Positions 1 to 64,000 of a stretch of 64,000 bases of DNA are shown piece by piece. The stretch covers positions 1,780,118-1,844,117 of the forward strand of contig NZ_SJPU01000001.1 in NCBI RefSeq assembly GCF_007860105.1, in the 5' to 3' direction. Source of the stretch: Allorhodopirellula heiligendammensis. Lineage in GTDB: Bacteria; Planctomycetota; Planctomycetia; Pirellulales; Pirellulaceae. The position numbers were made by a program, and so were the translations under genes. The notes under the pieces were generated by a model, which saw only the letters and a program-made list of their open reading frames with translations, ran no database searches and had not been told where the DNA came from. Position 1 is the first letter of the stretch. Each line of letters opens with the position of its first letter.

Positions 1-604
1 CCAACTTTCCGGACTCTAATTCTATCTCTCCTCGACCCGTTCCCCGAAATGAAGCCGGTGCCGCGAGCGACACGATCGCACCACCTCGGACACACAAACG
101 CAGTGCGCCGGAGGTCAAACGATATTGCACGTTCGGCACGATTTCCGCCCCAACATCGATCGCGGCTGAACCGCTATCGCTCAATACGGCGTGATTGGCA
201 TACGTGACCGTCGCGAACACATCCTCTCTGGCAGCGGTGGCTCCGGTGACCAAACGACTCGGAATATCCCCCTCAGGCAACTGACGGACAACAGGATTGA
301 GCATCGCAAACGCGACGACCGCCGCGATAGCGATCGCAACGACGGCACCGCAGACCGTGTTGAAGCGGGACGTTGAAACCTCCCTCGCCGGGAACATCGT
401 CGGCGAGTCTGCGAACGTGAATGCAGCGGCCCGGCAGCACTCCGCGATTTCGCCACTTCGACACTGCACCTCGACGAACAGTCGCTGCCGCTCAATATCA
501 CCGAGCAGGTCTGACTCGAATTGCACCAGCTGCGATTCAGACAAACCGCCGTTCTGGAAGGCAGCAATTGACTCCAAAAACGCATCGCGTTCGCTGTCGT
601 TCAT
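1..604 (-). CDS. FecR-like anti-sigma partner, truncated at window edge
   Basis: The frame opens with an ATG at 604-602 that overlaps the TGA stop of the sigma factor (ATGA), so the two are translationally coupled. It runs off the left edge, so only about 201 residues are visible. The N-terminal 75 residues are hydrophilic (starts MNDSERDAFLESIAAF). A single membrane helix follows at about residues 84-104 (VCGAVVAIAIAAVVAFAML). After it comes a periplasmic FecR-type stretch (TYANHAVLSDSGSAAIDVG, then VQYRLTSGALRL). This is the usual planctomycete partner of this ECF sigma family and probably holds the sigma factor at the membrane. A LamG domain often follows in the family but lies outside the window. 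The FecR call rests on topology, context and a weak domain match. Confidence 0.72.
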   Translation of the reverse strand, partial: MNDSERDAFLESIAAFQNGGLSESQLVQFESDLLGDIERQRLFVEVQCRSGEIAECCRAAAFTFADSPTMFPAREVSTSRFNTVCGAVVAIAIAAVVAFAMLNPVVRQLPEGDIPSRLVTGATAAREDVFATVTYANHAVLSDSGSAAIDVGAEIVPNVQYRLTSGALRLCVRGGAIVSLAAPASFRGTGRGEIELESGKL

Positions 605-1122
605 GCGTTGAGACCCTCCATCTGCTGACGGACACATTGCCCGAGCGATTTGTGAATCCGGGCGATTGCCTGATAGGCCGATTCGATCTTGCTGCCCATG
701 AATGCCGCAACCTCACTACACGAGCGATTTTCGAAATACCGCATTTTCACAATCTCTCGACTTCGCGGCGTCAGCGATTGCATGCACTTCGCCAGCGCCT
801 CGCGGCGATCATCACTGCTGTGGCGCTGACTCATGGCGTCCCACTCGCGTTCCAAGGCAGACAACGCGTCGACACTCAAGCCGACGTATCGGCCTTCTCG
901 GCTGCGGATCACGTCGATCGCACGGTTACGCGCACACACTCGAAACCAACTGATCAAATGATCAGCCGTCTCAAAAACTTCGTCACGGCTGAGCGCCTTA
1001 ACGCAAATTTCTTGGTAAACGTCTTCGGCGAGATGGTAGTTGCGGGTCACGCAAGCGATATAGGACGTTAAACCGAGTCGTTGGCGAAGCAGGTATTCGG
1101 TGGTTTGCGTTTGGGTCAACAT
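601..1122 (-). CDS. ECF-type RNA polymerase sigma factor
   Basis: Sigma-70 family extracytoplasmic-function regulator of about 173 residues. Region 2 is seen in HLAEDVYQEICVKAL and in SWFRVCARNRAIDVIRSR. Region 4 is seen in LTPRSREIVKMRYFENRSC followed by the helix-turn-helix SEVAAFMGSKIESAYQAI. It resembles the Rhodopirellula/Verrucomicrobium sigma family. An upstream ATG at 1140 is in frame, but the ATG at 1122 has a strong ribosome binding site (GAGGAG, 6 nt upstream), so I take 1122 as the start. The stop overlaps the start of the FecR-like gene by 4 nt, so they form an operon. The regulated genes are not evident. Confidence 0.9.
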   Translation of the reverse strand: MLTQTQTTEYLLRQRLGLTSYIACVTRNYHLAEDVYQEICVKALSRDEVFETADHLISWFRVCARNRAIDVIRSREGRYVGLSVDALSALEREWDAMSQRHSSDDRREALAKCMQSLTPRSREIVKMRYFENRSCSEVAAFMGSKIESAYQAIARIHKSLGQCVRQQMEGLNA

Positions 1123-1522
1123 GGAATTCTCCTCTGGCATTAGATACGAGCGGCACTAGCGTTTCTCGACATCAGGCACGCCAATTTCTCGTCAGATAGC
1201 TGACGCTCCAACGGCAGGCGAACTGCGTTCACTGATGGCGGATTCCACTTACTAGTGTTCAGAGCTACCGTGGATTCGATGTGTCCTAGGGACGCTTCAT
1301 GATCGGAAGCAACCCCTTAGCCGGCACTGCATTCTGCAACCCCTTCACGGCCTGCCGGGGCGTCCTCAAAATCCTCCGACACCTCGGAAGAGATCCGGGG
1401 TTACAACCGCAGTTGTACTTTGCCGCGTTTTTTGTCCGTCAACAGACCAGCAACCCCGGGGCACCGCGTCCCCGTGCTGGAATAGCTTCGAAGTCAATTC
1501 TCCTCGACTCCAACAGTACGCT
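1123..1522. other. Intergenic region, no gene supported
   Basis: Separates the divergent sigma factor and the secreted protein at 1523. It should hold both promoters, but I cannot point to a convincing box. A GC-rich block at about 1310-1480 contains short open frames on both strands with no recognisable domain. It may be a decayed or repeated intergenic sequence. Confidence 0.4.
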
Positions 1523-2806
1523 ATGAAATCAATTTGCACGACATTGGGAATGCTGGCAATGGCATTCATCGCCAACACAGCTCTAGCGCAATGGGGCAGT
1601 TTCCAGTCACAAAATGATGGAGCCCATTCGATTTCAGCAGACAGGGGATTCCTATTCATTGACAACGAATACGTTCCGCCGCCCTACGAAGTAAAGCTAG
1701 GAGAAGACGAACTGATCATTAACGGGAGCGGCTTTCCGGTCGACGCTTTCGATCTCTCTACCTACCGTGTATCGACCAAGTGGCGACATTCCGGGATGGG
1801 CGGGGGTAGGCGAGGCGACTGGCACCATGAGCGGTCGCCCATGCCATCGATGGGCCGGGGCGAATGGATGGACCGGGGCGAATGGACGGGCAGGGGCAAC
1901 TGGGAGGGCAGGGGCGACGGTGCAAGCAGTCCTGAACCTCCAAAGCGAGGTGGCCCGAACGCGCGTAAATCCGATCACTCGCAAGATCTCAAGGGCGAAC
2001 GGAAGGCTACGGTCAAATCAGACGACACTGAGGCAGAGTCAGCGGCGTCGCAGTTCGCCTTGCGTCAGTTCTACAACAACTTTGAAATGCTCAACCAGCA
2101 AGCCATTATCGTGCTTCGCTCGGGTGCGAAACCGCTGATCGTTAACGCCCCAGAAATGGGATATGGGCTGCTCAAGCAATTGCTGGCGATTCCAATGGAC
2201 GCGCAGGAACTCGCGGAAGCCCAATACGCTATTGCGGAGGGAGCGGACCAAGAAACATGGCAACAGCTAGTCAACTCATTCCAAGCCACCCCCGTTTTTA
2301 TCGAGCATGCTACTTGTCTGGTCGACGAAATCGATGAGGCTCAGCGTCTGGTTGACGCTCAGGTTGCCTCCGTGCAGTTCAGTGAACGCGTGAGCTACCC
2401 CCTCACCATGTTCGCGCTTATCCTGGTGGTCGCTGGTCTGGGACACCTCATGGCGAGTGCCCACGAGGTTTTCTCGACAGCACTGAATCGTCACGAGACC
2501 GATGAACTCTCCAAGAACATTATCTTGCTGTTGGTAATCATGGCACTCATGTCGGCGATCGATCTGATCTGGACCGTGATGGCCCATCACAGTGGTGCGA
2601 TGCGAGAACTCAACCCGATCGGCAGCATGCTGATCGACGATACCACGAAACTCATCGCGTTTAAATTCATCGTGACGGGGATTTCGATTGGCCTACTCTT
2701 CTGGCAGCGTCGATTGCCGTTGTCACGGAAGGCAACGTGGTGGTGCTGTCTGACGATGACACTGCTAACCGTTCGCTGGCTGTCATTTCATTCCATGCTG
2801 GTTTAG
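1523..2806 (+). CDS. Secreted/membrane protein with Gly-Arg-Trp hexapeptide repeat
   Basis: Protein of 427 residues with no confident family for most of its length. Residues 1-22 form a signal peptide ending ANTALA. Residues 110-133 are a low-complexity repeat of (M/D/T/E)GRG(E/N)W type, encoded by an 18-bp tandem repeat, and are followed by a charged linker. The middle (about 175-285) looks globular. The C-terminal third has hydrophobic segments at about 290-308, 333-352, 378-393 and 403-420. The segment DLIWTVMAHHSGAMRELNPI resembles the short membrane domain DUF5658, where a helix is followed by an E-x-NP motif; this is only a resemblance. The ATG is at the start of the signal peptide, so the start is reasonably secure. 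It stands alone and is convergent with the ATP-grasp gene downstream. Confidence 0.75.
   Translation: MKSICTTLGMLAMAFIANTALAQWGSFQSQNDGAHSISADRGFLFIDNEYVPPPYEVKLGEDELIINGSGFPVDAFDLSTYRVSTKWRHSGMGGGRRGDWHHERSPMPSMGRGEWMDRGEWTGRGNWEGRGDGASSPEPPKRGGPNARKSDHSQDLKGERKATVKSDDTEAESAASQFALRQFYNNFEMLNQQAIIVLRSGAKPLIVNAPEMGYGLLKQLLAIPMDAQELAEAQYAIAEGADQETWQQLVNSFQATPVFIEHATCLVDEIDEAQRLVDAQVASVQFSERVSYPLTMFALILVVAGLGHLMASAHEVFSTALNRHETDELSKNIILLLVIMALMSAIDLIWTVMAHHSGAMRELNPIGSMLIDDTTKLIAFKFIVTGISIGLLFWQRRLPLSRKATWWCCLTMTLLTVRWLSFHSMLV
1850..1921 (+). repeat. Tandem repeat, 4 x 18 bp, inside a coding region
   Basis: Four consecutive 18-bp units, the first being ATGGGCCGGGGCGAATGG. The second differs by one base and the third and fourth diverge further. 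It encodes the six-residue repeat with a Trp and an RG core in the gene at 1523-2806. The unit length is a multiple of three, so copy-number change would keep the frame. Confidence 0.9.
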
Positions 2807-2878
2807 CGTGCTGGCAACGGGGATGGACCAGCCGAAGGGGCACCGCAGGGCCCTGTCCGCAGTAGGCCAGCCAACCGT

Positions 2879-3904
2879 CTACGCCATCCAAGCCGCTTTA
2901 TAGTTCAGCCCTAGGTTCAGAATTCTCTGAATCAGGGCCTCATAGGAAATGCCAGCTGCTTCAGCGGACTCAGCGAAATCTTCGCCGTACTCGATATTCG
3001 GATTCGCGTTGGCTTCGATTACGAAAATGTCGCCGCCCGGAGTTAACCGCAAATCCATCCGGGCGTAGCCGCTCATCCCGAGAGCCCGATAGATCCGCTT
3101 GCACAGTTTGGCGATTCTCTGTTCCATTGCTTGATCGAGGTCTCTGGCCGCGTGGGTTGTGATCTGATGCCGTTCCTGATAATTGCGATCCCACTTCACG
3201 CGGCTGGTCGCAATCTTGGCGGCGTCGTCGGGCATGCTTCCGAAATCCATTTCCCAGGTGGGGAAGCAGACGAGTCGGTCGTTTCCCAACACGCCACAAT
3301 AAATCTCACGGCCGTCGATGTACTGCTCAACGAGTGCGTCGTCCTGCGCCTTTTCATGTACGAATGCCACTCGCTCGGCGAGAGCCTCGTCGTTATGAAC
3401 GAGCGACGCCTGTGAAATCGCGAACGAAGCGTCCTCGGTGACGGACTTTACAAACAGTGGAAAGGTCAGCCGTTTGGGACGTCGTACAGCGCGGCCCTGC
3501 TTGAACACAGCAAATCGTGGCGTGGGTATCCGGTGGTAGGCCAAGATCTTCTTGGAGAGGGCTTTGTCTTTGCTCAACAGTAGCCCGCGAGGATTGCAGC
3601 CCGTGTAGGGTTGCTGCATCAATTCGAGGTAACTGATCACCGCGAAATCGTACGTCACTACCCCATGGAATTCCTCGAGCAGCATATAGGTGATATGAGG
3701 TTCAAATTCCTTCAGCGCGCGCCGAATCGGCCCGAGGTCATCGTAGAGCCCCAGTGGCAGCACTTCGTGCCCGAGTCCGCGCAGCGTCTCGCAAATATCA
3801 AATTCGGCCTTCCATGCCCCCCATTCCTTCTCATCGATCCCCTCGAGGGATTCAGGGGGAACATGCCCGTCCCGCACCAAAACCAAAACGCGAAGTTTGC
3901 TCAT
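2879..3904 (-). CDS. ATP-grasp ligase, D-alanine-D-alanine ligase-like
   Basis: Protein of 341 residues with an ATP-grasp fold of the Ddl type. The N-terminal domain (about 1-95) begins KLRVLVLVRDGHVPPESL. The substrate loop region reads YTGCNPRGLLLSKDKALSK, matching the family's TG-x(n)-s-DK motif. The central domain carries LVEQYIDGREIYCGVLG. The C-terminal metal-binding part is MDLRLTPGGDIFVIEANANPNIE, with D, E and N as the expected Mg/ATP ligands. It probably joins a carboxylate to an amine, making a short peptide. It lacks the neighbourhood of cell-wall ddl genes and lies 24 bp downstream of a zinc peptidase gene in the same direction, which suggests a dedicated two-gene module. The substrate is unknown. 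Confidence 0.85.
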   Translation of the reverse strand: MSKLRVLVLVRDGHVPPESLEGIDEKEWGAWKAEFDICETLRGLGHEVLPLGLYDDLGPIRRALKEFEPHITYMLLEEFHGVVTYDFAVISYLELMQQPYTGCNPRGLLLSKDKALSKKILAYHRIPTPRFAVFKQGRAVRRPKRLTFPLFVKSVTEDASFAISQASLVHNDEALAERVAFVHEKAQDDALVEQYIDGREIYCGVLGNDRLVCFPTWEMDFGSMPDDAAKIATSRVKWDRNYQERHQITTHAARDLDQAMEQRIAKLCKRIYRALGMSGYARMDLRLTPGGDIFVIEANANPNIEYGEDFAESAEAAGISYEALIQRILNLGLNYKAAWMA

Positions 3905-3928
3905 GTTGATCCCATGCTGGGGCGAATC

Positions 3929-5026
3929 CTAGATGGCGACACGATGGCCTCCTTCATGCAAGAAATTGGTGGTGCGGACGGCAACTAAAATCATCGCGTC
4001 CCGTTTTGTTTCCTCAATCGATCCGCCCAATCGCAGGTTCAGTTCGCGACACCGTTCGATCATCTCTTGCACGACTTGATCGATCGTGTACGCGTATTGG
4101 CCTGTCCATTTCGACACCGTGCGATGCAGCTCTATGCGAATGCGGGTTAGGAATGCAGCCGCAGTCATATTGCGGCGGTGGGCCTCGTCCGCTGAAAAGA
4201 GACGACGCAGATCGCCGTCGTAAACGCTCGGCAAATCCACACCGTAGTGAGTCCGTTTACGTTGGTAATGGGTGCGGAGCGTCTTGCGCAGGCGTGACAG
4301 CGGATCGACAGTCGCCCGCGAACGGACCAGGGGCCGCTTGCCTTGGATGGAACTCATCAACTCATCGACAGTCTCGAGTTTCTTGATGGCAGGCCAGTTG
4401 CGATAACGGGCGCGCCACCGCGATCCTGGACGCAGCCATACCGCGAATGTCTCGGCGAAATCTTCGAGCGGATGTGACTGGGCGTACCACATCTCGAGAT
4501 GATGTACGTAATTTCGGCTCGACGGTTTCGGTTGATAGGAGTCTGGGTAAGGCTCAGACGAACGCCCAAATACCTTTCGGTAGAGGGCCCGCCGCCGAAG
4601 TCGAAAGGCGGTGTCGATTGCGTGGCCGGTCTCATGACGGAGGATCTTCATGCACCATTCATGCGTGCCGCCTTCAACGTCGAGCAATTGCTTGCGTTCC
4701 AAACGCATCAAACGTCGGTGGGCGAGATAGAATGGAATCGCGATCCCCGGCACGTCATCAGGAGAAAACCAATCTTCGCTCAACCAGAAGTGAGGTTTGA
4801 ACTTCAGGCCCCGAGCTGCCAATTCATCATTGAGTTGGGCTATTCTTTTTTCCAGATTGGTACCGCGAATAGTCAACTTCAAATTGCACATTCGCAGGTC
4901 GAGCAACTCCTCGTCGGAGAGCAGCAGTAGCTGATCATCGGCTTCCTGGACGTTCTTCTGGCGTGCCAGAGGCAATTGCTCGGGCAGGGCCACTCGCGTT
5001 CGTCGTGATTTTTGGCCGGGCATCAC
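3929..5026 (-). CDS. Putative zinc-binding metallopeptidase
   Basis: Protein of 365 residues without signal peptide or membrane segment, so probably cytoplasmic. The zinc motif is HETGHAID at about residue 130 (HExxH), and a downstream HPLEDFAETFAVW supplies a likely third ligand and resembles the EDFAE motif of this family. Family members usually have an aspartate/glutamate-rich catalytic half and a variable C-terminal helical half, and the length here fits. It is the first gene of an apparent operon, with the ATP-grasp ligase 24 bp downstream. The pairing suggests that the peptidase trims or activates the ligase product or a shared protein target. The physiological substrate is not visible. 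Confidence 0.8.
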   Translation of the reverse strand: MMPGQKSRRTRVALPEQLPLARQKNVQEADDQLLLLSDEELLDLRMCNLKLTIRGTNLEKRIAQLNDELAARGLKFKPHFWLSEDWFSPDDVPGIAIPFYLAHRRLMRLERKQLLDVEGGTHEWCMKILRHETGHAIDTAFRLRRRALYRKVFGRSSEPYPDSYQPKPSSRNYVHHLEMWYAQSHPLEDFAETFAVWLRPGSRWRARYRNWPAIKKLETVDELMSSIQGKRPLVRSRATVDPLSRLRKTLRTHYQRKRTHYGVDLPSVYDGDLRRLFSADEAHRRNMTAAAFLTRIRIELHRTVSKWTGQYAYTIDQVVQEMIERCRELNLRLGGSIEETKRDAMILVAVRTTNFLHEGGHRVAI

Positions 5027-5151
5027 TCAGTTAAAATCAACTCGCAGGTGCAAACATGAAACTATCGGCATGCAGTGTATTCCAATCGAGGAGTCAGCAA
5101 GTCCCCAAGGCCGCTCAAATGGCAAAAAACTCAGTCCTGAGTACTGATAAC

Positions 5152-6030
5152 TTAGCGGAACCACTGTGTCAAAGCAGCGTCATGGATGGCATTGAAGGCG
5201 GATGCGGTAGCCGAGCTCTCAATATCCGTGTGTAGATAGTCTTCGATCAATTGATCTGTGCGATGGACCTGATTTTCAATCCGATGCAGACACAATGATT
5301 TTAGCGTTCCCACACTGTCGAACAGTTCCGGCCGCAAGATCAATAGCAAGCTATCGGCAATGGATTGGTTTGCGTGCGGTAGGGATGCCTGCAGGGCAAC
5401 CTTAGGACGGATCGATTCCAATAGTGAAGCTCGGATCAGCCACGCGATCGTTTCCCGCTGCGGCGACGTCACCTGCCAACCATAGTCATCGGCGTGACCA
5501 TTCGTCCGGTCGGCATCGATTCCGTATCGCACCAGGGCGCGATCATGTCCGGCGAGCTGACCAATCAAAATGTCCATCCACCGCTCGGTGGTGCGACGGA
5601 GTCGATTCACCCGAATCGCCTCGCTCACGCTGCATCCGCGACGATCCAGAATCAACGTTTGCACTCGATTGCGAGCCTCGAGGTGCGAGAGATAGATGGC
5701 TTGAGCAATGGGGGAAAATTCGTCGCGTCCGGAGGCCCGATCGGTGCCGTCGGCGACCGCCGCAACCACTCGCGTCAACAACTCACTGACCAGTATTTCC
5801 TCGATCACGCCAATATGTTCTTGCCACCACTGCCTAAGTGAACATGGACTGGCGTTGGCCTCAGCGCGGTTGAATCGAACCAGCGTGTGATGCCACAAAT
5901 CCAATCGCTGGCGTGACGCCGTCCAATAGCTGCTGACCGCCTCCGGCGGAACACTGGCGTGCCGATACAGCAGCGCCGGTCCGTGATGAGCCATCACAGC
6001 GGCAAGTTCGGCGAGTTCAACAACGTGCAT
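5152..6030 (-). CDS. Conserved-looking protein of unknown function
   Basis: About 292 residues from the ATG at 6030 (MHVVELAELAAVMAHHG). An in-frame extension to 6180 has a low-complexity Ser/Gly-rich N-terminus that does not look like protein, so I prefer the inner start. The protein is mostly alpha-helical and rich in Arg, His and Leu, with no signal peptide, membrane helix or recognised motif. It has its own upstream gap and is not obviously in an operon. Coding potential is supported by the long open frame and the balanced amino-acid composition. I do not recognise the family. Confidence 0.6.
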   Translation of the reverse strand: MHVVELAELAAVMAHHGPALLYRHASVPPEAVSSYWTASRQRLDLWHHTLVRFNRAEANASPCSLRQWWQEHIGVIEEILVSELLTRVVAAVADGTDRASGRDEFSPIAQAIYLSHLEARNRVQTLILDRRGCSVSEAIRVNRLRRTTERWMDILIGQLAGHDRALVRYGIDADRTNGHADDYGWQVTSPQRETIAWLIRASLLESIRPKVALQASLPHANQSIADSLLLILRPELFDSVGTLKSLCLHRIENQVHRTDQLIEDYLHTDIESSATASAFNAIHDAALTQWFR

Positions 6031-6385
6031 GGTAGGACGAGCACCGAGGGAAGATGAAGAGGCGGCGGTGGGACCGCCGCGTAGACAACCAATCGACGTC
6101 CCCCCGGACGCTAAGATGGTGGAAGTGCATTCACCGTGCCCGCTCGCTTGCCAACTCACATGCAACGCCGCTTCTAACAACGCAAGCCATTGCTAGAGAA
6201 CAACTTCCACGCCAGAGATGAGATCGAAACGAGCTCCCCGCTCGCGTTCCGACGTTTCGTTTTTGCAACATCACTGGTGATTTTAGAAAATTGCCGTCGC
6301 TCCCGCGCAGCATCGTACTCGTAACGGTCACCAGTAAAACGACGAAGCTCTCTCTGTCCGCCCTCCTCCGTGTTCTCCTACGCTC
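6031..6385. other. Intergenic region between divergent genes
   Basis: Between the unknown gene at 5152-6030 and the membrane protein at 6386. It should contain both promoters. The minus-strand extension of the upstream frame passes through its left part. I see no RNA gene or repeat. Confidence 0.35.
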
Positions 6386-7159
6386 ATGAATACAACGACG
6401 CACACGCCGGCCGCCCCACGCCTCGCTATGGTAGTGAAAATCGGATTCACCGCGTTCATGGCCGTCCTGGTCCCGTACTACTGGATCGAGTACGGCCCCA
6501 CCAACTTCGTCTACTTTTGCGACATTGCACTGTTTCTCGCACTGGCAGCCGTGTGGACTGAAAAGCCGATTTTCGCTTCGATGGCAGCCGTTGGAATCGC
6601 GGTGCCACAACTACTATGGCAAGTCGATTTTCTTGGCAATCTCGCCGGCGTCCCGCTCACGGGAATGACGGACTATATGTTCAATCCCGAGATTTCACTG
6701 ATCGGCCGTGGGCTATCGTTCTTCCACTTTTGGCTACCGATTCTATTGCTGGGCATCATCTACAGGCTCGGCTACGATCGGCGTGCCTTCTGGGGTTGGA
6801 CGATGACTGCGTGGGTGGCGATGCTCATCAGCTACTTTCTCTTGCCAGCACCGGGCGACGCACTGGCCTACGTTAATCAACCAAGCAACGTCAATTATGT
6901 GTATGGGATGAGTGCGGAGGCCCCTCAATCCATCATGCCGGGCTGGGCATGGCTGGCCATGATGATGGTGGGGCTGCCAGCGTTGGTTTACGCTCCGACT
7001 CACTTAATCCTGGCATGGTTCATGCCGCAAGCTCACTCCGGTTCAGGTTTAGGCTGCCACGAGTCGTATATCTCGGCACTATCGCCAGACCAGATGGGCG
7101 AGGATCCCCATAGCGGAACCGTCGGCAGCGAGAACTCCCACTCTCCCAGCTTACTGTAA
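6386..7159 (+). CDS. Multi-pass membrane protein of unknown function
   Basis: 257 residues with about seven hydrophobic segments between residues 15 and 215, for example IGFTAFMAVLVPYYWI, FVYFCDIALFLALAAVW and HFWLPILLLGIIYRLG. It fits a planctomycete family of integral membrane proteins of unknown role. The last 40 residues (after LAWFMPQAHSG) are polar, differ in character from the rest and are encoded antisense to the end of the sulfatase gene. The two genes overlap tail to tail by 127 bp. The tail is probably a recent extension by loss of the original stop codon. The start ATG at 6386 is a few residues before the first helix. Confidence 0.75.
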   Translation: MNTTTHTPAAPRLAMVVKIGFTAFMAVLVPYYWIEYGPTNFVYFCDIALFLALAAVWTEKPIFASMAAVGIAVPQLLWQVDFLGNLAGVPLTGMTDYMFNPEISLIGRGLSFFHFWLPILLLGIIYRLGYDRRAFWGWTMTAWVAMLISYFLLPAPGDALAYVNQPSNVNYVYGMSAEAPQSIMPGWAWLAMMMVGLPALVYAPTHLILAWFMPQAHSGSGLGCHESYISALSPDQMGEDPHSGTVGSENSHSPSLL

Positions 7160-8499
7160 AGCTCGTTGAATCGTGTCGCTGATTCCTGCGAGAGATCCTT
7201 GTCTTCCGCTGCATCGGTATCGGGTCGAAACATCTGTGCGGGACGATGGGCGAGCGAAATCAATTTGTCCTCGCCATCACGAACCGACGTTTGCCCCTGC
7301 AAACGCCAAAAGAGCGTGCGGTGAACCGGCGGTTTGTCACCGGAGAGCTGCGGAATCAAATCAATACCATCGTAAGCACCGTACCGTTTGACACCTCGTC
7401 GCCGGTTCTTCGCATCCTCATGGGACGGCGGATCCTTCAGAGGCATGAGATCCTGTCCCGCCGCAGCCATGAACGTTGGCACGACATCCAGACTCGATAC
7501 CACGCCACGGTGCAGAGTTTTCTCTGGAAAGTGGCCTGGCCACGACCAGATCATGGGGACACGCACGCCGCCCTCGCGGAGCGATCCCTTGGCACCTGAA
7601 TACGGCCCATTCCAGCTACCATTGTTGGTGGCACCACCGTTATCGGCAAAGAAGACAATCATTGTGTTCTCGTAATGGCCCGTGGATTTTAAATGCTCCA
7701 CGATTCTGCCGACCCCACGATCGAGTGCCCACACCATCGCCGCATAGATTCGGCGTTTGGGGTTTTGAATACGATCGAATCGGGCGAGATCCGCCTCGGT
7801 CGCTTGCATTGGTGTGTGCGGCGCGTTGTACGATATCATCAGCATCCACGGTTTTCGAACCTTCTCCGCACGCTCGCTCTGCTGGTCGATCCACCGAATG
7901 CCTTCGTCGGTGAAGAAATCAGTGAGGTAGGGGCTGCTGAACTCACGCAGCGGCTCGCCGTTTCGCTCAAGTTGATTTTTTGCGGGCTCGGGGAAGTAAT
8001 CGTGATGCCCCCCGATCATGCCACAGAAATAATCAAAACCCCGGCGATTGGGATGAAAACCGGGACCGCTGCCCAGATGCCATTTGCCGATCAACGCAGT
8101 CGCGTAACCCGCACTGCGTAATTGATCACCGACGCTGTGTTCGCTCGGCGCTAGCCCGAGCAGCTCCGGTCTCGTGCCGTACGCAGCGGCAGATTGATTC
8201 AGATTGGACTCGTACCCAAATCGCCGTGGGTCGCGGCCCGTCATCAGTCCCGCCCGAGACGGTGAACACACCGAACTGGCAACGTACGCAGCACTGCACA
8301 TTACCCCGGATTCCGCCAGCGCATCGATATGGGGTGTACGCAGATAGACGCTGTGCGTGCAGCTGAGATCGCCATAGCCCATATCATCGGCTAGCAAGAT
8401 CAACAGATTGGGCGGGCTCGGCGAATCAGCCCGAGCAGACCCGCATATCCACGCAAAAGACGCTGCCAGCAAGATGCGTAGTGTTAGACGATAGACCAT
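7033..8499 (-). CDS. Secreted sulfatase, Cys-type
   Basis: 488 residues. A signal peptide ends near SARA (about residue 24). The alkaline-phosphatase fold starts with NLLILLADDMGYGDL, whose Asp pair binds calcium. The active-site signature is C78-S-P-S-R82, where Cys is converted to formylglycine by a maturation enzyme not seen in this window. GKWHLG and later ADNGG complete the active site. The length is typical for planctomycete arylsulfatase-like enzymes, which remove sulfate from marine polysaccharides in the periplasm or outside the cell. The 3' end overlaps the convergent membrane-protein gene. The precise glycan target cannot be read from the sequence. Confidence 0.93.
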   Translation of the reverse strand: MVYRLTLRILLAASFAWICGSARADSPSPPNLLILLADDMGYGDLSCTHSVYLRTPHIDALAESGVMCSAAYVASSVCSPSRAGLMTGRDPRRFGYESNLNQSAAAYGTRPELLGLAPSEHSVGDQLRSAGYATALIGKWHLGSGPGFHPNRRGFDYFCGMIGGHHDYFPEPAKNQLERNGEPLREFSSPYLTDFFTDEGIRWIDQQSERAEKVRKPWMLMISYNAPHTPMQATEADLARFDRIQNPKRRIYAAMVWALDRGVGRIVEHLKSTGHYENTMIVFFADNGGATNNGSWNGPYSGAKGSLREGGVRVPMIWSWPGHFPEKTLHRGVVSSLDVVPTFMAAAGQDLMPLKDPPSHEDAKNRRRGVKRYGAYDGIDLIPQLSGDKPPVHRTLFWRLQGQTSVRDGEDKLISLAHRPAQMFRPDTDAAEDKDLSQESATRFNELYSKLGEWEFSLPTVPLWGSSPIWSGDSAEIYDSWQPKPEPE

Positions 8500-8717
8500 C
8501 AGTAGTAGTGGGTTCGGAGGAAGACTCGTCGCGCCACGATTGAAATAACAATCGTGAACGCGGCGGGCTCAATCACACTGTCCCTCACGTACCAGAGTCC
8601 GACATCAACGCTGGGAGGACAGTGTTTGCTTCACTATCATCCTAGTCGATCTGCACTGGCGAAGTACACCAACTTAGCCCCGTGGCATCATCACGCTGAC
8701 TGCGAGAGTTGAACGTC
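8500..8717. other. Short intergenic region upstream of sulfatase
   Basis: Contains the upstream region of the sulfatase gene and the 3' flank of the methyltransferase-like gene. No repeat, RNA gene or clear promoter recognised. Confidence 0.3.
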
Positions 8718-9392
8718 CTAGGCAGCTCGGCGGATGCCGTCGGTGCCGCTCTGACGAACAGCCCATTTTCCTGATGTATTGCTCAGCACGGCAGTACCAA
8801 CGTGGGTCACCTTGCTCAGGAACTTCGACAAACCTTCCGCATGAGCGGTTTCGACGCTGGCGTCTATCAAGATCATGTCAACGGCCCCGAACCGGTGAGC
8901 AACGTTCACGAGCCCGCGGGCAACTGACTCAGGAAAAATCACGGGGCGAATCGCCAGACCAGCGAGTTGACGATGATAGTCACGCATCGTGACCTCACCG
9001 CCCGCCATTTCAAATTCGTCGATGACGATCGCTTTAAAGCTCTTCGACTCCGTACCTGCATCAGCCAGCGACGCCAACACCGCTGGCATTCGCGAGCCGT
9101 CGCCAATGCCAACCTCGAGAATGCTGGTTGGTCGTGCTTGGCTGATCAGTTTCAGCAGTGCGTCGTGCTCGCCACGAGGCCGCAACGACAGGATGCTGCG
9201 CCGCGGGGGAACGACTTCCGCAATAGGTGCCGAACGCGGTTCCACGTTTCTCGCTGGTTGCGGCGCGGGTGCCGACGCCGGCTGCGCCGCCGGTGCGGTG
9301 GAGGGCGTGGGCGTGCTCACACTCGCGATGACGGGGGATTCCGGTTCGCTGCGACTGCCGCGAAGTGAATTCCAAAGTTTTTTCAATGACAT
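8718..9392 (-). CDS. Class I SAM-dependent methyltransferase-like protein
   Basis: About 224 residues from the ATG at 9392 (MSLKKLWNSLRGSRSEPE), preceded by a purine-rich GGGTGGGA. The frame stays open upstream to 9587 but that part looks non-coding. Residues 18-60 are a Pro/Ala/Ser-rich linker. The folded part contains SILEVGIGDGSRMP, which matches motif I of Rossmann-fold methyltransferases, and later AVDMILIDASVETAH, matching the motif IV region. The domain is short and no substrate motif is visible. Assignment to the fold is fair; actual methyl transfer is an inference. Confidence 0.6.
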   Translation of the reverse strand: MSLKKLWNSLRGSRSEPESPVIASVSTPTPSTAPAAQPASAPAPQPARNVEPRSAPIAEVVPPRRSILSLRPRGEHDALLKLISQARPTSILEVGIGDGSRMPAVLASLADAGTESKSFKAIVIDEFEMAGGEVTMRDYHRQLAGLAIRPVIFPESVARGLVNVAHRFGAVDMILIDASVETAHAEGLSKFLSKVTHVGTAVLSNTSGKWAVRQSGTDGIRRAA

Positions 9393-9790
9393 TGGCGTCC
9401 CACCCTGATCTGTCGCTCCCACGAGACAAACGAAGCAGATACGTATGATTTTGTGGATAAGATGATTTGCGTCTCGGCTCGCTACCCACTTCTTTCGGAT
9501 ACTATCGAGCACGAACTCGAATCCCATCGAGCAGTGTCCGGTTGGGTAATCTGGGCGAAAGTCTCCCACCCCAATTTCGCTCAGCACTGAGACGTTTGTT
9601 CAGGCTCCCAGCAAGCTACTCAGACGTTCGTTTGCTGACTTTACCAGAGGGTGGATTCACCATTCACGGCAATTCTTCACCAGCAAGCATGCTTCCTGGC
9701 GATATTCATTCCGAATGCATTTTCCATCGGGTGGCACTGTCGGTAGTCCGCAATCACGTTGACGCCGGGCAGTAACGACGCCATCATGGA

Positions 9791-9951
9791 GACCGATCTC
9801 GGAGCACGTCTGGAATACCAAGATCGGTGTTCGACGGTTGTGTCAGCAACGTCGTTGAAAGCACCCCACGCGAGGTTACCTCGCGGGCTATTTTGCGCTA
9901 GGCTTTGATTGCGCGAGCAACCATCCGTCTACCGACGGATAACGGCTCGCG
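9791..9951 (+). ncRNA. Structured leader upstream of the reverse transcriptase, candidate retron RNA
   Basis: Four stem-loops in a row lie directly upstream of the RT gene. (1) ACCGATCT at 9792-9799 pairs with AGATCGGT at 9821-9828. (2) CGAC(G)GTTG at 9832-9840 pairs with CAACGTCG at 9847-9854 with one bulge. (3) CGCGAGG pairs with CCTCGCG around a TTA loop at about 9869-9885. (4) GCGCGAGC at 9912-9919 pairs with GCTCGCGC at 9944-9951, enclosing a second perfect stem ATCCGTC/GACGGAT with a TACC loop. Retron msr-msd RNAs sit at this position and are built of such hairpins. I did not find a convincing long outer a1/a2 inverted repeat or an obvious branch guanosine. It could instead be a cis-regulatory leader. 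The boundaries are approximate. Confidence 0.45.
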
Positions 9952-10026
9952 CCTCCACTTGGACAGGTTGGATTCCAGCGGCTTCGAGATCATTCTCCCG
10001 CCCCACTTTGCTCGTGAGCTCGCGCC

Positions 10027-11307
10027 ATGGAGTCGTCGCTGACACGCTCGCAACTCGCGATGCTGATCTCGCGGGACCTGTCGCGGCGGTGGCTGGGAAA
10101 CAGCTCGGTGATCCATCGACGCCTGCGCCGGATCACAGGCAGTCGCGCCCGTTGGACTGATCAATTGGCCGAAGCACTCCACTTGCAGTTTGGCCGCGCA
10201 GGCCACGCCCAGCAGGTTCCGTTGCAGGTTTGGCTGGACGGGCATCCGGTCATGAAGGCTGCGTTTCGCAATCGTCAGACTCTGCGGGTCGACGTGGCGA
10301 CCGCTAATCAGATCAACCGCCCGGGATATCGCTGGCCGGTACCGGCTGCCGCTAACCTACTCGAACTTACGGACCTCTTGTGTCTGCGTACTCCCCGAGC
10401 GATCGATTGGTTGGTCCGCCCTCACCTCCGCCGCAGCACGAGTGTGGACCACTACGTACGGCGGAGGATCCCAGGACGCCAGGGACGCGGACGTTGGCTA
10501 CATCAACCGCGCCCGTTGTTGATGCGAGTACAACGCTGCATCGCCCGTGAGATCCTCACCGAGATTCCGTTGCACGCTGCCGCCCACGCATACCGCCGGG
10601 GACTCTCGGTGCGTGATTGCGCGGCACCACACGTGGGACATCGTGTCGTGCTCAAGATCGATCTGGAAAACTTCTTTGGGACCATCTCCTTACGCCGGGT
10701 GACAGCACTGTTTCGGGCTGCCGGATATCCGGATGAGGTCGCGGTGACCCTGGGACGATTATGCACGGTTCCCGCCCGCACACCCTCAGGAACGGAAGAT
10801 TGCCGCATCGCTGGGACATGCTTGCCGCAAGGTGGCCCCGCATCGCCGGCGATCTCCAACGCGATCGCGTTTCAGATGGATCGACGCTTGGCCGGACTCG
10901 CGTCGTCGGTTGGTGCGTCGTACACGCGATACGCCGACGACTTGCTATTCAGCGGCGGCCCCGATCTCGCATCGAGAATTGACCGCGTTGCAACGACCGT
11001 GTGCGTGATCGCAATGGAAGAAGGTTTCCAAGTTCAACATCGCAAAACTCGCAAGATGTATTCGGGCGACCGACAGCGCCTGCTGGGTCTCAATGTGAAT
11101 ACTCAGTTGAGCACCGACCGATCCGATTTCGAACTTCTCAAGGCGATCCTCACCAATTGCCAGCGACAGGGCTGGCGGTCGCAAAACCGCGACCAGCACC
11201 CAGAGTTTCGCTTGCACCTGCAAGGCCGCATCGCCCATATCGGCCAGACGAACCCTGGCCGCTACCAGAAACTGGCCCGGCTCTTTGACGCAATTGATTG
11301 GACCTGA
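10027..11307 (+). CDS. Retron-like reverse transcriptase
   Basis: 426 residues. The polymerase core starts at about residue 160. PRPLLMRVQRCIAREIL and AAHAYRRGLSVRDCAAPHVG correspond to the early RT motifs. VVLKIDLENFFGTIS contains the first catalytic Asp. LPQGGPASPAISN is motif 4, and YTRYADDLLFSG holds the YADD active site. EEGFQVQHRKTRKM and RQRLLGLNVN follow as motifs 6 and 7. The order, spacing and absence of a maturase or HNH domain fit the retron/retron-like clade rather than group II introns. Two retron hallmarks are altered: NAxxH reads CAAPH and VTG reads LLG. About 110 N-terminal residues precede recognisable RT sequence and could be an extra domain. No effector gene is adjacent: flanking genes are a methyltransferase-like gene and an ABC ATPase, both on the other strand. 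It may act in phage defence, by analogy with retrons, which is inference. Confidence 0.88.
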   Translation: MESSLTRSQLAMLISRDLSRRWLGNSSVIHRRLRRITGSRARWTDQLAEALHLQFGRAGHAQQVPLQVWLDGHPVMKAAFRNRQTLRVDVATANQINRPGYRWPVPAAANLLELTDLLCLRTPRAIDWLVRPHLRRSTSVDHYVRRRIPGRQGRGRWLHQPRPLLMRVQRCIAREILTEIPLHAAAHAYRRGLSVRDCAAPHVGHRVVLKIDLENFFGTISLRRVTALFRAAGYPDEVAVTLGRLCTVPARTPSGTEDCRIAGTCLPQGGPASPAISNAIAFQMDRRLAGLASSVGASYTRYADDLLFSGGPDLASRIDRVATTVCVIAMEEGFQVQHRKTRKMYSGDRQRLLGLNVNTQLSTDRSDFELLKAILTNCQRQGWRSQNRDQHPEFRLHLQGRIAHIGQTNPGRYQKLARLFDAIDWT

Positions 11308-11401
11308 CGATCGACGATTGTTGGATCGTTTTACACTGCGTGAACTGCAACGCTCCACCCAACCATCGCGAATCGAAAGTCGACGATCGTCCGCCCGATG
11401 C

Positions 11402-12103
11402 CTAGCTTTGCGAACGTGCTACCAATTGGTCTGACTCAATTTGCCCGTCTCGCATGCAGATGACGCGCTGGGCTGCCATCGCTACCTCTTCGCTATGCGT
11501 GACCGTAACAAGCGTCATCTTGCGATCCGAATGCAGTTGCTCGAACAGTTCCAAGATACCAGCGGCGGTGACTGTATCGAGGTTTCCGGTCGGCTCATCG
11601 GCGAGCAGCAATCGTGGATCGTTGGCGAGTGAGCGGGCAATCGCGATACGTTGTCGCTGGCCGACGGATAGCTGCTTGGGCAAGTGTTTGGCCCGGTCGG
11701 CCATGCCGACTGCCTCGATCAGCTCGCGGGCCTTCTCCACCCGCTCGGCCACCGGCCAACCGCGACCGAACATCGGGACCTGGATGTTCTCTAACGCCGT
11801 CAGGGTTGGTAACAAGTAGAACGATTGAAAAACGAATCCGATCGCCCGTGAGCGGAGTTCATCCAGATCCGTACCGGCGTCAATGGACTGGCCCTCAAAC
11901 GTCAACGATCCCGACGACGGACGATCGAGCGTGCCCAGAATACTCAGCAGAGTCGACTTGCCGCTACCACTCGGCCCCATGATCGCGACGTATTCACCCA
12001 CCCCCACATCAAAACTAACATGATCGAGCGCCCGCACATTGCCATCGGGATAGTCTTTCGTGACGTCGCTGATCGATAGCAACACAGAGGCATCATCTGA
12101 CAT
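11402..12103 (-). CDS. ABC transporter ATP-binding subunit, LolD/MacB type
   Basis: About 233 residues from the ATG at 12103; an in-frame GTG at 12124 would add seven residues. Walker A is GPSGSGKST. The signature reads LSVGQRQRIAIAR, with V in place of the usual G (LSGGQ). Walker B is LLLADEPTGNLD, whose EPTGNLD is typical of the LolD/MacB/FtsE group, and VTHSEEVA holds the switch His. Such subunits power lipoprotein release or tripartite export with an FtsX/MacB-like permease. No permease gene is next to it, so its partner is probably encoded elsewhere. Its neighbour is the divergently oriented small membrane protein at 12265. Confidence 0.9.
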   Translation of the reverse strand: MSDDASVLLSISDVTKDYPDGNVRALDHVSFDVGVGEYVAIMGPSGSGKSTLLSILGTLDRPSSGSLTFEGQSIDAGTDLDELRSRAIGFVFQSFYLLPTLTALENIQVPMFGRGWPVAERVEKARELIEAVGMADRAKHLPKQLSVGQRQRIAIARSLANDPRLLLADEPTGNLDTVTAAGILELFEQLHSDRKMTLVTVTHSEEVAMAAQRVICMRDGQIESDQLVARSQS

Positions 12104-12264
12104 AAGATTATTTCGTTCGTCCACGAGTTTCGAATTGAAGAGTTAAAACGTGTTGACTGAAACCAAACCACGGTAACATGTTTTCCTGTATGGCGAGCAG
12201 GGTGTCATGCGCCGTTCGCTAAACGTAGCTGCGAAGAATCCCCAAACCACAACGACCTGTGTTG

Positions 12265-12483
12265 ATGACCAGCAATAAACCTTGGCTTGACGGAGCGTCG
12301 GCCGAAGACCGCGCCATTGTGAAGATGTGGCAAGGTGGCCCGTTACTGCTGATCGGCGTGATCTCCACCGCGGGCACGGCTTACTTCCTAGGATTCGTTT
12401 GGATCTGGACGGTGCTGATTGGAATTGTTGGTCTGTTCTGGTTCTTAACGGGATTGATCACCTACTTGACGGGAGCGGAGTGA
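12265..12483 (+). CDS. Small two-helix membrane protein (DUF2892-like size)
   Basis: About 72 residues from the ATG at 12265, which I prefer to an in-frame GTG two codons upstream. It has a short polar N-terminus (MTSNKPWLDGASAEDRAIVK), then two hydrophobic segments, PLLLIGVISTAGTAYFLGF and WTVLIGIVGLFWFLTGLI. It resembles small inner-membrane proteins of unknown role. It ends 4 bp from the convergent stop of the DUF1080 gene. Confidence 0.6.
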   Translation: MTSNKPWLDGASAEDRAIVKMWQGGPLLLIGVISTAGTAYFLGFVWIWTVLIGIVGLFWFLTGLITYLTGAE

Positions 12484-12486
12484 CTC

Positions 12487-13278
12487 TCACAGGGATAGGA
12501 TACGGATATTGCGGTACTCTGCTTCGGCGGGGGGACCGCTGTGGATTTGCACGCCGATCATGCCCACACGGGGGATCTCGGGGTCGGTTTCGGTGTAGCG
12601 GACCGTCAAATGATCATTCAAAAAAATCTCGATCTGGTCACCCTTGCAGACAATTCGCATCCGTACCCATTCCGTTTCGCGAACGGATTTCGCATTCTCT
12701 GCCGATTCGCGTTGAGCATCCGACGGGGCGTCAGCGGATCCTGCCACCTGCCACTTGACCGGAAAGGGTGTTTCCGGCTCAGCCAGCATTTTGCGGCGGC
12801 GGGATTCATCGTAGAGCGCTCCCCATACCGAGCGTCCCCATGCGTTGCCCATATCGGCCTGATAGCCGATGACCTCATTACGGGGTACTTCATCGGATGT
12901 GTGGGGTCGCCGCGAGCGAAATTGCACGCCGGCATTGGGGTTTTCGCCCCGCATGCGAACCTCCAACCGCAGATCAAAGTCCGCAAAGGTATCAGTCGTG
13001 CAGAGAAACTGGTTCTTGGGTACCGGCTTCTCAAGCGTCCCAGCAATAATAGTATTGCCTGCGGTGCGGAACCAATGCGCATTGCCCTCCCAGCCAGCGA
13101 GAACGGTACCGTCAAATAACAGCCGGCAGCGTTGTTCGAATTCCTGGTCGGACACCTCGGTGAGCTGGGAGGCGTCGTGGGCCTGGCCAGCTCCGGAGCC
13201 GATCAGGGCGACGAGCAGGAAAAATGCTGGCGCCACGATCGATGTTCGCCTGGAGCGCGAGCCGTAGGATGGGACCAT
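12487..13278 (-). CDS. Secreted DUF1080 (3-keto-disaccharide hydrolase) domain protein
   Basis: About 263 residues from the ATG at 13278. A signal peptide has the hydrophobic core VAPAFFLLVALIGSGAG. The domain then runs from LLFDGTVLAGWEG to the end. DUF1080 is a concanavalin-like fold related to glycosyl hydrolase 16 and recently linked to 3-keto-disaccharide hydrolysis. Seen features include FRTAGNTIIAGTL, DFDLRLEVRMRGENPNAGVQ and a C-terminal GMIGVQIHSGPPAEAEYRNI. The open frame extends far upstream to 14559, but that part is antisense to ilvD and is a shadow. The start at 13278 is chosen because the signal peptide follows directly; ATGs at 13389 and 13401 are alternatives. Confidence 0.85.
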   Translation of the reverse strand: MVPSYGSRSRRTSIVAPAFFLLVALIGSGAGQAHDASQLTEVSDQEFEQRCRLLFDGTVLAGWEGNAHWFRTAGNTIIAGTLEKPVPKNQFLCTTDTFADFDLRLEVRMRGENPNAGVQFRSRRPHTSDEVPRNEVIGYQADMGNAWGRSVWGALYDESRRRKMLAEPETPFPVKWQVAGSADAPSDAQRESAENAKSVRETEWVRMRIVCKGDQIEIFLNDHLTVRYTETDPEIPRVGMIGVQIHSGPPAEAEYRNIRILSL

Positions 13279-13304
13279 CGTCCCGTCCGATGCCTCGTGG
13301 CCCC

Positions 13305-13371
13305 CGTCCGAGACCTCATTTCGTCGAACCGTCGCAAATTTGCTCGCTCGGGACAATGGTCCCAAGCTGCC
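13305..13371 (+). repeat. Dispersed palindrome-bearing repeat, copy 1
   Basis: A block starting CGTCCGAGACCTCATTTCG and ending in the palindrome GGGACAATGGTCCC (13350-13363) plus AAGCTGCC. A diverged second copy lies at 27001-27058. A further short palindrome of the same type, GGGACCATCGTCCC, is at 13271-13284. The block is upstream of the DUF1080 gene and may form a hairpin in RNA. Confidence 0.6.
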
Positions 13372-13491
13372 ACTGGGTATCTGTGTCATTTTTTGCCTCA
13401 TCTTTGTGGATCGTGTCAAAAAGATCATACTCCCTCTCAACCCGTCACGTATTAACCACTGATTTTTATCTCCCCCAACGCCAATTTTGCC

Positions 13492-15210
13492 ATGAGCACC
13501 GCCGCCGATCCGAAGTCCGCACCTGCTACAGACACCGACGTTCTCAACAAATACAGCCGCCATATCACGCAGCCCAAGAGCCAAGGCGCCTCGCAAGCAA
13601 TGCTGTACGCGACCGGCATGACCTCGGAGGACATGAACAAGCCCCAGGTCGGCATTGGCAGTATGTGGTACGAGGGCAACAGCTGTAATATGCACCTGCT
13701 CGACCTGGCTGCGGAAGTTCGCAAGGGCGTTGTCGATGCTGGCATGGTCGGCATGCGATTCAACACGATCGGCGTCAGCGACGGGATCTCGATGGGCACC
13801 CGCGGGATGAGCTATTCGCTGCAGAGCCGCGACCTGATCGCCGATTCCATCGAAACGATCATGGGGGCCCAGTGGTATGATGCGCTGATCGCCCTGCCGG
13901 GCTGCGACAAAAATATGCCCGGTTGCTTGATCGCGATGGCGCGGCTCAACCGACCTGCGATCATGGTCTACGGCGGCACGATCAAACCGGGCAGCTACAA
14001 GAACGAGAAACTCGATATCGTCAGTGCGTTCCAGTGCTACGGACAATACCTCGCGGGCCAGATCAGCGAAGAGGAACGATCCGAAATTGTGCATCGCAGC
14101 TGCCCGGGCGCTGGAGCATGCGGTGGCATGTACACCGCCAACACGATGGCCACCGCGATCGAAGCACTCGGCATGTCGCTGCCGTATTCGGCCAGCATCC
14201 CGGCAGAAGACGAGGAGAAGACAGACGAATGTCACCGCGCCGGGGCGGCGATTTTGAATCTGCTCAAGCTGGACCTCAAGCCTCGCGACATCATGACCCG
14301 CGAAGCATTCGAGGATGCCATGGTGACGCTGATGGCCCTCGGCGGCAGCACCAACGCGGTGCTGCACCTGATCGCGATGGCCCGCGCCGTCGACGTGCCG
14401 CTGACCATCGACGATTTCCAATCTGTCAGCGACCGGACACCCTTCCTCGCGGACCTCAAACCGAGTGGCAAGTTCGTCCAGGAAGATTTGCACAGCATCG
14501 GTGGCACCCCCGCCGTGATGAAGTACCTGCTCGAAAAGGGCATGATCCGGGGCGGACACATGACCGTCACCGGCAAAACGCTCGCCGAAAATCTCCAGGA
14601 TGTACCGTCACTGAAATCGGGGCAGAAAATCGTTTCGATGATCGAATCGCCGATCAAAAAGAGCGGTCACATTCGGATCCTTCGCGGCAGCTTGGCACCC
14701 GAGGGTGCCGTGGCGAAAATCACCGGCAAGGAAGGCCTGCAGTTCTCAGGGCCAGCCCGTGTCTACGACAGCGAAGAAGACATGCTGGCGGCACTGGAAC
14801 GCAAGGAAATCCAAAAGGGCGACGTCGTGGTGATCCGGTACGAAGGACCCAAGGGCGGTCCTGGCATGCCGGAGATGCTGACACCAACGAGTGCCATTGT
14901 CGGAGCGGGGTTGGCCAGTGATGTGGCGTTGCTGACCGATGGACGGTTCAGTGGCGGTAGTCACGGCTTCATCGTCGGACACATCACCCCCGAAGCTCAA
15001 GTGGGCGGACCCATCGGGCTGATCCAAGATGGAGATACCATCACCATCGACGCCGAAACGAACTCTCTCGATGTCGACGTTGACAGCGCCGAAATGGATC
15101 GCCGCCGCGATGCCTGGACCGCCCCTCCCCTGAAGGCTACGCGGGGTACGCTGTACAAATACATCAAGAGCGTCAAGAGTGCCTCCGAAGGCTGTGTCAC
15201 CGACGAGTGA
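13492..15210 (+). CDS. ilvD: Dihydroxy-acid dehydratase
   Basis: 572 residues. It catalyses dehydration of 2,3-dihydroxy-isovalerate and 2,3-dihydroxy-3-methylvalerate in valine and isoleucine synthesis, in the cytoplasm. Iron-sulfur ligands are in GCDKNMPGC and [16 protein letters not shown], both at the expected positions. Further family motifs are [17 protein letters not shown] and [18 protein letters not shown] near the C-terminus. The length is typical. The DUF1080 gene runs divergently just upstream, and a GNAT gene follows 38 bp downstream. leuC and leuD are 31 kb away and not in the same operon. Confidence 0.98.
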
Positions 15211-15248
15211 GTGATAGTTGACAGACGATTGACCCACCGGAAATCGCG

Positions 15249-15692
15249 ATGAAATTCATTGAAATCGAATGGTGCTCGCCTGAGTATCAGTCGGCGTTGG
15301 AACTCCGCCACGAGGTGCTACGAGCACCTCTGGGGTTGAAGTTGACCGCTGAAGAACTCGACGGAGAGCACGGGCAATTGCACTTTGGCGTCGCCGAAGG
15401 TGATGAACTCATCGCGACACTCGTCGCCCGGCCCCATTCGACGAACCTAGTCCAACTGCGACAGATAGCGGTCCACCCGAACCGCCAATCCAGTGGCGTG
15501 GGCCGGTTTTTGATGGAGTACTGCGAGGCGAACCTGCGGGAGCGAGGGTTTCAGGAAATCACACTCAACGCACGACTCATCACCCTACCGTTTTATGAGA
15601 AACTGGGTTACGAAGCCGTCGGTGACGTCTTCAAAGAGATCACGCTCGAACATCAAAAAATGGTCAAGCAGATCGGTGGTGAATCCACGTAG
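15249..15692 (+). CDS. GNAT family N-acetyltransferase
   Basis: 147 residues, a single GNAT domain. The acetyl-CoA loop is QIAVHPNRQSSGVGRFLMEY, which matches the V-x-x-x-x-R/Q-x-x-G-x-G/A signature. Downstream ITLNARLITLPFYEKLGYEAVG is the typical C-terminal strand-helix with the FYEKLGY motif. It resembles ElaA/YjcF-type proteins. It lies 38 bp after ilvD on the same strand and may be co-transcribed. The acceptor substrate is unknown. Confidence 0.88.
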   Translation: MKFIEIEWCSPEYQSALELRHEVLRAPLGLKLTAEELDGEHGQLHFGVAEGDELIATLVARPHSTNLVQLRQIAVHPNRQSSGVGRFLMEYCEANLRERGFQEITLNARLITLPFYEKLGYEAVGDVFKEITLEHQKMVKQIGGEST

Positions 15693-15944
15693 TGGACTGT
15701 CGATTGATCTTTTTTGAAAGTTACGAAGCGACGGCAGCATGTCGACTGGGGCGTCGGCCGTGCGGATTTCCTCGCTTATTTTAGGTAATGAAGTCGTTGG
15801 GGCTCGGGATAAACAATTAACCCTCCGCTCGCTTGGCTATCCACAATGCAGCATGGGAATTTGTCTCGCACGCAGATGAAATCGTGATTGGGTTCGAAGC
15901 CTGCATGACTCAGTCGCACGTTCGTGATGCCACCCGAAAGAAAT

Positions 15945-16268
15945 GGTCCATCCGGGATTATCGTGGGTAGATCCAGCATGTTGGATTTTGGAGGTATGGC
16001 GGTGGCGTCCGAATTGAAGGAGGCCGTAGCAGAAATAACGCTGAAGGCTGGCGCAGACGCCGCCAGCCCAAGGCACCTTTCGGGTCCAGTTCGACCAGGA
16101 TATTGCTTGTAGAATCGCCCTGCGGCTGAGCGTACTTCCACCTCTTCCGCACGTGAAACCTGTTCGGTTGACATCAGCGTGACAAAATTTCGGACGCCAC
16201 CGCTATGCCTTGAGAATCCCCCACACTTGGCTCACCGCGGCGAAACCCACGGTAAACCCGGATGGACC
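15945..16268 (-). mobile_element. Miniature inverted-repeat transposable element, copy 1 (324 bp)
   Basis: The ends are 24-nt terminal inverted repeats, 15945-15968 and 16245-16268, which match at 22 of 24 positions and begin GGTCCATCCGGG. They are flanked by a perfect 8-bp direct duplication AAAGAAAT at 15937-15944 and 16269-16276. A related copy in the opposite orientation lies at 26538-26850. The interior encodes no transposase; the conserved interior peptide frame (SRAEEVEV...) is short. It is therefore a non-autonomous element that would need a transposase supplied in trans. An 8-bp duplication is known from several IS families, and I cannot assign one. Inserted just past the stop of the DUF1559 fragment. 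Confidence 0.85.
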
Positions 16269-16292
16269 AAAGAAATGACGTCTGTTGAATCC

Positions 16293-17300
16293 TCACTCGA
16301 TTCGCTCACCATCATTTCGAATGATCATCTTGTGCAGTTTCGGACGATCGATCGGGCTCATTCTTTCCACGGTAGCATCCGCTTTTAAGATGAAAATCGA
16401 TTCATCGTTGAACGGTTCAACATCGCTATCGGGCAAATCGACCCGTTTGGTGATATCGACAGGCTTGGTCCATGGCACACTTTTCTTCGCTGCAATGATC
16501 AGTGCAGTGGATGAAGTCCCGTCGGTAAAATCAGCCATCGAATGACCAGTGATCCCCAAACCTCCGTCCTCGGTTGCAAACCCGAGATAGTTCGATTCGC
16601 CAGACGCTTGATCGGGCGGCGCCAACGGACAACGGTAGACGTCCGGCATTTTCTCGACCAACGTCAGGTTATGCTCACTGTCCCAAGGTTCATCAAATCG
16701 GTACTGCTCAAATAGGTCGTTATTTTCAAGGAAAGGTAATAGCGCAACTCGCCAACTGAACGGATACGGCGCGTCACCGTTGATGCCTCGTTTTCCTTCA
16801 CGCACGTTCTGACTGCCCGGGATTTTTCGATAGGTAACGTGAAAGTTGTGAAAGGCAACTCCGATTTCACGCAAGGAGATTGCGGTTTGTGCAGATGCAT
16901 CTGCGGAGAGCAGTGACGCAGCCATTTTCTCAGCGGAAAACTCTGGTGTCTCTTTCAGCAAAACGACAAGCGGAAGCCAGCGAGAATCGATTTTGTCGGC
17001 CATCGCCTTTATATCCTTGGGCGATAGGGGAACATTGCCGAGACGATCGAGGACGAAGAGCGGTCTTATTACCACTGGTGCATTTCCCAAACCACTCGAT
17101 TCCGCCTGATTCGGCTTTGCATCAAGTTGGCTTATTTCTTTGGAAGGCAGTATTTTTAGCCGTCCGTCAAACTCGAACGGGACACGCAGAATGAGAGGCT
17201 CCGGATAATGTTGCTGAAAAATAATTTCCTTCGGCAATCGGCTTGAATCGACTGAAAAACGTCCGTACTGCTCCAAAGTCGCCGGATCGCTGAGGTGATA
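16293..17300 (-). pseudogene. DUF1559-domain fragment, 3' part of a broken gene
   Basis: Open for about 335 codons, but without a credible start: it continues in frame directly from a TAA at 17301-17303, and the first candidate start codon is a TTG at 17276. The sequence contains a DUF1559-type module: AISLREIGVAFHNFHVTYRK, then PYPFSWRVALLPFLENNDLF, YRCPLAPPDQASGESNYLGF and ADFTDGTSSTALIIAA. The domain is found at the C-terminus of planctomycete sensor kinases and in pilin-like secreted proteins; the pilin-type N-terminal helix is absent here. I read it as the end of the same ancestral gene as the two upstream segments, cut off by a nonsense codon. The fragment could still be translated from an internal start. 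Confidence 0.65.
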
Positions 17301-17861
17301 TTAGAAGTTTTGATAGAAAATGATCAACGTGTCAGGGTTTGACTTGCCATTCTTCGCAATACCGTCAGCCCAAATTCCTTGCAAACTGGCGGAATCAAGA
17401 TCCATGTCGATACCGATGGGCGATGGATCGGCCTGCGAAAGCGCGGGTTTGAGCTTTTCCACGGCTTCCTGAACCTCCTCTTCGCTAAAGTTTCCCGTGA
17501 TATGCACCGAACGTGTTATTGGGGCCCTAACGTAGGGCGCAAGACGCACGGTCCCATCGACAACGATTGCCAATTGTTGTTGCAAATGGTTGCCTGTCAG
17601 TTCGCCAAATTGCTTTGCCAGTTGGTCGTCGAACTTCAGCTCGATCGCGGGTGCCCCATTCACGTCAACAATCTGCTTGGCCATTGTGACGTGTTCGGAC
17701 AGTTTTTCCCATCCGATCCGTGCGGAGCTTGATGCGATCGCCAAGGCATACCGATTGCCGTTGTAGGAATGAACGATCGGAGCGGCGACGTTCGGCTTGC
17801 GGTCGTGCCGCAGTGGGTCGCTGTGTCTTCGCTTCGGTTGAGCCTGTCGGATCCGTCGTCC
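17301..17861 (-). pseudogene. SecD P1-head-like domain fragment, middle part of a broken gene
   Basis: The frame opens after a TAG at 17862-17864 and closes with TAA at 17301. It shows no start codon with a ribosome binding site. The readable part is NVAAPIVHSYNGNRYALAIA, then IELKFDDQLAKQFGELTGNH and a segment with VVDGTVRLAPYVRAPI and ITGNFSEEEVQEAVEKLKP. This pattern (Glu-Phe-Asp-x(3)-Ala, a GxxA..P stretch, and the I-x-G-x-F-(S/T)-x-E-E motif) is the SecDF P1 head subdomain, known in planctomycetes as an extracytoplasmic module behind kinases. It overlaps the last part of the kinase frame by about 200 bp in a different frame, which indicates a frameshift. Confidence 0.6.
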
Positions 17862-19005
17862 CTAATCGCGGTAAATCCGATCCTTCGGTAAACGCCAACA
17901 ACCGCTCGGCGACATGCATTGGCGATTGAGGTCGCTTGTTGGGGTCTTTTTCCAACATCGAATCGACTAACGACACCAACCCTTTTTCTGCATCTGGCAA
18001 CCATTCGCTTAGTCGCGGCGGCGATGCGGAAACATGGGCGGTCATTTTAGCAAACGGGGTTGGAAACGCATCGTTAGCAAAGGGGGCTTCGCCCGTCAGC
18101 AGTTTCATAAGCGTGCACCCGAGTGAATAGATGTCGCCACGGATGTCGACGCTGCGACTGTCGGTGACTTGTTCCGGTGAGATGTAATCGGCAGTGCCCA
18201 TCGTTTGCCCGGTTCCGGTGATCTCCATTTGATCGGGATCGCCATGTTGAAGGCGAGCGAGTCCGAGGTCGAGTGGCTTCACTTCGCCCGATCGACTGAG
18301 CATGATGTTGGATGGTTTGACATCGCGGTGAACGAATCCTTGTTCGTTTGAATAGGCAAGAGCCACGGCTACCCTACTGACAATCTGACAAGCATCTGCG
18401 ACTCGCAGCGGCCCGACCGTATTGACCAACATGCCGAGATCGAGCCCATCAATAAACTCGGTGACCAACACGGCGGTGCCTTCGACCTCGCGAGCATCGT
18501 GGGCGGTGACGATGTTCGGATGGCTCAAGCGACCGACTGCCCGCATCTCGGCTTCAAAACGTTGCCCCATTTGTGGATCGCCCAAGCGATGGGTGGCCAA
18601 GACTTTCAGTGCGACTTCTCGTCCAAGTTTGGTATGGCGGGCCAAATAGACCCGACCCATCCCGCCTCGTCCCAACGGACGAAGGATCTCGTATACGCCA
18701 ATTCGTTGCGGCAAGTGTGGCTGGGTTAGATCAGGAGCCGGATCGGTCGTCAGCGTGCCGAGCAGCCTGGCGACGGCCAGATCACAAGCGGGTTCATCGG
18801 CAAATCCAACCCACGGATCGGGCGAATGTAAAGACCCGATCAGCGAATCCCCACCGTCATCGATTGTCTCAAGTTCTGCGGAACAGGCCTCGCACTCACG
18901 AACGTGCGTAAACATCTCGTCGCTTGCATCGTCCGGCAAACGGCCAAGTACATAGTCTTGCAGTACTTGGATCGGTGGGCATCGAGTTGGCGTTTGGGTC
19001 ATCAT
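17665..19005 (-). CDS. Serine/threonine kinase with N-terminal anti-sigma zinc finger, 3' end frameshifted
   Basis: 446 residues as the frame stands. Residues 30-42 hold a zinc finger of the anti-sigma type (H34-x3-C38-x2-C41: HVRECEAC). The Hanks-type kinase domain covers about residues 103-370: ILRPLGRGGMGRVYLARH, catalytic FVHRDVKPSNIML, a DLG in place of DFG (PLDLGLARL), and GTADYISPEQ. After about residue 375 the frame departs from protein-like sequence; a different frame then encodes the extracytoplasmic module, so a frameshift lies at about 17800-17865. The expected membrane helix between the two is missing. A ribosome binding site AAGGAG precedes the start by 6 nt. The divergent neighbour at 19095 is an ECF sigma factor, which the zinc finger may bind. 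The kinase core may still be active and cytosolic. Confidence 0.85.
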   Translation of the reverse strand: MMTQTPTRCPPIQVLQDYVLGRLPDDASDEMFTHVRECEACSAELETIDDGGDSLIGSLHSPDPWVGFADEPACDLAVARLLGTLTTDPAPDLTQPHLPQRIGVYEILRPLGRGGMGRVYLARHTKLGREVALKVLATHRLGDPQMGQRFEAEMRAVGRLSHPNIVTAHDAREVEGTAVLVTEFIDGLDLGMLVNTVGPLRVADACQIVSRVAVALAYSNEQGFVHRDVKPSNIMLSRSGEVKPLDLGLARLQHGDPDQMEITGTGQTMGTADYISPEQVTDSRSVDIRGDIYSLGCTLMKLLTGEAPFANDAFPTPFAKMTAHVSASPPRLSEWLPDAEKGLVSLVDSMLEKDPNKRPQSPMHVAERLLAFTEGSDLPRLGTTDPTGSTEAKTQRPTAARPQAERRRSDRSFLQRQSVCLGDRIKLRTDRMGKTVRTRHNGQADC

Positions 19006-19094
19006 TGTATTCTCCTTAAAGGTCGGTCACATTGGTAGGGGAACTCTCCAAGGCGAGCTTCGCTAATAGATAAACGCAAACGTCTGACAGCATT

Positions 19095-19733
19095 TTGCCA
19101 AGTTCAAAGAAAACTTCTGGTGCCTCCGAACATCCAACGCTTTCGACGGGTGGGTTGGCTGCGGCACAGAACATGGACCCGCAGGCTTGGAACAGGTTGG
19201 TGACCACGTTTGGGCCGATCGTCTATCGCTGGTGCCGCGCGTCGCACGTGCCGATGTCCGACGCCGCCGATGTGGTTCAGGAAGTTTTTTCCAGTGTAGT
19301 GCGCGGGATCGGCAATTTTGAAAGACAAAAAAACGCAGGCAGCTTTCGTAGTTGGTTAGCCACGATCACTCGCAATCGTACCGCCGATTACTTTCGCCGC
19401 GCCGCGAAGTCGCAAGCAGCCGTGGGCGGCACCAATGCGATGAATGCTCTCGAGCAACTTGCCGAATCCGTCGATTCCACGATCACGCCTGAGAGCATCC
19501 AAGGAGCATTCACGCGGCAACTACTCACGCAGGTGCGCGTGGAATTTGAAACCATCACTTGGACCGCTTTTTGGTTGACCACGATGGAAGGCAAGTCCGC
19601 ATCCGAGGCGGCTGGGGCGACAGGTTTGTCGCGGGCGAGTGTCTACCAAGCGAAGTCTCGCGTGCTGCGCAGGCTAAGGCAGCGGCTTTGCGAAGTCGAG
19701 AATGTTCATGGCCAATCGAGTGACAAATTTTAA
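19095..19733 (+). CDS. ECF-type RNA polymerase sigma factor
   Basis: About 212 residues if started at TTG 19095; an ATG lies at 19173. I prefer the upstream start because GLAAAQNMDPQAWNRLV matches the usual ECF beginning (AQ-x(3)-D-x-x-AW). Region 2 reads DAADVVQEVFSSVV and RSWLATITRNRTADYFRR. Region 4 reads MEGKSASEAAGATGLSRASVYQAKSRV. The start is uncertain, since the only alternatives are TTG codons and ATG 19173; an in-frame stop precedes 19095. It is divergent from the zinc-finger kinase gene with an 89-bp gap. Such sigma/kinase pairs are a planctomycete arrangement in which the kinase is thought to control the sigma factor. Confidence 0.85.
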   Translation: MPSSKKTSGASEHPTLSTGGLAAAQNMDPQAWNRLVTTFGPIVYRWCRASHVPMSDAADVVQEVFSSVVRGIGNFERQKNAGSFRSWLATITRNRTADYFRRAAKSQAAVGGTNAMNALEQLAESVDSTITPESIQGAFTRQLLTQVRVEFETITWTAFWLTTMEGKSASEAAGATGLSRASVYQAKSRVLRRLRQRLCEVENVHGQSSDKF

Positions 19734-19861
19734 TAGTGCGTTTTTGTGAAGGTAGCGTGCCACTAAATTCCGTGAAGAACCCCCTGGGGGAGGGCGGAAT
19801 CGAATTGTCAACGAAAAATTAATGTTTTTTTTCCGAAGGGTGTCAATCTAGTTCATCGCCG
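19734..19861. other. Short convergent intergenic region
   Basis: Lies between the convergent 3' ends of the sigma factor and the histidine kinase. It contains an A/T-rich block (AATGTTTTTTTTCC at about 19821-19834) but no clear hairpin before it. Confidence 0.3.
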
Positions 19862-21121
19862 CTAATTCCCCAACGGAATCACAATCGTCGCGACACAGCC
19901 CGCCAAGGCTGGCGTCAATTGGAGGGATCCGCCATGCAAGCGCACGATTCGGTCGGCGCGGCACAATCCGAGACCGAGTCCGCGCCCCGCTTCGCGGCCA
20001 GAGTAGTACGGGGACATCGCCATTTTCGCAGCGTTCGCAGAAATTCCCGGGCCACTGTCGGCAACCGAAATCTGCACTTGAGCACGATCTTGCGTCACAT
20101 CGATGCGAATAGTTCCATCAATACCGATCGCTTCGATCGAATTGCGGACCAAGGCTGCGATTGCTTCGCCGATCATCTCGGCATCGCCCGTCACCGACAT
20201 CGGTGCACCATCGACCGCGCCGGCCAATTGAATATCTACGCCCAAACGCTCGGCAATTTCCGCCAGGGACGAGATGACCAATTCCACCCGCTCTCTGAGA
20301 TCAAACTCGCTGGGCTGGATCGGCGTCGGATTGGCGTAGAACATGAGATCCGCAATCATGGCATGAGCGCGCGACGTCTGGTCTACAATCCGTTGCACCG
20401 AATCCGAGAGCTCAGCAGTTACGCGTGTCTGCAACGCTTGAGCGCGAGTGGAGATATTTGCCAGCGGGTTGTTTATCTCATGACTCAAGCCGTACGCCAG
20501 TGAATGAGCGAGTTCGCGTTTCGCGGTTTCGACCGCGACAGCAAACATCTCATTACGAACGTGTTGATTGTCATCACTGCGAATCTGCGAAGCGATCGCG
20601 AGGTGCGCGTCGGCGAACTCCTCAACAGCAAACCGCGAGTCCTCGCCGGAATCTCCGTCTAACTCAACCGAATCAGCAAGTGGATTTCGAATACCGATCG
20701 CCGTAAACCATAAGTCTGCCTCGCTAATCCATCGGCCGCGCGGGAGCAATTGAAAATAGTCATCGAGCTCGGCCAAACGTGACAGCTGATCTGTCGCGGC
20801 CGCGCCCATTGGTGCAGCCAACCAGTCCGTGTCACGCCATAATGAACGTCCATGCCGACACCACCAATCGCCCAACTGCGTGAGCGTGGTCGATCCAGCG
20901 CAGCAGACACCATCACAGGACGCGGCTGCGAGTGTGAACATGAACAGTGCCGGATCGTTCGCTAACGATCGGCGTAGTGAATCCCCAGCCGACACCGCCG
21001 GCTCACAGGCGACAGCGCCATTGATCGCAGCAAATGACGTCGTCTTGAACGCCAGCCAACCAGTGCTGCCGCCATCGCGGATGGGTGGTAACCATCCGGA
21101 GTAACGCGTCGTCGCAGGCAT
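19862..21121 (-). CDS. Cytoplasmic sensor histidine kinase
   Basis: 419 residues with no membrane segment. The C-terminal half has the complete transmitter: phosphoacceptor HEINNPLANISTRAQAL, N box ALVRNSIEAIG, G1 box DSGPGIS and G2 box GRGLGLGLCRADRIVRLHGG. The first 210 residues are an unassigned input domain; the LRRSLANDPALFMFTLAAA stretch loosely recalls HDOD-type domains, but this is weak. Its ATG overlaps the stop of the response regulator (TAATG), so the two are translationally coupled. The signal is probably cytoplasmic. The cognate regulator is almost certainly the gene upstream. Confidence 0.9.
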   Translation of the reverse strand: MPATTRYSGWLPPIRDGGSTGWLAFKTTSFAAINGAVACEPAVSAGDSLRRSLANDPALFMFTLAAASCDGVCCAGSTTLTQLGDWWCRHGRSLWRDTDWLAAPMGAAATDQLSRLAELDDYFQLLPRGRWISEADLWFTAIGIRNPLADSVELDGDSGEDSRFAVEEFADAHLAIASQIRSDDNQHVRNEMFAVAVETAKRELAHSLAYGLSHEINNPLANISTRAQALQTRVTAELSDSVQRIVDQTSRAHAMIADLMFYANPTPIQPSEFDLRERVELVISSLAEIAERLGVDIQLAGAVDGAPMSVTGDAEMIGEAIAALVRNSIEAIGIDGTIRIDVTQDRAQVQISVADSGPGISANAAKMAMSPYYSGREAGRGLGLGLCRADRIVRLHGGSLQLTPALAGCVATIVIPLGN

Positions 21122-21720
21122 TAGCCATTCACGCCACGATCGATGTCGAGCAATTCACAAGCTCGCATGACCAGGTCGTCAATTGAAAACGGCTTTTGCA
21201 TGAAATCGTTTGCACCAGCGGCTTTCAATCCATCCACCTTGCTGTGCTCGACCATCCCCGAAATGCACAAGATTTTCACCGTGTCCATCGATGGATCGCT
21301 GCGCACCCGCTGGCAGACTTCCTTGCCATTGATGTCGGGTAACATCACGTCGAGTACCACGAGATCCGGGCGAAACTCCTTCACACCCATCCCGGCGTCA
21401 AAGCCATTGTTGGCCGTGCGAATCTCGAAACGACCGTCGCGTTGGAAACCGTCTTGCATCAAGTCGACGAGATCTTGGTCATCGTCGACGATCAGTAATT
21501 TTTTCTTGCCGCTTTCCAGAGCGTCGGTAGGAATACCATTGTCCTTCATGAACATATACAGTTGTTCACGAGGAATGCGGCGGAACTTGCTACCGGGAAC
21601 TCGAAAGCCCTTGAGCGACCCGTTGTCGAAGCAGCGGATGATCGTTTGCTGGCTTACTTTGCAAATTTTTGCAGCTTCGCCAGTCGTAAATACAGTTTTC
21701 TTGGTCATGGCCGGAACCAT
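21121..21720 (-). CDS. Response regulator with N-terminal excisionase-type HTH
   Basis: 199 residues. Residues about 8-60 are a MerR/excisionase-like DNA-binding domain (FTTGEAAKICKVSQQTIIRC, then GFRVPGSKFRRIPREQL). Residues about 73-190 are a receiver domain: KLLIVDDDQDLV (acidic pocket), LVVLDVMLPDING (phosphoacceptor Asp) and DFMQKPFS (conserved Lys). The order DNA-binding first, receiver second is the reverse of most regulators and is known from planctomycetes. The start is either ATG 21720 or ATG 21708: GGAGG lies directly before the first and 12 nt before the second, so neither is settled. Coupled to the downstream histidine kinase. Confidence 0.9.
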   Translation of the reverse strand: MVPAMTKKTVFTTGEAAKICKVSQQTIIRCFDNGSLKGFRVPGSKFRRIPREQLYMFMKDNGIPTDALESGKKKLLIVDDDQDLVDLMQDGFQRDGRFEIRTANNGFDAGMGVKEFRPDLVVLDVMLPDINGKEVCQRVRSDPSMDTVKILCISGMVEHSKVDGLKAAGANDFMQKPFSIDDLVMRACELLDIDRGVNG

Positions 21721-22749
21721 CCTCCCTGTGGGGTAGTACCATTACCTAAAATATAGTGAAGGCTTAGGTCTCCCACCTTCACTGCGTCACTTCATTTAGC
21801 AAAACCACGGGCACGATGCACTAGCACTTATGCCATGCAGTCGAGCAAGTGTCCCTAAATGCTTGCAGAGCATGCAAACCGCTTAAACGGGCGTATACCT
21901 CGCTCAACCTGCAGGCACCCTGTCTTCACTGGCTTGCCACACCGCATGGATTCTAACGATTTGGCAAACTGGGTCAAGATTGATCACCCCGCCATCTGAC
22001 CAGATCCCGCGAGAACTCCCACACAGAGCCTCGCGGAGCAACACGCCGGTTCATGGCGCGCTGCTGGTACGCATCTGCCAAAATAGCGTCAGGCCCGAAA
22101 ATAACCGCCCGCGATGAAACTCCAGAGGCGCGATGAAACTCCAAAGGAACGTCAAATGACGAGCGATAGCCCCACCGATACCGCCACGACTTGGCCACCC
22201 CAGTGGATCGACGCCTTCGGCCCCATGTTGCGTTTCGATTCCTCACCCGACTCGATCATCGAGCGACACGGACCTGAACCTGCTGGCAAATTGCGAGGGT
22301 TCGCTTCAGCGATTCCATCTGCTGGGCAACCCCGACGCACAGTTGGCGCAGGAGATCGCATCATTCCTTCATGTGCCACTTGTTAAAACGCGGTGCCCCG
22401 CAGAGTACTATCGGTCCTCAGATGCCAACAGCGACGCCAACGTCACGAATGCTCAGCGGACCGATCGCTGAGTTCAACAAGCGACTGGGCAGGGAGGTTC
22501 GGGCCGACCTAGTCGTGATATGGCCGAAACATGCTTTGGACTCTTGGGAATCTCTTGGACTCCCGGGCAAATGCAACGATTTGACCGCGAACCGCCGGTC
22601 CGCTTCGTCTCAATTACGAACCGGCCCAAGGAAGGGAAATCGTCGAGCAATTTGAAATGCAATTTCCTCTGGGCGACAACACTCTCCCTCACGATTAGCT
22701 TACGATCTGCACTTGATCACCTCTGGACGCGATTCTGAATGAGACTCGT
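21721..22749. other. Long intergenic region with decayed coding traces
   Basis: About 1 kb without a supportable gene. Several short frames occur, for example a plus-strand stretch from about 22150 reading TTWPPQWIDAFGPMLRF and, in another frame, LLGNPDAQLAQEIASFLHVP, which faintly resembles the N-terminus of phosphoribosyl pyrophosphate synthases. A minus-strand stretch near 22000 reads RGSVWEFSRDLVRWRGD. Frames change and stops interrupt, so at most these are remnants. A two-copy 19-bp repeat is at 22110-22147. The promoter of the gene at 22750 should be at the right end. Confidence 0.4.
22110..22147 (+). repeat. Tandem repeat, 2 x 19 bp
   Basis: Two adjacent units, CGCGATGAAACTCCAGAGG and the same sequence with AAGG at its end, differing at one position. 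It lies in the gene-free region and looks like the other short tandem repeats of this window. Confidence 0.85.
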
Positions 22750-24882
22750 ATGATGACCGTATTTCGGATTCTATTTTGCTTAGTCGCGGCCTTCACTGTC
22801 GACCTGCAGCAGTCGCATGCTCAAGACGGCACGAGCCCGCAGATTACTCCCGAGCAGAACGCGAACTGGGCGCGACGCGGCTTTTGGCAGACCACTCGCG
22901 GTACGCCTGTCTCCGATGGTTGGCAATTTCAGAACGGCGAAATCACGCTTGCGAAGCCACGCCAGGGTGGCAGCATCGTCACCCAACCGATGCCACCCAA
23001 CTTTGAACTTTCCTGGCAGTGGAGAATTGAGGCAGGCGTCAACAGTGGCATCAAATACCGAGTCCGAAAATTCGGTAAAGAACTCTTCAACAACAGCATG
23101 CTCGGTATCGAGTATCAGATCATTGACAGTGAGCCCCATAGCACGTCGAAGGGTTCCACGGCGTCGATCTATGATCTGGTTGAACCCCAACGTCAGAAAA
23201 CGCTACACCCCCCGGGCCAGTGGAACAGTTCTAAGATTATCGCCCTCGGCGACCAGATTGAGCATTATCTCAACGGTGAACGGGTCGCGTCGGCCACCAC
23301 AGTCGGGCCCGAGTGGGACACGATCGTCGCACTCAGTAAGTTTGGTGGCAGCGTTGATTTCGGGCGTCCTCAAGTGGGAGACCGATTCATGTTGACTGAT
23401 CATGGCGGCAAGGTTACCTACAAAGATTTTCAATTTATCCCGCTGGACGCGCCGCCAACTGATACCCCGCCTCGGACAGGGCCGTTTTTGGCAAACGCAA
23501 CACGCAATGGCTGGGCCGACCAACACAGCATCGTGATTTGGACCCGGACCACGCGGAACTCCGAGATGCTGACTGAGGGAAAGCAGTTCGTCGATATTGA
23601 CCAGAAACTTGCAGGGCAGCTCGCCAAGCAGACGGACGCAGACAAATTGCTCAGCGTGCAACTTCCCGAAGGAACGACATTGGATGAGATGTTTGGCGCA
23701 TGTCCCGGGGCGGCAGGGCGTGCTCGACTGACCTACTTCCCGATCAAGCAGCGGCATGCCGCGAAGCAGACACGGTGGATTACAACCTCTGCCGAGAGCG
23801 ATTTCACGGCCCAGTGGAAGATCGAAGGGCTCAAGCCAAATACGGAATATGGAACCGTTGTCGAGGCACAAACGCTCGAGGGTCAGGCATCGGCAGTCGT
23901 GCGTGGTGCGTTTCGAACAGCTCCCCCAGAAGAGAATCCGCAGAACCTTCAGTTCTGCATCACAACTTGTCACGACTTCATTCGCCGCGATGATGGCCTC
24001 CAGGGTCATCAAATCTATCCTGCGATGAACAAATTCAAACCTGACTTCATCGTCCATGAAGGCGACATTGAGTATTACGATAAACCGGCTCCATGGGCGC
24101 TGACTAAGTCGCTGATGCGGTTCAAGTGGGGACGGATTTTCTCGCTTCCGAGCAACCGCGATTTCTACAATCGAACAACCTCTTATTTCATCAAAGACGA
24201 TCATGACACGCTCGCCAACGATTCATGGCCCGGCCAATCCTATGGAGCAGTGACGTTTGAAGAGGGTGTCAAGTTATTCAATGAAGAGCAGTTCCCCACC
24301 AAAAACGAGCGTTACAAGACAATACGCTGGGGACGTGACTTGCAAATCTGGATTCTTGAAGGCCGCGACTATCGCAGCCGCAACGATATGCCGGATGGAC
24401 CGGAGAAATCGATCCTGGGCAAGAAACAAAAAGCGTGGCTGTTCAAAACACTGGAAGAATCCGATGCCAAATTCAAATTGATTTGCAGCCCAACTCCCAT
24501 TGTGGGTCCAGATCGCGCCAACAAGAAAGACAATCACGCCAACGACATTTTCGCTTACGAAGGCGACCAGCTACGCACGAAGCTGTCGGCGACTCCAGGG
24601 GCAATCGTCTTCTGCGGAGACCGCCACTGGCAATACGCGTCGGTCGACGAACAGACAAACCTGTGGGAATTCGGGTGTGGACCGGGTAGCGACAAACATC
24701 AATTCGGTTGGAAACCCGGTGATGAGCGTCCGGTCCACCGCTTCCTCCGCGTCGATGGCGGATTCCTATCGGGCGAGTTGAAGTATTCAGGCGACAAAGA
24801 CGAAACCTCGACGCTAACGATCTGTCATCGTAGTGTGACCGGTCAGAAGGTCAGCGAGTTTCAGTTCCCCATCGAACCGTAA
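22750..24882 (+). CDS. DUF1080 / PhoD-like metallophosphatase fusion, secreted
   Basis: 710 residues (ATG 22750, or ATG 22753). A signal peptide ends near QSHA (residue 24). Residues about 30-235 are a DUF1080-type carbohydrate-binding or hydrolase fold (FELSWQWRIEAGVNSGIKYR, later GGKVTYKDFQFIPLD). Residues about 250-710 are a PhoD-like alkaline phosphatase: an N-terminal fibronectin-like part (IVIWTRTTRNSEML), then FKPDFIVHEGDIEYYD and YFIKDDHDTL, with GAIVFCGDRHWQYAS near the end, whose His, Asp and Glu residues would bind the metals. It would release phosphate or cleave phosphodiesters outside the cytoplasm. A secreted FG-GAP protein follows 42 bp downstream and may be co-transcribed. Confidence 0.85.
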   Translation: MMTVFRILFCLVAAFTVDLQQSHAQDGTSPQITPEQNANWARRGFWQTTRGTPVSDGWQFQNGEITLAKPRQGGSIVTQPMPPNFELSWQWRIEAGVNSGIKYRVRKFGKELFNNSMLGIEYQIIDSEPHSTSKGSTASIYDLVEPQRQKTLHPPGQWNSSKIIALGDQIEHYLNGERVASATTVGPEWDTIVALSKFGGSVDFGRPQVGDRFMLTDHGGKVTYKDFQFIPLDAPPTDTPPRTGPFLANATRNGWADQHSIVIWTRTTRNSEMLTEGKQFVDIDQKLAGQLAKQTDADKLLSVQLPEGTTLDEMFGACPGAAGRARLTYFPIKQRHAAKQTRWITTSAESDFTAQWKIEGLKPNTEYGTVVEAQTLEGQASAVVRGAFRTAPPEENPQNLQFCITTCHDFIRRDDGLQGHQIYPAMNKFKPDFIVHEGDIEYYDKPAPWALTKSLMRFKWGRIFSLPSNRDFYNRTTSYFIKDDHDTLANDSWPGQSYGAVTFEEGVKLFNEEQFPTKNERYKTIRWGRDLQIWILEGRDYRSRNDMPDGPEKSILGKKQKAWLFKTLEESDAKFKLICSPTPIVGPDRANKKDNHANDIFAYEGDQLRTKLSATPGAIVFCGDRHWQYASVDEQTNLWEFGCGPGSDKHQFGWKPGDERPVHRFLRVDGGFLSGELKYSGDKDETSTLTICHRSVTGQKVSEFQFPIEP

Positions 24883-24924
24883 TTGAAGTGTCGGTATGCA
24901 CCTCATCGAGGCCGAGTCAATTTC

Positions 24925-26151
24925 ATGAACTTCCTTTCAGAGCTTATCTCGCTCCTTGTACGTTTCAGTTCCGCATTTTCGATCGTGGTTCTATTCTGCT
25001 TTGACTCTTTCGCCGAAGACGTGTCGCCACCGACGTTCGCTCGCCACCCACTCACCTCCGATTACTATTGCGACGGTATTAACCACGGCGACTTCAACCA
25101 GGATGGCGTTGCAGACATCGTAGCTGGACCGTTTTGGTATCAGGGGCCGGAGTTCCAAAAGAAACACGCGATCTACCAACCCGTTGTGCAGCCACGAGAA
25201 CCGAGTCCAACCGACAGCATGTTCTCGTTCGTCGCCGACTTCAACGACGACACGTGGCCCGATGTGTTGGTTTTAGGACGCATCCACAAACACGCCGCCT
25301 ACTGGTATCAAAACCCGGGAGCCGACGGCGGTGTATGGGAAAAGCATTTCGTTTTTGAAAAGATTCAAGGCGAATCCCCAACTCTCATCGACATCAACCG
25401 CGATGGAACGCTTGAGCTGATCACTCACTGGCAAGGACGGTGGGGATGGGTCGCTCCGGTGAGCACGGATTCCAAACAACCATGGCGTTTCCATCCCATT
25501 TCCGAGCAGGGCGACTGGAAACAGTTTTATCACGGGACAGGCGTGGGCGATATCAATGGCGACGGGCGTCGTGACTTGATCATTAACGATGGATGGTTCG
25601 AACAACCCGCAGACGCAATGCAGATGTGGCCATTTCACGAATTTCGGTTCGGTGAAACGGGCGGAGCACAAATGTTTGCAAGCGACGTCGATCAGGACGG
25701 TGACAACGATGTCATCACCAGCCTCAACGCTCACGGGTGGGGATTGGCGTGGTTCGAACAAGTCAAAACGAATGGCGAAACAGACTTTGTCAAACACCTC
25801 ATCATGGGCAGTCGTGAAGAGGAGGCTCAGTTCGGTGTTGCCTTCTCACAGCCTCACGCATTGGATCTGGCAGACGTCGACGGGGACGGACATGTCGATA
25901 TCGTGACCGGCAAGCGGATGTGGGCGCACGGTCCCACGGGCGACATCGAACCGCAGGCACCGCCGGTCTTGTACTGGTTTCGTTGGACCCGTGACGCTCA
26001 ATCGGAAATCCGATTTGAGCCCCACCGGATAGACGACCGCAGCGGAGTGGGGACGCAAGTCATTGCCGCTGACGTGACCGGCGACGGTCACGCCGATATT
26101 TTGACCGTGTCAAAGCTAGGGGCCTTTGTATTCGAGCAAGCAACTCGTTGA
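24925..26151 (+). CDS. Secreted FG-GAP/VCBS repeat protein
   Basis: About 408 residues from the ATG at 24925, which is followed directly by a signal peptide (LLVRFSSAFSIVVLFCFDSF). A TTG at 24883 is open but has no signal-like sequence. The body is a beta-propeller of FG-GAP repeats with the D-x-(N/D)-x-D-G-x-x-D calcium-binding motif: DFNQDGVADIVAG, DFNDDTWPDVLVL, DINRDGTLELIT, DINGDGRRDLII, DVDQDGDNDVITS, DVDGDGHVDIVTG, DVTGDGHADILTV, seven in all. Such propellers bind partners or glycans and are often secreted. It follows the PhoD-like gene and probably shares its transcript. Confidence 0.85.
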   Translation: MNFLSELISLLVRFSSAFSIVVLFCFDSFAEDVSPPTFARHPLTSDYYCDGINHGDFNQDGVADIVAGPFWYQGPEFQKKHAIYQPVVQPREPSPTDSMFSFVADFNDDTWPDVLVLGRIHKHAAYWYQNPGADGGVWEKHFVFEKIQGESPTLIDINRDGTLELITHWQGRWGWVAPVSTDSKQPWRFHPISEQGDWKQFYHGTGVGDINGDGRRDLIINDGWFEQPADAMQMWPFHEFRFGETGGAQMFASDVDQDGDNDVITSLNAHGWGLAWFEQVKTNGETDFVKHLIMGSREEEAQFGVAFSQPHALDLADVDGDGHVDIVTGKRMWAHGPTGDIEPQAPPVLYWFRWTRDAQSEIRFEPHRIDDRSGVGTQVIAADVTGDGHADILTVSKLGAFVFEQATR

Positions 26152-26240
26152 CCGGACCAACAGAGTGAATGAGGGACAGGCAAGGGTCAGCTGGCTTTAC
26201 TCGTCACATGCATTGGATTCTCAAGGCGTTCGCAGAATGA

Positions 26241-26537
26241 CGATGTCGCGGATACAATACCGTCCGAGGTCCAGATGTGGCTTTCGTGAATTGGTCACGG
26301 TTGCCGGGAGGACGCGTGCCTGAACGTCCTATCCCCGACCTGGTTCCCAATTTCGTGATTGAAGTGCTCAGCCAGGGCAACACGCGAGGCGAAATGGCCA
26401 GAAAACGTGGGGAGTATTTTCACGCTGGGGTCGAGTTCGTGTGGTTGATTGATCCGCGCAGTCGGAGTGTCGCGGTCTTTAAATCAGCGGACAAATTCAG
26501 GCTCATCCGACTAAAGCGTTCGCAGAAGGCTTTTTAG
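26241..26537 (+). pseudogene. Uma2-family endonuclease fragment
   Basis: Readable from a TGA at 26238-26240, with no start codon at the expected place, to the TAG at 26535-26537. The part VRGPDVAFVNWSRLPGGRVP, then DLVPNFVIEVLSQGNT and KRGEYFHAGVEFVWLIDP, matches the restriction-endonuclease-like Uma2 (DUF820) family, including its PDxxF and EVLS motifs. The N-terminal third and the C-terminus are missing. The stop lies within the target duplication of the adjacent miniature transposon, so insertion probably cut off the 3' end. Uma2 genes are commonly mobile and often decayed. Confidence 0.75.
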
Positions 26538-26850
26538 GGCCCATTCGAATTTATCGTGGGTTTCGCAGCGGTGAGCCAAGTGTGGGGGATTCTTAAGACA
26601 TCGCGGTGGCGTCCGAAATTCTCCAGGCCAATGTCAACCGATCTCGTTTCGCGTGCGGAAGAGGTGCAAGTAAGCTCAGTCGCTGAGCGATTTGCCAAGC
26701 AATATCTTGGTTGCACACGACCCGAAAAGTGTCTTAGGCTGGGACTGCCTTCAGCGTTATTTCTGCTACGCCCTCCCTCGTTTCGGACGCCACCGCCATG
26801 CCTCCCAAATCCAACATGCTGGATCTGCCCACGATAATCCCGGATGGCCC
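26538..26850 (+). mobile_element. Miniature inverted-repeat transposable element, copy 2 (313 bp)
   Basis: Homologous to the element at 15945-16268 but in the opposite orientation. Its terminal inverted repeats, 26538-26561 and 26827-26850, match at 18 of 24 positions, so this copy is older or more diverged. The flanks show a partly decayed 8-bp duplication: CTTTTTAG at 26530-26537 and CTTTTTCT at 26851-26858 agree at six of eight positions. The interior keeps the frame trace SRAEEV and KQY, shared with copy 1. No transposase is encoded. Left end abuts the Uma2 fragment. Confidence 0.8.
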
Positions 26851-26858
26851 CTTTTTCT

Positions 26859-27205
26859 CCACTCAGGAAACACTGCTACATTCAATTTAAAAATGCTATC
26901 AATCCGACGGAATCGTCTTCCGCCCCCATCCTAGAGTGAAGTGAAAACGGCAAATTTAGTCTGATTTCACTTGTAGAACAGGAGGATCAGGCCATTGACG
27001 CGTCCGCGATCTCGTTTCGGTGAGTCGGCGCTCGCTCGGGATGATGGTCCCAAGCTACCCCCGACAAATTGACAGGCATTTGGCTTTTTGGCACCAAGTG
27101 CGTAGAATAGAGCCCTCCCACCTCTGACGCCCCCACCTCCTTCTCCCCCGCCTGAGAAAACTCCGCACCGCTATCGATTGCGATGGCCACGGCGGATGAT
27201 GCGCC
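26859..27205. other. Intergenic region upstream of the DUF1592 gene
   Basis: No gene supported. It contains the second copy of the palindrome-bearing repeat (27001-27058). The promoter for the cytochrome gene at 27206 should be here, but I see no convincing box. Confidence 0.35.
27001..27058 (+). repeat. Dispersed palindrome-bearing repeat, copy 2
   Basis: Begins CGTCCGCGATCTCGTTTCG and ends with GGGATGATGGTCCC (27038-27051) followed by AAGCTACC. It aligns with the block at 13305-13371 with one internal gap. In both places it lies in the upstream region of a gene for a secreted protein. Confidence 0.6.
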
Positions 27206-29608
27206 ATGAAATTGCCCCCCTTCACCCTACTAGCGATCGTTTTGTCGCTCGTGATCCATCCGCTGGCGCGAGATCTCGCCGTGGGTGCAGATCCTAGCAG
27301 TGGCAACGACGAAGCTCCTGAGATGCTCCTAAAAGCTGGCGGCGCCATTTTTGCTGCAAACTGCGCCAGCTGTCATGGCGAACATGGTGAGGGCACCGCC
27401 GACTACTACCCTGATCCGCTGACCGGCGACGCGTCCATTGGTGAACTGGCTGAAATCATCACTGATACGATGCCCGAGGAAGATCCCGATCAGTGCGTTG
27501 GCGCCGATGCCGAGGCGGTCGCCGCCTACATCCACCACACGTTCTACAGCGAGGCCGCTCAACTTCGAAATCGCCCACCCCAACTGGCTCTGCAGCGATT
27601 GACGGGCGACCAACTCCGCAACAGTCTGTCGGATTTGTACGGACGGTTTGCCAACATCCGCCGTGATAAGTGGGAAGAGCGAACGTCGCAGCAGGGCTTG
27701 GAGGGGAAGTACTATACAGGCACGAAGTGGGATGATGAAAACCGAAAGATCGAACGCATTGATCCTGTGCTGGATTTCGACTTCGAACTCCACGGGCCCC
27801 AGCATGCCGACGGCAGCGATGCAGGAATCAATGGCGAAGAATTCCACGCGCATTGGCAGGGCGGGGTGCGAATCGAAGAGACCGGCAGGTACGAGATTGT
27901 CGTTCGCAGCACCACATCGTTCACATGCTCGTTTGGGCACGATCGCAATCAGCTCATCGACAACCACGTACAATCGGCTGGACGCAACGAGTTCCGTCGT
28001 TCCATGTTGCTGACCGGCGGTCGAACCTATCCGATCAAGATCGATCTGAACCAGCGAAAACGCAAGGGTGAAACCCCACCCGCGAGTATTTCACTGTCAT
28101 GGGTACCGCCCGGTGGCGTCGAACAGATTTTACCGGCACGGAATTTGGTGCCGGGCTGGGTTCCCGCAGCTTTGCGTTTAGAAACAAGCATGCCGCCGGA
28201 TGATCGCACCTACGGATTCCCACGCGGTATTTCGGTCGATCCAGTCTGGGACGAGGCGGTGACATCGGCGGAGTTGGAATTTGCAGATTCGGTCTGCGAA
28301 GAATTGTGGCCCGACTATCGAAACCAGCATAAGCGAGAAAAGATCGGTCACAAAAAACTGTTCCAGCAGTTTCTCACTGAACTGATCGCGGTGGCGCATC
28401 GTGGCGTCCCCGACCAAGTAGCTGCGGACCGCATCATTGATATCGCGATGACGTCTCATGTCGACGAAACCGAGCAGATTCGGCATGCCATTCTGTTGGC
28501 CCTGAAGTCGCCCCGGTTCTTGTATCCGACGTTGGATGCTGACCGCACGGAGTCCCAGCGAGCAGCCAACCGGATTGCGTTGACGTTATTCGACTCTCTG
28601 CCCGCTGACGGTTGGCTGATCGATCAGATCCGCAAAACACCTTCAACAGACGAAGATGGACGACGTAATTTAGCTAGGGTACTCGTCGATGATGCCCGCA
28701 CGCGAGCGAAACTTCGCGAGATGTTTCATCACTGGTTAGAAATCTCGTCCGCCGACGACTTGCGAAAAGATGAGGAGGAATTCCCTGGATTTAACGCCGA
28801 AGTGGTCAGCGATCTGAGAAGCTCGCTCGACGCGTTCATCGACGCGGTCGTGTGGAGCGAGGCGAGCGACTATCGTCAATTGGTGGCTGCCGATTGGACG
28901 CTTACCACACCTCGACTGGCAGATTTCTATGGCGAAAAATGGCAAGCCGATGATAGCGATCCGGCAGCCGCAAAGGCAGCCAACGTCGCCTGGGCCAGCG
29001 ACATGTCGCGAAGTGTCTCCGACGCAGAGGTTCACGTAGGTGTGCTCACCCATCCCCTCGTCATGGCGAAACTCGCCCATCACCGGACGACCTCGCCTAT
29101 TCATCGGGGCGTGTTCTTGGTCCGACATGTCATGGGACGCGTGCTCCGGCCACCAAACTCAGCGTTCACGCCACTCAGCCCCGACCTGCACCCAGACCTC
29201 ACCACCCGCCAGCGAGTGGAACTGCAGACCAGCCCAGATAGCTGCCAGACCTGTCACTCAAAAATCAATCCACTCGGCTTTGCCCTCGAAAACTTTGACG
29301 CGGTCGGGCATTACCGTATGATGGAGGGTGATCGACCGATCAATGCCCAGGGGGGATACGTCTCTCAAGCTGATGAACACGTTGAGTTTGAATCGGCGCG
29401 GCAACTCGGTGATTACGTCGCCCACAGCACCGACGCTCAGTCAGCCTTTGTGGAACGAGTGTTCCAGTACTTCGTCAAACAACCGATTGCCGCCTACGGC
29501 ACCGACCAACTCGAAAAACTCACTCAACAGTTCCAAGACTCTCACTTTAACATCCGTGAACTTCTGGTTGAAATCGCCGTAATCAGTTCCCGCCCTGCGC
29601 CCCAATAG
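27206..29608 (+). CDS. DUF1592-type c-type cytochrome, secreted
   Basis: 800 residues. A signal peptide (hydrophobic core [14 protein letters not shown]) is followed by a heme-binding C53-A-S-C-H57. Residues about 165-315 look like a PA14-type carbohydrate-binding domain ([15 protein letters not shown] region). The C-terminal half contains the DUF1592, DUF1588 and DUF1585 blocks, including a second heme motif at C680-Q-T-C-H684 followed by [14 protein letters not shown]. This planctomycete family is secreted, carries hemes and is always found with DUF1552 partners, as here. A role in extracellular polymer oxidation is proposed in general for the group and is not shown. The start ATG at 27206 directly precedes the signal peptide. 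Confidence 0.88.
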
Positions 29609-29742
29609 CGTCCACATCACCCTTTCCTAGAGACGACGGAAACAATTGCGTTTGGCAGGCCGATACGGGCCACCTGGACGCTAACCCACACGGCTCCTGC
29701 ATTCAGCATTCTCTCCCACCTCCCCCTCTCCCCCGCCCAACC

Positions 29743-31074
29743 ATGCCCACCTCACGACGACGCTTTCTTCAGCAAACCGGTATCAGTGCCGCTGCGGCTC
29801 ACTTTGCGATGAACCTGCCCAGCCTCGCATGGGGTGCTGAATCAACCAACCGCCAACGATTGGTGTTCGTGTTCAGTCCCAATGGAGTGATCCCTGATCA
29901 CTTTTGGCCGACCGTCGACAAAAAGGAGAATGAAGGTGAATTGGAGTTCAAGCGGATTCTTAAACCGCTCGAACCGTTCCGCGACCAAACCGTCACCATG
30001 CATGGACTCTGCAATCAGATCCAAGGCGATGGCGATGGACACATGCGTGGCATCGGTTGTCTATTGACTGGTGTGGAGCTGTTTCCGGGCGACATTCAGG
30101 GCGGCAGCGACACTCCGGCGGGCTGGTCGCAGGGCATCAGCATTGACCAGTTTTTGAAGAATCAATTGCAAGCTGATGCAAAGACCCGAACGCGGTTCGG
30201 GTCTTTAGAATTCGGTGTGATGGTACCCGATCGCGCCGACACCTGGACGCGGATGTCCTACAGCGGGCCGAACCAACCGGTCGCTCCGATCGACGATCCG
30301 TACAAGATGTTTGATAAATTGTATGGCCAAGCCAAAAATCGTGAATTGCTCGCCAGCGTCCTCGATGACCTGACCGATGACTTCCGCACGCTCGAAAAGA
30401 TGGTCAGTGTGGAAGACCGTCAGCTGCTGCAACAGCACCAGGCGTTGGTGCGTAAAGTTGAAAAAGATCTGCAGGTCGAGTTAGCAGCTAAGTCAGACGC
30501 GATTGGTCACGCAGTGCCTGAACTGCCACCGAACGTGGAAGACCAAAACGACAATATGCCTCAGATCACGCGGATGCAGATCGAACTGCTGGTCAATTCG
30601 TTTGCTGCAGACTTTGCCCGCATCGCTACCTTCCAAATCACCAATAGCGTCGGCAGTGCCAAAATGCGTTGGCTCGACATCGACGAAGGCCACCACGCGT
30701 TGTCGCACGAACCCGATAGCAATGAAGACTCCTATGAGAAATTAATCAAGATCAATACTTGGTATTGTGAGCAGGTCGCTCATCTGGCCAAGCGATTGCA
30801 GGAAACACCGGAACCGGGCGGCGAAGGCTCCATGCTCGATCACACGACCATCGTGTGGACGAACGAACTCGGCAAAGGCAACTCGCACACCCGCAACAAC
30901 ATCCCCTTTGTGTTGGTGGGCGGTGGGCTCGGAATTCGTGGCAATCGCGCCATCGATTTCAAGAAAACATCGCACAACCGATTCTTGATGACACTCGCCG
31001 AGCGCATGGGTTTCCCACAACCTTCCTTCGGCAATCCCGATTTCTGCGGCGATGGCGTACTGACCGGGGTGTAA
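29743..31074 (+). CDS. DUF1552 family protein with Tat signal
   Basis: 443 residues. The N-terminus [15 protein letters not shown] has a twin-arginine motif and is followed by a hydrophobic alanine-rich stretch, so the protein is exported folded by the Tat system. The remainder is a DUF1552 domain ([27 protein letters not shown]-type segment, [20 protein letters not shown]), distantly like alkaline-phosphatase/sulfatase folds and the DUF1501 group. It forms a pair with the DUF1592 cytochrome 134 bp upstream. A perfect 12-bp inverted repeat at 30180-30206 lies within the coding sequence. Confidence 0.9.
30180..30206 (+). repeat. Perfect 12-bp inverted repeat inside the DUF1552 gene
   Basis: AAAGACCCGAAC and GTTCGGGTCTTT are separated by GCG. 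RNA would form a 12-bp stem with a three-base loop. There is no T-run after it, so it is not a standard terminator. It is in frame with no disruption of the protein. Confidence 0.9.
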
Positions 31075-31265
31075 GTCGCTGCCCGGCACCTCCTACCATG
31101 CCAGCTTGGTATTTGGCACTTGGCCACTGAGATGCTGCGAATCCAATTCCGCCTGCACAGCAGGCTGCTGTGCAGAGCGGTCTTTCACGCGATCAGTGTC
31201 AGCTCAGGTGCGGTTGCCTCATGTGAGAGACTCGCGACGGTCAGCATTGACGGGACGTTTCGGTA

Positions 31266-33164
31266 TCAACGCTCGATCACGTGCGTTTGATCCACCGCGA
31301 GGGGGCCGAGCTCAACACGTTCGCCATCGGGCCACTGGACAGTCACGTTTTTCACGTTGTCGGACTCACCGAGACCAAACGTCAGTGGCAATTCGACTTG
31401 GGAGAGGTAACTGCGTGTCGGCATGACTTGCTTTGACAGCACCTCATCTCCCACCGCGACTTCCACCCAGGCACCGATAGCGTCGCGGTTGCAAAGCTTT
31501 GCATCACCTACCAGTTTAATCCGCAACCAATGGTGCCCCAGCTCTTGATCATTGCGGAGCAGTCGTGGTGCACGCCCACTCGCTGTGATTAAAACGTCGA
31601 GATCGCCGTCGTCGTCGATGTCGGCAAAGGTAGCGCCACGGCCTGCCATTGGTTTGAGCAGATCGGGGCCGACCTGCGGTTCTCCCATCGCCAGGAACTC
31701 GGTGCCGAACTCGGGACCCGCATTCCAAAACAATTGTGGCGGCTGTTCATAATGTTGGCTTGGCTGGACCCGATTGATGTCTTCTTCCAAATGCCCATTG
31801 GCGCAGAATAAATCGAGGCGTCCATCGAGATCGAAGTCCAGATAGGCCAGCCCGAAGGTGAGCAGCAGTCGCGTACTCGGTCCCAACCCTGTCGAAAGTG
31901 CCTCATCGAAGAACTGCATCTGTCCGGCTTTGGTGACATACAGTGCGGTCATTTCGTTGGAAAAGTTTCCAATGGCAACGGCCATTGCACGACGGTCGCG
32001 GAACGACGTGACATCGATCCCCATCGCCCCGCGGGCGGCGCCGGTGGAATCAAATGCGATCCCGGCGAGCGCGCCCATTTCGGTGAAATGGCCATTCCCA
32101 TCGTTGCGCAGCAGGAGATTCTGCACGGTGTCATTGGCCACGATCAAATCCAGCGTACCGTTGTTGTCAAAATCGCAGATCGCCAATCCCAGCGATTTCG
32201 AAAGGGGCACTCCTGTCGCTGGATTTCGAATCTGCACGCCCGAGGATTCCGAAACATCTGTGAATTTGCCATCGCCCTCGTTGCGATACAAATACGGGTA
32301 GGAACCTTCAAAATTCTGCGGACGTCCATAGGCGCGTCCTCCGCCGACAAGCTGAAAGCCCTGCGACTGGTCATACTCACGACTCCAGCTGACGTAGTTG
32401 CAAACGAACAAGTCCAGGTCACCATCGTTGTCAAAGTCAAACCAGCCCGTGCTACTACTCCAACGATCCTCATCACCACCGACGCCTGCGGCCGCAGTGA
32501 CATCCTCGAACTTGCCATCACCGCGGTTGCGAAAGAGCCGGTTCTCGCCAACCGCCGTGATGAATACGTCGACGAGGCCATCGTTGTCAAAATCGCCAAC
32601 CGCAGCTCCCATGCCGTAGAGCGGCACGTCGAGCCCCGAACCTGACGTGACGTCAATGAATTGTCCGCCTTCGTTACGGTACAGCGACGACGTGCCGGAT
32701 CGGTCGCTGGCATCGTCCCACGGCCAATCTTTCGAATTGACCATGAGCAGGTCTTGATCACCGTCGCTGTCGAAATCAAAGAAAGCGGCACCACCACCCA
32801 TCGTCTCCGGAAGCAGCTTGTCGCCGATCGCACCATTATTGTGCACGAAATCAATTCCAGCCTGCTCGGTGATGTCCGTAAACTTGGCTGTCGGCAATTC
32901 GACCGTCGGCAGTGCCCTCATCTCCACCGCAGCAAGTTCCGATTCACGCACCGGCAGGGCTGGCTCTGGACGTGATAATGCGTAGGCAACGGCTGCCCCT
33001 GCCACGACCAAACATCCCAAGACGATCAAGGAGCCCCGCATCGCACGGCCAATGGCCGCATCATCACGAAGCTCACTCTCATCGACTTCGTCGGGACCGC
33101 TCGCCCGATGGCGGTTCGAATCTTGAATCACCGCACGTTCCTTGACTCGTCGTTTACTGGACAT
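31266..33164 (-). CDS. CRTAC1-like FG-GAP/UnbV protein, membrane-anchored
   Basis: About 632 residues from the ATG at 33164, which has a strong ribosome binding site (AAAGGAGG, 7 nt upstream) and overlaps the end of the upstream cytochrome gene by 11 nt. A membrane anchor lies at about residues 41-60 (RGSLIVLGCLVVAGAAVAYAL, no cleavage site). The exported part has calcium-type propeller repeats: DFDSDGDQDLLMV, DFDNDGLVDVFIT, DFDNDGDLDLFVC, DFDNNGTLDLIVA, DFDLDGRLDLFCA, DIDDDGDLDVLIT. The C-terminus is an ASPIC/UnbV domain (WVEVAVGDEVLSKQVMPTRS, VTVQWPDGERVEL). Overlap with the multiheme gene shows that they are one operon. Confidence 0.9.
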   Translation of the reverse strand: MSSKRRVKERAVIQDSNRHRASGPDEVDESELRDDAAIGRAMRGSLIVLGCLVVAGAAVAYALSRPEPALPVRESELAAVEMRALPTVELPTAKFTDITEQAGIDFVHNNGAIGDKLLPETMGGGAAFFDFDSDGDQDLLMVNSKDWPWDDASDRSGTSSLYRNEGGQFIDVTSGSGLDVPLYGMGAAVGDFDNDGLVDVFITAVGENRLFRNRGDGKFEDVTAAAGVGGDEDRWSSSTGWFDFDNDGDLDLFVCNYVSWSREYDQSQGFQLVGGGRAYGRPQNFEGSYPYLYRNEGDGKFTDVSESSGVQIRNPATGVPLSKSLGLAICDFDNNGTLDLIVANDTVQNLLLRNDGNGHFTEMGALAGIAFDSTGAARGAMGIDVTSFRDRRAMAVAIGNFSNEMTALYVTKAGQMQFFDEALSTGLGPSTRLLLTFGLAYLDFDLDGRLDLFCANGHLEEDINRVQPSQHYEQPPQLFWNAGPEFGTEFLAMGEPQVGPDLLKPMAGRGATFADIDDDGDLDVLITASGRAPRLLRNDQELGHHWLRIKLVGDAKLCNRDAIGAWVEVAVGDEVLSKQVMPTRSYLSQVELPLTFGLGESDNVKNVTVQWPDGERVELGPLAVDQTHVIER

Positions 33165-36090
33165 CGTTGACCTCCTTTGGGGTATCCGTCGCGGTTGCTT
33201 GCGTTTCATTTATTTTCTCTTTCGACCCATCCTGCGGATCGTCCTGGCGGGCGGCTGGCAGGTCTCGGTTCAGGGAATACTTCACCACGGCTTCGGCTGC
33301 GTGGTTGGCGGCCGGATACTTTTCTCGGGCTAAACGAATCGCTCGGCCGGCGGCGTTGTCGTCAGGCTTGTACAGCTGGTGCAACTTGCGTTGCACTTCG
33401 GCCTGTTCATGGTCACCGAGTTTTTCGAAGAGCAGTTGTAAATTATGATGCGCGGACACGTCTTCAGGATCGATCGTCAGCGTCTTCTCGAACTGAGCGA
33501 CGGCTTCGCGGAAGTACAGGATACTTTCCTCAGGACGTTGTTGACGCTCGCGGACGTTGCCGAGGTCAAACAGCGTCCGACCGAGGAGATTGATGACCAC
33601 GATATCGATACTGAAGTCGAAACCGCGTTTCTGCATCTCGGCAGTGTTATCGTCCAGCACACTGCGCAGATTCTGCTCAGCTTCCTCGAGCCGGCCCTGT
33701 TGGGCGTTGACGTCGCCGGAGAGCCACGCCCAGGTCCAACGAGGGAAGCCTGCGGTGTCTTGGTACTCGGCAGCCCGCTGCAGCGCATCGACCGCTTCGT
33801 CCAGCCGTCCTTCCGAATTCAATACGCGTGCCAAGTTCAATGGCCCGTCGTAGCGACCGAGTTTCTCGACCTGCGTGAACGCCTCTTCGGCCTGCCGCAG
33901 TTCAGCCTTCCCCTTGAGCAACAACCCGATCCCATAATCGTTCCAACGCTGCCACTGGGGGATGTCGCGATCCGGATTCTGAACAGTCCGGTTAGCGTCA
34001 GCGTCTGCAGACTCAACCGGAAACTCAACCGTGTCGACGGCCATCGTCGTGATAGGCAGATTATTGACATATCTCTTGCCGGCTTCATACCCGCGGATCG
34101 GCTGGCCCAAATCCGCATTCGTTTTCGCGACAAAGTCCATGTACTCCGTGTCAAATTTGCGGTAAAGAAGTTTTAACTCGACCTGGATCGGCTCGGTCAC
34201 ATCGTCGGGCACTTCCAATTCAAAGTGAACCGTCTGGCCTGCGCCGGGGGGGATTTGATGGTTGTACAGAGGCGTGAAAATGTTCTCGGGATTGCGTCGG
34301 CTGATCCGATTCCCATCTTTGTCGAGCATGAATACGTTAATGAAGTGCGACCAGGGGTCGACTTCATTGCCATTCTCGGGATCGATCATTCCGCTGCGTC
34401 CGATCACGCGATCTCCACTGGTAACATTCACCTGCAGCCAGACCTCGTTGCTATCGACCGTTCCCTGGGTAAAGAGGTGTCCCAGTTTGAGTGTGCGGAC
34501 CACAGATTCAATCAGGTACCTTCCACCCGGTTTCATAGTAGGGACCTGCGGACGCAGCGGCGCAATCAACTCACCATCAATTTCCCCACCTTCGCGGATA
34601 CCAAAGATGTCAACGCGTACGATGTCTTGCAGGTACTCCTGATGGATGGCGATGATGTCATCGCGATCTCGCAGCCAAGCGATGCCCGTATTGGCAGAAG
34701 GAAACATGTGATCGTGAACGCTCAACTCGGCGGCACCATCAAAATGTTTTGCGCCAAAGTCGTCCGAGGCGACTAGTGGCATGTGGCACTCGTTGCAATT
34801 ATCAACTGCCTTGGGTGGATAATAAAAGCTTCTCGCGCCGTGGCCAGAGACACCACTGAACAGGTACGGATCGTAATGGTTTTGCCCTCTTAAAAACTCT
34901 TTGTATCCGTTGAGGGCCATCGGCAGATGCACTTTATGACAAGTCGAGCAAAATTCAGCAGTTTTGTGAAAGGGCTTCAGGAAGGTCTTCTTGTGAAATG
35001 ACGGCTTGGCTTTGACGAGCTGGTTGTTGATCCACTGCAGCGCAGCATTTTCGCTGTTTGCAAATGGATAGTGCAGCGGCTCCTCGATGGTGTAGTCCGC
35101 GTTGCCTCGCACGCTGTTAACGTTCGTAATCGTGTGGCAGACTGTGCACGTGATGCCGGCTCGCGCGGTGGGGTGTTTGAGCATGTCAAATTCGGGGTCA
35201 TCGAATGCACCCGAGAAAAACGGGACCGGATCGTGGCAGCCCGCGCACCACCGGGATGCTTGCACGGACCCATCTCGCTCAAGCGACATCGCTCGAGTGG
35301 CACTCACGCTCGCTAGATAGGGTTCGTTGTTAAAGGAGCTGAAGTGGTGGACGCTCTCCTGCCAATCCCGGTGGATATCAGCGTGGCATTTCAAGCAATA
35401 GTCGTCGTTCATCATCGCTTCAGCGGGAATGAAGTTGCCGCTGGCAGTACGAGCTAGTGATGGCTCAAAGTACTGCACGCCAGAGTCAGGTCCGATCGCG
35501 TTCCATTGCCGGGGGTCCTGCATCTGCAATACCACCATCACCGCGATAGCTGCGACCGCCACAGCGGCGAAACTCATTCCAATCCGCCACTTGATCCTGG
35601 GGCCTGCCAAACGGTGTAACCAGTACAGCCAGACGGCGGCCAGCGGGCAGGCCACATGCAACCAATACACGGTATTACGGGCCAAGGGCTGTTTAAGATC
35701 GAACCCACCGATGCGGACCAGTAAAATGCCCGTGACAAGAATTGCCATACTGACGCCCAGCAAAACATAACCAATCCTGACGGCGCGGCGGTTGCGGCGG
35801 TCCTTGGTATTCCACGTGTGCACCAAGCCAAAAATGACAAGCGGCAAAATCAGGAGCAGGCCAAGCACTAAGTGTGCTAGGAACATGTATTGGTAAAAGA
35901 AGTCTTGGTACGTCTTTCCACTAAACCATTCGAGGAATGTGAAAATCGAGAGATACCCAGAGTTGGCGAACAAGAGGGCAACGAGAACGAAAATAAAATA
36001 GAGCAGTTTGCGCAGTCGTGGCCCGACGGCGCGCACGTATTTCTTACGCGGCACCGGCGCAGCGGTACCCGTAGTGGAAACGGATGACAT
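33154..36090 (-). CDS. Membrane-anchored pentaheme cytochrome with TPR C-terminus
   Basis: 978 residues. Residues 28-190 contain five hydrophobic helices, several with histidines (FLAHLVLGLLLILPLV, VYWLHVACPLAAVWLYWLHR), reminiscent of cytochrome b-type anchors. Five c-type heme motifs follow at 232-236 (CLKCH), 282-286 (CAGCH), 315-319 (CTVCH), 381-385 (CSTCH) and 432-436 (CNECH), in the arrangement of cytochrome c-554/NrfA-like multiheme proteins. Residues about 480-700 are a beta-rich domain. The C-terminal 250 residues are tetratricopeptide repeats (LNLARVLNSEGRLDEAVDAL and others). It probably passes electrons between membrane quinol and an outer acceptor. Co-transcribed with the CRTAC1 gene. 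Confidence 0.88.
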   Translation of the reverse strand: MSSVSTTGTAAPVPRKKYVRAVGPRLRKLLYFIFVLVALLFANSGYLSIFTFLEWFSGKTYQDFFYQYMFLAHLVLGLLLILPLVIFGLVHTWNTKDRRNRRAVRIGYVLLGVSMAILVTGILLVRIGGFDLKQPLARNTVYWLHVACPLAAVWLYWLHRLAGPRIKWRIGMSFAAVAVAAIAVMVVLQMQDPRQWNAIGPDSGVQYFEPSLARTASGNFIPAEAMMNDDYCLKCHADIHRDWQESVHHFSSFNNEPYLASVSATRAMSLERDGSVQASRWCAGCHDPVPFFSGAFDDPEFDMLKHPTARAGITCTVCHTITNVNSVRGNADYTIEEPLHYPFANSENAALQWINNQLVKAKPSFHKKTFLKPFHKTAEFCSTCHKVHLPMALNGYKEFLRGQNHYDPYLFSGVSGHGARSFYYPPKAVDNCNECHMPLVASDDFGAKHFDGAAELSVHDHMFPSANTGIAWLRDRDDIIAIHQEYLQDIVRVDIFGIREGGEIDGELIAPLRPQVPTMKPGGRYLIESVVRTLKLGHLFTQGTVDSNEVWLQVNVTSGDRVIGRSGMIDPENGNEVDPWSHFINVFMLDKDGNRISRRNPENIFTPLYNHQIPPGAGQTVHFELEVPDDVTEPIQVELKLLYRKFDTEYMDFVAKTNADLGQPIRGYEAGKRYVNNLPITTMAVDTVEFPVESADADANRTVQNPDRDIPQWQRWNDYGIGLLLKGKAELRQAEEAFTQVEKLGRYDGPLNLARVLNSEGRLDEAVDALQRAAEYQDTAGFPRWTWAWLSGDVNAQQGRLEEAEQNLRSVLDDNTAEMQKRGFDFSIDIVVINLLGRTLFDLGNVRERQQRPEESILYFREAVAQFEKTLTIDPEDVSAHHNLQLLFEKLGDHEQAEVQRKLHQLYKPDDNAAGRAIRLAREKYPAANHAAEAVVKYSLNRDLPAARQDDPQDGSKEKINETQATATDTPKEVNDVQ

Positions 36091-36418
36091 AGAAGGGTCC
36101 TAGTGAGATAAGTGAGAATGACAGCGCAGAATTACCAATGGATCACTGCTGCTTGGCGTGAGCGTCACCGCCCACATCGATCTCGGCATGGAGGTTCAGA
36201 TCCACACCTCAGGAGCACAGAGAACGCAGGACTTCCAAACGAAAGGCGCGCCTCGTCCACGCACTGCGGCACCTCACCCGACGTGCATCGGATCGCCTCG
36301 CTTGAACCGCGAGCCCAACCAGGCCACGCGGGAGGTAGCGATTGGGCACCCCGTCCAACGAGCATCACGCGCGTGCGCTGAGTTGCAGATCACGTGACGC
36401 CGCAGTACAGCCTTCTCA
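36091..36418. other. Intergenic region, no gene supported
   Basis: Upstream of the multiheme cytochrome gene and downstream (3') of the small secreted protein gene at 36419-36787. Short open frames occur on both strands but none has protein-like sequence. The promoter of the cytochrome/CRTAC1 operon should lie next to 36090. Confidence 0.35.
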
Positions 36419-36787
36419 CTAAGACTGCGGAGGCCGCTCGATCCCCATTCGATAGCCATCCGGCAGAAACAACCTGTCGGCGACGAACCATTCGGCGTCG
36501 AGTAGGTCGGCCGCTACACCGGCCTGACGCAACCACGCCGCATCATGATGATGCCGCTCGACACTCGGACTTGCTGGTAACGGGCCAGGGTCGCGGGGTG
36601 ACTGCCGACACTGGGGGCCGTGGCAGGGTGCCATCGGCGGAGGAGTCCGATCGGCACCCATGGTGTCCGTATCGCCGGGCGATGCCGCGTGCTGCAACCA
36701 ATCACCACAACTCGCCTGAACCGACAGGGGCGTACACACCCCCAGCAAGACGGCAAAAAATACGGCGAGTGGGAAAAATCGCAACAT
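36419..36787 (-). CDS. Small secreted cysteine-containing protein of unknown function
   Basis: About 122 residues from the ATG at 36787, where a clear signal peptide begins (FFPLAVFFAVLLGVCTPLSV). An upstream in-frame ATG at 36850 would put 21 residues before the signal peptide and is unlikely. The mature part contains SCGDWLQH, a CHGPQC motif and a run of histidines (VERHHHDAAW). The Cys pair may form a disulfide or bind metal. I recognise the style as common in planctomycetes but cannot name a family. Confidence 0.55.
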   Translation of the reverse strand: MLRFFPLAVFFAVLLGVCTPLSVQASCGDWLQHAASPGDTDTMGADRTPPPMAPCHGPQCRQSPRDPGPLPASPSVERHHHDAAWLRQAGVAADLLDAEWFVADRLFLPDGYRMGIERPPQS

Positions 36788-37079
36788 CAACACGTGCTCA
36801 GGGACGACAGGACTCGCTATAAGCGTATTCGCTTCAGTGGTGGGAGTCAATCAACCGCAGCCATTTTGCACAAGATACCCCCCCGATGGAAAAGTAGAGT
36901 TCAGAGGCTGTGATGGATCGGCCGGCCGCTGCAGAAACCGCTAACGCGGTGACTGCCGGGCCCGTGACGCAGGCAGGTTCTTTGCGGGCACACGTCCCAC
37001 CATGCCGCCCGCAAAGTGGATTAGATTAACAGCCTGTGCGCCGCCTTTCCTTTCCCGCTTCACCATGTGAGCCCTTGCT
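36788..37079. other. Intergenic region between divergent genes
   Basis: Lies between the small secreted protein and the phosphatase-family gene at 37080. It includes a short inverted repeat ACCGC/GCGGT at about 36936-36950. No gene is seen. Confidence 0.3.
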
Positions 37080-38021
37080 ATGAAGTTATCTGCCATTACC
37101 CCTTATTCACTTCGAAATGCTCGTCCATTTCGGAATGTTTGGGCCCGCCGACACCTTGTCCTTGCCGGCCTCTTAATCTCCTGTCTCACATCGGCTGCAG
37201 CGGTGGCGGACGACGTGAAAGTGATGAGCTTCAACATTCGCTATGGGAGTGCGAAGGATGGCGAAAATCACTGGGAGAAACGCAAGACACTAGTCGCTGA
37301 GACTATCAAAGCATTTTCACCGGACCTGCTTGGTACGCAAGAAACGTTGGGGTTTCAGAAGCAATTCTTGGACGCTCATTTGCCCGCGTACACCAGTATC
37401 GGCGTGGGACGCGATGACGGTGGACAGGCCGGCGAAATGACCGCCATTTTTTTCCGTACCGAACGATTTGAACGGCTCGAAGAGGGACACTTTTGGCTTA
37501 GCGAAACCTCTGAGGTCGTCGGCAGCAAATCATGGGACAGTAGCCTGCCACGGATCTGTTCGTGGATCAAGCTTCGGGATCGTCAAAATGACGGACAACC
37601 GATCCTCTTCGTCAACACGCACTTCGATCATCGTGGGGTAGAGGCAAGGAAGGAGTCCGCAAAACTCCTGCGTGTCAAAATTGATGAACTCGGCCAAGGA
37701 TTCGCTTGCATTGTAACGGGCGATTTCAACGCGTCCCCCGAAAGCGAACCGCATCGAATTCTGTTCGCCGGCCCGACGGATTCGCCAGCGGGAAGTATCC
37801 TACTGACCGACACGTTTGCAAAGACGCATCCCGATGCCGCCAACCGCGGAGCCACCTTCTCTGGATTTCGTCCGAACGTCTTGAAAGGGACCCGGATCGA
37901 TTGGATCGGCGTCAGCAAGCAATGGCAAATTGAGGCCGCAGAAATTGATCGGACCGACTACGACGGGCAAACCCCGTCGGACCACTATCCGATCACCGCA
38001 ACGCTCAAATGGGTCGAGTGA
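37080..38021 (+). CDS. Secreted endonuclease/exonuclease/phosphatase family protein
   Basis: 313 residues. A hydrophobic segment at about 22-42 (VLAGLLISCLTSAAAVA) suggests export; the ATG at 37080 leaves a somewhat long N-region. The EEP fold is clear: VKVMSFNIRYGS with the catalytic Asn, LLGTQETL with the metal-binding Glu, VNTHFDHRGVEARKESAKL, IVTGDFNASPESEPHR with Asp/Asn, and DWIGVS and SDHYPITATL at the C-terminus with the final His. It would hydrolyse phosphodiester or phosphate ester bonds outside the cytoplasm. It is monocistronic and convergent with the nagB gene. Confidence 0.88.
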   Translation: MKLSAITPYSLRNARPFRNVWARRHLVLAGLLISCLTSAAAVADDVKVMSFNIRYGSAKDGENHWEKRKTLVAETIKAFSPDLLGTQETLGFQKQFLDAHLPAYTSIGVGRDDGGQAGEMTAIFFRTERFERLEEGHFWLSETSEVVGSKSWDSSLPRICSWIKLRDRQNDGQPILFVNTHFDHRGVEARKESAKLLRVKIDELGQGFACIVTGDFNASPESEPHRILFAGPTDSPAGSILLTDTFAKTHPDAANRGATFSGFRPNVLKGTRIDWIGVSKQWQIEAAEIDRTDYDGQTPSDHYPITATLKWVE

Positions 38022-38142
38022 TGCGGCGAATCGCATGTCGGAGCCACGCCGAGTCTGCGACCGATAGCCTCTGCAACGGACCACTCACCGGAGTCCGCGG
38101 TGAGTCACTCCTGCGATCGGCATCTCGCCGCCAGTCCGGCGT

Positions 38143-40068
38143 TCAAAGTTCAATTCCTGACTGGCCATCCCAGCGCACGAAGCCTTCGATGGCCGCGTAC
38201 TCGGCGAGTCCCAAGGCGTCATATCGCCGGGCGGTCTCCGCATTGCGGGCTTCGGCACGCTGCCAGAACTCGCGTGCGTCGCTACCTGGGAAGAGGGCAC
38301 GGTCTTTCTGAGATTGATGTTTGAAGATTGCCATGCGTTTGCGTTGGACCTCTTCGGGGCTCAACGGCACCGCCATCTCAATTTGATGGGGTGCCCATTC
38401 TTGCCATGCACCGCGGTACAACCAGACCGCGGCGGAGCTGTACCAGGGATCGTCCTGGCACCGTAAACAGGACTGCAGGATGACGGACAAACAGGTGCGG
38501 TGGGTGCCGTGCGGATCGGAGAGATCACCGGCCGCATAGATTTGATGCGGCTGGATGCGCTGCAGTAAGTCGATCGTGATTTTGAGATCTGCTTCCGATA
38601 TCGGAGATTTCTTCACTCGGCCAGTTTGATAAAACGGCAGATCAAGGAAATGCAAATGCTCGTCAGCGACGCCACAACACCGCGCGCCCTCGCGCGCTTC
38701 ACTACGTCGAATCAATCCCTTGATATTTTGGACTTGCTCACTATCGATCTGGCCCGCCTTCTTGTTCCGCAAAAACGTATCGACATGATCTGCAAGTTCG
38801 TCGAGTCCGGTTGGCCGCAAATCAAAACGACGACAGAAATCGTCAACGAACTCGGCGTAACGAAGTGCGTCCTCGTCGAAGACAGCGATATTGCCTGAAG
38901 TTTGATAGGCAACGTGCACCTCGTGGCCCTGATCAACCAATCGAATCAGCGTCCCCCCCATCGAGATAACGTCGTCGTCAGGATGGGGCGAAAACAAGAC
39001 AATGCGTTTGGGGAAGATATCATCACGGTTACCAGGCCGATCGCCAACCTGTTTCGCATGGGCGGGCTTCCCGCCTGGCCAACCGGTGATCGTCGAATGG
39101 AGCTGGCGGAAGATTCTCAAGTTGATGTCATAGGCGCTACCATGGGCCGCAAGCAGGTCCTGCAACCCCTGCTCGTTGTAGTCGGCATCGGTCAATTTTA
39201 GGATTGCTTTGCCGGTCGCCTCAGACAGATCGATGACGGCGCGGCGAATCGTCGCTTCGTCCCACGCGACCTCCCCCAGTAACCATGGGCTTTGAACCCG
39301 CGTCAGATTCGATGCTGCTGCCGCATCGAGTAGCAATACCGTGGCAGGATGATCCTGCAGAAACGTCGAGGGCACACTGGAGCCAGCAAACCCTTCTACG
39401 GTGCGTTTGACAATATCCGCTTTGCCTTCACCGAATGCGAGCAAGAGAATCTGTTTCGCTTCGAGAATGGTCCCGACTCCCATCGTGAGCGCGTGACGCG
39501 GCACATTTTCAGCGCCAAAGAAATCACTCGCCGCATCCGTTCGTGTCACTTGATCGAGTGTGATCATCCGTGTCCGGCAACTACGGTCCGAACCGGGTTC
39601 GTTTACCCCGATGTGTCCCGCTCGGTTAATGCCGAGCAACTGCAGTGCGATCCCGCCCAGGTTCCGAATGGACTGTTCGAACTGGTGGCAGTGCGTCGCG
39701 ATCTCGTCTCGGGGCAACGAACCGTCGAGCAAATGGATCTGATCAGCGGGGATATCGACGTGCTCGAACAAGTGCTCCTGCATGAACCTCGCGACGCTCT
39801 GCAACTCGTGCGGCTGCATCGGAAAATATTCATCCAGATTAAACGTAAATACATTGGCGAAGGACAGCGATTCTTCGCGATGCATCCGCACCAGTTCCTG
39901 ATAGACGTTCACTGGCGATGACCCCGAGACGAGGCCGAGAACACAGGGACGGTCGTTCGCAGCGCACTGGCGAATCAATGCGGCAATTTCTTGCGCCGCC
40001 GCGATACTGGCGTCCGAAGCACGGTCAAAAATGCGGCAAGGAATTCGTTCGTTGGGATTGACAATCAT
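38143..40068 (-). CDS. nagB: Glucosamine-6-phosphate deaminase fused to PIG-L deacetylase-like domain
   Basis: 641 residues. Residues about 1-270 form a NagB domain that converts glucosamine-6-phosphate to fructose-6-phosphate and ammonia: VLGLVSGSSPVNVYQEL, FTFNLDEYFPM (catalytic Asp) and LGINRAGHIGVNEPGS. In the last motif the His and Glu of the catalytic dyad are kept, but the Asp of the usual D-G-H is Ala. Residues about 350-640 are a PIG-L/LmbE domain with zinc motif VLFSPHPDDDVISMGG and a downstream DPHGTH, which usually removes N-acetyl groups. Such NagB-PIG-L fusions are known in several phyla. The start overlaps the stop of the ROK kinase gene (ATGA), so they are one operon. Confidence 0.9.
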   Translation of the reverse strand: MIVNPNERIPCRIFDRASDASIAAAQEIAALIRQCAANDRPCVLGLVSGSSPVNVYQELVRMHREESLSFANVFTFNLDEYFPMQPHELQSVARFMQEHLFEHVDIPADQIHLLDGSLPRDEIATHCHQFEQSIRNLGGIALQLLGINRAGHIGVNEPGSDRSCRTRMITLDQVTRTDAASDFFGAENVPRHALTMGVGTILEAKQILLLAFGEGKADIVKRTVEGFAGSSVPSTFLQDHPATVLLLDAAAASNLTRVQSPWLLGEVAWDEATIRRAVIDLSEATGKAILKLTDADYNEQGLQDLLAAHGSAYDINLRIFRQLHSTITGWPGGKPAHAKQVGDRPGNRDDIFPKRIVLFSPHPDDDVISMGGTLIRLVDQGHEVHVAYQTSGNIAVFDEDALRYAEFVDDFCRRFDLRPTGLDELADHVDTFLRNKKAGQIDSEQVQNIKGLIRRSEAREGARCCGVADEHLHFLDLPFYQTGRVKKSPISEADLKITIDLLQRIQPHQIYAAGDLSDPHGTHRTCLSVILQSCLRCQDDPWYSSAAVWLYRGAWQEWAPHQIEMAVPLSPEEVQRKRMAIFKHQSQKDRALFPGSDAREFWQRAEARNAETARRYDALGLAEYAAIEGFVRWDGQSGIEL

Positions 40069-41129
40069 AGTCTGTCTGAGTGGTTGGCAATTTGAATGGA
40101 TGCATCCGCTGCAGCTTGCTTCGCAACGAGCGCTGCACCGAGGATACCGGCATCGTTACCCAGCGATGCGAAATCCACAATCAGGTGCTTTCCAACTTGG
40201 GCCAGCGTTGTGTCTCGAACGGTCTGGCGAATCAGTTTCATGAATCGTGTTCCCGTCGGCGTGCCGGGACCTCCAAACGTCATCGCGCCGCCAAGCAACA
40301 CCACCGCAGGATCGACCACTTGAGCCAACATGCCAATCCCCGCACCGACGTAGCTCGCCGTTTCGTCGATTACCGCCTGACAAATTGCGTTACCAGCGGC
40401 GGCTTGCTCAGCGATTTCACGGGGCGTGACATTTTGAGACGACAGACATTCGGGTACCGCCAACTGTGGTTGAGACGCATACGCCGCTCGCAATCTTGCA
40501 ATCACACCGCCGGAACCGGCGTACGATTCGAGATGGCCCCGACTGCCACAGGTGCAGGGCAACGCATCCTCTCCAAACCGCACAGCGATATGGCCGAGTT
40601 CGCCCGCACACCCATGATCACCGCTATGCGGATGTCCGCCGACGACGACGCCACAACCGATTCCGGTACCGAGCGTCATCAACGCCAACGAGTGATTCCC
40701 CAGGCCTCGCCGCGAGTGTTCCGCCAGTGCCGCTGCATTGGCATCATTGACCACCATGGCCGGAACATGAGCGGCATCGGCCAACAGACGCAGCAGTGGT
40801 TGATCGAGCCAACCGGGCAGGTTCACGACCTCGCGCAGTGCCATCGCTGAGGTGTCAAGCACGCCGGGAACCGCCAACCCAACACCATTCAAAGTTACGC
40901 CGCATCCGAGCAAGTTCAGTTGCTCAGCGGCAAATTCCATCGCGTGTTCAAACACTCGCTCCGGGGTTCCCAGGGCAGGTGTCGGTGCCGTCGACTGCGT
41001 GAGAAGCTGGCCGTCGTCACTCACCAAACCTAACTTGACATTGGTTCCACCTACATCAATACCGAGATAAACTGGCTGTCCCGCCTGTAACGTTTTGGGC
41101 CGTGTAATGGAGACGGTATGCTGGGACAT
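40065..41129 (-). CDS. ROK family sugar kinase
   Basis: 354 residues. YLGIDVGGTNVKLGLVSDDG is the ATP-binding motif, and GLAVPGVLD and VVNDANAAALAE the sugar-binding part with catalytic Asp. The zinc motif is CTCGSRGHLE; the usual CxCGxxGCxE has its third Cys replaced by His, which may still bind zinc. It probably phosphorylates glucose or an N-acylated amino sugar. It is the first gene of an operon with the NagB-PIG-L fusion (4-nt overlap), which favours an amino sugar as the substrate. Glucokinase activity is an alternative. Confidence 0.88.
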   Translation of the reverse strand: MSQHTVSITRPKTLQAGQPVYLGIDVGGTNVKLGLVSDDGQLLTQSTAPTPALGTPERVFEHAMEFAAEQLNLLGCGVTLNGVGLAVPGVLDTSAMALREVVNLPGWLDQPLLRLLADAAHVPAMVVNDANAAALAEHSRRGLGNHSLALMTLGTGIGCGVVVGGHPHSGDHGCAGELGHIAVRFGEDALPCTCGSRGHLESYAGSGGVIARLRAAYASQPQLAVPECLSSQNVTPREIAEQAAAGNAICQAVIDETASYVGAGIGMLAQVVDPAVVLLGGAMTFGGPGTPTGTRFMKLIRQTVRDTTLAQVGKHLIVDFASLGNDAGILGAALVAKQAAADASIQIANHSDRL

Positions 41130-41202
41130 CAGTAAAATAGCAGGTTAAGATAGGAAGCAGGCGTGACGAGTGCGTCATACTCTAACTAAAAGTGCCTCGA
41201 GA

Positions 41203-42666
41203 ATGAACGAGCAGGTCGTGATATTTAACTGCGGATCTTTGAAGTGGATTTCGCTCGCCGTAGGGCTCATAGCGAGTTTTGCCTACCAACCGGTTTCCGC
41301 CGCAAAGCCTCATATCGTCTACATCAATGCCGACGACCTAGGGCTGATGGATGTGGGTTACAACGATCCGATCTTTCGGACCCCCAATATCGACCGCCTG
41401 GCAAAACAGGGAATGGTATTTACCGCTGCCTACGCACCGGCTGCCAATTGTGCACCGAGTCGCGCCTCCGTCCACAGCGGCCAGTGGACGCCTCGCCACG
41501 GCGTCTACACCGTCGGCACCTCAGAACGCGGCAAAGCAAAGACGCGCCGGCTGATTCCGACTGAAAATACTCAACTCTTGTCGCCGGATGTGCTCACCAT
41601 GGCCGAGGCATTGAAAGCTGGCGGTTACCGAACGATTCACTTGGGTAAATACCATATTGGCAAGGATCCGCTGCAGGATGGATTCGACGTCAACGTAGGT
41701 GGTGATCAAAGCGGTAGCCCGTCGGGAGGCTATTATTCGCCATGGTCCAAGGGAGCGATGGCGAAGTGGACCCGTGAAGTGGACGACCACACGCACCGCG
41801 TGGACGTGTTCGCGAACGAAGCTGTTGAATTTATGGAAGAGAATCGCGGCGAGCCCATGTTCATTCATTTCTCACCGTATCTCGTTCACTCGCCGCTGAC
41901 GCCAGTGCCCGAGTATGTCGATAACTATCAACGCAGTGGCATCGATGCCAAATATGGGTCCATGGTCGAAAAGATTGATGAGTCGATCGGGAAAGTGTTA
42001 GCGGCAATCGATCGACTTGATCTGACCGATTCAACTCTCGTCGTCTTTTCCTCCGACAACGGAGGCATCGCTGCGGTTCACTCTCAGAAACCGCTTCGAG
42101 GCGGGAAAGGGTCGTACTATGAAGGCGGTGTTCGCGAGCCATTCGTGATGCGCTGGCCCGGAAAAATCGCAGCTGGCACCACATGCGCCGAAGCCGTCAA
42201 CACCATGGATCTCTATCCCACGTTTCTCGCAGCTGCTGAAGTCGATTCGCCCGCTCGCACCGTGCTCGATGGCGTGAGTCTGATGCCGCTGATGACGGGC
42301 TCGGGCCCTTGGGAACCGGTACCCCAGTACTGGCACTTCCCGGTTTACTTACAGAGCTACGATGGGCCACGAGATGACGCACGCGACCCACTCTTTCGCA
42401 CCCGTCCCGGCTCGGCGATGCGGAGCGGAAAGTGGAAGCTGCACGAGTACTTCGAAGATGGTGCGTTGGAGCTCTATGATCTGAGCAACGATCCCGGCGA
42501 ACGTCAAAACCTCGCAACCTCGATGCCAGAACAAACGGCTCAGCTACACGCTCAAATGGTGCAGTGGCGAGAACGCACCGGTGCTCCGGTGCCAACCCAA
42601 AAAAATCCCGCCTACGACGCCGAGTTCGAATCGCAAGCGATCCAGAAAGCGGAAACGCGTCAGTGA
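41203..42666 (+). CDS. Secreted sulfatase, Cys-type
   Basis: About 487 residues from the ATG at 41203; a GTG at 41170 would add 11 residues. A signal peptide ends near VSA (residue 33). The calcium-binding N-terminus is HIVYINADDLGLMDVGY. The formylglycine motif is C83-A-P-S-R87. HLGKYHIGKD and SSDNGG complete the active site. The frame ends with a polar stretch after the usual C-terminal beta domain. It lies divergently from the amino-sugar operon, which suggests degradation of a sulfated amino-sugar or glycosaminoglycan-like polymer, an inference from context. Confidence 0.92.
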   Translation: MNEQVVIFNCGSLKWISLAVGLIASFAYQPVSAAKPHIVYINADDLGLMDVGYNDPIFRTPNIDRLAKQGMVFTAAYAPAANCAPSRASVHSGQWTPRHGVYTVGTSERGKAKTRRLIPTENTQLLSPDVLTMAEALKAGGYRTIHLGKYHIGKDPLQDGFDVNVGGDQSGSPSGGYYSPWSKGAMAKWTREVDDHTHRVDVFANEAVEFMEENRGEPMFIHFSPYLVHSPLTPVPEYVDNYQRSGIDAKYGSMVEKIDESIGKVLAAIDRLDLTDSTLVVFSSDNGGIAAVHSQKPLRGGKGSYYEGGVREPFVMRWPGKIAAGTTCAEAVNTMDLYPTFLAAAEVDSPARTVLDGVSLMPLMTGSGPWEPVPQYWHFPVYLQSYDGPRDDARDPLFRTRPGSAMRSGKWKLHEYFEDGALELYDLSNDPGERQNLATSMPEQTAQLHAQMVQWRERTGAPVPTQKNPAYDAEFESQAIQKAETRQ

Positions 42667-42752
42667 CCGAGTCGCCTCGGGAACGCGAGCTTTTGCAGCA
42701 GACCGCGCAGTGGAGCTATTGAACGCCGTGGGCCGAGACGCGCGAGCGGCAC

Positions 42753-42820
42753 GGCTAGCGACAATGCCCGGCTAGCGACACTGCCCGGCTAGCGACAATG
42801 CCTGGCTAGCGACAATGCCT
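42753..42820 (+). repeat. Tandem repeat, 4 x 17 bp
   Basis: Four consecutive units of GGCTAGCGACAATGCCC or a one- or two-base variant. It lies 87 bp beyond the sulfatase stop, in the gap before the next, convergent sulfatase. Each unit contains the palindrome GCTAGC. Confidence 0.92.
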
Positions 42821-42939
42821 GGTGCCTGACAGCACTCAATTCATCCTCAGCCCACCGATCGCGATCCGACGGATACACGATTCAACGAGCTGTGCGCGGG
42901 AAGCTCGCACGGAGATGCGTTGAACGACGCATAAAACGC

Positions 42940-44358
42940 CTATTCAGGAACGCGGAATCGATGCTTACCCTGCTTGGCGGCGCGGAGGGAAGCCATCGTG
43001 TCTTGTTCGACACCAGGATCACCTTGAGACTCCAACCAGCGATCCAACTCATCGCTCAACTCTTGTTGAATCTCCGAGGTGGAATCAGAACCGATCAAGT
43101 TTTGCATCTCGTAAGGGTCCGAGGCGGTGTGGTACAGCGTCTCAGCGGGGCGGCGTTGGTATCGCTGAACAAGGTCGTAAACACGCGGCTTGGTGGTGGA
43201 GTCCCAGACCCACGTTCGCCAGTAATTGCGAGCAACATGGACACTGGGCTCCGAACCCATGACGTGCTTCTCGATGTACAAATTGTCGGGGCTCAAATTG
43301 CGGATATAGCGATACTCTCCATTGCTGATCGAGCGAATTGGATAGGGAGGACCTTCCGGAACATTATTATGAACGCCGTAGACATAATCACGATGCTGAT
43401 CGGTCTGACGCTGTAGCACCGGCAGGAAACTGATGCCGTCAAAATCAGCGGGGTCAACCTTTCCGCCTGCAGCGTCGATGAGAGTGGGTAGCACGTCGGC
43501 ATACTGCACCAATGCGTCGGTGCGTTGGCCGGCGGGGATGACGCCCGGCCATCGAGCAATCAGCGCCGTATGCAGCCCCGTGCTCCAGTTCGTCCACTTG
43601 TTGCCGGGGAACTGTGAGCCCTGCTCAGACGAAAACAGCACAAGCGTATCATCGTCGTGGCCCGTCGCCTTCAACATCGCGAGCAATTCGCCAACCTGAC
43701 CATCCATGTAGGTGATCTCGGCGAGGTACCGGGAGAATCCTTCCCGAGTCACCTTCGTATTGGCAATGTTGGGAGGTAGCTCGATGTCGGCAGGCGGGTA
43801 AACCGACGAGTCGCCCATCACCCAGGGTACGTGAGGATCAACGAGCGCAACGACCAGACAGAACGGCTCATCGTCGCGACGCGTCACGAACGACTTCGCT
43901 TCACTGATGTCATGTGCCATGGTGGGATCGCGAACGCAGTTGGGGTCGTACCCACCAACGGACTCAAACGGATACGCTTGATCCGGCTTGACATGCACCT
44001 TGCCGGCGATGCCAACGCGATAGCCGATCTCCCCCAAATAGTCGGGCATCGTCTGGATATCGTCGAAACTCGCGGAGTGGTTCCACGCACAGCCGTTTCG
44101 CATGGGGTACAGGCCCGAATAGAGTTCAGCACGACAAGGCTGGCACATCGCCTCGGCTAAATGTGCCTGGTTAAATACTAAACTCTCGCTGGCGAACTGA
44201 TCCAGGTTGGGAGTGAGTGCGTTACGCCCACCGTAAATCGGTAAATCGTTGTAGGTGCAGTCATCCGCAAGGATGACCAGAATATTCGGCGGTGGAGCGG
44301 CAGACGCAGCGCCGGCAATCCAGGTCAAAAGGCCGAGGGCGGCGAACAATCGGAGCAT
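42940..44358 (-). CDS. Secreted sulfatase with CQPCR active site
   Basis: About 472 residues from the ATG at 44358, at which the signal peptide LFAALGLLTWIAGAASA begins. The frame is open for 69 more codons upstream, but that part is not signal-like. NILVILADDCTYNDLP is the metal-binding start. The modified-Cys motif is C72-Q-P-C-R76 rather than the common CSPSR, which still fits C-x-P-x-R. GKVHVKPD and SSEQG follow, the latter replacing the usual SDNG. It fits the S1 sulfatase family, subgroup unclear. Convergent with the sulfatase at 41203. Confidence 0.88.
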   Translation of the reverse strand: MLRLFAALGLLTWIAGAASAAPPPNILVILADDCTYNDLPIYGGRNALTPNLDQFASESLVFNQAHLAEAMCQPCRAELYSGLYPMRNGCAWNHSASFDDIQTMPDYLGEIGYRVGIAGKVHVKPDQAYPFESVGGYDPNCVRDPTMAHDISEAKSFVTRRDDEPFCLVVALVDPHVPWVMGDSSVYPPADIELPPNIANTKVTREGFSRYLAEITYMDGQVGELLAMLKATGHDDDTLVLFSSEQGSQFPGNKWTNWSTGLHTALIARWPGVIPAGQRTDALVQYADVLPTLIDAAGGKVDPADFDGISFLPVLQRQTDQHRDYVYGVHNNVPEGPPYPIRSISNGEYRYIRNLSPDNLYIEKHVMGSEPSVHVARNYWRTWVWDSTTKPRVYDLVQRYQRRPAETLYHTASDPYEMQNLIGSDSTSEIQQELSDELDRWLESQGDPGVEQDTMASLRAAKQGKHRFRVPE

Positions 44359-44574
44359 GGTGGGGACACCTTGGAAATCGAAGGAAATGGGATCAACGAG
44401 CCATTCTAGCCGACTGCGGTGCACTTCCCTACCGTAGTTTACTATTGGAACGGCATTCGCTTTCTTAAGTCCAACGACACCATTTGACGGGCCGGAATGC
44501 CAAGCTGGCAGTCTTTCAGGGGTGTTCTCGTTGGGTTTGTCCGGCAGTGTCGTGCCCTCATGCAAGGTTTCAAA

Positions 44575-45090
44575 ATGTTAATTCGCCTCTTCGCCCTATT
44601 CATCTGCGTCCCATTCATCGAGCTGGTCTTGTTGCTGCGGATGGCTGATGCCACGAGCTGGATGATGACGCTGACAATCGTGATCGTGACGGGCGTGATC
44701 GGCTCGCTGCTGGCTCGCCGGGAGGGACTAGCGGCGCTGATGCGATTCCGTGCAGCCCTCGCCTCCGGCCGCATGCCTGGCAGAGAAATTCAGGACGGGA
44801 TGATGATTGCGTTCGCCGCAGCGTTGTTGCTCACGCCGGGGCTGCTGACCGATTCGCTTGGATTTTTCCTACTGACACCCTTTGGCCGTCGAACGGTGGG
44901 AGGTTTTTTGCGCAGACGCTACGCCGGCAGGTTCCAGATTCACACATCGGGTTTTCATCCTCAATCGCCATCGTCCCCCGATGTAGACCCCGCTTCGGCA
45001 TCCGGCCAATGGAGGCCACACCCATCGGGCGGAGACCGGTTCACAATCGATGCCCCCAGTTTTGGTCCGAAGCAGGGCCAATCCCACTAG
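44575..45090 (+). CDS. fxsA: FxsA family membrane protein
   Basis: About 171 residues from the ATG at 44575 (MLIRLFALFICVPFIELVLL); AAGG lies eight bases upstream. Earlier in-frame starts at 44497 and 44560 are less likely. The family motif is IRLFALFICVPFIELVLL, then a helix MTLTIVIVTGVIGSLLARREG and a third, AFAAALLLTPGLLTDSLGF. It is a small inner-membrane protein whose E. coli relative suppresses F-plasmid exclusion of phage T7; the molecular role is unclear. A polar tail of about 60 residues follows. Confidence 0.85.
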   Translation: MLIRLFALFICVPFIELVLLLRMADATSWMMTLTIVIVTGVIGSLLARREGLAALMRFRAALASGRMPGREIQDGMMIAFAAALLLTPGLLTDSLGFFLLTPFGRRTVGGFLRRRYAGRFQIHTSGFHPQSPSSPDVDPASASGQWRPHPSGGDRFTIDAPSFGPKQGQSH

Positions 45091-45105
45091 CCGATCGCCC
45101 GAGAC

Positions 45106-45570
45106 TCAAGAAAACTTAATTTGCTCGTTGAGTGTGCAGATGTCGTACACGTAGCCGATTCCGAATAGGCCCCCGGTCAATAAGTACACCAAACCGGTGA
45201 CGAACTTGCCCATGTAAAAGCGGTGGGCACCGAAGATGCCAAGGAACACCAACAGCACCCACGCGAGGCTGTAGTCGGTTGCCCGCGGCGGATATCGAGA
45301 CTCAGCCTCCTCGGACATCGCGGGGATCAGGAACACGTCGACAATCCAACCAACCAGGAGCAATCCGCCGGTAAAAAACCATAACGCACCGGTCAGTGGT
45401 TTGCCGTAGTAAAAGCGATGGGCACCGGTAAAACCAATGATCCAAAAGAGATACCCCAGGAGCACTGGGTGCGTTTGGGGGGCGAACTGATGAACCTGCT
45501 CCCGCGTGGGGTCCAGTGCACCAGGCGAGGTGGAGTAGGCGTTATCGGGCGCGCGTTCGTAAGTTGACAT
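45106..45570 (-). CDS. Protein with two TM2 domains
   Basis: 154 residues. A 30-residue polar N-terminus precedes two TM2 domains, each with the G-x-x-G-x-H-R-F-Y-x-G motif: FWIIGFTGAHRFYYGKPLTG and FLGIFGAHRFYMGKFVTG. Four hydrophobic segments match. It is a small membrane protein of unknown function found in many bacteria. It is convergent with fxsA at 15 bp distance. Confidence 0.85.
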   Translation of the reverse strand: MSTYERAPDNAYSTSPGALDPTREQVHQFAPQTHPVLLGYLFWIIGFTGAHRFYYGKPLTGALWFFTGGLLLVGWIVDVFLIPAMSEEAESRYPPRATDYSLAWVLLVFLGIFGAHRFYMGKFVTGLVYLLTGGLFGIGYVYDICTLNEQIKFS

Positions 45571-45683
45571 GGACGTCCTGCAAGCGAGATGGCGGGAGAG
45601 AATGAGACGAGCGTCTCTTCAGATAGGCTGGAAACACCACCTATCAGGGCGAAATTTCTGGCACCCATTGGCCACATTCTCAA

Positions 45684-45733
45684 GCAGATAACATGCCAAT
45701 ACGCCAGTAGCGTGGCGCAGATAACATGCCAAT
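45684..45733 (+). repeat. Two copies of a 17-bp direct repeat
   Basis: GCAGATAACATGCCAAT occurs at 45684-45700 and again at 45717-45733, both exact. It lies in the gap between the TM2 gene and the leuD stop. Confidence 0.85.
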
Positions 45734-45767
45734 CTCCCTGGGTGCGTCACACCCCCGCCAAGCGACC

Positions 45768-46361
45768 CTACGAGACCATGTTGGCTTCGAACGCAGTGAT
45801 CTTGTCTTCGTGCTGCAGAGTTTGAGCGATGTCGTCGAGACCGTGCAACAATTTCTCGCGGCGGCTGGCGTCAATTTCAAAGGACCTCTCAAAACCCTCG
45901 CCGTCTGAAACCGTTTGGTTCTCTAAATCGACGGTGAGTTGGTAGGGATTGCCTTTACCTGCTCGCTGGAACAACTCTTCCACGTCAGCCTCGCTGAGTA
46001 CGATTGGCAACAATCCGTTCTTGAAGGAGTTGTTATAAAAAATATCCGCAAACGAGGGTGCGATGACGGCGCGAAACCCGTAGTCATCGAGTGCCCAGAC
46101 GGCATGTTCGCGACTGCTTCCGCTGCCAAAGTTCTGGCGGGCGATCAGGATCGAGGCGCCTTTGACATTGATACGGTTCAGTTCGAATTCGGGATTCTCA
46201 GTGGTCCCATCATCCAGAAAACGCCAGTCAAAGAACAGAAACTGACCGAAACCGGTGCGCTCAATTCGTTTCAGGAATTGCTTTGGAATGATCGCGTCGG
46301 TATCGACGTTGGCACGGTCCAGCGTCGCGACAACGCCTTGGTGGATGGTGAAATGTTGCAT
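45768..46361 (-). CDS. leuD: 3-isopropylmalate dehydratase small subunit
   Basis: 197 residues. It is the swivel domain of isopropylmalate isomerase, which converts 2-isopropylmalate to 3-isopropylmalate in leucine synthesis. Family motifs are [18 protein letters not shown] near the start and [20 protein letters not shown], then [18 protein letters not shown]. The length is normal. It follows leuC by 111 bp, and both are transcribed leftward. Confidence 0.97.
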
Positions 46362-46472
46362 CAGAAAGCCTACAGCTTAGGACGAACTGCTAGCGACAAA
46401 CATCCAGCTAGCAGTCGATGAGGGAGAGGGAGGGAAGATTGACGCTAATCGCTAGCAACTAGCCGCAAACAG

Positions 46473-47930
46473 CTATCGATAATCCCAATCACGGATATCG
46501 ACGAAGTGACCAGTGATGGCGGCCGCAGCGGCCATGGCGGGACTGACCAGATGGGTCCGGCCACCTTTGCCTTGACGGCCTTCGAAGTTGCGGTTGCTCG
46601 TACTGGCACAACGCTCACCGGGTGCCAGCTTGTCTGGGTTCATCGCCAGACACATGCTGCATCCTGCTTCACGCCAATCCAGCCCAGCGTCAGTAAAGAT
46701 CTTGTCCAGGCCTTCCTGTTCGGCTTGGGCTTTGACTCGACCGCTGCCGGGAACAACCATCGCACTGACCTGACTGCTGCAGCGATGTCCTTTGACCACG
46801 GCCGCGGCCGCCCGCAAATCTTCAATGCGCGCGTTGGTGCACGAACCGATAAAGACACGATTGATATCAATGTCGGTAATCGGCGTGCCGGCTTTGAGAT
46901 CCATGTACTGCAGTGATAACGCAATCGTTTTCTGATCACCTGCGTCGGATGAGTCGGCGGGATCGGGCACCCGGCCATCGACACTGACGACTTGACCGGG
47001 GTTGGTTCCCCACGTCACCTGCGGCCGGATATCACTGCCTTGATAGACATTGCTACGGTCGTAGCTGGCCCCTGCGTCGGTGGGCAGTTTTTTCCAACGC
47101 TCGACGGCTGCATCGAAATCTTGAGGAGCTTCTGGGCGGCCTCGCAGGTAATCGAAGGTAGTTTGATCAGGCGCAATCATCCCGGCTCGCGCGCCGGCCT
47201 CAATTGACATATTGCAGACCGTCATACGCTCTTCCATCGACATCGCGCGAACACAATCGCCGGTGAATTCGAGCACGTATCCGGTACCACCCGCAGTGCC
47301 GATTTGACCGATCAAATACAAGATCATGTCCTTCGCTGTGACACCGCGAGGCAGGGCGCCATCAATCCGGAGCTCGAACGTCTTTGGCTTGAACTGCAAC
47401 AGCGTTTGCGTTGCCAAGACGTGCTCGACCTCACTGGTTCCGATTCCGAAGGCGAGTGCACCAAAGGCCCCGTGCGTGGCCGTATGAGAGTCACCACACA
47501 CAATGGTCATGCCCGGCTGGGTGTAGCCATTCTCAGGGCCAATGACGTGCACGATACCTTGCCGAACATCATCAATGTCGAATAACTGAACGCCAAATTC
47601 TTTACAATTCTGACGCAGCGTCTCGATCTGCTTGCGTGCGATCGGATCGGCGATCGGCAGGCTGCGGTCCGATGTCGGCACGTTGTGGTCGGGGGTCGCG
47701 ATCGTGCGTTCGGGTCGACGCACACTGCGACCATTGATTCGCAGTCCCTCGAATGCTTGCGGGCTGGTTACCTCATGCACGAGATGCAAGTCGATATACA
47801 AAATCGATGCTTCGTCAGCAGGTGCATAGACGACGTGTTCGTCCCAAATTTTGTCGAGCAACGTACGGTTGCCGGTCGAGACGGGGGATGAGGCCTGTGC
47901 AGAGGCAGCGGCAGCGGAGGAGTCAGGCAT
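46473..47930 (-). CDS. leuC: 3-isopropylmalate dehydratase large subunit
   Basis: 485 residues. It holds the 4Fe-4S cluster of isopropylmalate isomerase; ligands are seen in [14 protein letters not shown] and [49 protein letters not shown] and [20 protein letters not shown] are further family motifs. About 25 Ala/Ser-rich residues precede the family start and may be an N-terminal extension. Paired with leuD. Confidence 0.97.
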
Positions 47931-48233
47931 CTAGCAGCGGATCGTAAACCAGGGTCAGGACGATGAGCGAAAAACAATTCTCGCGAGCTTTCGCTCCCAC
48001 TGTCGGCACTCGGCCACAAAATGTCAAGTTCCCACGAGAAAAGGACCCTCACCGGGGGTGAATCGTCGCGGCCACCGCCGTCGCTCATCCAAACCTATCT
48101 CGTCTGCGCAGTTTTTTCTTCGCGGGCCCCAGTGGAGAACAAGTATCGTCTTTCTCTCCGCGAAAGCAGCGTGAAGTGCATCTTTCGCGGGGAGAAAGGC
48201 GGTATTGAAAAGCCGCTCGATCCTCAATCAACG
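47931..48233. other. Intergenic region with a long hairpin
   Basis: Between leuC and the small protein gene at 48234, with a 17-bp inverted repeat at 48150-48198. No coding frame looks real. Confidence 0.4.
48150..48198. terminator. Long hairpin, terminator-like, without T-run
   Basis: CTTTCTCTCCGCGAAAG (48150-48166) pairs with CTTTCGCGGGGAGAAAG (48182-48198) at 16 of 17 positions, with a 15-nt loop. It lies 36 bp downstream of the stop of the small gene that follows glmS, so it may end that transcript. There is no T-run on either strand, so it may instead stabilise the mRNA or be a dispersed repeat. Confidence 0.5.
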
Positions 48234-48434
48234 CTAAACCGGTTCCTCGATGAACTCGCGGACGTGCTCACGCTGGCTGGGGACAATGCGAGTGATGCTC
48301 ACCTTGGTCCGCCGCAGCTCTTCCACTTCGCAGAGTAGTTGCGAGATCAAGTCCGCCAATTCAGTGGCAGCATGTTCGCCAATATTGACCGTCAATGCTT
48401 TTCGTGAATTGAAACTCAGGCCTCGATTGTCCAT
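48234..48434 (-). CDS. Small protein of unknown function downstream of glmS
   Basis: 66 residues from the ATG at 48434 (MDNRGLSFNSRKALTVNIGE); an in-frame extension to 48509 contains mostly hydrophobic, non-conserved sequence. The rest is helical and charged (ADLISQLLCEVEELRRTKVS). There is no signal peptide or membrane segment. It follows glmS by 87 bp in the same direction and may be co-transcribed. The function is not recognised. Confidence 0.5.
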   Translation of the reverse strand: MDNRGLSFNSRKALTVNIGEHAATELADLISQLLCEVEELRRTKVSITRIVPSQREHVREFIEEPV

Positions 48435-48520
48435 ATTGCTAGTCTCCGTCGCTAAAGAAAAAAGAGTGTCGATCTGGAGAAAAAGGATAATCGATCCGAT
48501 CTTTTCCACAACGTAAAAAA

Positions 48521-50374
48521 CTACTCAACCGTCACACTCTTAGCCAAATTACGTGGTTTGTCCACGTCGCATCCACGCAACACCGCAATGTGATAGGAAA
48601 GCAACTGCAGTGGTACGACAGATACAATCGGCTGCAGGAACTCCGGAACTTCGGGAATCATGATCACATCGTCAGCGATTTTACGGATTTCCGTATCATC
48701 GGAACTGGCAATTGCAATTACGGGTCCCCCTCTTGCCTTTACCTCCTCCATATTGGCCAAAACTTTATCGTAAGTCGTACCCCGCGGCATAATGAACACG
48801 CTGGGGGTTTCAGTGTCCACCAACGCGATCGGCCCGTGCTTCATCTCGGCTGCGGGATAACCCTCGGCATGGATGTAGCTGATTTCCTTGAGTTTCAGAG
48901 CACCCTCGAGCGCCGTCGGGAAGTTATAGCGGCGGCCGAGATATAACACGTTGGTCGCCGACTGGTACTTCTCGGCCACTTTTCGCACTTCACTGTCGCA
49001 AGTTAGCGCCTGCTCAACGGCGGCTGGTAGGCGCCGGAGCTCCTCGATGACGCGTTCTCCGGCCTCGAAGCTCATGTGTCGCATGCGGCCGAAATACAGA
49101 GCGAGCATCACCAGCACGCAGCACTGGCTGGTGAACGCTTTCGTACTGGCAACGCCAATTTCCGGCCCCGCGTGCAGGTACACACCGCCATCGGACGCCT
49201 GAGCAATGGAACTCCCTACGACATTACAGATCGCCAGGGTGCGGTGCCCCTTGCGTTTGGTCTCATTGAGGGCCGCGAGCGTGTCAGCGGTCTCTCCGCT
49301 CTGCGTGATCCCAAAAACGAGTGTGTTGTTCTCGATCGGCGGGTTGCGGTACCGCAACTCACTGGCGTACTCCACGCACACCGGGATCCGCGAGAGCTCC
49401 TCAATCAGGTACTCGCCCACAAGTGCGGAGTGCCAACTCGTCCCGCAACCGGTCAGAATGATTCGCTCGACGCTGCGGAGTTGTTGCGGAGTCAGATTCA
49501 GACCACCGAACACGGCCGTGGCGTCTTGGTCGTTCAGACGCCCCCGCATCGCATTTCGCAACGCGTCGGGTTGCTCGTAGATTTCCTTGAGCATGTAGTG
49601 CTCGTAGCCGTTCATACTCACATCGCCCGACTGCGCATCGAGCGGCTGAATATTCACTCGCACCTTGCCACTGTCGCGGTGCAAAACGGAAAATCCGTCG
49701 GCGGTGATGACGGCGAGCTGGTGATCGGCAAGGTATACGATACGGTCGGCGCGACCGGCGATGGGTGACGCGTCACTGGCGAGGAAGTACTCGCCGCGTC
49801 CCACACCGATGACAAGCGGGCTACCGAATCTGGCTGCGATCATGAATCCGGGTTTATCGCGAAAAACGATCCCCAGACCGTAGGTACCTCGAAGTTGGGC
49901 GATCGCCCATTGCACCGCTGTGACGTAACGAGCGTGCGGCTGTCCGTCGACTGCGGGGGTGTTCTCGAGCCCTTCCGCAATCAGGTGGGCGATGACTTCG
50001 GAATCGGTAGCCGAATGGAACTGATACCCCTTCTCGATCAGCCCGTCCTTGAGCACCTGATAGTTTTCGATCACGCCGTTGTGAACCAGCACAACCTCAC
50101 CTTCACCGCCGGTATGCGGGTGCGCATTGACCTCAGTAGCAGGCCCGTGGGTGGCCCACCGCGTGTGGCCGAGACCCAGGGTACCGGCTGGGGGATCACC
50201 GAGTCGATCCGCCAGCGATTGAATGCGTCCCACCGATCGGGTGACATGAATCTTGTCGTCACCAAAAATGGCCACCCCAGAGCTGTCATAGCCCCGGTAT
50301 TCGAGCCGGCGGAGCCCCTCGACGAGAAAATCGGCTGCGTCGTCCCCGCCTACATATCCAACAATTCCACACAT
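48521..50374 (-). CDS. glmS: Glutamine-fructose-6-phosphate aminotransferase
   Basis: 617 residues. It makes glucosamine-6-phosphate from fructose-6-phosphate and glutamine, the first step of UDP-GlcNAc synthesis. The N-terminal glutaminase domain begins MCGIVGYVGG, where Cys2 becomes the nucleophile after Met removal; LGHTRWATHGPATEVNAHPH follows. Two SIS domains follow, with TGCGTSWHSALVGEYLIEEL and SQSGETADTLAALNETKRKG-type motifs, and the C-terminal DKPRNLAKSVTVE. The length is normal. No glmS ribozyme pattern was recognised upstream. Confidence 0.97.
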   Translation of the reverse strand: MCGIVGYVGGDDAADFLVEGLRRLEYRGYDSSGVAIFGDDKIHVTRSVGRIQSLADRLGDPPAGTLGLGHTRWATHGPATEVNAHPHTGGEGEVVLVHNGVIENYQVLKDGLIEKGYQFHSATDSEVIAHLIAEGLENTPAVDGQPHARYVTAVQWAIAQLRGTYGLGIVFRDKPGFMIAARFGSPLVIGVGRGEYFLASDASPIAGRADRIVYLADHQLAVITADGFSVLHRDSGKVRVNIQPLDAQSGDVSMNGYEHYMLKEIYEQPDALRNAMRGRLNDQDATAVFGGLNLTPQQLRSVERIILTGCGTSWHSALVGEYLIEELSRIPVCVEYASELRYRNPPIENNTLVFGITQSGETADTLAALNETKRKGHRTLAICNVVGSSIAQASDGGVYLHAGPEIGVASTKAFTSQCCVLVMLALYFGRMRHMSFEAGERVIEELRRLPAAVEQALTCDSEVRKVAEKYQSATNVLYLGRRYNFPTALEGALKLKEISYIHAEGYPAAEMKHGPIALVDTETPSVFIMPRGTTYDKVLANMEEVKARGGPVIAIASSDDTEIRKIADDVIMIPEVPEFLQPIVSVVPLQLLSYHIAVLRGCDVDKPRNLAKSVTVE

Positions 50375-50589
50375 TGTACTGTCTAAGCCTTCATGCCGGC
50401 GGCGGCAATCGCGTCGATGCCGACCAGAGTCAAGAAAAGGAAACGCGAAAATTCAACACATTGAGAATATCGCGTTCGCCGGGTTTCGCAACTCGCACGC
50501 CCTACGTCAAGGTCTAACGGCACGATCACCTCATTCAGCCTCTGACATCCAACAGCCGAACGAGGGCATATGGTGCCCTGGCGGCCGGT

Positions 50590-52308
50590 TTAAATCTCCT
50601 GAGCGAAGATCGGATTCCATTGCACGCGGTGGGCGATTGGGCGAATCGTCGAGGCGGAAGCGGACTGCCCCTGCCAGCGGGTTTGACGCGCATCGAGCTC
50701 CGGCGTCTCGACGGGGTTCCCATCTCGCGGATCGGGCAGCGTTTGCGGCTCGTCGTTGCCATCAAACATCTCTTGTAATTGTTCGCCAGCACCATTGGTT
50801 GAGGAACCTTGGCCGCTGCTTGACTCGCTCTGGGGGAGGTCCATTTCGACCCGCCCCATGCGAGAGAGCGGCTGATCGTCATCATTCAGGGTAGGGCCTT
50901 CGAGCACCGATTCACCGTCGTCGGGGCTGACGCGGTTGCTCCGCACCGAGTCACTCGATGATTCAATCGGCGCACATTCGATCGCCGATTCCATCACCGG
51001 TGAGAAGGAGGAGTAGCCGCTGCTGATGGCCGAGCTAAACGGGTCAACATAGGACAGCGGTAAACGCTGGACGACTTGGCGAGGCACCATTCGCTCGACC
51101 GTGTACGGCTCGTACTTGGGCACGGTGACCGGTCGCAGTACGGTTCGCCGTACCTCTTCCTGCTCATAGTACTTGACCGTCACGGGCTCACTTCTGGTTT
51201 CGTACACCATGCGAGTGCTCTGCACAGGGACCTTGCGAACACGTTGCTCGGCGACCCAGCGTTGGTGCTGGACAGGAACTTTACGCGTCGTCGTCTCGGT
51301 AATCGGCCGCCGGATCGTGTAGGGCACCTTGCGAACGGTAGTTTCGGGAACCATGCGAGTCTTTTGCACGGGGATGTTCTGCGTGACCACTTCGGACTGC
51401 ATCCGCTGCACCTGGACAGGCACATTTTGGGTGACCACTTCGGACTGCATCCGTGTGACCTGAATGGGGCGCTGGACTTGATGCGACTCCGGCACGTAAG
51501 ACGTTTGTGCGATGTCTTGCGTGATGTAATTGGGGCGATAGACCATCTGAGTTTGAGCGACCGGCGGCGTGACGGCTTGGGTCACCACGGGTGCCCCTTG
51601 GACGCGCGCAAAGATCCCGAGCGGCCCGGGCACTGCGTAGGCGCGTGGGTTCCACCCCATCACATTTTGCACCGATCCGGGGGTCACGGTCGTCTGGGGC
51701 ACATAACCTCCCGCATCGATGGTCTGCTGCTGCACCGTTGTCACGGGGCGGTAGGACGTAACCGTTTCATTCTGATACTGGGTTTCAACGACTGGACGCT
51801 GCACCGTGTACTGCCGCTGATACATCTGCGTTTCGGTCACAGGCCGCTGCACCGTGTATTGCTGCTGATACATCTGCGTTTCAGTCACCGGCCGGTAGGT
51901 CGTGACCTTTTCCTCCCGCTCAGCAGTCTCATCGACGTAGCGAGTTTGCGTCACCGTTTCGTCGCGGTAGGACGTTTCCGTAACCGGGCGGTAGATGGTA
52001 TAGCGTTCCTCACGGTAACTTGTTTCCGTCACGGGCCGGGCGACTTTATAGGATCTCTCTTCGGTCCGCGTCTTCAGTACCGGTCGGAAGCTCGTGACCT
52101 CTTCTTCAACCATCTTCGTTTCGTAGGTCACCCGCATTCGCTCGACCGTCTCGGGCTGCATCACCGTCTCACACTCGAGACGGTAGGCGGGCTGGAAACA
52201 ACAGGCATCTTGCGCAGTGGCAGTGGGGATGGCAGTCGTCATCAACGACGCGAGTAACGCCGCGCCGCTGGAACGATTAAAAATGGAACCGAAAAATTGA
52301 TTTTGCAT
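50590..52308 (-). CDS. Secreted repetitive protein with YRPV/TE repeats
   Basis: About 572 residues from the ATG at 52308; an ATG at 52317 would give MNI ahead. A signal peptide (ALLASLMTTAIPTATAQ) is followed by a CC pair. Residues about 50-400 consist mainly of a repeated pattern such as (T/Y)xRPV(T/V)ET(S/Q)YR(E/D)E(R/T)(Y/V)T, for example RPVTETSYREERYTIYRPV. It is rich in Tyr, Thr, Arg, Pro, Val and Glu and strongly beta-like. The last 150 residues are acidic and polar. The protein is probably a fibrous or surface component, but I do not know a function. A similar architecture has been seen in planctomycete secreted proteins. Confidence 0.75.
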   Translation of the reverse strand: MQNQFFGSIFNRSSGAALLASLMTTAIPTATAQDACCFQPAYRLECETVMQPETVERMRVTYETKMVEEEVTSFRPVLKTRTEERSYKVARPVTETSYREERYTIYRPVTETSYRDETVTQTRYVDETAEREEKVTTYRPVTETQMYQQQYTVQRPVTETQMYQRQYTVQRPVVETQYQNETVTSYRPVTTVQQQTIDAGGYVPQTTVTPGSVQNVMGWNPRAYAVPGPLGIFARVQGAPVVTQAVTPPVAQTQMVYRPNYITQDIAQTSYVPESHQVQRPIQVTRMQSEVVTQNVPVQVQRMQSEVVTQNIPVQKTRMVPETTVRKVPYTIRRPITETTTRKVPVQHQRWVAEQRVRKVPVQSTRMVYETRSEPVTVKYYEQEEVRRTVLRPVTVPKYEPYTVERMVPRQVVQRLPLSYVDPFSSAISSGYSSFSPVMESAIECAPIESSSDSVRSNRVSPDDGESVLEGPTLNDDDQPLSRMGRVEMDLPQSESSSGQGSSTNGAGEQLQEMFDGNDEPQTLPDPRDGNPVETPELDARQTRWQGQSASASTIRPIAHRVQWNPIFAQEI

Positions 52309-52856
52309 GATGTTCATGACCGTCAGTTTCGTTGTGTTGCTTGATGAAGCCATCGTGGACAGTAGCAATTGGACTGGCAGGTCAATCTTTTCCCCGAATG
52401 ATGGCACCCTGCCATCGAATAGGATTATTAGATTGACGATCCGTCGAAGGAAATCCATGGCCCGGTCAGTGTGGGGCTACCAGGGTCCTAGTAGCCGACC
52501 GATTTCCAACGGAAAATCCCTGCTATACAAGCCTAGGCAAGACTTGAGAAAATTGTGGAAAAAACCCTGAAAAAAGAGGACTTTTACACGCCCCCTGATG
52601 GGACAGTTTCACCAGTTTGCCGTACCCGTTTCGCAGTCGCCACAAACGTTGCATTTTCGCAACACCCGGAAAATTTGCAATCTGGACTGGATCCCGACCG
52701 CCGGAATCCGTTAAGCCTGGGGCGACGAAGCGGGCCCGCATGGATTGTGGAGCTACCGCTGATTCGTTTCCACGCACATCTGTTCACCTGTCTCCATCCG
52801 TTGCCAACCTTGGCGACTTGAGGGAGGGGGACATTCACCGGCAGGGAGAGACCGCC
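52309..52856. other. Intergenic region between divergent genes
   Basis: Between the repetitive secreted protein and the L,D-transpeptidase. The plus-strand frame upstream of 52857 is open but does not look like protein. An A-rich stretch lies at about 52545-52580. Presumably it holds both promoters. Confidence 0.35.
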
Positions 52857-54116
52857 GTGCAAACGCTCAAAACATCCGCCATCGTCGTACTCATGATGAC
52901 TGTGCTCTACGGAGCGTACGTATCGATGACGACGCCCCCTGACGCACTGCCCCCAGGGCTCCAATCCGCCCTCGTCGAATCAGAGAACAGCGAGTTTGGC
53001 GATGGGTTGCCCGCCGATTTCGCCGACTTCGGGATCGAAACGGGGATTCCAGAAAGGGCGAGTGAGATGTCCATGGCGAGCGACATGCTGAGCTCTCCTG
53101 GACAGGGCGACAGCCGCGCCGACGCGCTCCCTCCCTTCGGTGGGGAACCGGCGGGGATCGAGGGGTCTGCTGAGCCGCCTTCCTTCCAATTCAGTGATGT
53201 CGATGTCGACACGGAACTGCCTCCCACGGCCAGTCGCTTGCCAGCTGTTGCCGAGGGCACCAGCGTGGCCATTGCCCCTGAGCCCGGCCGCGAATATCCC
53301 TCGACTGGAAATAGTTTTAGCCTGCCCGATCCGGCCGAGGCGGCTGACATAGCCTCCCCCCCGGCAGCTCCAGAGGTTTCCCCGCAGGACACCGCCGCCG
53401 ACATGGAATCTGATGCGGCCGCGGCGGGACTCGCCAACGCTATTGCCACTGCGGATCGTCAGTACCAAGAAGATCGACGCCGCGAAGCACTGGCGACACT
53501 GAGCCTGTTCTATGAAACGCCCAATTTGACAAGCGAGCAGCGGGAGCAACTGCTCAGCCGCCTCGATCCGCTCGCCCGGGACGTGATTTATTCGTCCGAG
53601 CACCTGCTCGAAGAACCCCATCGCGTCGGCGGCAACGAAACCTTGATGGACGTTGCGAAAAAGTACGATGTCCCCTGGCAGCTGCTCGCCAATATTAACG
53701 GGATCAGCGATCCTGTCACCGTCTTGCCGGGAACCGATCTGAAAGTGGTTCGTGGCCCCTTCCGAGCCGACGTTGACCTGGCCAACCAAGAGATGACGCT
53801 GTTCCTCGGCGATCTCTACGCGGGCCGCTTCCCCGTCGGCATTGGCAGCGATCCTGCCCCTCGTTCAGGAAGCTACACAATCCAAGAGAAGAAATCTGCC
53901 AAGACCTATTACGACATGTCCGGCAACCCCGTCCCCCCCGGCAATCCACGCAATCCGTACGGATCGATGTGGATCGACTTGGGCCAAGGCATTAGCTTGC
54001 ACGGTAGCCCCGTGGCAGATCAAGCCACCGACCAGGGCTGCATCAGTATCGCTGGCAACTACTCCAAGGACGTGTTTGGCATTCTTTCGGAAGGCTCCTC
54101 GGTAACAATCCGCTGA
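52857..54116 (+). CDS. Membrane-anchored LysM L,D-transpeptidase
   Basis: About 419 residues from the GTG at 52857, chosen because GGGAGAG lies eight bases upstream and a membrane helix follows directly (TSAIVVLMMTVLYGAYV). A long Pro/Ala/Glu-rich linker (about 25-210) and a helical part precede a LysM domain (GGNETLMDVAKKYDVPWQLL, then LPGTDLKVV). The YkuD catalytic domain at about 300-419 has SLHGSPVADQATDQGCISI, with the His and catalytic Cys. It would form 3-3 crosslinks or attach proteins to peptidoglycan, on the outer face of the membrane. Peptidoglycan in planctomycetes is consistent with this. Confidence 0.88.
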   Translation: MQTLKTSAIVVLMMTVLYGAYVSMTTPPDALPPGLQSALVESENSEFGDGLPADFADFGIETGIPERASEMSMASDMLSSPGQGDSRADALPPFGGEPAGIEGSAEPPSFQFSDVDVDTELPPTASRLPAVAEGTSVAIAPEPGREYPSTGNSFSLPDPAEAADIASPPAAPEVSPQDTAADMESDAAAAGLANAIATADRQYQEDRRREALATLSLFYETPNLTSEQREQLLSRLDPLARDVIYSSEHLLEEPHRVGGNETLMDVAKKYDVPWQLLANINGISDPVTVLPGTDLKVVRGPFRADVDLANQEMTLFLGDLYAGRFPVGIGSDPAPRSGSYTIQEKKSAKTYYDMSGNPVPPGNPRNPYGSMWIDLGQGISLHGSPVADQATDQGCISIAGNYSKDVFGILSEGSSVTIR

Positions 54117-54139
54117 CGGTTCTGTGTTAAACTGATCGC

Positions 54140-55561
54140 ATGATCAATTGCATTTTGTTCCTGTTCCCGCTGACTCGGCGGACTCATTCCCGGTCGCTAC
54201 GCAGCCTAACCGCTCTGATCGCGTTGCTGCTCGTGCCGTTCTTGATGGACCTAGCGCAGGGCGACGAACCTCAGCCGCAACAGAACTCCTCAGCAGTGCC
54301 TGCTCCCAATCTCGCCCAAGAGGTGCCCATTTGGGTCGCGGAACTCGATGCCTCTACTTCCCAGGTTCGGCGGGAGGCAGAGCAACGACTGCTCGCGGCC
54401 GGTCCCGAGGCAGGTGAGTACATTCCTGTGATCCTGGATGATCTCTCCCTCGACGCCCGTGAGCGCATGGAGCGAATCCAAGCTCAGTGGCGGCTGATGA
54501 AAACCCGTGTCGAGACCGAAACGACGACGGTCCAGATGCAGGATGCAAAAACCCTTGGCGCCGCGTTGGATGCAATTAGCTTGGCCAGCGGTGTGGAATT
54601 CGACCTGGAGTCCGCTGGCCCCGGCATTGATCGCGGGCAAGCGATTCGTCCGCCAGCAACCCCTCTTGGTTTTTGGCAGGCCGTGGATTTGGTGCTCGAT
54701 CAAGCTGAATTGGACGTCAATTTCTACGCGGGTGATCGAGCGCGGCTAGCGATCGTCCCCCGCCGTCCCAACCGCGAATCACGAGCCGATGCAGCCGCAT
54801 ATGCAGGCATTTACCGTCTTGAGCCCACGGTCGTGACGGCCCGGCGAGTGCTCGGTGACGCCACCCAAAGCGGCCTCAACCTGACGATGTCAATCTCGTG
54901 GCAACCCAACCGCACTCCCATCGGCCTGAGCATCCCGATCGCCGAGCTCAAGGGCAAACTCGACAATGGAGACGACGTCCGCCCCCAAGCGTCGGGTGAA
55001 CGCATCGATATCGCAACCTCCGGTGAAATTGCCGAGAGCCAATTCTACCTGCCGATGCAGTTGCCACGGCGGCGACTTGATCTCCAGGCCGAGGCTGCCG
55101 GGGAAAACTCATCAGATGCCAACGAAATCACCCGCATCTCGGGCCAGATCACCGCGCTGATCCCAGGGCCGCGAAAAAAGTTTGAACTGCTGCTCGGCGA
55201 CGTCGCGCCAACCCAAACCCAAGACGCCATGACCGTCGCTCTCGAATCCGTTCGAGATGCCTCGCCTCTGAGCGAAATTCGCGTCGGTGTGGAACTATTC
55301 GGCGCCGGTCGGGCACTCGAGAGTCATCGCCAATGGATCTTTGAAAACGAAGTTTACGTGCTTCTGCCGGATGGGACACGCAAAGAACACCTTGGATACG
55401 AGGTCTATCGCCAAACCGAATCCGGAGTGGGCATCAAGTATCTCTTTGACCTCGGTGGAGTCGGCGCACCACCCGCAGGAGCGAAACTGATCTATGAATC
55501 CCCCACGTCTGTCCGCCGAGACGAGGTCCCATTTGTGCTCAATGGGATTCCGCTGCCCTAG
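54140..55561 (+). CDS. Secreted protein of unknown function
   Basis: 473 residues. An N-terminal signal peptide (LTALIALLLVPFLMDLAQG) is preceded by a short charged region. The mature protein has a helical part with heat-like pattern (AELDASTSQVRREAEQRLLA, residues about 65-115), then a mixed alpha/beta part and a beta-rich C-terminus. I recognise no catalytic motif. It starts 23 bp after the transpeptidase stop and is probably co-transcribed, suggesting a cell-envelope role. Confidence 0.65.
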   Translation: MINCILFLFPLTRRTHSRSLRSLTALIALLLVPFLMDLAQGDEPQPQQNSSAVPAPNLAQEVPIWVAELDASTSQVRREAEQRLLAAGPEAGEYIPVILDDLSLDARERMERIQAQWRLMKTRVETETTTVQMQDAKTLGAALDAISLASGVEFDLESAGPGIDRGQAIRPPATPLGFWQAVDLVLDQAELDVNFYAGDRARLAIVPRRPNRESRADAAAYAGIYRLEPTVVTARRVLGDATQSGLNLTMSISWQPNRTPIGLSIPIAELKGKLDNGDDVRPQASGERIDIATSGEIAESQFYLPMQLPRRRLDLQAEAAGENSSDANEITRISGQITALIPGPRKKFELLLGDVAPTQTQDAMTVALESVRDASPLSEIRVGVELFGAGRALESHRQWIFENEVYVLLPDGTRKEHLGYEVYRQTESGVGIKYLFDLGGVGAPPAGAKLIYESPTSVRRDEVPFVLNGIPLP

Positions 55562-55641
55562 AAGCTCTGCGGGGGCTTGGCACTCCCGAATCCCGTGCAT
55601 GTTGGCCGTCCACCGGCACCCTCCGGGCCCACCGTATGCGT

Positions 55642-56739
55642 TTAACCAAGCATTGCTGCGATGCCGAGGACCACGGCTAACAGCAGGGCCACCATGGCGA
55701 GCTTCCAGGCGGGAATCGCCGCGCGAGGCTGCAGGCCCTGACGCGATCGAATTTGTTGCTCGAGCAGATCACGGCCCTTGCCGGTGACACTCTCTGCCGC
55801 GACATCGTGGGCCTGGGGAGCGAGTTCCCCTGTTGCCGGCGGGCCGATTCGTCCTGGATCGCCGGTCGCTGGCGAATAGCTCAGCCCATACTTTTCGCCA
55901 ATCGTTAGCATCACGCCCTGGACTGCACGGGCATTGAACGGGCGGTCCTCTGGCCGTTTGGCGAGACATTGGTCGATGATGTCGTCCAGTTCAGGCGGCA
56001 CATCGGACACGCGGGTGGACACGCGCGGCGGGCTCATCCGCAAATGCTGCTCAAACAATTGAGCAAAATTCTCGCCAGAAAAAACTTTTTGGCCGGTCAA
56101 CATTTCAAACATGCAGCATCCCAGCGCATATAAATCCGCCTTGCCCGAGATGGCCGAATCACCCGTGATCTGTTCGGGTGCCATGTAGGCGTGGGTCCCC
56201 ACGGTGAGTCCCTGGTGCGTCAGGTCAGCGGAATGCTCATCCCGGGCAATGCCGAAATCACCCAATTTAACTTGGGCGTCACGCGTTAGAAACAGGTTGC
56301 TCGGTTTGAGATCGCGGTGGACGACACCGTGATTGTGGGCACACTGCAGCGCCGAACTGACCTGCCGGGTGACGTCCACCACAACCGGCCACAGCAACCG
56401 CCCCGATTGGTCGATCAAGTCCTTGATCGTCCCTCCGTCGACTCGTTGCATCACGTAGAAAAACTTGCCATCCTCGCTGCCACCGCCGAAATACCCAATG
56501 ATATTGGGATGTTCGAGCCGCTCAAGGATCATCATTTCGCGACGAAAGCGAGCCTGAATGAGGTCATCGCTGCTGACATTGGGATGCAGAATTTTGATCG
56601 CGAGATCTTGCCCGACGAGCCGTTCTGCGGACGGTGAGACCTCAATATCGGTTCGCACTCGTCCATCGTAAATCGTGCCGACGGTGCCGACCCCGAGCAC
56701 GGAGCCTAATTCAAAATCGGTGAGATACAGGCGCGGCAT
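55642..56739 (-). CDS. Membrane-anchored serine/threonine kinase
   Basis: 365 residues. A Hanks-type kinase domain covers about residues 8-280: FELGSVLGVGTVGTIYDGRV (P-loop), the Lys in LAIKILHPN, VVHRDLKPSNLFL (catalytic Asp), KLGDFGIARD and GTHAYMAPEQI. One C-terminal membrane helix (WKLAMVALLLAVVLGIAAML) ends the protein, leaving almost no outer domain. The kinase is therefore cytoplasmic, anchored by its tail. It lies 19 bp after rplU in the same direction, an unusual pairing. Confidence 0.9.
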   Translation of the reverse strand: MPRLYLTDFELGSVLGVGTVGTIYDGRVRTDIEVSPSAERLVGQDLAIKILHPNVSSDDLIQARFRREMMILERLEHPNIIGYFGGGSEDGKFFYVMQRVDGGTIKDLIDQSGRLLWPVVVDVTRQVSSALQCAHNHGVVHRDLKPSNLFLTRDAQVKLGDFGIARDEHSADLTHQGLTVGTHAYMAPEQITGDSAISGKADLYALGCCMFEMLTGQKVFSGENFAQLFEQHLRMSPPRVSTRVSDVPPELDDIIDQCLAKRPEDRPFNARAVQGVMLTIGEKYGLSYSPATGDPGRIGPPATGELAPQAHDVAAESVTGKGRDLLEQQIRSRQGLQPRAAIPAWKLAMVALLLAVVLGIAAMLG

Positions 56740-56757
56740 CAGGGGGCCAACGCATGG

Positions 56758-57072
56758 CTAGACGCCTGCGATCTCTTCGATTCGCACACGCGTGTTGGGC
56801 TGACGGTGCCCGGTGCGTTTCTTGCTGTGCTTCCGACGACGGAATTTTTGCACGTAGATCTTCTTGTCCATGGACTTGCCGAGCACCGAAGCGGTGATGC
56901 TGACGCCTTCGAGCGTGGGGGTGCCTAATTTCAGGCCTTCGTCGCCGCCGACGGCTAAAACGGTGCCGAATTGCAGGTTTTCGCCTTCAGCGGTGTCGCG
57001 GAAATCGACATCGATTTCCATTCCAGGCTCAACGCGGTATTGGCGTCCACCGTCAACAAAGATGGCATACAT
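56758..57072 (-). CDS. rplU: Ribosomal protein L21
   Basis: 104 residues, normal length. MYAIFVDGGRQYRVEPGMEI and the C-terminal FRRRKHSKKRTGHRQPNT are typical of L21 of the large ribosomal subunit. The usual partner rpmA (L27) is not adjacent; a kinase gene follows instead. The start is the ATG at 57072. Confidence 0.97.
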   Translation of the reverse strand: MYAIFVDGGRQYRVEPGMEIDVDFRDTAEGENLQFGTVLAVGGDEGLKLGTPTLEGVSITASVLGKSMDKKIYVQKFRRRKHSKKRTGHRQPNTRVRIEEIAGV

Positions 57073-57187
57073 AGTAAAAAATATGGTTCAGGGGTGAGTG
57101 ATGGAGCGCGAGTGCTCGCACAGCGGAGGGGAGATCATAGCGAGACTGCCCTGGGAAAACTAGACCTATCGAGACTGAACAGAGTAT

Positions 57188-57227
57188 AAAAAAACCGGGG
57201 CGTCTTGGCGGGAAGACGCCCCGGTTT
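57188..57227 (-). terminator. Rho-independent terminator of the C26-like gene
   Basis: A 15-bp perfect stem (57192-57206 with 57213-57227) and a six-base loop. On the minus strand it is followed by seven T residues (57194-57188), the last three of the stem included. It would end minus-strand transcripts coming from the gene at 57597-58370, 370 nt upstream. Confidence 0.88.
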
Positions 57228-57530
57228 CGCTGTCGACCATGACTTGACGCGTTTGCGAAGAAAACCAAGAAATCCGACGTCAATCCGGACGTCTGCTCGT
57301 GCGACCCATCCTTGGGCCACTTTGATCGACAGCTGCTCACTAACGATGTCGAACGAATTCGACGTGGCATCCGTGCTGCTGGCCATCGCACCCATCCATG
57401 GGCGCCGCCGTCGTTGTGGACTTGGTTTCTATCCAGTACCGGACCGGATATCAACACTGTCGAGCAATCAAGTGATTAACTGAGTTTCGTTCGCGAACGT
57501 TCTCTCCTTAGTAACTGCAGCGGGCTGGGT

Positions 57531-57566
57531 CTGCAGTGATTCAAGTATCTGCAGTGATTCAAGTAA
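57531..57566 (+). repeat. Tandem repeat, 2 x 18 bp
   Basis: Two units of CTGCAGTGATTCAAGTA(T/A), followed by two copies of TCCCGTCCAAC. It lies 31 bp from the stop of the C26-like gene. Confidence 0.85.
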
Positions 57567-57596
57567 CTGTCCCGTCCAACGAATTCTCCCGTCCAA

Positions 57597-58370
57597 CTAG
57601 GCGACGAGATGAAAATTGTCGGGTTCGGTCTGCTCATCGAATCGCTGGCTGTGTTCGCGGACAGCGTCGACAAACTCTTCGAAAATACGGATATCCAGTG
57701 CCGAAGCGGCTTCCGATTCAGGATGGAACTGAGTACCGATTGCGAACCAATCGATCATTTCGCTTTCGATCGCCTCGATCACGCCATCGGGACAGCGGGC
57801 TGTCACGCGGAATCCAGGGGCAACTTCGTCAATCGCCATGTGATGGCGACTGGTGACGCGGATTTCGCCGTCGCCATAGACGCGACCGATCAAAGAATCG
57901 CTGACCACATCGAGCGTGTGGCGGTGATTGGTGTCTTGCAGGTCCAGGTGCGGCACTGCGTTGGGGAGGTCCTCTTTGATGTGCAGGAACAGATTGCCGC
58001 CCTGCTGGACATTGAGCAATTGATGACCGACACCGATGCCAAACACAGGCATGCGACGCTCGGCAATCTCAGCCATCATCATGCGATCGCTGAACTCCCG
58101 GCCCGGGTCGAGTGGCCGGACGCTCGGATGCAGCATGAAACCATCGTTGCGAGGATCCAAATCGGCACCACCGATGAACATGAACCCGTCCACTGCGTCC
58201 AGGACGCGGTGGGCAGACTCTTCGTCAACCTGCGGTGGAACAATCACAGGAACGCCACCGGCTTGGATGATGTTTCGATAGTAGCCCTCGCCGATATAGG
58301 CAAATGCGGGCGTCGTCCGAGCGGCAGCACGGAAATCAGCATTGATCCCGATCAGGGGTTTGCGTGGCAT
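57597..58370 (-). CDS. Peptidase C26-like protein lacking the catalytic cysteine
   Basis: 257 residues from the ATG at 58370, which has GAGGA seven bases upstream; the frame is open further to 58583. It is a class I glutamine-amidotransferase fold related to gamma-glutamyl-GABA hydrolase (PuuD): MPRKPLIGINADFR, GGVPVIVPPQ and DGFMFIGGADLDP. The nucleophile elbow reads FGIGVGHQLLNV where active enzymes have GICRGxQ, so the Cys is Gly. The His and Glu of the triad remain in GTQFHPE. It may be a pseudoenzyme or use another chemistry. A terminator follows. Confidence 0.85.
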   Translation of the reverse strand: MPRKPLIGINADFRAAARTTPAFAYIGEGYYRNIIQAGGVPVIVPPQVDEESAHRVLDAVDGFMFIGGADLDPRNDGFMLHPSVRPLDPGREFSDRMMMAEIAERRMPVFGIGVGHQLLNVQQGGNLFLHIKEDLPNAVPHLDLQDTNHRHTLDVVSDSLIGRVYGDGEIRVTSRHHMAIDEVAPGFRVTARCPDGVIEAIESEMIDWFAIGTQFHPESEAASALDIRIFEEFVDAVREHSQRFDEQTEPDNFHLVA

Positions 58371-59091
58371 CTGAAGGTCCTCTTCGATTCGGCAAATATT
58401 GGGAAAAGCCCGCGGCGAGCAACCTGACCCGGTCCCTGGAATCCGCACACGCCACACCACAGTGCAACGTTGCCGATCGAGAGGCCCAGTCAGAATGAGT
58501 CGAGCCGAATCGTGAACCAAGCCAGATTTCGCTTTGCTGGGCTGGCCGTCATGGCCGGTCTGCCCCCCAAAGGATGCTGCCACCTGAGTCTAATCACTAA
58601 ACATCGAAGAACTTTGCGAACCTCTTCCCCTGACATCCATCATTTGAGAGCGAGAGAGGCAAATCCATCGAACGTTGGCATGACTCGTCGTGAGTCAAGG
58701 TGATTCGATCCGAATCGTCCTTTCGCGTAGGGGGGATTGGGCGGCGCGGCAAAGTGACGCGTCCGACGTGCAGGGAAATTAGAAACCTAGGCAAGCCATG
58801 GCCAGCGAATTCGACATCTTGCGAAAACGACTCAAAAAAACACTACAGGTAGTGCTAGCAAAGGCATTTTTTGCTAGCAAAGCATTAGAATCGGCCGGGT
58901 TTCACGGCACCCCTGAGCGGTTCAGCGGCGCGACTAACCCGCCATTGGCTGGCTGAGTGACAGCACTTGATCGTCACGCACTTTCGCCCCTGATCGGGAC
59001 GGTTCTCAATGGCTCGGGCACGTGATTTCAGGTAAGCTTGTTGTGCTCACGCACGCATGCCACTTGCCCTTCAGGACGCTGTTGAGTTCCC
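58371..59091. other. Intergenic region, no gene supported
   Basis: About 720 bp between divergent genes. The minus-strand frame of the C26-like gene stays open to 58583 but lacks family sequence. A small hairpin is at 58854-58878. I see no RNA gene. Confidence 0.35.
58854..58878. repeat. Inverted and direct repeat built on GCTAGC
   Basis: GCTAGCAAA (58854-58862) and TTTGCTAGC (58870-58878) form a 9-bp stem with a seven-base loop; because GCTAGC is palindromic, TGCTAGCAAAG also recurs as a direct repeat. The same core is found in the tandem repeat at 42753-42820 and near 46390-46465. Confidence 0.7.
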
Positions 59092-59553
59092 ATGAAATCA
59101 CCGCTTCCCCAACGCTCTACGTCGCGTGGGCAAGATCGGATCTCGATGACACCGATGATCGACATCGTCTTTCTGCTGATCATCTTTTTTCTTGTCTCCA
59201 GCCACCTGTCACGTCAGGAAAACCGACACCCCGTCATGCTCGCCCAGGCCGCGGGTGGGGAGCTCGGCGATGCTGACCTCGCTCCGCTAACACTCACCCT
59301 CGATGCGGCAGGAAAGTTTTTCTTCGGCAGCGAACTCGTGCCGATCGAGAACCTCCCTGATCGACTCATCGCCTATCGACAATCACGCACTCGATCACCG
59401 CATTCCACCAGCGTGCGATTGCGAATCGATCGGGCGATACCCTACGGCGACGTCGAACCGATCCTCAAAGAACTGGCCGAGCAAGGTGTGGCAAACGTCG
59501 CGATTGTCGTCAGCCCACAGGATCGTCAATCACCGCAGGTGTCCACGCCATGA
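59092..59553 (+). CDS. ExbD/TolR-type biopolymer transport protein
   Basis: 153 residues. The N-terminal membrane anchor is SMTPMIDIVFLLIIFFLVSS, whose Asp is the proton-conducting residue of ExbD/TolR. A periplasmic domain follows (VRLRIDRAIPYGDVEPILKE). It works with an ExbB/TolQ-type channel to energise outer-membrane transport or envelope tethering. No ExbB is adjacent. The stop overlaps the start of the next exbD-like gene by four bases. Confidence 0.88.
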   Translation: MKSPLPQRSTSRGQDRISMTPMIDIVFLLIIFFLVSSHLSRQENRHPVMLAQAAGGELGDADLAPLTLTLDAAGKFFFGSELVPIENLPDRLIAYRQSRTRSPHSTSVRLRIDRAIPYGDVEPILKELAEQGVANVAIVVSPQDRQSPQVSTP

Positions 59554-60017
59554 AAGCCCCGCATCGCCGCGACGCCAATGACAACGAACCGGGGATGACG
59601 TCGATGATCGATGTGGTCTTTCTCTTGCTCGTGTTCTTCGTTTGGACGAGCAGTTTTGATGAACCCGAGCGAGACATCGCCAGCCAAATCGCGATGCCCG
59701 CGAAAGCCGCTCAAGCGATTGCGATGGACGACGGCTCAGCGCCACCAGAATCGACACTGGATGACCAAGAACCACGCCGCGAAGAAGTGGTCGTCCGCAT
59801 CCTCGCCGGGGCGGACGGGCTGCGGTACCAAATTGGCGCAGTCGAGGCTGCCACGCTCAGCGAGCTGATTTCTAAATTGCAACGAATCGCCTCGTTGCCG
59901 ACCAGTCCCCTCCTGATCGTGGACCCCGATGACAGCGTCGACTTCGAGGACTGCATCGAAGTGTACGACCATGCGATCGGGTTTGGATTTCCGCGCGTGC
60001 TCTTTGCCGTTGATTGA
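59550..60017 (+). CDS. Second ExbD/TolR-type protein
   Basis: 155 residues. The membrane anchor is GMTSMIDVVFLLLVFFVWTS with the conserved Asp. The periplasmic part is LRYQIGAVEAATLSELISKL and the Asp-rich VDPDDSVDFEDCIEVYDHAI. The start overlaps the previous gene (ATGA), so both are in one operon and may form a heteromeric complex. Confidence 0.85.
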   Translation: MKAPHRRDANDNEPGMTSMIDVVFLLLVFFVWTSSFDEPERDIASQIAMPAKAAQAIAMDDGSAPPESTLDDQEPRREEVVVRILAGADGLRYQIGAVEAATLSELISKLQRIASLPTSPLLIVDPDDSVDFEDCIEVYDHAIGFGFPRVLFAVD

Positions 60018-60136
60018 CGGGACAGGTTACACCTTCCGCCTCGGCAAACTTTGTCCCCCGAGCGGAACTATGGTACGATCCTCGTGACGCCGCCCGCACA
60101 TCGACCCGTAACGTATCTAGTACGAACAACATCCAA

Positions 60137-60622
60137 ATGCAAAAGGCAATCCTGTTCGCGTGTGCATTGTCGCCGGTCTTTGCGTTGATCGTGTCTCTCT
60201 GGCCACTTGAGCCAGTTGCGATCAGATTGTCCTGTGCCGTGTTTGCACTCATCTTCGCGCCCCTCATTCTTGTTTGCCGATCTCGTCGCAATGCGGTCAT
60301 CGGTTTGGCGGCGATCGTCTTCTTGGTTTCGGTCGCTGTATCAAACTGGCCCATGCGAATGGCGTATGGCGTGTCTCGCCCCGCATTCGATCAGGTCGCC
60401 AGCCAGATTCGCAATGGAGATGCACCCCAGACACCCTGCACCATTGGCCTGTTTCGCATTCAGAAAGCCGAAGTCTATTACAACAACGTCGTCTGCCTGT
60501 GGACCGAAGACGATTCACGCGGCTCGACAGGATTTGTCCAGTGCGGTCCGGTAGACCCGCCATTCAATCTCTGGTCGCACGTGCCCCTGGACGAATCGTG
60601 GCAATTCATCGCTGAGGACTAG
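60137..60622 (+). CDS. Membrane protein of unknown function
   Basis: About 161 residues from the ATG at 60137 (MQKAILFACALSPVFALIVS); the upstream open frame to 60014 is probably not translated. Three hydrophobic segments lie near the start, the third being AVIGLAAIVFLVSVAVSNWP. A periplasmic C-terminal part follows (about 85-161) with two Cys residues near the middle and one near the end. It is on the same strand as the exbD pair with a 119-bp gap. No family is recognised. Confidence 0.6.
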   Translation: MQKAILFACALSPVFALIVSLWPLEPVAIRLSCAVFALIFAPLILVCRSRRNAVIGLAAIVFLVSVAVSNWPMRMAYGVSRPAFDQVASQIRNGDAPQTPCTIGLFRIQKAEVYYNNVVCLWTEDDSRGSTGFVQCGPVDPPFNLWSHVPLDESWQFIAED

Positions 60623-60683
60623 CCTGCGGAGAGCCACGCCCAAGCATCAGGGACCAACGCCAACCTCTTCTTGAGTCAGGCAT

Positions 60684-60755
60684 GAGGACTGAGCCCGCCT
60701 CGAGTACTGAATCAACAGCGAGGACTAAGCCAGCCTCGAGGACTGAACCTGCATC
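60684..60755 (+). repeat. Tandem repeat, 4 x 18 bp
   Basis: Four consecutive 18-bp units of the type GAGGACTGAGCCCGCCTC, with up to about half of the positions changed in the second unit. It lies between the ends of the membrane-protein gene and polX, 10 bp from the polX stop. Confidence 0.85.
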
Positions 60756-60764
60756 ACGCTGTAT

Positions 60765-62489
60765 TCATGAATTCAATTGTTTTTCAAACGCCTCAAAATC
60801 GAGTGTGTTGGCGACATCGCTCGCCGTCAGGCCACCCCGGCGGGCCTGGGTGATGCCGAACCGCATAACCGCAAGTCCGTCGACGTGGTGTGCGTCGGTA
60901 TTGATCACGATGGGAATCCGCAGCCGTTTGGCAGCAGCCAGATGGATGTCATTGAGATCCAGTCGGGCGGGGTTGGCGTTGAGTTCGAGAAACTTGCCAT
61001 GCTGCCGGGCCGCCTGCATGAGAGCATCCATGTCGACCTCGTAGGCTTCCCGCCGGTTGATCAACCGACCCGTGGGGTGAGCGACGCAGTCGACATGGGG
61101 ATTTTCGATCGCCCCTAGAATGCGGTCGGTGATCTGATCTCGGGACTGTTTTTGTCCGAAATGCACACTCGCCAACACCCAGTCGGCTTGGCTGAGCACT
61201 TCATCGGGCAAGTCCATCCCGCCCGCTTCCAAAATGTCACATTCGATGCCACGTAGAATCCTTAATCGCCCCTCGTACTCCGATTGAATCTCGCTCACGA
61301 TTTTCCATTGCTCGAGTAGCTGGTCACCCGAGAGCCCTCGCGCGACGCTGACTCGTTGGCTGTGGTCGGTGATCGCAATGTACTGCAGTCCTCGTTCAAT
61401 CGCAGCATCGGCCATTTCACGGATCGTGTTCTGGCCATCGGTGGCGGACGTGTGCATGTGAAGATCGCCGCGGATATCCTCGAGTTTGATCAGTTCAGGC
61501 AGTTCATCTTTCTCGGCCCAGATGAACTCCTGCCGATCCTCTCGCAGCTCCGGTGCAATCACTGGCAGCCCGACTGCCGCATAAACTTCCTCTTCAGTGG
61601 CACCGGCGATGCGCGTCTCGTCGTCGATCTGAAAGACACCGTACTCGTTGATTTTCAATCCACGTTCTTTCGCGATTTTGCGGACGTGAATATTGTGTGC
61701 TTGACTGCCGGTGAAGTACTGCAGCGCCGCGCCAAATTGCTCGGCGTCGACCAACCGCATATCGACCTGGAACGCCTTGGCGAGTCGAATCGAGATTTTT
61801 GTATCCCCGCGAGCGATCGTGGAAACGCGTCCTGGGTAGGCTTCCAAGTAGTCCATCGCAGCCGAGCGATCCTCAGCCACGGCCAGCAGGTCGAGATCAC
61901 CGACGGTCTCGCGTCCGCGGCGATAGCTGCCCGCCCACTGCAGCTGCGAGATGCCATCGCAGCCCTGCATGTACATCCCGAGTTCGTAGGTAATATCGTC
62001 CGCCGCCGCCCAATAAATTCGCTCCGAGGCAGCTTTCGCGATGGCGAGCCCCGCCAGTATGGTGCTCTCGGTTTTCTTGCCAAAACCCTTGATCGTCGCG
62101 ACCTTCCCCGCATGACAGGCTGCAGCGAGATCGTCGAGCGACTCCACACTCAGTTCCGCATGCAATTTACTCGCCTTCTTAGCCCCCAACCCTGGAATGC
62201 GAGCCATTGCGATTACGATTTCGGGAACCGTCTGCCGCAACTCAGTCAGTTGCGGCAGCGAACCGGTTTCGAGGAGGACGGTAATTTTTTCAGCCAAAGT
62301 CTTGCCGATGCCCGCTAGAGCGGCAAGATCGCGTTCTGGGTCATCCGCGATTTGAGCGACCGGTTCATCAAGATCGCGAATCGCCCTCGCTCCGTTCTGA
62401 TAGGCGCGGATGCGAAATGGATTCTCGCCGCGAAACTCGAGCAATTCGGCGAGCTCCTCAAATACTGCCGCGATCGCGGAATTGTCCAT
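60765..62489 (-). CDS. polX: DNA polymerase X / PHP domain protein
   Basis: About 574 residues from the ATG at 62489; a longer frame to 62558 is less likely. Helix-hairpin-helix parts come first (LAALAGIGKTLAEKI, RIPGLGAKKASKLH). The polymerase X palm reads GSYRRGRETVGDLDLLA, with the two metal-binding Asp in the GDLD, and VDMRLVDAE. The C-terminal PHP domain, a likely 3'-5' exonuclease or phosphatase, starts at about residue 340 with GDLHMHTSATDG and contains AITDHS, GIECDI, VASVHF, DCVAHPTG, ELNA and INTDAH. It acts in repair synthesis in the cytoplasm. Confidence 0.95.
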   Translation of the reverse strand: MDNSAIAAVFEELAELLEFRGENPFRIRAYQNGARAIRDLDEPVAQIADDPERDLAALAGIGKTLAEKITVLLETGSLPQLTELRQTVPEIVIAMARIPGLGAKKASKLHAELSVESLDDLAAACHAGKVATIKGFGKKTESTILAGLAIAKAASERIYWAAADDITYELGMYMQGCDGISQLQWAGSYRRGRETVGDLDLLAVAEDRSAAMDYLEAYPGRVSTIARGDTKISIRLAKAFQVDMRLVDAEQFGAALQYFTGSQAHNIHVRKIAKERGLKINEYGVFQIDDETRIAGATEEEVYAAVGLPVIAPELREDRQEFIWAEKDELPELIKLEDIRGDLHMHTSATDGQNTIREMADAAIERGLQYIAITDHSQRVSVARGLSGDQLLEQWKIVSEIQSEYEGRLRILRGIECDILEAGGMDLPDEVLSQADWVLASVHFGQKQSRDQITDRILGAIENPHVDCVAHPTGRLINRREAYEVDMDALMQAARQHGKFLELNANPARLDLNDIHLAAAKRLRIPIVINTDAHHVDGLAVMRFGITQARRGGLTASDVANTLDFEAFEKQLNS

Positions 62490-62602
62490 CAGGGAACGTC
62501 CTCTAAGGAAAGGGAGACTGAGCGTGTAAGAATCGGGTAGACTAGAGAGCCGAATCAAAGCATTCGAACAGGAAGGATAGGCTTCTCAATGGATTTTAAC
62601 AC

Positions 62603-63550
62603 ATGACAGCAATTCCTCGTCGACGTCACAAGCGTCCTGTCGGTGGCCAAGTTTCAGAGGCGACAGGCAATTACGTTCACAATGCGGCCAGCCCCGCATT
62701 ACCGGCGCTGGCGGGACGGACATCAGTCACTGCGCCAGCGTGTCCACGGCGGCAATCAGCCGTCGTGAATCCCCGCGACCCGGCCGCGCTCACCGGATTA
62801 GCAATTTGGCTTCGCCAGAATCAACCGAGTCGCGAAAAGATCCATGCGGAGCAAGCAAGAATCCATGCGGAGATGCTGCGACTGAGCCGCGCGATCGATC
62901 GTCCCAATTTCCGCCGGGTCGGACGCGATGACCTGGTTCGACTGATTCACCTGATGGACGAAGCGTTCTTTGAATCACGTGTGCTGCCCGTCGCGAAAGC
63001 CGAAGGCCTCGACTTCAAATTCTCTTCACGAATGACCAGCGCCGCCGGCAAGCTGGTCACCCACTATCCCAATGGACACAAGAATGCTCCGAGGACGTTC
63101 GAACTGATTCTATCTTCAACGTTGCTCTTCCAGACTTTTGAAGACGTCAATCGTCCGGTGACAGTGACGGGACGGAAGTGCAATGATCGCTTGGAAGCGA
63201 TGCAACGGGTCGCCGAGCACGAGATGACCCATTTAATCGAAATGCTGATCTGGAATACCGGCAATTGCTCCCAGTCTCGATTTCAAGGAATTGCCAACGC
63301 GTTTTTCGCTCATACGGACTATCAGCACGACCTCATCACCCAGCGTGAACGAGCAGCTGCCAAATTCAATATTCGCGTGGGTGATACGGTCTACTTTCAC
63401 AGCAATGGCTCCAAGGTCGTGGGGCGTGTCAATCGGATAACCCGCCGTGCGACCGTCTTGGTGAGCGACCCCAAAGGAGAAAAGTTCAGCGACGGGGGAC
63501 GGTACACCCGCTGGTATGTGCCGCTAGAACAACTGCGTCCGATTTCCTAA
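62603..63550 (+). CDS. SprT-like zinc metallopeptidase
   Basis: 315 residues. A disordered Ala/Arg-rich N-terminus (about 1-75) precedes the SprT-type domain: LVRLIHLMDEAFFESRVLPV and KFSSRMTSAAGKLVTHY, then the zinc site AEHEMTHLIEM (HExxH). After it come AFFAHTDYQHDL and a small C-terminal SH3-like part (VGDTVYFHSNGSKVVGRVNR). SprT-family enzymes bind DNA or act on DNA-protein crosslinks; no clear role here. It is divergent from polX. Confidence 0.82.
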   Translation: MTAIPRRRHKRPVGGQVSEATGNYVHNAASPALPALAGRTSVTAPACPRRQSAVVNPRDPAALTGLAIWLRQNQPSREKIHAEQARIHAEMLRLSRAIDRPNFRRVGRDDLVRLIHLMDEAFFESRVLPVAKAEGLDFKFSSRMTSAAGKLVTHYPNGHKNAPRTFELILSSTLLFQTFEDVNRPVTVTGRKCNDRLEAMQRVAEHEMTHLIEMLIWNTGNCSQSRFQGIANAFFAHTDYQHDLITQRERAAAKFNIRVGDTVYFHSNGSKVVGRVNRITRRATVLVSDPKGEKFSDGGRYTRWYVPLEQLRPIS

Positions 63551-63768
63551 GGAACCCCTGTGCGTTGGACATGCTCAGTCCCCGCGAGCAGCCCCCACGA
63601 TCCCCGCCGCATCGACACCATGAGTTGCACCACCCGCCTTGTCAGCGGGGCGGTGAGTGTCCATGTCCATGAGGCACGTGTGCATCGCTCAAGCGTTGAC
63701 CTGTCGCGAGGACACGATCAGTCGCCTGAGGCCATCATTTGCCTCAGGTCATCACTTGTCTGAGGTCA
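63551..63768. other. Intergenic region with tandem repeat
   Basis: Between the SprT-like gene and the convergent DUF1080 gene. It contains part of the repeat at 63726-63776; no gene is seen. Confidence 0.35.
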
Positions 63769-63776
63769 TCACTTGC
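63726..63776 (+). repeat. Tandem repeat, 3 x 17 bp plus partial unit
   Basis: Three units of CTGAGGTCATCACTTGC with small changes, then a fourth that fades out. It overlaps the stop codon of the DUF1080 gene at 63769. Confidence 0.85.
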
Positions 63777-64000
63777 TTGAGGTCTCTGTCGGGAAGGATT
63801 TATCCAGACGGCGAACGCGAATATTGCGATAGGCAACTTCGTCACCGTGATCCTGCAGACAGATGTGGCCGGAACCGGCAGCACCGAAACCGGGTAGCTT
63901 CCCGAACTTACTCTCGGCAAGTTTTTGATTCCAATCGTCGCTGCCAATTTTATAGGTAAAATATTCCACGCCGTTCACAACGTGCTGACAACCTTCTGGG
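63769..64000 (-). CDS. DUF1080 domain protein, C-terminal part only
   Basis: Only the last about 76 codons are in the window, and it runs off the right edge. The sequence ...CQHVVNGVEYFTYKIGSDDW, then KFGKLPGFGAAGSGHICLQD and the end EVAYRNIRVRRL are typical of the C-terminus of DUF1080 (glycan hydrolase-like) proteins, including the H-x-C-L-Q-D-H-G and R-N-I motifs. The rest, including start and signal peptide, is outside. Confidence 0.85.
   Translation of the reverse strand, partial: PEGCQHVVNGVEYFTYKIGSDDWNQKLAESKFGKLPGFGAAGSGHICLQDHGDEVAYRNIRVRRLDKSFPTETSSK

What the first reader, a model, noticed from the sequence alone, without database searches (positions are those of the whole stretch)
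15937..16276. Miniature transposon with 24-nt terminal inverted repeats and perfect 8-bp target duplication
The ends 15945-15968 and 16245-16268 match at 22 of 24 positions, flanked by AAAGAAAT on both sides. It has no transposase. The clean duplication suggests fairly recent movement.
Basis: seen in the sequence. Interest (0 to 1): 0.6.

Follow-up and report, generated by a model that had tools for sequence, protein, structure and literature searches.

The report
Hitchhiking mini-transposon of ISL3 type
A 324-base stretch of DNA that makes no protein has spread around this planctomycete genome, most likely by borrowing the enzyme of a known kind of jumping gene, and its family shares a middle part with related mini-elements that wear the ends of a different jumping gene.

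Summary
Window 15945-16268 is a 324-bp element with 22/24 matching inverted ends and a perfect 8-bp duplication, AAAGAAAT. It belongs to a family: I merged 27 places in the genome, 17 with both ends, including a second copy in the window at 26538-26850. One copy sits inside another mini-element whose uninterrupted relative shows the empty site. Its ends are those of one ISL3-family IS subgroup: intact 1.3-kb IS with these ends and 8-bp duplications occur in relatives. This genome's own ISL3 transposases are at most 32% identical and have other ends, so the helper enzyme is missing from the assembly. It is a new member of a known kind; an ISL3-type MITE is published for Microcystis. Less ordinary: the family's interior (inner arms plus core) is homologous to mini-elements in sister species that carry ends of a different ISL3 clade; the window copy itself, of a diverged subgroup, shows this only weakly. 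The inner arms changed together yet stayed complementary between families, and 79-bp copies without the interior also appear to have moved. This suggests a cassette with exchangeable ends; its function is unproven.

The parts
15937..15944 (.). left target duplication AAAGAAAT
   Evidence: 8/8 with the right copy
15945..15968 (+). left terminal inverted repeat; with the next bases it matches the transposase-C-terminal-side end of a group-A ISL3 remnant (L084; element bases 1-32, 91% of 34 columns, one 2-bp gap)
15983..16013 (+). left inner arm of a second, nested inverted repeat (31 bp, 84% complementary)
   Evidence: arms covary between families
16014..16188 (+). core between the inner arms; in older copies of this family homologous to the cores of MITE-2 and MITE-3 in sister species, weak in this copy alone (E 0.015, best of 2000 controls 0.17)
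16189..16219 (-). right inner arm
16245..16268 (-). right terminal inverted repeat
16269..16276 (.). right target duplication AAAGAAAT
26538..26850 (-). second copy of the same family (83% identical, 313 bp), flanking octamers 6/8 alike
26500..26519 (+). solo end of the other ISL3 subgroup (GGCTCATCCGACTAAAGCGT), 18 bp before the second copy

Best explanation
It is a non-autonomous miniature transposon (MITE) of ISL3 type. Its ends are recognised in trans by the transposase of one ISL3 subgroup (group A, ends GGTCCATCCGGG...GTGGGT), which inserts it into mostly A/T-rich octamers and duplicates them. Shown by sequence: multiple copies, octamer duplications, an empty site, and near-identity of its ends with those of group-A ISL3 elements in relatives. 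Inferred: that a group-A transposase moved it, and that this helper has since been lost from this strain, or was never resident or not assembled. The interior is not a deleted transposase gene. In the family as a whole it is a shared cassette of inner arms plus a core, also carried by sister families (MITE-2, MITE-3) whose ends belong to the clade of this genome's own ISL3. Nested insertion followed by rearrangement, seen in sister genome G006, is the likely way in which cores and ends were exchanged (inference).
For: Copies: 27 merged places, 17 two-ended. Flanking octamers of those 17: 8/8 in 4, 7/8 in 4, 6/8 in 1, 5/8 or less in 8. Empty site: copy C1:1861697-1862019 lies inside a MITE-2; with it and one octamer removed, the flanks align without a break at the joint to the uninterrupted MITE-2 in L094 (257 of 299). 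Ends: a pattern search of genome contigs (84,980 species genomes) gave 11 stretches; 8 of 11 sit just after the C-terminus of an ISL3 transposase (7 of these from one MAG), 1 is a MITE copy of G006, 2 have neither. Two intact 1298-bp IS in G023 have duplications CTTTTTTT 8/8 and AAATTTTA 8/8. The two group-A transposases tested are ISL3 by PF01610 and NF033550. In the tree the three end types fall in three supported clades. In L085 the element's first 24 bases are followed by what reads, by eye, as the start of a group-A transposase. Interior homology: 8 of 8 MITE-2 interiors hit the MITE-1 profile at E 2e-7 to 1e-5, best of 2000 Markov-shuffled controls 2.3; 4 of 5 MITE-3 interiors and 1 of 1 from G010 at 49-71 bits. 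Exchange: L094, L091 and L096 share one MITE-2-in-MITE-1 junction (190-191 of 200 bases) at three loci, with outer duplications 8/8 in L091 and L096.
Against: No group-A transposase was found in this genome: 8 hits to a group-A query, best 32%. 8 of 17 two-ended copies have flanks matching at 5 of 8 or fewer. MITE-3 copies show no clear duplication (best 6/8, in 1 of 8) and group-A IS L150 has none. The window copy's own core hits neither sister profile convincingly: no same-sense hit with MITE-2, E 0.015 with MITE-3. In the 98 genomes searched, only this genome and G006 hold clear copies; 7 others have short matches, mostly to the ends. The tree program warns that long branches meet between the group-B and group-A rows. 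Movement itself was not observed.
Confidence: 0.88

Rival explanations
1. The element is moved by this genome's own ISL3 transposases (group B, ends GGCTCATCCGAC...), present in five intact copies, by cross-recognition.
For: Group B is the only intact ISL3 found in this genome and both end types begin GG..CATCCG; group B also makes 8-bp duplications (L099 8/8).
Against: Beyond the first 10 bases the ends differ, and end types track three transposase clades. MITE-2, not this element, carries group-B ends (L100 and L209 share the first 24 bases; MITE-3 L223 shares 23).
Confidence: 0.12
2. The core and inner arms are plain neutral filler: MITE-1, MITE-2 and MITE-3 share them only through common descent and recombination, and the arms stay complementary because template switching corrects quasi-palindromes, not because of selection.
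For: 79-bp copies without any core at C1:1595068 and C1:472633 share one junction and have octamers 7/8 and 8/8, so the core seems not needed to move. The window's subgroup has a strongly diverged core. Within MITE-1 alone there is no covariation support (term +0.76). Template-switch correction is a known mutational process (recalled).
Against: 9 of 21 inner-arm pairs changed on both sides across three families while 92.3% of cells stay paired, against 34-39% when the arms are slid by one to three columns.
Confidence: 0.5
3. The inner module is a structured RNA or DNA with its own function (regulatory RNA, protein-binding hairpin), kept under selection and re-packaged with new ends.
For: Covarying inner arms; strong folds, z about -7 to -9 in one copy of each of three families, largely due to the palindromes; a core homologous across three families.
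Against: No Rfam family; no promoter or terminator match around the window copy; few independent events, since the arms changed at only about two family splits; the count of doubly changed pairs is not above shuffles (102 of 500 reach it, 493 of 500); the window copy's core has drifted.
Confidence: 0.22
4. A chance inverted repeat or an ordinary segmental duplication, not a mobile element.
For: None found.
Against: 0 such pairs in 20 shuffles; distinct octamer duplications at different loci and an empty site.
Confidence: 0.01

Closest known systems
187-bp MITE of Microcystis aeruginosa PCC 7806 (PMC11448079; passages read)
   Same: No transposase, several copies, 8-nt direct repeats, ends that match ISL3-family IS; the authors infer ISL3 mobilisation
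   Different: 9-nt ends GGCTCTTCG, cyanobacterium, IS with matching ends in the same genome; no shared-core families with other ends in the passages read
ISL3-family insertion sequences, group-A subgroup (L120, L159, L128, L150)
   Same: The terminal 24-32 bp; A/T-rich 8-bp duplications in L120 and L159
   Different: These IS are about 1.3 kb and encode a 409-aa transposase; the MITE interior matched none of the IS loci compared beyond the ends
TIMEs, Tn3-derived miniature elements (PMC4133298; passages read)
   Same: Non-autonomous, conserved stretches in the core, mosaic elements
   Different: Tn3-type ends; a different transposase family
MITE-2 / MITE-3 of sister species G006 and G002 (found here)
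   Same: Homologous inner arms and core at family level, similar length (300 and 313 bp)
   Different: Outer ends of the other ISL3 clade (GGCTCATCCGAC...)

Membership tests
MITE (non-autonomous miniature inverted-repeat element) | short, terminal inverted repeats, no transposase | tested here: met
   324 bp, 22/24 ends, no Pfam/NCBIfam hit in its ORF
MITE (non-autonomous miniature inverted-repeat element) | multiple dispersed copies | tested here: met
   27 merged places in G000, 17 two-ended
MITE (non-autonomous miniature inverted-repeat element) | target-site duplication / empty site | tested here: met
   8/8 in 4 and 7/8 in 4 of 17 copies, 8 of 17 at 5/8 or less; empty site for the nested copy
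MITE (non-autonomous miniature inverted-repeat element) | ends shared with an autonomous IS | tested here: met
   in relatives; not in the same genome
MITE (non-autonomous miniature inverted-repeat element) | demonstrated mobilisation in trans | not testable with these tools
   needs a bench assay
ISL3-family IS (as the source of the ends) | DDE_Tnp_ISL3 transposase between such ends | tested here: met
   PF01610 and NF033550 over their cut-offs for L128 and L120
ISL3-family IS (as the source of the ends) | 8-bp duplications, ends beginning GG | tested here: met
   L120 and L159 8/8; L150 has no duplication; that 8 bp and GG ends are typical of ISL3 is recalled
ISL3-family IS (the element itself) | encodes an ISL3 transposase | tested here: not met
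   it carries the ends, it is not an IS
Rfam RNA family | match to a curated covariance model | tested here: not met
   0 at gathering score in 15000-17500; one hit at E 3.4, below its gathering score, in 15900-16320

The most novel reading that the evidence does not exclude
The inner arms plus core form a conserved, hairpin-closed cassette that persists independently of its ends and has been re-packaged with the ends of at least two ISL3 transposase clades in one bacterial genus. It would be a modular passenger with a function of its own (structured RNA or DNA) rather than a decayed IS. Odds lowered from 0.25 to 0.22 after one search showed how far the window copy's own core has drifted.
Probability: 0.22. 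Interest if true: 0.6.

Novelty: new member of a known kind. Interest (0 to 1): 0.4.

Why it matters
It identifies the IS family behind a planctomycete repeat family and gives an empty site. It also supplies nested and chimeric copies from which an exchange of ends between MITE families can be read. How MITEs acquire interiors unrelated to their parent IS is, to my knowledge, seldom directly visible; here likely intermediates lie in a sister genome. If the cassette has a function, it would be an overlooked structured element in this genus.

Tried and rejected
Deleted-transposase origin of the interior: rejected. Only the ends match the 10 IS-bearing or end-bearing sequences compared by blastn, and a profile of the interior hit 2 of 32 loci, L083 and L196, which are themselves cassette copies. 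A known RNA family: none. Covariation within MITE-1 alone: none; it appears only between families. Promoters or terminators in or beside the window copy: 0 found. Empty site for the window copy itself: not obtained, since homology of the left flank to relatives stops 276 bp before the element. Plasmids and viral contigs: no match. Other IS families with 8-bp duplications (IS1595, IS66, recalled) were dropped once ISL3 transposases were found next to the same ends. IS110 identity of the insert in the 818-bp copy is by eye only; Pfam gave no hit. The first interior comparison, on one strand only, was negative; on both strands it was positive because the two sets had been put in opposite orientations. 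In the reverse search the MITE-2 profile found 7 of 13 MITE-1 interiors at E 5e-5 or better, 2 more at 0.01-0.05, and none of the 4 of the window's subgroup in the same sense. The MITE-3 profile found 9 of 13 at E 7e-6 or better; the window's subgroup gave E 0.0002 (second window copy), 0.015 (window copy), 0.05 and 1, best control 0.17. L214 (a 204-bp MITE-3) gave no hit. L157 (G083, 49.5% identical, ends GGTCAATCGGGG / GGTCCATCCGGG) yielded no usable 300-residue frame and is not in the tree.

Full report
Observation. Window 15945-16268 is flanked on both sides by AAAGAAAT and has ends matching at 22 of 24 bases. The scan of the window found no other inverted pair of that quality within 1500 bp, apart from the same pair shifted by one base, and 20 shuffles gave none. 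A second, nested inverted repeat of 31 bp lies at 15983-16013 / 16189-16219. The one ORF across it has no family hit.

Family in this genome. The whole-genome search returned 50 matching stretches. Merging by eye those in the stretches I fetched gives 27 places, 17 with both ends; one of the 27 (C2:1194440) rests on an end match only. One search lists at least one further 39-bp fragment (C2:2617454) outside that merge. The two nearest full-length copies differ by 5 and 9 of 324 bases. Flanking octamers of the 17 are 8/8 in 4, 7/8 in 4, 6/8 in 1 and 5/8 or less in 8; the well-preserved ones are mostly A/T-rich. Twelve are 313-325 bp long, one is 404, one 818, two are 79 and one is 67 bp. The two 79-bp copies share the same internal junction and have octamers 7/8 and 8/8 at separate loci, so this interior-less form probably moved as such.

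Relatives. Of 98 genomes searched with the element, 9 had a match at E 0.001; besides this genome only G006 has clear copies, and the other 7 have short matches, mostly to the ends.

Insertion shown. Copy C1:1861697-1862019 lies inside a copy of a second mini-element, MITE-2. When it and one octamer are removed, the flanks align across the joint, without a gap there, to uninterrupted MITE-2 in G006 (L094, 257 of 299 identities), with ATTTATTT / ATATATTT as the duplicated octamer.

Source of the ends. In relatives, ISL3 transposases about 65% or more identical to that of G011 lie next to GGTCCATCCGGG-type ends: both ends found for L128, L120, L159, L150 and L127, one end for L153, L116 and L129. 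Duplications are 8/8 in L120 and L159 but absent in L150. A pattern scan of 84,980 species genomes found 11 stretches; 8 abut an ISL3 C-terminus (7 of these from one MAG, so not independent), 1 is a MITE copy of G006 and 2 are unassigned. The 24-base end in L085 (G031) is identical to the left end of the window element and is followed by what reads, by eye, as a transposase N-terminus remnant. L128 and L120 proteins are ISL3 by Pfam and NCBIfam. In a 21-protein tree the end types GGTCCATCC (5), GGCTCATCC (4) and GGTTCTTC/GGCTCTTCG (6) form three supported groups; six proteins have unassigned ends. The program warns that long branches meet between group B and group A, so how the groups join is unsure.

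Helper missing. This genome has 13 PF01610 matches. Queried with a group-A transposase it gives 8 matches, best 32% identical, and the five intact copies have ends GGCTCATCCGAC. Three contigs begin about 107 bases from such a group-B end, whereas no GGTCCATCCG lies that near a contig start; contig ends were not checked for most contigs. The assembly is 97.6% complete in 35 contigs, so absence is likely but not proven.

The interior. No IS-derived part was found beyond the ends. With 30 bp stripped from each end, 8 of 8 MITE-2 interiors match the MITE-1 profile at E 2e-7 to 1e-5, best of 2000 Markov-shuffled controls 2.3. Of five MITE-3 interiors (G002), four match at 49-56 bits and the 204-bp one does not; the G010 element L083 matches at 71 bits (a tiny database, so bits are safer than its E-values). 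The reverse searches are positive for the older MITE-1 copies but weak for the subgroup that holds the window copy: MITE-2 profile, 7 of 13 at E 5e-5 or better, none of the 4 in that subgroup in the same sense; MITE-3 profile, 9 of 13 at 7e-6 or better, second window copy 0.0002, window copy 0.015, best control 0.17. The link of the window copy to the cassette thus runs through its older MITE-1 relatives in this genome, to which it is 72-80% identical over full length. MITE-2 was found at 18 places in G006 (18 of 236 first-look candidates were scored). MITE-2 ends equal one end of an IS of this genome over 24 bases (L100 and L209). So related cores carry ends of two transposase clades that are far apart. 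Co-divergence of core and transposase seems unlikely; this last step is inference.

How ends may have been exchanged. In G006, L094 holds a complete MITE-2 inside MITE-1 with duplication GCCGAAGT 8/8, and L090 shows that MITE-1 site uninterrupted. L091 and L096 have the same junction (190-191 of 200 bases alike among the three) at other loci, with outer duplications ATTGGTTA and TAAAAAGT, 8/8 each. L096 switches back to MITE-1 sequence at the inner arm, giving MITE-1 ends around a MITE-2 core. L090 itself has one MITE-1 end and one MITE-2 end, with the MITE-2 half inverted relative to the colinear alignment and no matching octamers (octamers compared by eye). Internal rearrangement after insertion could also preserve the outer duplications, so the order of events is not fixed.

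Inner arms. On 27 copies of three families, 9 of 21 arm pairs changed on both sides and 92.3% of cells remain paired; sliding the arms by 1-3 columns gives 34-39% paired, and no shuffle of 500 reaches the observed pairing or covariation score. On two families, 7 of 32 pairs. Against this, the number of pairs with double changes is not above shuffles (102 of 500 and 493 of 500 reach it), all 500 shuffles in both calls have at least as many further pair types as observed, and the changes trace to about two family splits. Within MITE-1 there is no support. Quasi-palindrome correction (recalled) could produce the same pattern without selection.

Literature. Searches 'miniature inverted-repeat transposable' + ISL3 (9 papers), + planctomycetes (7), ISL3 + MITEs (10), Rhodopirellula + MITE (2), Rhodopirellula + inverted repeat + insertion sequence + transposase (2), and an exchange/chimeric query (10) listed no planctomycete ISL3 MITE by title or abstract start. 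Passages read: PMC11448079, PMC4133298, PMC9208149. ISL3-type MITEs are therefore known; that this family is undescribed is claimed only for those searches of that open-access library.

Noticed in passing
window about 26240-26499 and 26500-26519: A reading frame that looks like a Uma2-type endonuclease by eye runs into a solo group-B ISL3 end, 18 bp before the second MITE copy: repeated insertions at one spot.
   Followed up: partly
L062 5434-6251 (G000 C1:1333433-1334250): 818-bp copy of the family with about 440 bp inserted at a palindrome; the insert reads like an IS110 transposase remnant by eye, no Pfam hit.
   Followed up: partly
L109 1274-1626 (G000 C2:558529-558881): 353-bp deleted derivative of this genome's own ISL3 with both ends: another kind of ISL3 mini-element.
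   Followed up: no
G002, e.g. L223 1501-1813: MITE-3, 313 bp, at least a dozen places with group-B-like ends but without clear 8-bp duplications; one locus has the same flanks in G009.
   Followed up: partly
window 42749-42833: Tandem array of a 17-bp unit (GCCCGGCTAGCGACAAT).
   Followed up: no
L181 4778 and L185 2987: Exact group-A ends in a Mariniblastus MAG and a deltaproteobacterial MAG without a transposase match in the stretch held.
   Followed up: no
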